A stretch of DNA of 26,090 nt. Origin: a virus. The DNA lies in IMG/VR virus record IMGVR_UViG_3300027883_000022, positions 1 through 26,090 of that record, one strand, 5' to 3'. Position 1 is the first letter of the stretch. The number at the start of each line of letters is the position of its first letter. This document shows, piece after piece, positions 1 to 26,090 of this stretch. The notes below the pieces were generated by a model. That model searched no databases. It was given only the letters and a program-made list of their open reading frames with translations, and was not told where the DNA came from. The position numbers were made by a program, and so were the translations under genes.

Positions 1-447
1 TGATGATATTGGAGAAACAGAAGTTTTATCAGAATTAGATTTCAACATATTAGTAGGAACACGACTACTTGTTTTTTTTGTGTGTTTCTTTAAAAAACTA
101 TTTTGTCTAATATCGTTGAGTTGACCAATTTCATTTGCTCTCTTTTGAGAATTCTTATTATTTTTAATTAAAGTTCTTTCACCATCTAAAAATGTTTCTC
201 CCCATTGTAACATTAGATCACCACCCATAAGTTTAAATTGGATACTATCTTTTAGTTCGGGTTTCTTTAAATCATATATAATTGATTTTAACTGACTGTA
301 ACTAACATTTCTGGTTTTAATTAAACCTTTCGCTCTTTGAACACCCACAACAGATTTGTCCTTCAACGACGTTATCACACCGTGAATGTAATTGAATACG
401 TTATCGGGTAATTTAAAAATTCTATTTTGTAGTTTACTGTTACTCAT
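1..447 (-). CDS. Hypothetical phage protein, 3' part beyond the window edge
   Basis: An open leftward frame of 149 codons starts with ATG at 447 and is still open at the window edge, so the C-terminus is missing. The product begins MSNSKLQNRIFKLPDNVF and is basic, rich in Lys, Asn and Ser, with no signal peptide or membrane segment. I do not recognise the family. The start codon lies one base after the stop of the upstream gene (449-451), so the two genes are almost certainly co-transcribed and probably translationally coupled. The shared promoter would be the TATTTAT element at 1197-1203. A virion or head-assembly role is possible from position next to structural genes, but nothing in the sequence proves it. 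Confidence 0.7.
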   Translation of the reverse strand, partial: MSNSKLQNRIFKLPDNVFNYIHGVITSLKDKSVVGVQRAKGLIKTRNVSYSQLKSIIYDLKKPELKDSIQFKLMGGDLMLQWGETFLDGERTLIKNNKNSQKRANEIGQLNDIRQNSFLKKHTKKTSSRVPTNMLKSNSDKTSVSPISS

Positions 448-448
448 T

Positions 449-1180
449 CTAACTTAGATATTCTTTTATGTCATCAATTGTAAGTTTATGTTTACCGAGT
501 GTCGTTTTCAAAGAACTTAACTGTCTCTTAATGATTGGGTTAATGTCTTTTTTTTCATTAGTTAAAATTTCATCGTCACTGTTTTTCTTAGTTAAGACGG
601 TTTCCATATAATCCTTCATGAATTTCTTTGGGTTCTCAACTAACCTAACCTTATCTTCAGGTAGTTTTTGGTCATATCCCATTTTTTCAAGTCTTACCAT
701 CGCATCTTCGTGGGTAAGTTTCAATTCCTTCGTAAAATGTTTGTATGCTTCTTTAAAATTATCGTCATCGCCTAATGTGTCGTCATAACCAAGAGACTTA
801 CTCATATCTGATTCCGCCCAATATCTTAATGATGTGTGAGTTCCGTGAACACCGTGTGTTCCCATTTGACCAGCATATCCCTTTGCTGTTTGATTAGAGG
901 TTTTTCTTGATGTTATACCTTTTGTATTTGCATCACTTGCTTTACCACCTCGTTGAATATTTCCTTTAGCATCAACAATTTCATCCACATCACCTTCTTC
1001 TTCGGCAACTTCAGGAATTTTTTCAAAGTTAGTGTCGTCTGACAGTTTATCAGCCATTTTCTTCCACTTAGCCCTTTCTTTCTTACTCAAACTCTCGTCA
1101 TTGGCCTTTGCGTAGAAGAAACGTTGTTGTTTTTTAGAGGTAAATTTCTCCTCAATTATCCCTTTTATAAAATTATTCAT
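449..1180 (-). CDS. Hypothetical charged phage protein, 243 aa
   Basis: The ATG at 1180 (product begins MNNFIKGIIEEKF) is preferred to an in-frame TTG at 1207, because the TTG lies inside the promoter repeat. The protein is hydrophilic. Residues about 13-45 are a Lys/Gln-rich segment (KKQQRFFYAKAN, then KKERAKWKKMADK) that resembles short Lys/Gln-rich segments seen in other phage proteins. The middle is Gly/His/Thr-rich (GTHGVHGTHTSLRYW), and the C-terminal half is charged and predicted helical. There are no membrane segments or catalytic motifs that I recognise. It is the first gene of a leftward pair with the partial gene ending at 447. Its promoter is the TATTTAT element at 1197-1203, giving a 16-nt gap to the start. 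Function unknown. Confidence 0.75.
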   Translation of the reverse strand: MNNFIKGIIEEKFTSKKQQRFFYAKANDESLSKKERAKWKKMADKLSDDTNFEKIPEVAEEEGDVDEIVDAKGNIQRGGKASDANTKGITSRKTSNQTAKGYAGQMGTHGVHGTHTSLRYWAESDMSKSLGYDDTLGDDDNFKEAYKHFTKELKLTHEDAMVRLEKMGYDQKLPEDKVRLVENPKKFMKDYMETVLTKKNSDDEILTNEKKDINPIIKRQLSSLKTTLGKHKLTIDDIKEYLS

Positions 1181-1196
1181 AGAATATACTTTTATT

Positions 1197-1203
1197 ATAA
1201 ATA
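1197..1203 (-). promoter_or_regulatory. TATTTAT late-promoter candidate for the leftward genes
   Basis: TATTTAT on the minus strand, within GATATTTATAATAAA, 16 nt before the ATG at 1180. The same 15-mer precedes the sheath and tube genes. No -35 element is evident, and the opposing promoter occupies the place where one would lie. Confidence 0.55.
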
Positions 1204-1220
1204 TCAAATGTTTTGAAAGA

Positions 1221-1227
1221 TATTTAT
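1221..1227 (+). promoter_or_regulatory. TATTTAT late-promoter candidate for the fibre module
   Basis: TATTTAT within GATATTTATAA, ending 6 nt before the ATG at 1234. The position would give a leaderless or nearly leaderless transcript. Confidence 0.55.
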
Positions 1228-1233
1228 AAGAGT

Positions 1234-2703
1234 ATGAATAGTCAGGATATTTTAAGGAATTTAGGTATAAGTGTGGACGTAGAGCTCGATAATTCAGAGA
1301 CTTATGACTACGAAATTGCGGGGTTTAATAACGACTATGACCCTAAATTGTTGGATTTTACTAATTCAATAACGTTTGATACCCCTATATTAAAAGATTT
1401 AAGTGATGACGATTCTACAATAGAAAATATTAAACTTTGTGAGTTTGATAACAGAATTAATGATATAAATTACATTTATTCAAGTTTAACGGTGACATTT
1501 AACTATGACGAATTTACCGATCATTTTAATATTTTAGACAGTGAGGGAAATGTAGTCCATGATTATGAAAATTTTATTTTAAATAACGACCTTTTCACAT
1601 ACACAGGAATTCCTGGCGAAATACATTACTTTATGATATGTGATCATAGTACCATTAGTGGGGAAACCGATTCACCACCTTCATCTTCAACTTACAGTAT
1701 AAAATTTGACTTAGACAATAATGGTTTAGGGGAAATTTACAACAACGGATATGGGACATTAAGTCAAAGCATCAAAACAGTTTGGGGTGACTTTAAAGTT
1801 AGAACTGCCGAATATGGTACATTCGAAACAAACCCAAGTAGTTTGGAAGAAGTTGTCGTTCATTCATATTTGTATGATAAAAATAACGGAAACGTAACAG
1901 GGTGGCACCCAACCCTTCAATCAAACACACCCGAATTAGAAGGAAATCATTATCACTTTGCTGGTGGTGTATCAAAACAAGCAAGTGAGAAAATTATTGA
2001 TTTAATTATCAAAGATGAGTTTGGGGAATCTGTTATTGGTGACGTATCTATATTTAAAGAGGATTCAATATCTGATTGGACAGTCGGTATGAGTATATAT
2101 AAAGACTCAATAGGAACATCTATTATGGATGGTGTAGTTACATCAGACGGAATGTCTCCCGTACAAGGTAGTTCTTGGGATAGGTATCACTTTATAGCTA
2201 AGAATCAAAATGGAGAATGGACATTGATAAGAAGTACTGATGGAATTGTAACCCACATTGAGGTTGTTAAGGACACCAACTATCTTAAATATCAAGAACT
2301 TTACACTGTTGGAATAGTAACAGTACCTTACGACAACACTCCTCAGGGTTGGACTGAGTATCAAACTTGGTTCGATGAAAAAGTTAATGACTCCGCAAAT
2401 ACTGTAATGGTAAATTACTCTAATAGTCCTTCAAGAACAATGGCGTACAGAAGAACATTCCAATACACTAATGGAATTATTGGTGCGATAGGTACTCCCA
2501 TATTAACAAGAACCGCCGGAAAGAATGTAGGACTTGTTTATCATGAATATTTATCGGGATATACTTTGGAACCAGAAACAGAAGGTACTAACCAACAATT
2601 CTCAAACAGTGCATTAACTATTGATGAAAATAGATTTCTTTTGACGAGAGTAGATTTGACCACTGGATTGGTAGTCGATCGTGTATGGTATTCAATAACG
2701 TAA
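1234..2703 (+). CDS. Unrecognised virion-associated protein, 489 aa
   Basis: The start is placed at the ATG at 1234 (MNSQDILRNLGISVDV), not at the in-frame TTG at 1213, because the TTG overlaps the promoter motif. The protein is acidic and rich in Asp, Asn, Thr, Ser and Tyr, which suggests a beta-rich extracellular or virion protein. There is no signal peptide or membrane segment. A short Ser/Pro stretch near residue 145 (DSPPSSSTYS) may be a linker between an N-terminal domain and a larger C-terminal region. I do not recognise the family. It is the first gene of a rightward run of fibre and adhesin genes, so a tail-fibre, baseplate-decoration or host-recognition role is likely by context only. 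Confidence 0.75.
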   Translation: MNSQDILRNLGISVDVELDNSETYDYEIAGFNNDYDPKLLDFTNSITFDTPILKDLSDDDSTIENIKLCEFDNRINDINYIYSSLTVTFNYDEFTDHFNILDSEGNVVHDYENFILNNDLFTYTGIPGEIHYFMICDHSTISGETDSPPSSSTYSIKFDLDNNGLGEIYNNGYGTLSQSIKTVWGDFKVRTAEYGTFETNPSSLEEVVVHSYLYDKNNGNVTGWHPTLQSNTPELEGNHYHFAGGVSKQASEKIIDLIIKDEFGESVIGDVSIFKEDSISDWTVGMSIYKDSIGTSIMDGVVTSDGMSPVQGSSWDRYHFIAKNQNGEWTLIRSTDGIVTHIEVVKDTNYLKYQELYTVGIVTVPYDNTPQGWTEYQTWFDEKVNDSANTVMVNYSNSPSRTMAYRRTFQYTNGIIGAIGTPILTRTAGKNVGLVYHEYLSGYTLEPETEGTNQQFSNSALTIDENRFLLTRVDLTTGLVVDRVWYSIT

Positions 2704-2753
2704 CGACCACACATAATTTTAATTCTTTATCTGAAGATAACTAATGTTTTTAC

Positions 2754-2760
2754 TATTTAT
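2754..2760 (+). promoter_or_regulatory. TATTTAT late-promoter candidate
   Basis: TATTTAT (followed by A) ends 14 nt before the ATG at 2775, in the 71-bp gap after the preceding gene. Same motif and orientation as at eleven other genes in the window. Confidence 0.5.
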
Positions 2761-2774
2761 ATAGAAAAGTAAAA

Positions 2775-3779
2775 ATGCCATTAGATATCACAGGTTTTAC
2801 AACTAATTTAATTGAGTGCAGTAGTAAACTCGCGGGTGACTGTTGTCCTATCGACAGTACCTTAGATGTAAGGCCGTGGGCGTATGAGATAAACAAACAT
2901 GGTGGGACGGATCTATGTGATTACATAATCGAAAGACGACCTGAAAAAGGGTGGACACTTGATTTTGTTTTTAATAGAGATGACTTACCGTGGTCCGTTG
3001 GTAGTGTGTTTTATTTTTTTGGTGTAAGAGACGAATATGAACAATCTTTATATGCCGATAATAACCTTTCCTTTGGTTTTACTTCTGATGGAAAAATTGA
3101 ATGGAACGCATATAGATATTCGGGTAGTTGTGTTAACGAATCATATAAAGAAACTTTTTATCATGATTCGGGAGTAACCCCAATTCTTTGTGAAAATGGT
3201 ACCTCTAAGGATTTTAACATAACAATTGTATTTGATCGTCACTTAAGACACACCGAGTGTGAAATTGAAAATTCTGGTGGGTGGAATGATTTGATAACAG
3301 GATCTACGATAACTAATCCAAGAGCAGTAACCCTTTCAGGAGCGACAGAAAATTACCAATACATTGAAGAGTTAAACAAAGATTGGAATGATGAAAGATA
3401 TGCAAGATTGGGTGTATTAAAAATATACCTAAATGGTCGACCTATCTATAAAATTGATAATTGGGAAGAAGTCATACCATCTAAAAGAGGTTTTCAACCA
3501 TTTATCCAATCATGGGGTGGTGGAACCACAGGTTCAGGTGGAGTACACCAAGGTGTGACGAGTTTTAATTTAAAAAGAATCAAATATATTGAGGAACCTC
3601 TAAACGCATTACAGGTTAGACACCACTATATTGTGTCAACCAAACCAATGTACGACATTATTGAGTGTCAAGAAAAGTGTGAGGAAACAATATTACCATA
3701 CAATGATGAAAGTCTAATAATTGATGGAGTAAGTTCCGACATAATGGAAACAGAAAATAACGACATTATAATTTTTTAA
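2775..3779 (+). CDS. Predicted lectin-like (concanavalin A-fold) virion protein, 334 aa
   Basis: The product begins [21 protein letters not shown]. The central region, residues about 60-270, has the alternating hydrophobic pattern of a beta-sandwich: [14 protein letters not shown], then [26 protein letters not shown], and [19 protein letters not shown] followed by a Trp/Gly-rich strand ([14 protein letters not shown]). The strand YLNGRPIY after a DFNITIVF strand resembles LamG/concanavalin A-like domains that bind glycans. Several Cys residues (CC at about 23-24, others at about 119, 139 and 162) are notable for an intracellularly made protein. It sits directly before the long fibre gene, which supports a role in surface binding or fibre attachment. 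The fold is inferred from pattern, not from a search. Alternative: an uncharacterised structural protein of another fold. Confidence 0.6.
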
Positions 3780-3789
3780 TAACAATACA

Positions 3790-6700
3790 ATGGCATTTAG
3801 AAAAATATCAGAATTAAGTTCAAGTTTAACCCCAAGTGGGAGTGGTATTATACCAATAGTAATAAATGGGACCACCTTTGGAACCACATTAGATGCAATA
3901 AAAGACCAAATCAATTCTGTGTTGACACCTCAATATGCGAGTTCGTCAATTACATCCTCGGTCGATACTCTGATAGGTAACGTTTCATCGTTAAACACCT
4001 TTACATCATCAGCAGATGGTCGTTTAGACTCTATAGAAATATTTACAGGTTCATTAAATGATTATTATGCGACTGACCAAGAGTTACTTGAGTTACGTGA
4101 ATATTTTAACACCTATAGTTCATCAAATAACACAGTTAACACTCAACAAAACATACGATTAGATGCGTTAGATGGTTTAGAAATTGCGACGGGATCACTT
4201 CTTACTCAAATCGAAACTGAGAAAGGTAGGATTGATGCAATTTTATTATCTTCTGATGCGGACAAAGATTCATTTAAAGAAATAGTTGATTTAATTAATA
4301 GTGTTGACACAGAAAATGACAACGCATTTGGAACATATGTCCTTAACACAAACGATAGATTAGATTCTTTAGAAATTGAGAGTGGTTCTTCTTCGAGTAG
4401 ATTAAATAAGATTGAGAGTGTTAGTGGTTCATGGATTACAATTGGGGATTTACCTCCACAACCAACACCTAACCCAACTCAATCACCAGTGGACCTATCC
4501 CTTATTGTCGGTCGTTTAGACAAATTAGAAATTGAGAGTGGATCAATTAGAGATGAGTTTAATTCTTTTACCTCTTCATATTTAATTGTTTCACAATCGT
4601 TTAATGATAGAATTTCCACCTTAGAGGGATATCATATACCAGAACCAACTGCGACACCAAATGCAACACCACAACCAACACCAATTGCAACTTCTGGACC
4701 AACATCGGTTTGGGAGATACTTTCATCAACACATTATGACGGTACCACATTTAATCACATATTGAATACCAAACATGTACCTGCAGGAACAGAATATTTC
4801 TGGTCTGTTGATGTTGCTGTCGTTGACCCATGGACTTGGGCGGTAGCTGCTGATTTTGAGGGAGGAGTAATTCCTTCAGGTTCAGGAACAATACCAACAT
4901 ATAATGAAACATTATCGATGTCTGATTCAATTTCTATAACAACAGTGGAAGATGGTTTAACAGAAGGCGACGAGGTTTACCAAATTATTATTAGAGAAGG
5001 TAGTGCGTCCGGTCCGATTGTCGAGCAGGTATTAGAGGTTATTGCTCAAACACCAACACCCACACCGAGTAGTACTCCAAATGCAACACCACAACCAACA
5101 CCAAATGCAACACCACAACAAACACCAGAACCTGATCCACCTACAAGTACACCAAACGCAACTCCTAATCCTACACCAAGCCCGAGTCCTACACCAAGCC
5201 CAAGTCCTACACCAACAGTAGAACCAGATCCAACACCCACACCAACAAGTACGGTAGAACCAACACCAACGGAAACGGTTGCACCTACAAGTACACCGAG
5301 TCCAACATCGACTCCGGAGTCCACACCGTCAAGTACATTTAATCTCTCGTTAGAAAGAATTCTTAAGGTGGCAACTTATTTTGAGTCTAATAGTTTAGAT
5401 GGTAATGTTGGAGGTAGATTCGAAACTAATAATCAAACCGTAACATTCAATGAAATGACACAGTGGATGTGTGATAATGATGGACACCTTACAGGTGTCT
5501 TAGCTAACCAAGGGAATGAACAGTATCCACATATATTTATCGAAAATGGAAACACCGTAGAAGTTGGAGCCACCATATATCGTGACTCATCAGGTACTCT
5601 ATTTACCGATGAAGGATTTTGTTTATATATGACACCTGGTCCACTTACCGTGGCATCAGGTCACACATGGGTTAGTGTGGACGCACTAAGTCAAGTAACA
5701 TCGGTAAGTCAGTTCTCATGTTCTACACCTACAAGTACACCAACCGCAACACCTAATCCTACACCTACAAGTACGGTAGAACCAACACCATATCCAAGTG
5801 CTACACCAAGTCCAACATCAACAGTTGCACCAACAAGTACCCCTAACCCCACACCAACGGAAACTGTAGATATCAGTAGTTTTAAATTACACGTTTACAA
5901 CCAATCATCAACATTTTCAATAACTGACTTTAAATTGGTTAAGTCAAACGGTGCAATGTCTAATAGATTAAGTTTTGATTCTTCGGGGACACACACAATA
6001 CAACCAAATAGTGATTCACACCATTCTGTTATTACTCTCGACACCGATTACAACAATGCAAGAATTAGTATTCCAACCACAGGTGGAGGGGTTTACTATG
6101 GGTGGTATTACTTAAACGGTTCTTTAGCTAATCAACTCGGTACATACTCATTTAGTAATTTGATTGACCTTAGAAGTGGTCCTGGTGGACAATACCAATA
6201 TTATACATTGTCATCAAGTGACGTGGTAGATTTGTATATTACAGAAACCAACACCCCACCCGTACCAGATCCAACTGCAACGGTGGAACCTACAAGTACT
6301 CCTAATCCTACACCAACACCAAGCCCGAGTCCAACATCAACAGTTGCACCTACAGGGTATACAACGACTGTAAATATTAGTACTGTTCAAGATTTTACAC
6401 CATCACTTACAGGATTAACTTTATGGTATACTGAAGTTTCAGAATCATACAGTCTCACACAAAATCAGTACGACGACACATTGAACTGGATTGAGGTCGG
6501 TACCTATAACCCTATTGCTGATTGTTCACAGGGAAATGGTTCTTCAAATCCTCTCAGTATTACTGTTTCTACACCCGTTGATGGGATCACGAATTTCGTT
6601 TACGTAATAACACAATATAGAGACTCCAATGGAACTGTTATATACGGTTCTCGATATACGTCCATGTGTAATTGGAATTGGCAACAGGAATACCATCTTA

Positions 6701-7347
6701 GGTTCGGACTTCAGAGAGGGATTAGTGGGAACACGGTTCATGACCGACAAGACTCAATATACCCTGACACCCTTTCAATTGTAACCCCAACAAGTACACC
6801 AACCGCAACACCTACTCCTACACCAACATCAACAGTTGCACCAACACCAACGGCAACAGTAGAACCTGTAAGTTGTATATCAGCCGCACCTCTCAATATA
6901 AACGTAGAGACTGAGTACGATAGTAACACTAATACCACAGACAGAAAATACATAACAAGTGATTTAGATGGAAATGGTGGTTTATTTGGTTGTATCAATG
7001 TTAATCGTGGTTCTACAGTAATAATAAACGTTACGGGAAGTGCACCAGATCTTGAAACACACCCAATAAAAATAACTAACTTTAATGGTTTAGATCAGCA
7101 CGAAGCACCACTCCCTAATGTGGTGAGTACGTGGAATGCAGGGGATCCATACACACTGACATGGGAAGTACCATGTGATGTGGGAATTACTCAATATCAG
7201 TATCAATGTGTAAATCACGCAGGTATGCGTGGTGTGATTAATGTGAGTGGAACGTGTCCAACACCAACACCAAATCCAACAAGTACACCAAACGCAACTC
7301 CTAATCCTACACCAGCGAATAACACCATATATGTACATACACCTTAA
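3790..7347 (+). CDS. Long multidomain tail-fibre/adhesin with Pro/Thr linkers and a C-terminal cupredoxin-like domain, 1185 aa
   Basis: Residues 1-45 ([13 protein letters not shown]) look like a virion-attachment start. Residues about 50-280 carry repeats of the form RLDxLEIxSGS (Arg at 78, 123, 189 and 242) and a [16 protein letters not shown] segment, both typical of phage fibre shafts. After this come globular domains separated by Pro/Thr/Ser-rich linkers, at about 284-306, 421-516, 646-693, 823-856, 999-1027 and 1157-1177. The first globular domain contains [11 protein letters not shown], resembling Calx-beta-type strands. The last (about 1030-1155) has the type-1 copper ligand set: His1091, Cys1140, His1143 and Met1146 (CVNHAGM). 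There is no signal peptide. The gene starts 10 nt after the previous stop with no promoter motif of its own, so it is probably co-transcribed. It most likely forms a flexible host-binding fibre; the receptor is unknown. Confidence 0.85.
5050..5337 (+). repeat. Longest Pro/Thr linker: low-complexity coding repeat
   Basis: About 96 codons made almost only of Pro, Thr, Ser, Asn, Ala, Val and Glu, in short units such as [11 protein letters not shown] and TPSPSPTP. Related but shorter stretches lie at about 4639-4707, 5724-5868, 6256-6355, 6784-6870 and 7258-7320. All are in frame within the fibre gene and share near-identical short DNA units built on acaccaac and caagtacacc. Confidence 0.85.
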
Positions 7348-7353
7348 TAAGAT

Positions 7354-8634
7354 ATGAATAACGAACAACTACAACAATTAACATTATCCATAAATGAATC
7401 AACATCTGAAGACGTTGTTTCTGTGGGATACGGTTTTAAAACCGTGAATGGTAAATTAACAAATGAAAAATCATTAGTTTATACCGTATCTAAAAAGAAA
7501 GATTTAAATGATATACCTGTAGACGAAAGAATTCCTTCTAATATTACTCATGAGGGTGAAATTTTAAAAACTGATGTGGTTGAAGGTATTGTAAGACCTC
7601 AAGGATATGGAATGTGTGACGCGTCTTTTTATACTTGGCAAACAACCGACCCAACTAATAGAGATGATCATAGACCTATAATGGGTGGTGTATCTGTAAC
7701 TAATTTTAGTAAATTAAGTAATTATGTTGGTACATTAGGTTTTATTGCTGTAGATAATGAAACAAATCATTTGGTTGGGGTTAGTAATAATCATGTACTT
7801 GTTAATGATGCGTGGATTACTTCAGAGAGAAATTTATCGGGTGTACAAACCAACGTACATAACGACCCCGTGATTCAACCTAACGAACCAGGTAAGTCTA
7901 ATTTAGGTTTTACAGTGGGTCAAGTCATAAGATACCAACCATTAAGTTCCCCCACAAACTATATTGATTGTGCAATTGCAATAATTAATGAAGGAATGAT
8001 AGACCCCAATGTTTCATGGAGACAACACAACATAAACACAATGAATGTAGCTCCAAGATTTGCAACAACACCAGAATTGGATCAATATTTATCAGAAGAT
8101 GGTAGAGAATATTTTAGTGCGGGAAGAACCACCGGTGGTAAAGGTGAAGGAGTGGTTAAATTATTTAGAGATCAATTTGCATCATCAATAACTATAAACT
8201 ATAAAAAACAAGGGGTAGACGTGACGACCAAGATGAACGACACTTTCAGTCTAATGGCAAGTGGATCCACAACACCCACCGGCGACACGTGTTTTTACCC
8301 ATCAAGTGGGGGAGACTCGGGTTCGGCGGTTTTAACATACGACGAAAATATTAATCAGTGGTTAATTGTTGGTCTTTTATATGGTGGGATAATAATTAAC
8401 GATGATGATATTGAAAAACCTATCCGTACGTTATGTAATAGAATAGACAGAATTGAGAGTCTAATGAATATTAGATCTTGGGATGGGACTATGAACGGAA
8501 TAACACCATATGGTGGTGGAGATTCAATACACATAGTAGAAGGATCATCACAAGTCATAAGTATGGTAATAGGTGGTAAAACTTATTGGCAGTTAGGTTT
8601 GGTTAATTCTACGTCGTATCCACCCTCTATATAA
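7354..8634 (+). CDS. Trypsin/chymotrypsin-fold serine protease, 426 aa
   Basis: A catalytic triad can be read: His147 in VGVSNNHVLV, Asp205 in YIDCAIAII, and Ser322 in SSGGDSGSAVL (the GDSGS signature), in the order and approximate spacing of peptidase family S1. The N-terminal 75 residues (VGYGFKTVNGKLTNEKSLV, then KTDVVEG) resemble the pro-region of bacterial trypsin-like proteases, in which a strand-rich module precedes the protease. There is no secretion signal, so it would act on the particle, be carried to the host surface, or work in the cytoplasm. It begins 6 nt after the fibre gene stop with no promoter motif, so it is probably translated from the same mRNA. Possible roles are fibre maturation by cleavage or degradation of a host surface protein; the sequence does not decide. 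Residues after about 375 form a short C-terminal extension of unknown role. Confidence 0.8.
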   Translation: MNNEQLQQLTLSINESTSEDVVSVGYGFKTVNGKLTNEKSLVYTVSKKKDLNDIPVDERIPSNITHEGEILKTDVVEGIVRPQGYGMCDASFYTWQTTDPTNRDDHRPIMGGVSVTNFSKLSNYVGTLGFIAVDNETNHLVGVSNNHVLVNDAWITSERNLSGVQTNVHNDPVIQPNEPGKSNLGFTVGQVIRYQPLSSPTNYIDCAIAIINEGMIDPNVSWRQHNINTMNVAPRFATTPELDQYLSEDGREYFSAGRTTGGKGEGVVKLFRDQFASSITINYKKQGVDVTTKMNDTFSLMASGSTTPTGDTCFYPSSGGDSGSAVLTYDENINQWLIVGLLYGGIIINDDDIEKPIRTLCNRIDRIESLMNIRSWDGTMNGITPYGGGDSIHIVEGSSQVISMVIGGKTYWQLGLVNSTSYPPSI

Positions 8635-8674
8635 AACACAGATTGTGAAATAGTAAATAAAAAAATAGATTGAA

Positions 8675-8681
8675 TATTTAT
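8675..8681 (+). promoter_or_regulatory. TATTTAT late-promoter candidate, 4 nt before ATG
   Basis: TATTTAT followed by TAAT and then the ATG at 8686. The 4-nt gap leaves no room for a ribosome-binding site, so a leaderless transcript is suggested if this is a -10 element. Confidence 0.5.
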
Positions 8682-8685
8682 TAAT

Positions 8686-9054
8686 ATGGAATTTTTTATA
8701 AGAAAAGGGTCAACAGATCCAATATTAAAGATGAGGTTAGTTGATGATGGACGAAATGATAAGTCTTCATTTAACGATCTTTTAGAGAACTCGGACATTA
8801 CATTCGATATGTTTGAGGTAGAGACTGAAGTTCCTGTTATTTTGGGTGGGATATGTAATCTTACAACACGTACCAAAAAGTATGACCAAACCACCGACGA
8901 ATACTACATTACATATAGATTCACTGAGGATCAAACATCGGAAGAAGGTAAGTACGAAGGAATTGTAACAATACAATTTCTTGATACAAATCTTGCACCT
9001 ACCGAAAAACTAATTGTTCCAATCAAAGAAAAATTATTTATTAATATCATATAA
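8686..9054 (+). CDS. Small beta-rich virion protein, possibly BppU-like, 122 aa
   Basis: The product begins MEFFIRKGSTDPILKMRL. It shows a run of predicted beta strands: ITFDMFEVETEVPVIL, then YYITYRFTEDQT, YEGIVTIQFLD, and a closing LIVPIKEKLFINII. The sequence order (a short N-terminal strand, a defined D/N-rich turn, a strand with FDMFE, and a final strand ending in hydrophobic residues) resembles the immunoglobulin-like N-terminal domain of phage baseplate upper proteins (BppU type). The resemblance is by pattern only. It closes the rightward adhesin module and ends before the polymerase promoter. A role as a fibre adaptor or baseplate accessory is inferred from neighbours and length. Confidence 0.65.
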   Translation: MEFFIRKGSTDPILKMRLVDDGRNDKSSFNDLLENSDITFDMFEVETEVPVILGGICNLTTRTKKYDQTTDEYYITYRFTEDQTSEEGKYEGIVTIQFLDTNLAPTEKLIVPIKEKLFINII

Positions 9055-9069
9055 TTAGTCCTTCGGGAA

Positions 9070-9100
9070 TTGATTATTTAGTATTTTATTGTTATATTTG
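9070..9100 (+). promoter_or_regulatory. Bacteroidota-type promoter (TTG-N20-TATATTTG) for DNA polymerase
   Basis: TTG at 9070-9072 and TATATTTG at 9093-9100 are separated by 20 nt. This fits the known Bacteroidota housekeeping consensus, TTTG near -33 and TAnnTTTG near -7. Transcription would begin near 9107, giving a leader of about 65 nt before the ATG at 9172. Confidence 0.65.
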
Positions 9101-9113
9101 TAGCAAGACTAAC

Positions 9114-9135
9114 TACATCATCCAATGATGGTGTA
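9114..9135 (+). promoter_or_regulatory. RNA hairpin in the DNA polymerase leader, possible translational operator
   Basis: TACATCATC (9114-9122) and GATGGTGTA (9127-9135) form a 9-bp stem with one G-U pair and a CAAT loop. A second possible stem, ATGTGT (9141-9146) with ACACAT (9160-9165), ends 6 nt before the ATG at 9172. T4 and RB69 polymerases repress their own mRNA by binding a leader hairpin, so a similar autoregulatory element is a reasonable hypothesis. Confidence 0.45.
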
Positions 9136-9171
9136 AGATAATGTGTCAACTAATTAAAAACACATATAACA

Positions 9172-11940
9172 ATGATTAAAGAGATAATCTCACAGGAGGT
9201 AATCGAGGAATTTCTCAATGGTTCCGATCCCGAAAAGTATATCGTAGGTATAGAGTACGAGTACAAAACAAACACAATTTACAAAATTATCCAAGATCCT
9301 GAAAAAGGTAAGATTATTCGTAAGGATACTCTAACCCCATTTCTTTGGGTTAATGACATTAGTAGTTTAAATTTTTACGGAAGAGACAAAGCTCGACAAC
9401 GTAAAAAGATGATTGAATATGGTATTAAGATCGAAAAGTTAGAGGATAAAGGTCACCAACGACTTATGGAGGGTTATAATTACATCGTGAAAAGTACCAA
9501 AGGTTATGGACCTTTGTTGGATTTTTTCAGACAAGGTGGTATTAATCCGTGGGATGAAGATGTAAGAAACCATTTTATTCTGTTAAACCCAAAAGAACAA
9601 TTTCTCATTCAAAAAGAAAAAAGACTCTTTAAGGGATTAGAAGATTATGACGACGTTCATCGTTTAGTGTTTGATATTGAAACAACAGGTCTTGATCCTG
9701 AGGTAGATAAGATAATTCTTATTGGGATGAAGGATAATCGAGATTTTGTTCAGATTATTGATGCTTTCGGTGAAGATGGTGAGGCGAGGTGTATCATAGA
9801 GTTCTTTAAACACTTGAGGGAATTAAAACCAACAACCATTGCTGGATATAACTCATCATTCTTTGATTTTCCTTTTATTTTAAAGAGGTGTGAGATATTA
9901 GGTATTAACCCTAAAGAACATACTCAGATATTTCATGCTCAGGGAATTAAAGAACGTGAAGGAATGTTAAAATTAGCCAATGAGGTTGAATACTACACAC
10001 AACACATTATTTGGGGAATGAACATTCTTGATATTGCACATTCTGTTCGTCGATCTCAAGCAATTAACTCGGACATTAAATCGTGGGGGTTAAAGTATAT
10101 CACAAAATATCTTGGAGCCGAAAAGAAGAATCGTGTATATGTTGAGGGATCACAGATATCAAACATCTATATTGATAATGAAAGTTTTTATATGAATCCT
10201 GAAACAGGTAAGTATAAAAAGATTGGGTCACCTGGCACTGAAAACCTATTAGAAAGATTTCCAAATGTTTATGAGGTTTGGACAGGTAGAAAAATAGTAG
10301 AACAGTACCTTGAAGATGATTTATATGAGACTATGGTTGTTGACGATTCATTTAGTCAATCAACATTTTTACTATCTAAGGTTGTACCCGCAACTTATGA
10401 AAGAGTCTCTACCATGGGAACAGCAACACTATGGAAGTTAATAATGTTAGCGTGGTCATATAAACATGATTTAGCAGTACCTAAAAAAGATGAACGTAGA
10501 CCAATAACGGGTGGTTTGTCAAGATTACTAAACGTTGGTTATGAGACTAACGTAGTTAAGTTTGATTACTCTTCACTATATCCATCAATACAGTTAGTGT
10601 ATGATGTGTTTCCCGATTGTGATGTGATGGGTGTTCAGAAGTCGATGTTAAAGTACTTCCGAGATGTTCGTATAAATTACAAATTATTGGCGGCTGAACA
10701 CTATAAGACAAATCCCGAACTATCAGAAAAATACAACAGAAAACAATTACCAATTAAGATTTTCATTAATGCATACTTTGGTTCATTGTCAGCACCTCAC
10801 GTATTCCCATGGGGTGATATGGATATGGGTGAAACTATCACATGTGTCGGAAGACAAAGTCTTAGAATGATGATCATGTATTTCCAAGGTATTGGGTATA
10901 AACCACTTGTAATGGATACGGATGGTGTTAACTTTTCTGCACCTAAAGACATGGAAAGTCGTAAGTACATAGGTAAGGGGTTAAATGGTCTTGTTGTCAA
11001 GGATAAAGAATATGAGGGTCTTGAAGCGGACACTGCGGAATTTAACGATATCTTTATGAGAGGTGAGATGGGTCTTGATATTGATTATGTTTGTCCCGCA
11101 ACCATTAATCTCGCAAGGAAAAACTATGTATTAAAGAAACCAAATGGTGGTGTTAAATTAACAGGTAACACAATTAAATCAAAAAATCTTTCAGGTTATA
11201 TTGTTGATTTTCTTGATAAGGGTTTAAGGTTATTACTTGATGGTAAAGGACATGAATTTATTGAGTATTACTACAGTTACATTGAAGTCATATACAACCA
11301 AGAAATACCATTAGCGAAGATTGCTAATAAATCGAGAGTTAAACAATCAATAGATGATTATAAAAAACACATACAGAAAAGAACCAAAAGTGGATCTTTA
11401 ATGTCTCGAAAGGCACACATGGAGTTAATTATGGTTAATGGTTATAATGCGGGTCTTGGTGAAACAATATTCTATGTTAATAATGGTACCGCTAAATCTC
11501 ACGGTGATGTTTCAAAGAAACCAAAGACCGATGAAGTGAGAATTAATTGTTACATGATTACTGAAAAAGAAATGTCTGACAATCCTGAAATGAAAGGTGA
11601 ATATAACATTGCTCGATACGTAAATACATTTAACAAAAGAATAGAACCACTTATGGTTGTCTTTAGTCCTGACATACGTAACGATATAATGGTAGATAAT
11701 CCTGAGAAAAGACAATACTTCACACCTACACAATGTAAGTTAGATTCGGGTAACCCCATGAAAGAGGGTGGTCAAGACAACTATGATGATGTGATGACAT
11801 TATCTGAAACTGAGGTGATTTTTTGGAATAAGATAAAGAGGGATCCGTTCTTCCTATACTTAGACGATAGTCTTAAACATATTGACCAACATTGGGTTAA
11901 ACACAATAGAAGTCTATTAGATTTTGAAATAGAGGAATAA
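9172..11940 (+). CDS. 43: Family B DNA polymerase with 3'-5' exonuclease (T4 gp43-like), 922 aa
   Basis: Replicative DNA polymerase, close in length to T4 gp43 (898 aa). The exonuclease domain shows Exo I DIETTG (Asp168, Glu170), Exo II GYNSSFFDFPF (Asn227, Asp232) and Exo III YLEDD (Tyr379, Asp383), so proofreading residues are present. The polymerase domain has motif A DYSSLYPS (Asp465), motif B around KIFINAYFGS (Lys529, Asn533, Gly537) and motif C DTDG (Asp582, Asp584). Motif C has Gly where DTDS is usual. The C-terminus could carry a clamp-binding tail, but no clear motif was identified. The gene stands alone, with a host-type promoter, a structured leader and a terminator directly after it, so it is probably expressed before the TATTTAT genes. 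The ATG at 9172 lies in an A-rich leader with no Shine-Dalgarno sequence. Confidence 0.96.
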   Translation: MIKEIISQEVIEEFLNGSDPEKYIVGIEYEYKTNTIYKIIQDPEKGKIIRKDTLTPFLWVNDISSLNFYGRDKARQRKKMIEYGIKIEKLEDKGHQRLMEGYNYIVKSTKGYGPLLDFFRQGGINPWDEDVRNHFILLNPKEQFLIQKEKRLFKGLEDYDDVHRLVFDIETTGLDPEVDKIILIGMKDNRDFVQIIDAFGEDGEARCIIEFFKHLRELKPTTIAGYNSSFFDFPFILKRCEILGINPKEHTQIFHAQGIKEREGMLKLANEVEYYTQHIIWGMNILDIAHSVRRSQAINSDIKSWGLKYITKYLGAEKKNRVYVEGSQISNIYIDNESFYMNPETGKYKKIGSPGTENLLERFPNVYEVWTGRKIVEQYLEDDLYETMVVDDSFSQSTFLLSKVVPATYERVSTMGTATLWKLIMLAWSYKHDLAVPKKDERRPITGGLSRLLNVGYETNVVKFDYSSLYPSIQLVYDVFPDCDVMGVQKSMLKYFRDVRINYKLLAAEHYKTNPELSEKYNRKQLPIKIFINAYFGSLSAPHVFPWGDMDMGETITCVGRQSLRMMIMYFQGIGYKPLVMDTDGVNFSAPKDMESRKYIGKGLNGLVVKDKEYEGLEADTAEFNDIFMRGEMGLDIDYVCPATINLARKNYVLKKPNGGVKLTGNTIKSKNLSGYIVDFLDKGLRLLLDGKGHEFIEYYYSYIEVIYNQEIPLAKIANKSRVKQSIDDYKKHIQKRTKSGSLMSRKAHMELIMVNGYNAGLGETIFYVNNGTAKSHGDVSKKPKTDEVRINCYMITEKEMSDNPEMKGEYNIARYVNTFNKRIEPLMVVFSPDIRNDIMVDNPEKRQYFTPTQCKLDSGNPMKEGGQDNYDDVMTLSETEVIFWNKIKRDPFFLYLDDSLKHIDQHWVKHNRSLLDFEIEE

Positions 11941-11946
11941 ATTTAT

Positions 11947-11976
11947 GGGGGTTGAAATAATACCCCCTTATTTTTT
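11947..11976 (+). terminator. Intrinsic terminator after DNA polymerase
   Basis: GGGGGT (11947-11952) pairs with ACCCCC (11962-11967) around a 9-nt loop, followed by TTATTTTTT. It begins 7 nt after the polymerase stop and overlaps the end of the convergent gp13-like gene. The T-run favours termination of rightward transcripts. Confidence 0.8.
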
Positions 11977-13093
11977 AGATTCCAAGGAATGGAGATTGGA
12001 ATGGTCTATACTTAAGTGACTTATTTAAGTTTTCTGCTTCGTTACCTTTTCTCTCTAACATTTTGTCAGGACGTAATCTTTCCAATCGTTGTGTTAGTTC
12101 TTCAACAAGTTTTGTTTTCTCATCCTTACCTTCAGTTAAAAGTGAGTTATAATCTAATTTAACTTCACTATCGGGAACTCTTAAGTCTCCTGAAAATTTA
12201 GAATATACTCTTCCTAACCCTTCTTTAGAATATGCAATTAGATACTTACGTACCCAATTCTGTGCTGGTCTGTTAAGTGTCTCCCATGTAAGTTCTTCTG
12301 TTTCAATATCAGAAGGTAACTTTATAATATCTTTGTTTTTTGCTAAACAGTCATCACGATCGTGGGTATCATAATACCAATACCACACATAATAGTTATG
12401 TTTCTGTACAGAACCAAAATCAAACCTACCACCTGGTGTATTATAAAGATGGACGTGTTTTTTTCCTTCAGGACCCGCAGTAACACGATACGTAAGTTCA
12501 CCACCGATTAAACGATTTTTTAAACCCCTATCTTGCATTCTTGCCAATAAATCATAAGCTGGCATCATAAAGTAAGAACCTGAAGTTCCCATTTGTGCAA
12601 ATCCACCAACACCACCAGAACCTACACCACCAAGACCACCAAACCCACCTAAAAATGGATCCACGATTGAATCGGTTAATTCTGCTCTTGTAAACCAAAG
12701 AAGTTCGTTTATTTCTCTTCCCGCAGCAATTTCATACATTTGTTGGTTGGCAACCAATTGTATTTTATCTAACTTCAACTCCGACTCACCACCTGTTTGA
12801 AGACCCACAATTTTAGAATATGCATGTGAATATTGTGTTTCATAGTCAACCGATCTCGTAGTGAACGCTCTTGTTAAGGATTGTGTATCAACATTTAACC
12901 CAGCTAATGATGACCACTGTGATTCGATTAACCAATCACTTACATATTGTTCATATTCGTCAAGTGCTAACTCAAGGAATGTATCCATCTGTTCTTCCGT
13001 CAACTCGATAGAACGAATCGGCATACCTAAAAGATGAAAAACCTGTGAGTATAACTTCTCTTTGTTTGTTGGTGTTATAATTGTGCTTGGCAT
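11975..13093 (-). CDS. 13: Neck/head-completion protein, gp13-like, 372 aa
   Basis: The N-terminal segment GMPIRSIELTEEQMDTFLELALDEYEQYVSD (read in two overlapping parts, residues 23-53) matches the opening helix pair of T4-type gp13 neck proteins, where acidic residues and a Tyr-rich helix follow a Gly-x-Pro turn. The C-terminal part, WVRKYLIAYSKEGLGRVYSK followed by FSGDLRVPDSEVKLD (residues about 280-315), matches the connector segment of the same family. Gp13 closes the filled head and joins it to the tail. Residues 148-165 are a Gly-rich stretch (GGFGGLGGVGSGGVGGF) that is probably a flexible loop. The gene is leftward, against the other neck and tail genes, with its own TATTTAT promoter. 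Length is somewhat above T4 gp13 (309 aa). Confidence 0.75.
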   Translation of the reverse strand: MPSTIITPTNKEKLYSQVFHLLGMPIRSIELTEEQMDTFLELALDEYEQYVSDWLIESQWSSLAGLNVDTQSLTRAFTTRSVDYETQYSHAYSKIVGLQTGGESELKLDKIQLVANQQMYEIAAGREINELLWFTRAELTDSIVDPFLGGFGGLGGVGSGGVGGFAQMGTSGSYFMMPAYDLLARMQDRGLKNRLIGGELTYRVTAGPEGKKHVHLYNTPGGRFDFGSVQKHNYYVWYWYYDTHDRDDCLAKNKDIIKLPSDIETEELTWETLNRPAQNWVRKYLIAYSKEGLGRVYSKFSGDLRVPDSEVKLDYNSLLTEGKDEKTKLVEELTQRLERLRPDKMLERKGNEAENLNKSLKYRPFQSPFLGI

Positions 13094-13100
13094 ATCTTAC

Positions 13101-13131
13101 TTGATTTATTAATATAAATAGTTTATATTTG
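13101..13131 (+). promoter_or_regulatory. Bacteroidota-type promoter (TTG-N20-TATATTTG) for the nuclease gene
   Basis: TTG at 13101-13103 and TATATTTG at 13124-13131, again exactly 20 nt apart as at the polymerase promoter. The -7 box ends 20 nt before the ATG at 13152. Confidence 0.65.
13114..13120 (-). promoter_or_regulatory. TATTTAT late-promoter candidate for the gp13-like gene
   Basis: TATTTAT on the minus strand, 20 nt before the ATG at 13093. It lies inside the spacer of the rightward host-type promoter, so the two promoters interlock. Confidence 0.5.
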
Positions 13132-13151
13132 GAATAATCACACATTTAATT

Positions 13152-14024
13152 ATGGTATCAGAAGAACAATTACAAAAAATCAGAAATAAACACAAATCTA
13201 AGTTAGATATATGGAGATACATTAACAGTGTAAGTCCATTAAGAAAGAAACTAAGTTGGAAGATAATGGGTATTGTTAGAATTATTTGGGAAGATCGGGG
13301 ATTACCACGATACGGTCAAATTATTGAATCAGATGGGAGTACATCTGAAGTGGGTGTTTATGATTATAACCCCGAAAATGACAAATACGATCATAGGAGT
13401 GGAATAAACTACACAAACACAAGTTACACACAACATAAATATTTAGAGAAGAAACTAAAAGAATTGTACGGTTACGAGTTACCATATGAGAGAGATTCTG
13501 ACGGAGGTTTTATTGAGGACACTGTAATTGATACAATAAATGAATTTGCTGAACATTTATATAATCATAGATTCGAGATTTTTGAAGATGGAAAAATAAA
13601 GGACTCTTTAGATGATATTAAAACGAAGAATGTTGGTGCAGGAAATAAGTCTCAAAAATTAGTAGAATCAAATCATAAATTAATATGGACAGATTCAATT
13701 GGATATGAAGATGACGACATATTAACAGGTGGAAGTGCACAAGATTTCAAAGGTATCGATGGTGTAATAAAATTTACAGATCGAAACGAAACGAATCAAG
13801 TTAAATCATGTGGTGGATGGTCAATTACTTCAGATGGTAATTACAAAGTAAAAGTTACCACATCAATAAGTCAATATAAGGATATTGATTATATTTCATT
13901 TACCCATAGAGGTGATATAATTGTTTTTAAAATTGATATGGATTTAGTTGAAAGAATACATAGTGATAATGTATATTTCATTTTTGACTCTTCCTTACTA
14001 TTTTTTACCAATCGACTTGATTAA
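13152..14024 (+). CDS. Predicted PD-(D/E)XK-type nuclease, 290 aa
   Basis: The likely catalytic core is residues about 194-220: GSAQDFKGIDGVIKF followed by NQVKSC, giving Asp203 then Gln216-x-Lys218. A Gly-Ile-Asp strand followed by QVK is a common form of the PD-(D/E)XK metal-dependent nuclease core in which Gln replaces Glu. The N-terminal 130 residues are helical and charged (MVSEEQLQKIRNKHKSK) and may bind DNA. The 3' end overlaps the 3' end of the leftward helicase gene by 27 nt. The upstream host-type promoter suggests early or middle expression. Possible roles are host DNA breakdown, recombination or defence against competing DNA; none can be chosen from sequence. The nuclease call rests on one motif and is moderate. 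Confidence 0.6.
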   Translation: MVSEEQLQKIRNKHKSKLDIWRYINSVSPLRKKLSWKIMGIVRIIWEDRGLPRYGQIIESDGSTSEVGVYDYNPENDKYDHRSGINYTNTSYTQHKYLEKKLKELYGYELPYERDSDGGFIEDTVIDTINEFAEHLYNHRFEIFEDGKIKDSLDDIKTKNVGAGNKSQKLVESNHKLIWTDSIGYEDDDILTGGSAQDFKGIDGVIKFTDRNETNQVKSCGGWSITSDGNYKVKVTTSISQYKDIDYISFTHRGDIIVFKIDMDLVERIHSDNVYFIFDSSLLFFTNRLD

Positions 14025-15755
14025 CTCCGAAGCAAAAGTTTCGGAATATTCACCATCACCCATAACTTGATCAATTACACTTTTCTTCTTTTGTAGAATA
14101 TTGTAGACTGTCATTTCAATAGTATTTTCAAAAACAGGATAATAAACCAATACACTATTTTTTTGACCGTAACGATATGCTCTATCTTCCGCTTGTGAGT
14201 GATCTGCGGGTACAAACGATAAATCATTCATAATAACAACATCGGCAGCCGTAAGTGTAATACCCACACCCGCCGCTTTAATGTTTCCAATAAAAATCTT
14301 TACCTTAGGGTCATTCTGAAATCTATCAACCGCTTGTTGTCTACCATCCTTTGACATTCTACCATCAAGGACAACACATTTCTTTTTGTACTTCTCCCTT
14401 AACATGTCTAATGAAACTGTAAAATTAGTGAAAACAATCACTTTACGGTCCTGTTCCAATACATTATCAATTAACTCACAGGTATGTTCCACCTTATCAA
14501 TTGCAATTAACTGACGTAACCTCATTAAACGATTAAGGGTTACCGTTATACTCTCTTTTGTTTTTTGTTCCTCTGTGATCTTTAAAAACTCCGTTAATTC
14601 GTCATCGTAGAATGAACTCTTCATCTCTAACCATATTGGTGAGATAATTTTTTCTGGTAAATCAAGAACGTCCGTCTTTAATCTTCGTAGAACCACCGCT
14701 TTCGTTTGGTCTCTAAGTTCATTAAGATTACTTGCACCACTTGTATTCCATATTTTTCTACCTCCCACTCTAAATTGATATCCTTTACAGTACCTTATTA
14801 CGTACGTTTTCCAATTTATTGTTAAAGGTGATTTAACAATCTTAAGAAGATTATAGAAATTAATAGGTCTTGATGTCATTGGTGTTCCCGTAAGTAACCA
14901 AACTTTAGGGATTTTAGTTAAAATATCGTTTAATAATTTAGTTCTTTGTGCTGTTGAGTTTGAAATGTAATGTGCCTCATCAACAATTGCCAAATCAAAA
15001 CCTTCATTCACTATTGTTTGGTAACCCTCACTTTCTACGTTATTTTCCGTAGTGTGGAAATTTTTTAAAATATCGTAATTTATAATATAGTACTTGTACT
15101 GTGCTCCCCATTTTCTACCTTCAACAATTAAAACCTCTTCCTTAGTGTAAAATTCAATCTCTCTCTTCCAATTAATTTTTAAAGATGCAGGACAAACAAT
15201 TAATACTTTTTTTACATCACTTTCCATTGAAGCAATAACAGTACTTGTTGTTTTACCAAGACCCATATCATCCGCTAAAATAAAATGACTATTTGCAAGT
15301 AGTTTTTCAATTGCGGTTTTTTGGTGTTCCATTGGTGGTCGGTGGTCATATGGTGAGTAATCAACTTCTCTGTCCAATGTCTTTTCTTCCTGTATAATAG
15401 CAGCCTTTGGTACCCACATAGACATGTGTGGTAAATCTACATTGATGTTACCCCATATATTAAATGCTTTATCACTCTCACATAAGAGTTTTTCCACCCA
15501 AATGTGCCGTACTGGTTCAGGTAGTAATCTATCTTCCATTACTTTCTTCCCAAAGTGTTCAGAAATCTCAACATATTTGCGTGCAATTTTAGGTACTGTT
15601 TCCCAATGTTTGAGTACGTAATCGGATTGTGGTCGAGTAAGTGTATGATTTTTACTTGTTTCAAACTTTCTCTTCCACGATAGTATTTGGTTATTGTAAC
15701 CTGTGTATCCCGTCACAATTTCCCTCGCTTCTATTTCAGGTATCTGTCTTTCCAT
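13998..15755 (-). CDS. SNF2-family (SF2) DNA-dependent ATPase/helicase, 585 aa
   Basis: The ATG at 15755 (MERQIPEIEAREIV) is chosen. The reading frame extends 40 codons further, but that part runs antisense through the start of the divergent gene at 15808 and has no family similarity. Motifs in order: helical Q-like EHQKTAIE (143-150), Walker A DDMGLGKT (162-169), DEAH box VDEAH (258-262), motif III LLTGTP (287-292), and in the second RecA lobe LDGRMS (463-468), the motif V region GNIKAAGVGITLT (490-502) and motif VI QAEDRAYRYGQ (521-531). This order and the QAxDRAxRxGQ box are typical of SNF2/SMARCAL1-like translocases, which remodel DNA or fork structures. T4 UvsW does a similar job but belongs to a different branch. 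Little is added to the core, so it is a compact version. Possible role: fork restart or recombination. Confidence 0.88.
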   Translation of the reverse strand: MERQIPEIEAREIVTGYTGYNNQILSWKRKFETSKNHTLTRPQSDYVLKHWETVPKIARKYVEISEHFGKKVMEDRLLPEPVRHIWVEKLLCESDKAFNIWGNINVDLPHMSMWVPKAAIIQEEKTLDREVDYSPYDHRPPMEHQKTAIEKLLANSHFILADDMGLGKTTSTVIASMESDVKKVLIVCPASLKINWKREIEFYTKEEVLIVEGRKWGAQYKYYIINYDILKNFHTTENNVESEGYQTIVNEGFDLAIVDEAHYISNSTAQRTKLLNDILTKIPKVWLLTGTPMTSRPINFYNLLKIVKSPLTINWKTYVIRYCKGYQFRVGGRKIWNTSGASNLNELRDQTKAVVLRRLKTDVLDLPEKIISPIWLEMKSSFYDDELTEFLKITEEQKTKESITVTLNRLMRLRQLIAIDKVEHTCELIDNVLEQDRKVIVFTNFTVSLDMLREKYKKKCVVLDGRMSKDGRQQAVDRFQNDPKVKIFIGNIKAAGVGITLTAADVVIMNDLSFVPADHSQAEDRAYRYGQKNSVLVYYPVFENTIEMTVYNILQKKKSVIDQVMGDGEYSETFASELIKSIGKK

Positions 15756-15764
15756 ATAATATAT

Positions 15765-15795
15765 TAAATATAACGAAATCAAATGACATTTTAAA
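15765..15795 (-). promoter_or_regulatory. Weak host-type promoter candidate for the helicase
   Basis: On the minus strand TATATTTA (15772-15765) follows TTT (15795-15793) with a 20-nt spacer, the same geometry as the two better TTG-N20-TATATTTG promoters but with one mismatch in each box. It ends 9 nt before the ATG at 15755. Confidence 0.3.
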
Positions 15796-15796
15796 C

Positions 15797-15803
15797 TATT
15801 TAT
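15797..15803 (+). promoter_or_regulatory. TATTTAT late-promoter candidate, 4 nt before ATG
   Basis: TATTTAT, then GTGT, then the ATG at 15808. The motif overlaps an in-frame ATG at 15802, which argues that 15808 is the real start. Confidence 0.5.
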
Positions 15804-15807
15804 GTGT

Positions 15808-16320
15808 ATGAGTAAAAAGGTTCCAATTACAAGACTGAGTAAATTCTTCTCAACTGAAGATTTTGACCTGAACATACAAATGGGTGAGGAATACCTTCAT
15901 GGTGACCTCAATATGAAGTTGGTTCTCTATCGTGTTGATCATGATAGTACCGATACCGATGCAGTATATGCTGAAGTTGGTAAAGATCAAATAAAATTTT
16001 ACCCACCTGTGGAGTTTAATGCGTTAGTTAAAGTAGAACAACCAAAGAACAGTACATATAAAAGTGGTATGGTTCGATACAATGAACCTGGTAATTTAAC
16101 ATTGTCGGTTTATTTAAAACATTTAAATGATTTAGGTATTGATTTAAAGTACGGTGATTTTATTGGTTATCCTGAAACAGAAGAAAAAGTAAGGTATTAT
16201 ACGGTAACTAACGATGGGAAGGTAACGTCCGACAGTAAACATAATATGTTTGGTTTTAAACCATTCTATAGAACCATAACATGTGTTCCGGCACAAGAAG
16301 TAGAATTTAGAGGAGTATAA
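15808..16320 (+). CDS. Candidate neck protein (gp14-like), 170 aa
   Basis: The product begins MSKKVPITRLSKFF. The stretch LYRVDHDSTDTDAVYAEVGK, then IKFYPPVEFNALVKVE, recalls T4-type gp14 neck proteins, where a D-x-L/V-Y/F-G/A-E segment precedes a short beta strand with aromatic-Pro residues. The C-terminal part is a compact beta domain (YGDFIGYPETEEKVRYYTVT). It is followed by the gp15-like gene with a 1-base overlap (TAATG), a strong sign of translational coupling and of a shared role in head-tail joining. It is shorter than T4 gp14 (256 aa), so the family call is only moderate. Alternative: a different head-tail connector or tail-completion protein. Confidence 0.7.
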   Translation: MSKKVPITRLSKFFSTEDFDLNIQMGEEYLHGDLNMKLVLYRVDHDSTDTDAVYAEVGKDQIKFYPPVEFNALVKVEQPKNSTYKSGMVRYNEPGNLTLSVYLKHLNDLGIDLKYGDFIGYPETEEKVRYYTVTNDGKVTSDSKHNMFGFKPFYRTITCVPAQEVEFRGV

Positions 16321-17552
16321 TGGCAACCCCAAAAAAGAAAAACGATATTAGTGTTTACCAAGGAAATGAATTGGTTGACAGAAGACAGGAACTTTTAGAT
16401 AAGATAACCCAAGGGGATTCGTATTTACCAGATTCCGTTTTACACGATGATTTAGATTTGGGTATGTTGGAATTTGTTAAGAATAATTTTAAAGTTGTTT
16501 CTGACGGTGATGAAATACCTATTATACCAAAAATACTCACATTACAAAGATGGGGTGAATTCACAAATACGTGGGATATTTCGGATTTAGATGGTAATAT
16601 AAAAATACCATTTATTAGTGTAATAAGAAAACCCGATGTACAACCAGGTACTAACCCAAGTTTACAAAGAACAATACCCGATAGACAGCAATTTCATTAC
16701 GCATCTGTACCAACATGGAATGGTACTCAGATGGGTGCTGACATATATAGAATACCACAACCCGTTGCGGTTGACATATCATACGAAGTAACAATATTAT
16801 GTACTCGTTTTAGAGATTTAAATAAATTTAATCAAATTGTTTTACAAAAGTTTTCTTCTCGACAATCATATACTACGGTTAAAGGACATTATGTTCCAAT
16901 TGTATTAGACACTGTTGAAGACAACACACCTGTTGATATTGAATCACGTAGGTTTTATTTACAAAATTATAAATTCACATTACTCGGTTTCTTAATCGAT
17001 GAAGAAGAGTTTGAAATTAAACCCGCAGTTAGTCGACTTTTCCTTATGAATGAATTCATAAAGTCAAATAACTACGAAAAGAAATTTATGACTAAAAACA
17101 TTGAGATCACGATCGCTAAGTTTACTGCGGACGGGACCAATACTGTGTTTAGTGTGGGTGAAACAATTGGTATTCTTTTTACTGTTGAGATTAACGGTAT
17201 TGTTCAAACAAGAGATGATGATTTTTTCCACGTTGGGTATACTTCAAAAATATCTTTTGCGTCTCCACCAGGTGAGGGATCTATAATTACAATAAAATAT
17301 TATAAAGGTAAATCAAATGTTTTTATTGACAGTTCGGGTAACCCAAGACAAGTTTCTACGGAAGATTTTGAATATACGGGAGAGTCTTTAACGTTCACAA
17401 CAACAAATGCAATTGATAGTGTGGTTAGTTTTGACCTAAATGGTTTGACACAATTAGAAGGTGAAGCATTTGAAGTTTCAGGTAGAACTACTCTAACCTT
17501 ATTAGGTACACCACGTGTTGGTACTATTGTAGGTGTGGTTTATCTCCACTAA
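16320..17552 (+). CDS. Candidate tail sheath terminator/stabiliser (gp15-like) with a C-terminal beta extension, 410 aa
   Basis: Residues about 125-240 include IPQPVAVDISYEVTILCTRF followed by RDLNKFNQIVLQKF, which resembles the segment of T4 gp15 in which a Pro-rich strand is followed by an Arg/Asn/Asp loop and an amphipathic helix. T4 gp15 (272 aa) caps the sheath and binds the neck. Here a C-terminal part of about 150 residues is added. It appears to be two related beta modules (about 265-330 and 345-410), each with a Phe-Thr strand, an N-G turn (VEINGIVQ and FDLNGLTQ) and a final strand with G-T/S-I-x-x-V/I. The ATG overlaps the previous stop (TAATG) and has the only clear Shine-Dalgarno-like sequence in the window, AGAGGAG, 5 nt upstream. 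Confidence 0.65.
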   Translation: MATPKKKNDISVYQGNELVDRRQELLDKITQGDSYLPDSVLHDDLDLGMLEFVKNNFKVVSDGDEIPIIPKILTLQRWGEFTNTWDISDLDGNIKIPFISVIRKPDVQPGTNPSLQRTIPDRQQFHYASVPTWNGTQMGADIYRIPQPVAVDISYEVTILCTRFRDLNKFNQIVLQKFSSRQSYTTVKGHYVPIVLDTVEDNTPVDIESRRFYLQNYKFTLLGFLIDEEEFEIKPAVSRLFLMNEFIKSNNYEKKFMTKNIEITIAKFTADGTNTVFSVGETIGILFTVEINGIVQTRDDDFFHVGYTSKISFASPPGEGSIITIKYYKGKSNVFIDSSGNPRQVSTEDFEYTGESLTFTTTNAIDSVVSFDLNGLTQLEGEAFEVSGRTTLTLLGTPRVGTIVGVVYLH

Positions 17553-17711
17553 TTACTCCCCGTAAAGGTCGTCTTTTTTAACCTTACAATGTTGATCTAT
17601 CCACTTTTCAACAACTCTGTACATTTTAAATCCGTTGACATCACAATATTTTTTTAACTTATTATGATGTTCTTCACCTATTTTAAGGTTTTTACTGTTT
17701 TTATTCCCCAT
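17553..17711 (-). CDS. Small basic protein, possible ribbon-helix-helix or helical DNA-binding protein, 52 aa
   Basis: The ATG at 17711 (MGNKNSKNLKIGEEHHNKL) is chosen because a TATTTAT motif sits 4 nt upstream, the same spacing as at three rightward genes. An upstream in-frame start at about 17753 would read through the motif. The sequence is a basic strand-like start (NLKIGEEHHNKLKKYC) followed by a helix (MYRVVEKWIDQHC), which resembles small ribbon-helix-helix or transcription-regulator folds. Its stop directly abuts the stop of the rightward gene at 17552. It lies antisense to the tail genes, between the sheath-terminator and sheath genes. Function unknown; a regulatory role is speculation. 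Confidence 0.6.
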   Translation of the reverse strand: MGNKNSKNLKIGEEHHNKLKKYCDVNGFKMYRVVEKWIDQHCKVKKDDLYGE

Positions 17712-17715
17712 AAAG

Positions 17716-17722
17716 ATAAATA
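17716..17722 (-). promoter_or_regulatory. TATTTAT late-promoter candidate, 4 nt before ATG
   Basis: TATTTAT, then CTTT, then the ATG at 17711 on the minus strand. It fixes the orientation of the motif, because the gene here runs leftward. Confidence 0.5.
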
Positions 17723-17789
17723 TAGATAAAAAAGGATCCTTAAATATACCCAAATAGAAAACTGTCGGTCTCTTTACTAAAATTCAGGA

Positions 17790-17796
17790 TATTTAT
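17790..17796 (+). promoter_or_regulatory. TATTTAT late-promoter candidate for tail sheath
   Basis: Part of GATATTTATAATAAA (17788-17802), identical to the 15-mer before the tail tube gene and the one at the leftward gene near 1197. The leader to the ATG at 17831 is A-rich with no Shine-Dalgarno sequence. Confidence 0.6.
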
Positions 17797-17830
17797 AATA
17801 AACAATAAAAATATTTAACTAAAGTAATCA

Positions 17831-20653
17831 ATGGCAAATTCAAACAGAGTATTCGTTTCTCCAGGTGTTTATACATCAGAGAAAGATTTAACGTTCGTAG
17901 CTCAAAGTGTGGGGGTAACTACATTGGGATTAGCGGGAGAGACCATACAAGGTCCAGCGTTCGAACCAATACTAATAAGAAATTTTGACGAATTCAAAAC
18001 ATATTTCGGACCAACTTCTCCGACTAAATATTCGGATGGAAATCCAAAATATGAGTTAGGGTATGTTGCGAAGTCGTATTTACAAGAATCAAATCAACTT
18101 TTCGTAACGAGAGTATTAGGATTAACAGGGTACAAACCAGGTCAATCTGTATCGATAAAAACATTAGGTGGTATAACGGTAGACACCGATGACTTAGTGG
18201 GTGGAGCAGGAACATCTCACACACTTACAGGAGCAACTAACAACATTTCAACATCTTCATTTATTGGAGATCTTAATGGTAAGAACGCTACTGACGGTTC
18301 AACAGTACAGTCGTTTATTGAAAATATTGCAGTTACTGGTGGTAAGTGGTTCACTATTGGATATGTTGAGTCTTCGGACACGGCAGGATTAGTAACATCG
18401 GATCAAGTTACGGGACCTATTGGAAGTAACTCAACCACTAATTGGTATAACGTATTCTTTAAAGATAGTTTAGGTACTATCGATGGTGTTTATGGATATC
18501 TTTTTCTCTATGACGGAGTAAATGCAGGATGGAAAATTACACAGTATGAATACGCTGCGGTTGAAAACGAATATGGTGGTCAAGTAGTGGCATGTTTAAG
18601 ATCAAGAGGTTCATATGCTGGACAGACACTTAATTTAGAAGTTACTGCATCTGCAAACATATTGGCGTCAGGTTCAGAAATTTCAAGTAACCCATTAGGT
18701 GAGTTCACGTTAGATGTGACAGGTTCAACGAGTGGTGCAAAAACATTCACATTGAGTTTAGACCAATCATCTAACAAATATGTAACTAAAGTTTTAGGTA
18801 CTACGGTATTTGGAAAAGATAAAAAAGACATTCCTGTTTATGTACATGAGGTTTATTCTAAAACATTAAAAACTCTAAATGAAAAAGGGTTAGTAAGAGG
18901 TTTAAAGATATCACCATTAACATACACATCAGAAGGTAATAGTTTTGTGGGTCAGTGGGAAACACCGGCATCACCAGTTGTTGTATCTGAAGTACGAGGT
19001 GGAACAGTTAATGATTTATTTAACTTCATTAGTATTTCTGATGGTAACGCGGCTAACACACAAGTTAAAATTACATTTCAAAACATTGACCTTGAAACAG
19101 GAGACTTTGATATTGTAATTAGAGACTTCAACGATAAAGACGATAATTTAAATGTACTTGAGAAATTCACAAGATGTACTATGAATCCTGAATTACCAGG
19201 TTATGTAGCGAGAAAAATTGGAACTTCAGATGGTGAATATGAATTGAGGTCTAAATTCGTAATGTTAAACTTATCGGTAAACCCACCTGTAGATGCAGTA
19301 CCAGCGGGATTCAAGGGATATACTTCCCATTCTCAAGGTAATACAATTCAAGGTAGTATACTTTATAAAACAGATTACAATGTAGCGGGTACCGTAACAG
19401 GTTATACTGCTAACGGTGAGAGTAAAATCTCGAACGGAGATAAAATAAGAAAAGTTTCTCTTGGTATATCGTCACAGATTGGTTTCGATAGTGATATCTT
19501 AGAATATAAAGGTAATACAACCTCTAATGTAACTTACGGTTTTCACTTATCAACAAACGCATCAACCATTACGGGAGATACTACGTACAAAACTACATCA
19601 TATGATTTAGAAGGTACTAATAAAGGTTTATTGGAAACTAAACAATATAGAAAATTCACATTAGCAATGGGTGGTGGATTTGATGGTTGGGATATCTATA
19701 GAGGTACGAGAACTAATAGTGATGGTTACATCTACGGTAAAAATACATACGTAAGTGGTGACACGAACAATAGTGGTGTATTTAGTACTGATATTGGAAA
19801 TTCTGATTACTACGCTTACTTACAAGCAATTGAAACATTCTCTAATCCTGAGTCGGTTGATATTAACATATTTGCAACACCAGGTATTGACTTTTTGAAC
19901 CACAGTTCATTGGTTAACAACACAATAGAGATGATTGAAGGTGATAGAGCGGATTCACTTTATATTATGAACCCACCTAACACAGATACAGTTGATGAAA
20001 TTATTGATCAATTGGATACTGTAGAAATGGATACTAACTATTCAGCCACTTACTGGCCTTGGATTCAAATACGTGATACTGATAATGCAACACAGATATA
20101 CTTACCACCAACAGGTGAGGTTCTAAAGAATATTGCACTAACAGATAATGTATCTTACCCATGGTTCGCAGTAGCGGGTTACTCAAGAGGTTTAGTAAAC
20201 GCGATTAAAGCGAAGAAAAAACTTACTTTAGAGAATAGAGATGACTTATATAAAGCAAGAATTAATCCAATTGCAACATTCTCAGACACAGGTACTATTA
20301 TTTGGGGTAACAAAACTCTACAGGTTAGAGAATCAGCACTTGATAGAATCAACGTAAGGAGATTATTGTTAAGAGCAAGAAAATTAATTTCAGCAGTTGC
20401 AGTTAGATTGTTATTTGAACAAAATGACGAACAAGTAAGAAATGAGTTCTTAAGATTGGTTAATCCTATTTTGGAGTCGATTAAAAAAGAAAGAGGACTT
20501 TATGAATTCCGTGTAGTTGTATCGAATGATCCAGAAGATATCGATGCTAACACACTTAGAGGTAAGATTTATATCAAACCAACAAGAGCACTTGAATTTA
20601 TAGATGTTGAATTCTTAATAACTCCAACAGGAGCATCATTTGAGAATATATAA
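17831..20653 (+). CDS. 18: Contractile tail sheath protein (gp18-like), 940 aa
   Basis: The start (SNRVFVSPGVYTSEKDLTF) matches the canonical N-terminus of sheath proteins, with SPGVYxxE. Residues to about 110 (LIRNFDEFKTYFG, then YLQESNQLFVTRVLG) and the last 150 or so (RRLLLRARKLISAVAVRLLF, then GKIYIKPTRALEFIDVEFLI) are the conserved inner-core parts by which subunits link in the extended and contracted states. The middle, about 130-650, is variable and rich in Gly, Ser, Thr and Asn, and makes the protein about 280 residues longer than T4 gp18 (659 aa). This middle probably forms outward-facing domains. The gene has its own promoter motif and is followed by a structured gap before the tube gene. 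Confidence 0.95.
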   Translation: MANSNRVFVSPGVYTSEKDLTFVAQSVGVTTLGLAGETIQGPAFEPILIRNFDEFKTYFGPTSPTKYSDGNPKYELGYVAKSYLQESNQLFVTRVLGLTGYKPGQSVSIKTLGGITVDTDDLVGGAGTSHTLTGATNNISTSSFIGDLNGKNATDGSTVQSFIENIAVTGGKWFTIGYVESSDTAGLVTSDQVTGPIGSNSTTNWYNVFFKDSLGTIDGVYGYLFLYDGVNAGWKITQYEYAAVENEYGGQVVACLRSRGSYAGQTLNLEVTASANILASGSEISSNPLGEFTLDVTGSTSGAKTFTLSLDQSSNKYVTKVLGTTVFGKDKKDIPVYVHEVYSKTLKTLNEKGLVRGLKISPLTYTSEGNSFVGQWETPASPVVVSEVRGGTVNDLFNFISISDGNAANTQVKITFQNIDLETGDFDIVIRDFNDKDDNLNVLEKFTRCTMNPELPGYVARKIGTSDGEYELRSKFVMLNLSVNPPVDAVPAGFKGYTSHSQGNTIQGSILYKTDYNVAGTVTGYTANGESKISNGDKIRKVSLGISSQIGFDSDILEYKGNTTSNVTYGFHLSTNASTITGDTTYKTTSYDLEGTNKGLLETKQYRKFTLAMGGGFDGWDIYRGTRTNSDGYIYGKNTYVSGDTNNSGVFSTDIGNSDYYAYLQAIETFSNPESVDINIFATPGIDFLNHSSLVNNTIEMIEGDRADSLYIMNPPNTDTVDEIIDQLDTVEMDTNYSATYWPWIQIRDTDNATQIYLPPTGEVLKNIALTDNVSYPWFAVAGYSRGLVNAIKAKKKLTLENRDDLYKARINPIATFSDTGTIIWGNKTLQVRESALDRINVRRLLLRARKLISAVAVRLLFEQNDEQVRNEFLRLVNPILESIKKERGLYEFRVVVSNDPEDIDANTLRGKIYIKPTRALEFIDVEFLITPTGASFENI

Positions 20654-20666
20654 TAAAAAAAAAGAA

Positions 20667-20692
20667 GGGGAGATACATTGTAGTATTTCCCC
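20667..20692 (-). terminator. Hairpin with an antisense-strand T-run
   Basis: The 10-bp stem (one G-U pair in the rightward RNA) with a 6-nt loop has no T-run on its rightward side, but on the minus strand it is followed by TTCTTTTTTTTT. It would therefore work best as a terminator of leftward (antisense) transcription, or as a stabilising 3' end for the sheath mRNA. Confidence 0.45.
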
Positions 20693-20904
20693 CTCTAAGT
20701 AAAAATTGAGATGACACCCAGTATAATGCCAGAATAATGCAAGTAATAATTGATATTTAAATAATAATTATATATATTATATAATTAACTTATAAATCTT
20801 TTAAAGTTTGCTACCAGTATTACTGGGTAAATAAAAAATACGTAATAAAATTGACAAAGTCAACTTAATTGACAATAAATTTTAAAATATTTCACTAAGA
20901 GAGA

Positions 20905-20911
20905 TATTTAT
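20905..20911 (+). promoter_or_regulatory. TATTTAT late-promoter candidate for tail tube
   Basis: Part of GATATTTATAATAAA (20903-20917), identical over 15 bases to the sheath promoter. The leader of about 36 nt to the ATG at 20948 is A-rich with no Shine-Dalgarno sequence. Confidence 0.6.
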
Positions 20912-20947
20912 AATAAAGAATAACTAAAAGAAAACAAATATAAAGAC

Positions 20948-21436
20948 ATGGCAGATTTATTAATGAAAATGCCGGTTCCCTACGAACCGAAAAGAGTTAA
21001 CCGATTTATCGTTAGATTTCCATCATCATTGGGAATCAATGAATGGTATGTAACGTCGGCAGCAAGACCGAGTGCTAAGATAAACGCGGTGGAGATACCA
21101 TTTTTAAATACCTCAACTTATGTTGCTGGTAGATTTACATGGGATACCCTAAGAGTTAAATTTAAAGATCCAATCGGACCATCAGCGTCACAAGCGTTAA
21201 TGGAATGGTTTAGATTACACGCAGAATCTGTAACGGGTAGAATGGGTTACGCTGCAGGGTATAAAAAAGATATTGAATTAGAAATGTTAGACCCAACTGG
21301 TGTTGTGGTTGAGAAATGGATTCTTCAAGGTACGTTCATGCAAGATTTGAATTTTGGTGAATTAGATTACAACAATGATGCACTTGCAACAATTGATTGT
21401 ACATTGAGAATGGATAGATGTATCCAAGTTTACTAA
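20948..21436 (+). CDS. 19: Tail tube protein (gp19-like), 162 aa
   Basis: The length matches T4 gp19 (163 aa), and the sequence follows that family: an N-terminal strand in RVNRFIVRFPSSLGINEWYV, a central segment with AVEIPFLNTSTYVAGRFTWD, then LRVKFKDPIGPSASQALMEW and a C-terminal YKKDIELEMLDPTGVVVEKW. It ends in an acidic strand with LATIDCTLRMDRC. Gp19 hexamers stack to make the rigid inner tube that is driven into the host cell. The gene is monocistronic in appearance: its own promoter motif in front and a strong terminator behind, so its dose can be set independently of the sheath. Confidence 0.93.
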   Translation: MADLLMKMPVPYEPKRVNRFIVRFPSSLGINEWYVTSAARPSAKINAVEIPFLNTSTYVAGRFTWDTLRVKFKDPIGPSASQALMEWFRLHAESVTGRMGYAAGYKKDIELEMLDPTGVVVEKWILQGTFMQDLNFGELDYNNDALATIDCTLRMDRCIQVY

Positions 21437-21460
21437 TAAAATAATCTGTCAAATATATTA

Positions 21461-21488
21461 AGGGGACCACTATGGTCCCTTTTTTTTT
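21461..21488 (+). terminator. Strong intrinsic terminator after tail tube
   Basis: AGGGGACCA (21461-21469) pairs with TGGTCCCTT (21473-21481) around a CTA loop (9 bp including one G-T pair), with nine Ts at 21480-21488. It is the clearest intrinsic terminator in the window. Confidence 0.93.
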
Positions 21489-21508
21489 GTTTAAACTTTA
21501 CTTTAGTC

Positions 21509-21515
21509 TATTTAT
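21509..21515 (+). promoter_or_regulatory. TATTTAT late-promoter candidate for the gp26-like gene
   Basis: TATTTAT ends 18 nt before the ATG at 21534, just after the tube terminator, so transcription must restart here. Confidence 0.55.
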
Positions 21516-21533
21516 TCGTTACTATTAAACAAT

Positions 21534-22292
21534 ATGGAAGATAAACGTGAATATGTTATAGACCCAAACATCAGTTATGATGTTGTTGAGTTGCCGAGTC
21601 GGGGTATTATGTACCCTAATCGAACAAAATCCGTCAAAGTTGCTTATTTAACTGCGGCAGATGAAAATATCCTGTCTTCACCAAACTTAATTGCAAGTGG
21701 AGAGGTAATTAATGAATTACTTAAAAGAAAGGTTCTTACTAAGGAAATTGCAATTGAAGATATGGTTGAAGAAGATAGACAAGCAATTCTTATCTTTTTA
21801 CGTAATACCGCATTCGGACCTGAGATTGGAATGAGAATAACCGATCCAAAAACAGAAGAAGAATTTGAAACGGTAATTGATTTATCTGAACTAACATACA
21901 AAGAATTCAACTTAGTCGAAGATGAGAACGGACAATATCCATATTTCTTAGAAAAAAGTAAGGTTGATGTTACATTTAATTTCTTAACACCTAATGATGA
22001 GAAAGAATTAAATGAAATCACCAAAAGTTGGAACGGTCTTGGTACCGCACCAATCGTCACAAAGAGATTAGAGAAGATGATTAAATCGGTAAAAGGAAAT
22101 AAAGACCCTATGAATATTAGGAATTTTATTGAAACAATGCCAATTGCTGATTCTCAAAAGTTTAGACGTTATGTAAGAGATAATAAACCTGGGGTGGATT
22201 TGTCCCGAACAATTTACGCCCCATCAGGAGAAGAAGTTACGTTCAACGTAAACTTCGGGGTGGAGTTTTTTCGTCCTTTCTACGGATTATAG
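21534..22292 (+). CDS. 26: Baseplate hub/tail-assembly protein (T4 gp26-like), 252 aa in the zero frame
   Basis: The N-terminal half matches the T4-type gp26 family: VELPSRGIMYPNRTKSVKV (residues 18-36), then LTAADENILSSPNLIASG (39-56), LLKRKVLTKEIAIEDMV and DRQAILIFLRNTAFGPEIG. T4 gp26 takes part in assembly of the baseplate hub. The zero frame ends FFRPFYGL at a TAG (22290-22292). A second open frame, shifted by +1, overlaps the end and continues to 22425 without any ATG, GTG or TTG at its beginning, so a frameshifted longer product of about 296 aa is likely (see the next entry). The place between tube and tape measure is that of the G/GT tail chaperones in other phages. No Shine-Dalgarno sequence is seen; the leader is A/T-rich. 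Confidence 0.85.
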   Translation: MEDKREYVIDPNISYDVVELPSRGIMYPNRTKSVKVAYLTAADENILSSPNLIASGEVINELLKRKVLTKEIAIEDMVEEDRQAILIFLRNTAFGPEIGMRITDPKTEEEFETVIDLSELTYKEFNLVEDENGQYPYFLEKSKVDVTFNFLTPNDEKELNEITKSWNGLGTAPIVTKRLEKMIKSVKGNKDPMNIRNFIETMPIADSQKFRRYVRDNKPGVDLSRTIYAPSGEEVTFNVNFGVEFFRPFYGL

Positions 22293-22425
22293 GAGTAATA
22301 GGCTTACGGAGATCACATTCTTAGTTCAAAACGGGTTTACACACGCAGATATTCTTGATATGCCGGTTTTTGAACGAAAGTACTACATTGAAAAAATTAT
22401 AGAGCTCAAAAACCCACAGTCTTAA
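22252..22425 (+). CDS. Frameshift extension of the gp26-like protein, +1 frame
   Basis: The frame is open from 22252 (after a TAA at 22249-22251) to the TAA at 22423-22425. Past the end of the zero frame it encodes LTEITFLVQNGFTHADILDM then PVFERKYYIEKIIELKNPQS, a compact helical segment resembling short modules with D-I/V-x-x-M/L-P-V-x-E-R that follow gp26- and chaperone-type proteins in other phages. No usual start codon precedes the conserved part; the only ATG (encoding the Met of DMPVF) is too late. The likely shift site is TTT TTT C at 22266-22272, directly after GGGGTGGAG. A slip of tRNA-Phe from TTT to TTC would join residue 246 to 50 extra residues. Alternatives are a sequencing error, a true gene fusion in the parent, or start at a rare codon. 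Confidence 0.7.
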   Translation, partial: TSGWSFFVLSTDYRSNRLTEITFLVQNGFTHADILDMPVFERKYYIEKIIELKNPQS

Positions 22426-22432
22426 TATTTAT
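22426..22432 (+). promoter_or_regulatory. TATTTAT late-promoter candidate, 4 nt before ATG
   Basis: TATTTAT, then TGAT, then the ATG at 22437. It starts directly after the frameshift frame stop. Confidence 0.5.
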
Positions 22433-22436
22433 TGAT

Positions 22437-24224
22437 ATGGCAGATATTGGTAGGCAAACTAAGATGTTGAAGGATTGGGTAGAAGCAAATCCCAATGCGA
22501 CAACAGAGGAACAAATGGCAAAGGCAGTCAAATTAGCTAACGCCGAGAAACAAAAAACATCAGGTAATGGAAATCCTGAGGAGGGTTTAATTGCTAAATC
22601 AATTTTAGCATCCGCGAATACTGACCAATATGCGTCTGTTAGTAGTAACACATCAATCGAGAAATTTGCTGAGTTATATACTAAAGCAAAAAATGAAGGG
22701 GGTAACCCTATAGAAAAGTTCTTTTCGGGATTACAAGGTGTAGCCACTAATCAAACTGAAACATACGCCAAAGAACAAGTATATATGTTACGTCAGATGA
22801 ACGCAGAAATGGGTTTGACTGGTGATTTTTCAAGAGATTTTAGGGATTCATTAAATGAGACAATTCCAGCCTTACAAGGAATGGGTCTTGGTGTTTCTGA
22901 TATTGTTGAACATACGAAACAGATGGTTGATGATTCAGGTAAGTTTGCATTCATAACAACTGAATCACAGATTAAGGCGGCTGAAATTGCCACTGCATTT
23001 GGAATGACAATGAAAGAACTTGCGGGTTCTTACAAATCGTTTGAAAATGTTGGTATTGGAGCAAGAGGAGCAACTACTGCAATCGGTGAAGCGGGGAAAA
23101 GATCGTTAGAGCTTGGTTTACAATCACAAACAACAATTAAGGGTTTACAAGATAACGTTGAAAAATTAAATGAATTTGGTTTCCAAAATGGAATACGTGG
23201 TTTAGAGAATATGGTAAGAAAATCAACAGAATTTAGAATGAGTGTTGAAAGTGTCTTCCAAGTTGCTGATAAAGTATTCTCACCTGAGGGTGCACTTGAA
23301 ATGGCGGCTAACCTACAAGTGGTTGGTGGTGCTATGGGTGCATTAAATAACCCACTTGAAATGATGTATATGGCAACTAACAATGTTGAAGGTCTACAAG
23401 ACGCAATACTTGAATCATCAAAAAGTCTTGCTACGTTCAATAACGAATCGGGTAGATTTGAAGTTGTGGGTGTTAACATTAGAAAGGCTAAGGATATGGC
23501 AGATGCTTTAGGTATATCATACAAAGAACATACTAACTCGGCAATTGCGGGTAACGAAAGAATGCAAGCAATGAATGATATGTCAGGGGTTAGTATACCT
23601 GAAGAAACAAAAGAATTCCTTACCAACCTTGCTACATTAAACGAACAAGGGGAAATGACAATTGCTCTTAAAGGTGACGTAGCCGAAAAACTTGGAAAAA
23701 CCGAAATTAAGATGACTGACATGACAACGGAGATTGCTGCGGAATTGAAGAAATACCAAGACGACTTTAAGACCTTGAATCCTGAACAAATTATTGAACA
23801 ACAAGCAAATGCGGTTCAAAACATCATGAGAGATGTAAATATGCTTTTAGGGGTTGCAAGAATGAAAGCGGCTGGTGTCGCAGATTCGGGGATTGAAGCA
23901 CTATTTGGTATGGACTCTAAAGATTTGGGAAAATTAATAAGTGGTAAGAGTGAGGATGGTAAAGATTATCTAACCACATATATTGAAAAAGGAATGTCGG
24001 GTCTCCAACAAGTAATAAATAAAGCAAGTTCATCGGCTGACGACATTAAAGAATCTCAAAAAAAGGAAAAGGAACAAGCGACAACTCAATCAAATACAAC
24101 TCAAGACCAAACCATTACCATCAAGTCGGACTCTGCAATGGGAGCATACCAAAGACAAATACAGAGTAATCCTCAATATTGGGCCGATTTAATGAAGAGT
24201 GATCCACGTGGATATACAACATAA
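22437..24224 (+). CDS. Probable tail tape measure protein, 595 aa
   Basis: Placed directly after the gp26/chaperone-type gene and before baseplate genes, which is the usual place of the tape measure. The product is almost wholly predicted helical and rich in Ala, Glu, Lys, Met and Gly, with amphipathic segments such as TETYAKEQVYMLRQMNAEMG and SQIKAAEIATAFGMTMKEL. The C-terminus (after about 540) is low-complexity, charged and Gln/Thr-rich (KKEKEQATTQSNTTQ). The length is close to that of T4 gp29 (590 aa), the T4 tape measure; at roughly 1.5 angstrom per helical residue this would match a tail of about 90 nm. No catalytic motif was found. The call rests on position and composition rather than on a clear family motif. 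Confidence 0.72.
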   Translation: MADIGRQTKMLKDWVEANPNATTEEQMAKAVKLANAEKQKTSGNGNPEEGLIAKSILASANTDQYASVSSNTSIEKFAELYTKAKNEGGNPIEKFFSGLQGVATNQTETYAKEQVYMLRQMNAEMGLTGDFSRDFRDSLNETIPALQGMGLGVSDIVEHTKQMVDDSGKFAFITTESQIKAAEIATAFGMTMKELAGSYKSFENVGIGARGATTAIGEAGKRSLELGLQSQTTIKGLQDNVEKLNEFGFQNGIRGLENMVRKSTEFRMSVESVFQVADKVFSPEGALEMAANLQVVGGAMGALNNPLEMMYMATNNVEGLQDAILESSKSLATFNNESGRFEVVGVNIRKAKDMADALGISYKEHTNSAIAGNERMQAMNDMSGVSIPEETKEFLTNLATLNEQGEMTIALKGDVAEKLGKTEIKMTDMTTEIAAELKKYQDDFKTLNPEQIIEQQANAVQNIMRDVNMLLGVARMKAAGVADSGIEALFGMDSKDLGKLISGKSEDGKDYLTTYIEKGMSGLQQVINKASSSADDIKESQKKEKEQATTQSNTTQDQTITIKSDSAMGAYQRQIQSNPQYWADLMKSDPRGYTT

Positions 24225-24250
24225 AACTTACCAAATTTTACTTTTGAATC

Positions 24251-24257
24251 TATTTAT
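24251..24257 (+). promoter_or_regulatory. TATTTAT late-promoter candidate
   Basis: TATTTAT (followed by C) ends 15 nt before the ATG at 24273 in the short gap after the tape measure gene. Confidence 0.5.
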
Positions 24258-24272
24258 CTAATAAAATAAGAT

Positions 24273-26090
24273 ATGCCAAGTTACTTAGATTTTAATTCAA
24301 CGAAAGTGTTTAGAGATTCTATACTTGCAAGGACTCTACAACAACCTAACGGACCACAAACATTTAACAGTGGAGCATATACCGTTGAAACTTTAAGAGA
24401 CAACGCAAATGTAGATCCAGGGGACGTTGAAACTAATTTACAAACCTATTTAGCGGTTCCTGAGAACCTCAATACTTTTGGTGCTGATGATTTCAGTACT
24501 GTTACGGATTTAAGAAACTTAGTTGGGCTTGATGATTTGGGTTTATACCCATATTATACTGCGGGTTCATACAATAATTTAATTAGTATTATGACTACCG
24601 AGGATTATGAATCGGAGTCTAAACTAATGCAATTCGCGGCTTGGAACATTAAAAATAACAAACAAGGTCCTGTTCTTGCAAGAATTACACAGAACTTAGT
24701 TGCTGCAACATACGGTAGAGTAAGATTAATTGATGCCTTGAATGGTAATACCGCAACAGCAATTAATTTAATTACGGGTCGTGAAGACTTAATTGAGAAG
24801 AATTATAAAATTACAGTCGCTAAAACAATAGCGGGTAAGGCAATTGATTTCTTACAAACAGTTGCGGGTGTTGAATTCCCATGGAGTGAAATACCTGGTG
24901 ATTATTTAACAAACCCAAGGAACCCAATAGTTAATAGACCTGAAGCACAAACAGGTTTAGGTAAAGTATTCCAAGACATTACAGGTGCGTTGGGATCTTT
25001 ATTAGGAATACAAAGAAGACCGAAACCAAGTAGAAAACCATCAGATCTAATGATCGAATATATGGGAGGTGGTCAAAAGGCGGTACTTTTTGATAATTTA
25101 AGTTTCTCAACATACGCACCAAACTATACTAAAACTGCAAGATCACAACAATCATCAAAACTATTTAATTTTCCTAATCAAATTGGGGACGCAATTAATG
25201 ATATATTAGGAGCGGGAGCACCTGCGGGACAGGCATACATTGGTGATGATAGAGGTGAGGATGTAAACTATGCAATGAACGATTTCAATGAAAATGTCAT
25301 TAGAAGTAGTTACTACCTTAGTTTATTATTTGATCCTGTTCAAACAGAACTATTTGAAATAAAAAGAAACATATCAGAAGGTGGTCAAATAGGTGGTAAA
25401 CTTACTTGGTACAGTAGAAATTCAAAAAATAAGTTAGGGGCAAACAATGAAGAATTTAACAGTGAGAGATCACAGTTCGAACAGAGTTTATCTAACTCAT
25501 ATTCTTTTAGAAGTGATTCTATATTAGATAAAACACAACAACTTCTTAATTCAATGCCATCAGATGGTGGTGCTGCAAGAGGTCATGTTGCAAACGCAAT
25601 TGATCAAACGAGTAGAATTTTTAGAGAGGGAAACACTTTAATGTCAAGAGGATCCGCAATTAAATATGTGGATAAATTTAGTGGTGATGAAGGTGGTGTT
25701 GAGTATTGTCGGGTTTGGACTAAAGATAGGTCTTACATGAATATGTCCGATACAATGAAAAGAACAGGAAATATTAGAAAGTTCGATTCAAGTGTTATGA
25801 GTACACCGTGGAACTTAAATATTGCACCAATGTCCAACGGACAGAATGGTGACCCTGATACGGCATTCGCTTCATCAACTAATATTGTAAAAGCGGGGGA
25901 TGGTTATGTAGCAAAAAAATATATGTTCTCACTTGAGAACTTAGCTTGGAAAACATCTAACACTCCAGGTTTTATGGTAAGTGATTTACCATTTTGTGAA
26001 AGAGGACCTAACGGAGGTAGAGTTATGTGGTTTCCACCATATGATTTAAAAGTAACTGAACAAAATAATGCAAGGTGGGAAGAAAATAGT
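24273..26090 (+). CDS. Large structural (probably baseplate) protein, partial at the right edge
   Basis: An open frame of 606 codons runs from the ATG at 24273 to the last base of the window without a stop, so the C-terminus is missing. The product begins MPSYLDFNSTKVFRDSILA. The middle contains AVLFDNLSFSTYAPNYTKTA and a segment after residue about 340 with VIRSSYYLSLLFDPVQTELF. The last 60 residues have AKKYMFSLENLAWKTSN and RGPNGGRVMWFPPYDLKV. I do not recognise the family with confidence. A large, aromatic-rich structural protein directly after the tape measure suggests a baseplate or hub component. The Trp/Phe-rich end may begin a conserved domain that continues beyond the window. A TATTTAT motif drives it. 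Confidence 0.75.
   Translation, partial: MPSYLDFNSTKVFRDSILARTLQQPNGPQTFNSGAYTVETLRDNANVDPGDVETNLQTYLAVPENLNTFGADDFSTVTDLRNLVGLDDLGLYPYYTAGSYNNLISIMTTEDYESESKLMQFAAWNIKNNKQGPVLARITQNLVAATYGRVRLIDALNGNTATAINLITGREDLIEKNYKITVAKTIAGKAIDFLQTVAGVEFPWSEIPGDYLTNPRNPIVNRPEAQTGLGKVFQDITGALGSLLGIQRRPKPSRKPSDLMIEYMGGGQKAVLFDNLSFSTYAPNYTKTARSQQSSKLFNFPNQIGDAINDILGAGAPAGQAYIGDDRGEDVNYAMNDFNENVIRSSYYLSLLFDPVQTELFEIKRNISEGGQIGGKLTWYSRNSKNKLGANNEEFNSERSQFEQSLSNSYSFRSDSILDKTQQLLNSMPSDGGAARGHVANAIDQTSRIFREGNTLMSRGSAIKYVDKFSGDEGGVEYCRVWTKDRSYMNMSDTMKRTGNIRKFDSSVMSTPWNLNIAPMSNGQNGDPDTAFASSTNIVKAGDGYVAKKYMFSLENLAWKTSNTPGFMVSDLPFCERGPNGGRVMWFPPYDLKVTEQNNARWEENS

Follow-up and report, generated by a model that had tools for sequence, protein, structure and literature searches.

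Tail assembly chaperones that exist in a short form and a frameshift-extended form are well known in long-tailed phages. Xu, Hendrix and Duda are said to have described this frameshift in 2004, with lambda gpG and gpGT as the example. In lambda, the gene lies between the tail tube and tape measure genes, and the extension is encoded in another frame that has no start codon. The shift in lambda-type systems, whose proteins are of the G family, is -1 (-2 in phage Mu). The tail chaperone frameshift has been reviewed as conserved in long-tailed phages ‘except T4’ (PMC5009743). The T4 proteins gp26 and gp51 are hub assembly chaperones, and gp51 is needed for assembly and absent from the final particle (PMC3004832).

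Only a few +1 cases are known. The tail assembly chaperone of Bacillus phage Moonbeam has an annotated +1 shift (PMC4299906), with the slippage placed on CGA TTT CAA, a UUU_C site (positions 4970-4975 of the fetched locus, L242). The haloarchaeal myovirus HSTV-2 and Listeria phage PSA also have +1 frameshifts in tail genes (PMC5009743); in PSA the slip is on a Pro codon and lengthens the capsid and major tail proteins. A +1 shift on UUU_CGN has been shown for influenza A PA-X (PMC3498833) and proposed for plant amalgaviruses (PMC5052127); tRNA-Phe slips from UUU onto UUC while CGN occupies the A site, and no stop codon is needed. The RF2 shift, in contrast, combines a Shine-Dalgarno-like element with a stop codon in the A site.

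The window analysed here is a stretch of 26,090 nucleotides from the IMG/VR virus record IMGVR_UViG_3300027883_000022. On its plus strand we identified a gp26-like open reading frame (21534-22292) that encodes 252 amino acids and ends in ...GVEFFRPFYGL*. Its final codons are AAC TTC GGG GTG GAG TTT TTT CGT CCT TTC TAC GGA TTA TAG, and the stop codon (22290-22292), separated from the putative slip codon by six codons, ends the 252-residue product. A second frame on the same strand, displaced by +1, is open from 22252 to 22425 with its TAA stop at 22423-22425. The last 50 codons of this frame and the stop (22273-22425; VLSTDYRSNRLTEITFLVQNGFTHADILDMPVFERKYYIEKIIELKNPQS) form a conserved domain that is not preceded by a usual start codon. 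Within the overlap lies the tract TTTTTTC (22266-22272), directly preceded by GGGGTGGAG (22257-22265). The tract and the stretch before it lie where the preliminary description had placed them. Reading TTTC (22269-22272) as one Phe, which is used only once in the gp26-like gene, gives a single product of 296 residues. The 16 main open reading frames of the window contain in-frame TTT CGN a single time, at the shift site, where the zero-frame codon CGT (22272-22274) follows the slip codon. Among the Arg codons of the window’s reading frames, CGC accounts for 1 of 304 and AGA for 65%.

Profile searches place the gp26-like protein in the PF12322 family of T4 gp26 and gp51. It matches PF12322 (T4_baseplate) over most of its length (residues 32-216; E 3.9e-7, above cut-off) as well as phrog_150 (baseplate hub; 6.2e-10). 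The AF2 model of the zero-frame product has a pLDDT of 92.7 and matches predicted structures of viral gp26-type proteins, with a best value of 8.1e-27 and a value of 4.9e-15 for the ‘baseplate hub subunit’ of Bacillus phage SP-15. A fold search of the PDB with this model gave no significant match. The tail assembly chaperone of HK97 (2ob9) ranked 19th (probability 0.28, TM-score 0.45 by target length) and had the highest probability among the 50 PDB matches listed, despite an E-value of 2.1 that is not significant. The Moonbeam chaperone, which likewise comes from a contractile-tailed phage and likewise has a +1 shift on TTT_C, belongs to a different family (phrog_1038/4988) and gave no match to the gp26 profile.

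The gene context also fits a G/GT pair. Upstream is a tail tube gene related to T4 gp19 (20948-21436, plus strand; phrog_4542, 6.3e-26), and downstream, on the same strand, is a gene for a 595-residue protein in the tape-measure position (22437-24224), whose product gave no convincing family match. Both Flavobacterium phage immuto and Listeria phage LIS04 have an annotated tape measure gene directly after the pair. In the window, a terminator-like hairpin with a T run (21460-21489) separates the tail tube gene from the gp26-like gene, and a terminator is annotated at the equivalent place in phage SP-15.

The two-frame layout is widely conserved. A first search returned 28 IMG/VR loci with 63-100% identity, and TTTTTTCGY and the +1 extension are present in every one of these loci that reaches the gene end. 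Wider scans returned at least 573 and at least 596 relatives, and a third scan returned 35. Among the fetched IMG/VR and GenBank loci, 220 could be scored, that is, had a recognisable extension, which lies in the +1 frame in 211 and in the -1 frame in nine. The +1 layout extends over three protein groups with identities as low as about 20% at the protein level, with both frames and the slip motif kept, and we found no relative with a single continuous frame among the +1-clade loci sampled. The preliminary description had considered a +1 shift unusual in a T4-type gp26 gene; it is instead the rule in this branch of the family.

GenBank isolates with the layout include Flavobacterium phage immuto, Microcystis phage Mel-JY01, Listeria phage LIS04, Streptococcus phage GXN1, Bacillus phage SP-15 and Rhodothermus phage RM378. 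The isolates of the +1 branch infect Bacteroidota, Firmicutes, a cyanobacterium and Rhodothermus. In their records the extension is either unannotated or given as a short separate reading frame. Two short GenBank ‘hypothetical proteins’, QQO92150.1 (L030, 3327-3437) and SP15_046 (L038, 3321-3440), fall within the +1 extension and probably represent pieces of it annotated in error. A single scan of genome_contigs returned only one relative (L240), with TTT TTT CGT followed by the extension in the +1 frame. Its contig, which may be from a phage or a prophage, had been assigned to a rumen Erysipelotrichaceae MAG.

The extension is under purifying selection, with pN<pS in 666 of 666 pairs and a dN/dS of about 0.25 across 61 close pairs. 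It matched DUF6760 (PF20546) only weakly (E 0.025, below the cut-off of that profile). Given the near-exclusive +1 placement, the selection on the extension and the nearly invariant slip codons described below, the layout is far beyond chance, and the gp26-like gene with its overlapping +1 frame is a real feature.

The extension might instead be a separate small protein that starts within the overlap by translational coupling or at a non-AUG codon. Homologous domains do have their own ATG in the T4/cyanophage clade, in LR756511 (L039) and in Cygsa01 (L042), and an AGGAG in the window just past the start of the zero-frame stop would also favour separate initiation. In the +1 clade, however, the +1 frame of 52 of 149 unique loci lacks any ATG, GTG or TTG ahead of the domain, an ATG is present in only 42, and we found no start codon common to all of the remaining loci that do have one of the three. 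Furthermore, the residues immediately after the slip are conserved in the +1 frame in group B ([GT]L, then usually Y four residues on), whereas the zero-frame tail of that group (FFWPxx, FFYPxx or FFWPxxxx) varies in sequence and length. Independent initiation is therefore very unlikely in this clade, and it would leave the conservation of UUU_Y and CGY, which far exceeds codon usage, unexplained. As in lambda, a conserved, shift-prone overlap leads into an extension that lacks its own start, and we conclude that a +1 programmed frameshift very probably yields two forms of this protein, most likely a tail assembly chaperone pair of the G/GT type. The sequence comparisons thus support the frameshift proposed in the preliminary description, and the checks that could be computed came out in its favour.

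The codons at the site point to where the shift would happen. In the window’s family (38 representatives, less than 95% identical in nucleotide sequence) the motif is UUU_UUU_CGY; GGG, TTT TTT and CCT are each present in 38/38 and CGY in 37/38. The same genes otherwise use GGG for 11.5% of Gly, TTT for 79% of Phe, CCT for 23% of Pro, CGT for 5% of Arg and CGC for none (0/360), although CGC is the codon at the site in 21 of the 38 representatives; +1 coding may also underlie the CCT signal and some of that for CGY, because these bases are read in both frames. Across 129 representatives of the three groups (less than 90% nucleotide identity), UUU followed by a pyrimidine occupies the site in 123-124, compared with 15-19% of other Phe codons. 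UUU_Y is thus conserved beyond what codon usage and amino-acid needs explain. Phe246 is invariant in 93 sequences.

Eight loci (L025, L088, L093, L094, L098, L100, L104 and L120) have a +1-frame stop, GTA GAG read as TAG, directly 5' of TTT TTT. With this stop upstream and the zero-frame stop a few codons downstream, UUU_Y is the only good site for +1 re-pairing. A slip at GGG_G (22257-22260) was considered and discarded, since L025 and seven other loci have TAG between GGG_G and TTT TTT.

A ribosomal shift of -2 would reach the same frame and add one residue. Phage Mu uses such a shift for its own G/GT pair (PMC5009743, PMC3498833), and the TTTTTT of the window would let tRNA-Phe re-pair two bases back. 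The same slip would produce mismatches in relatives with AGC TTT CTT, AAC TTT CTA or TTC TTT CGT, where a +1 slip re-pairs well (UUC), and we consider a -2 shift very improbable. The peptide across the junction would be GVEFFVLSTDYR after a +1 shift and GVEFFFVLSTDYR after a -2 shift.

The two frames might also stem from the T run, either by transcriptional slippage or through an indel introduced in sequencing or assembly, as the window has six T in a row and group B has seven (TTTTTTTGG). However, some 150 distinct loci, drawn from many samples, and finished isolate genomes show the layout, and selection keeps both frames. Relatives with TTC TTT CGY (L034, L085, L207, L215, L221 and L231) have only three T in a row, so that neither poly-T slippage nor a miscounted homopolymer can explain them, and the earlier doubt about the T count is removed by those with TTC TTT CGT. 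We regard an origin in the T run as extremely improbable.

A small number of loci depart from the UUU_Y rule: four of 26 group-C representatives, L219 and L191. The four group-C loci (L224, L227, L229 and L233), all +1 relatives, have TTA TTT AAT, TTA TTC AAT or CTA TTC AAT, in each case followed by CCC AGT, and may shift at CCC_A. In L191, which falls within the UUU_U group, the site is TTC TTC TGG (around 2253) and the extension is in the -1 frame; the slip site was either lost naturally or disrupted by an error in assembly.

The preliminary description had likened the stretch 5' of the slip site, GGGGTGGAG, to the Shine-Dalgarno-like stimulator of RF2. Part of this proposal stands: in the window’s family the invariant GGG is accompanied by GAG in 27/38 (20% of Glu elsewhere), and +1 coding does not account for the conserved upstream GGGG, since that frame has a stop there in some relatives. 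The stretch is absent from many group-B relatives and is not kept in the other +1 groups. It is thus a plausible stimulator for the window’s own family rather than a general feature. Unlike RF2, the A site holds CGY, UGG or UAY and no stop codon. We detected no downstream stimulatory RNA structure in 37 representatives (mean z +0.31).

We propose the following mechanism for the +1 shift. Most ribosomes would stop at 22290 and release the 252-residue form. In a fraction, with the rare Arg codon CGU still waiting to be read in the A site, the P-site tRNA-Phe would let go of UUU (22269-22271) and re-pair with UUC (22270-22272), a shift of +1. More generally, a slow A-site codon, CGY in the window’s family, may encourage tRNA-Phe to slip from UUU to UUC or UUU. 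Shifted ribosomes would read 50 more codons and produce the 296-residue form, which would end in a small, probably helical domain of the gp51 type. The two forms would most likely work as a pair of tail assembly chaperones in the manner of lambda gpG and gpGT. The part that they share may hold the tape measure or the baseplate hub during assembly, and the rare extension may recruit a further tail component. The conserved overlap, the slip codons, the purifying selection and the homology to gp26 and gp51 can be read from the sequences themselves; from these we infer the direction of the slip on the ribosome, its efficiency and the chaperone function. In slip codon and A-site context the site resembles that of PA-X and the amalgaviruses, which are eukaryotic RNA viruses, whereas the window is from a bacterial DNA virus and group B, unlike them, uses UUU_U before UGG or UAY.

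The analogy with tail chaperones drawn in the preliminary description extends further than it had suggested, to T4 itself. T4 gp26 (8.8e-64) and T4 gp51 (3.9e-52) are both full-length matches to PF12322, but only gp51 continues past the end of the profile, by about 48 residues, with a C-terminus like the extension. Compared with one another, the three +1 groups have alignable extension profiles (p 1e-8 to 4e-13). For groups B and C the profile also aligns with the gp51 C-termini of T4, KVP40, cyanophages and others (p 2.5e-7 and 7.5e-6), and for the window’s own group it does so more weakly (p 1.1e-3); the comparisons with gp51 exceed 100 of 100 column-shuffled controls for all three groups. 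T4 gp26 and gp51 would thus be the short and long versions of one protein, and T4 appears to encode them as the paralogous genes 26 (short) and 51 (with the extension). At the T4 locus (L036, 6803-8229) the extension is present in gp51 alone. Cyanophage and marine vibriophage gp51 lacks the first ~200 residues, according to a 2010 comparison of T4-like phages (PMC3037559), which fits with these proteins being the extension alone. The T4 proteins fall in the same family as the gp26-like protein (PF12322, phrog_150), whose extension has homologues in the C-terminus of T4 gp51 and in cyanophage gp51. Neither system needs a +1 shift, as T4 has two paralogous genes and the cyanophages have a short gene with a separate start.

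In a phylogenetic tree, a +1 branch (41/44 sampled rows) is distinguished from a branch of T4, KVP40 and cyanophages, which has -1-frame overlaps, a separately started gp51 or the T4 paralogue pair. T4 gp26 and gp51 group together (93/86), within a clade whose extensions are otherwise in the -1 frame or separately started. The deep order of this tree is tentative, as branches are long and several forks are weak. The -1-frame overlaps occur at GAT TTT TTC or AGT TTT TTC, that is, T_TTT_TTC. Homologous extensions in the -1 frame were observed in Vibrio phage Bakedbeans (L041), KVP40 (L043), L238, L239 and Stenotrophomonas phage RAS14 (L035), and the Phe-Phe codons that carry the slip site in the +1 branch form part of a T_TTT_TTC or T_TTT_TTT heptamer in these loci. 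The conserved part of the Bakedbeans extension has no ATG ahead of it, which makes a -1 shift likely, and in KVP40 a TAATG start is also present. We suggest that T4-type phages likely do have a G/GT pair, with gp26 as G and gp51 as GT, expressed by +1 shifting on UUU_Y in a large branch and, in further branches, probably by a -1 slip at these Phe-Phe codons or from a separate start, and by gene duplication in T4.

We found no description of a frameshift in gp26, or of gp26 and gp51 as a G/GT pair, in the literature searched, which lies mostly outside subscription journals; the gp26-family case is new to that literature, and an earlier mention is possible. If correct, this reading offers a sequence-based answer to where the chaperone pair of T4 went, and would account for cyanophage gp51 corresponding only to the final fifth of T4 gp51. 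For gp26 and gp51, which have long gone under the names of hub proteins or assembly catalysts, it would provide a role that is concrete and testable. The relatives provide a large natural set of candidate bacterial +1 sites on UUU_Y that have neither a stop codon nor an RNA structure and that match the PA-X motif. Current annotation breaks these genes, as in immuto, LIS04, SP-15 and RM378.

Two further proteins encoded in the window were observed. The region 3790-7347 encodes a fibre-like protein of 1185 residues with many Pro/Thr-rich, repeat-like linkers between its domains. The region 7354-8634 encodes a 426-residue protein with the trypsin-like serine protease signature GDSGSA and a match to Peptidase_S6 (2.3e-5), a signature that is unusual in a phage structural region.
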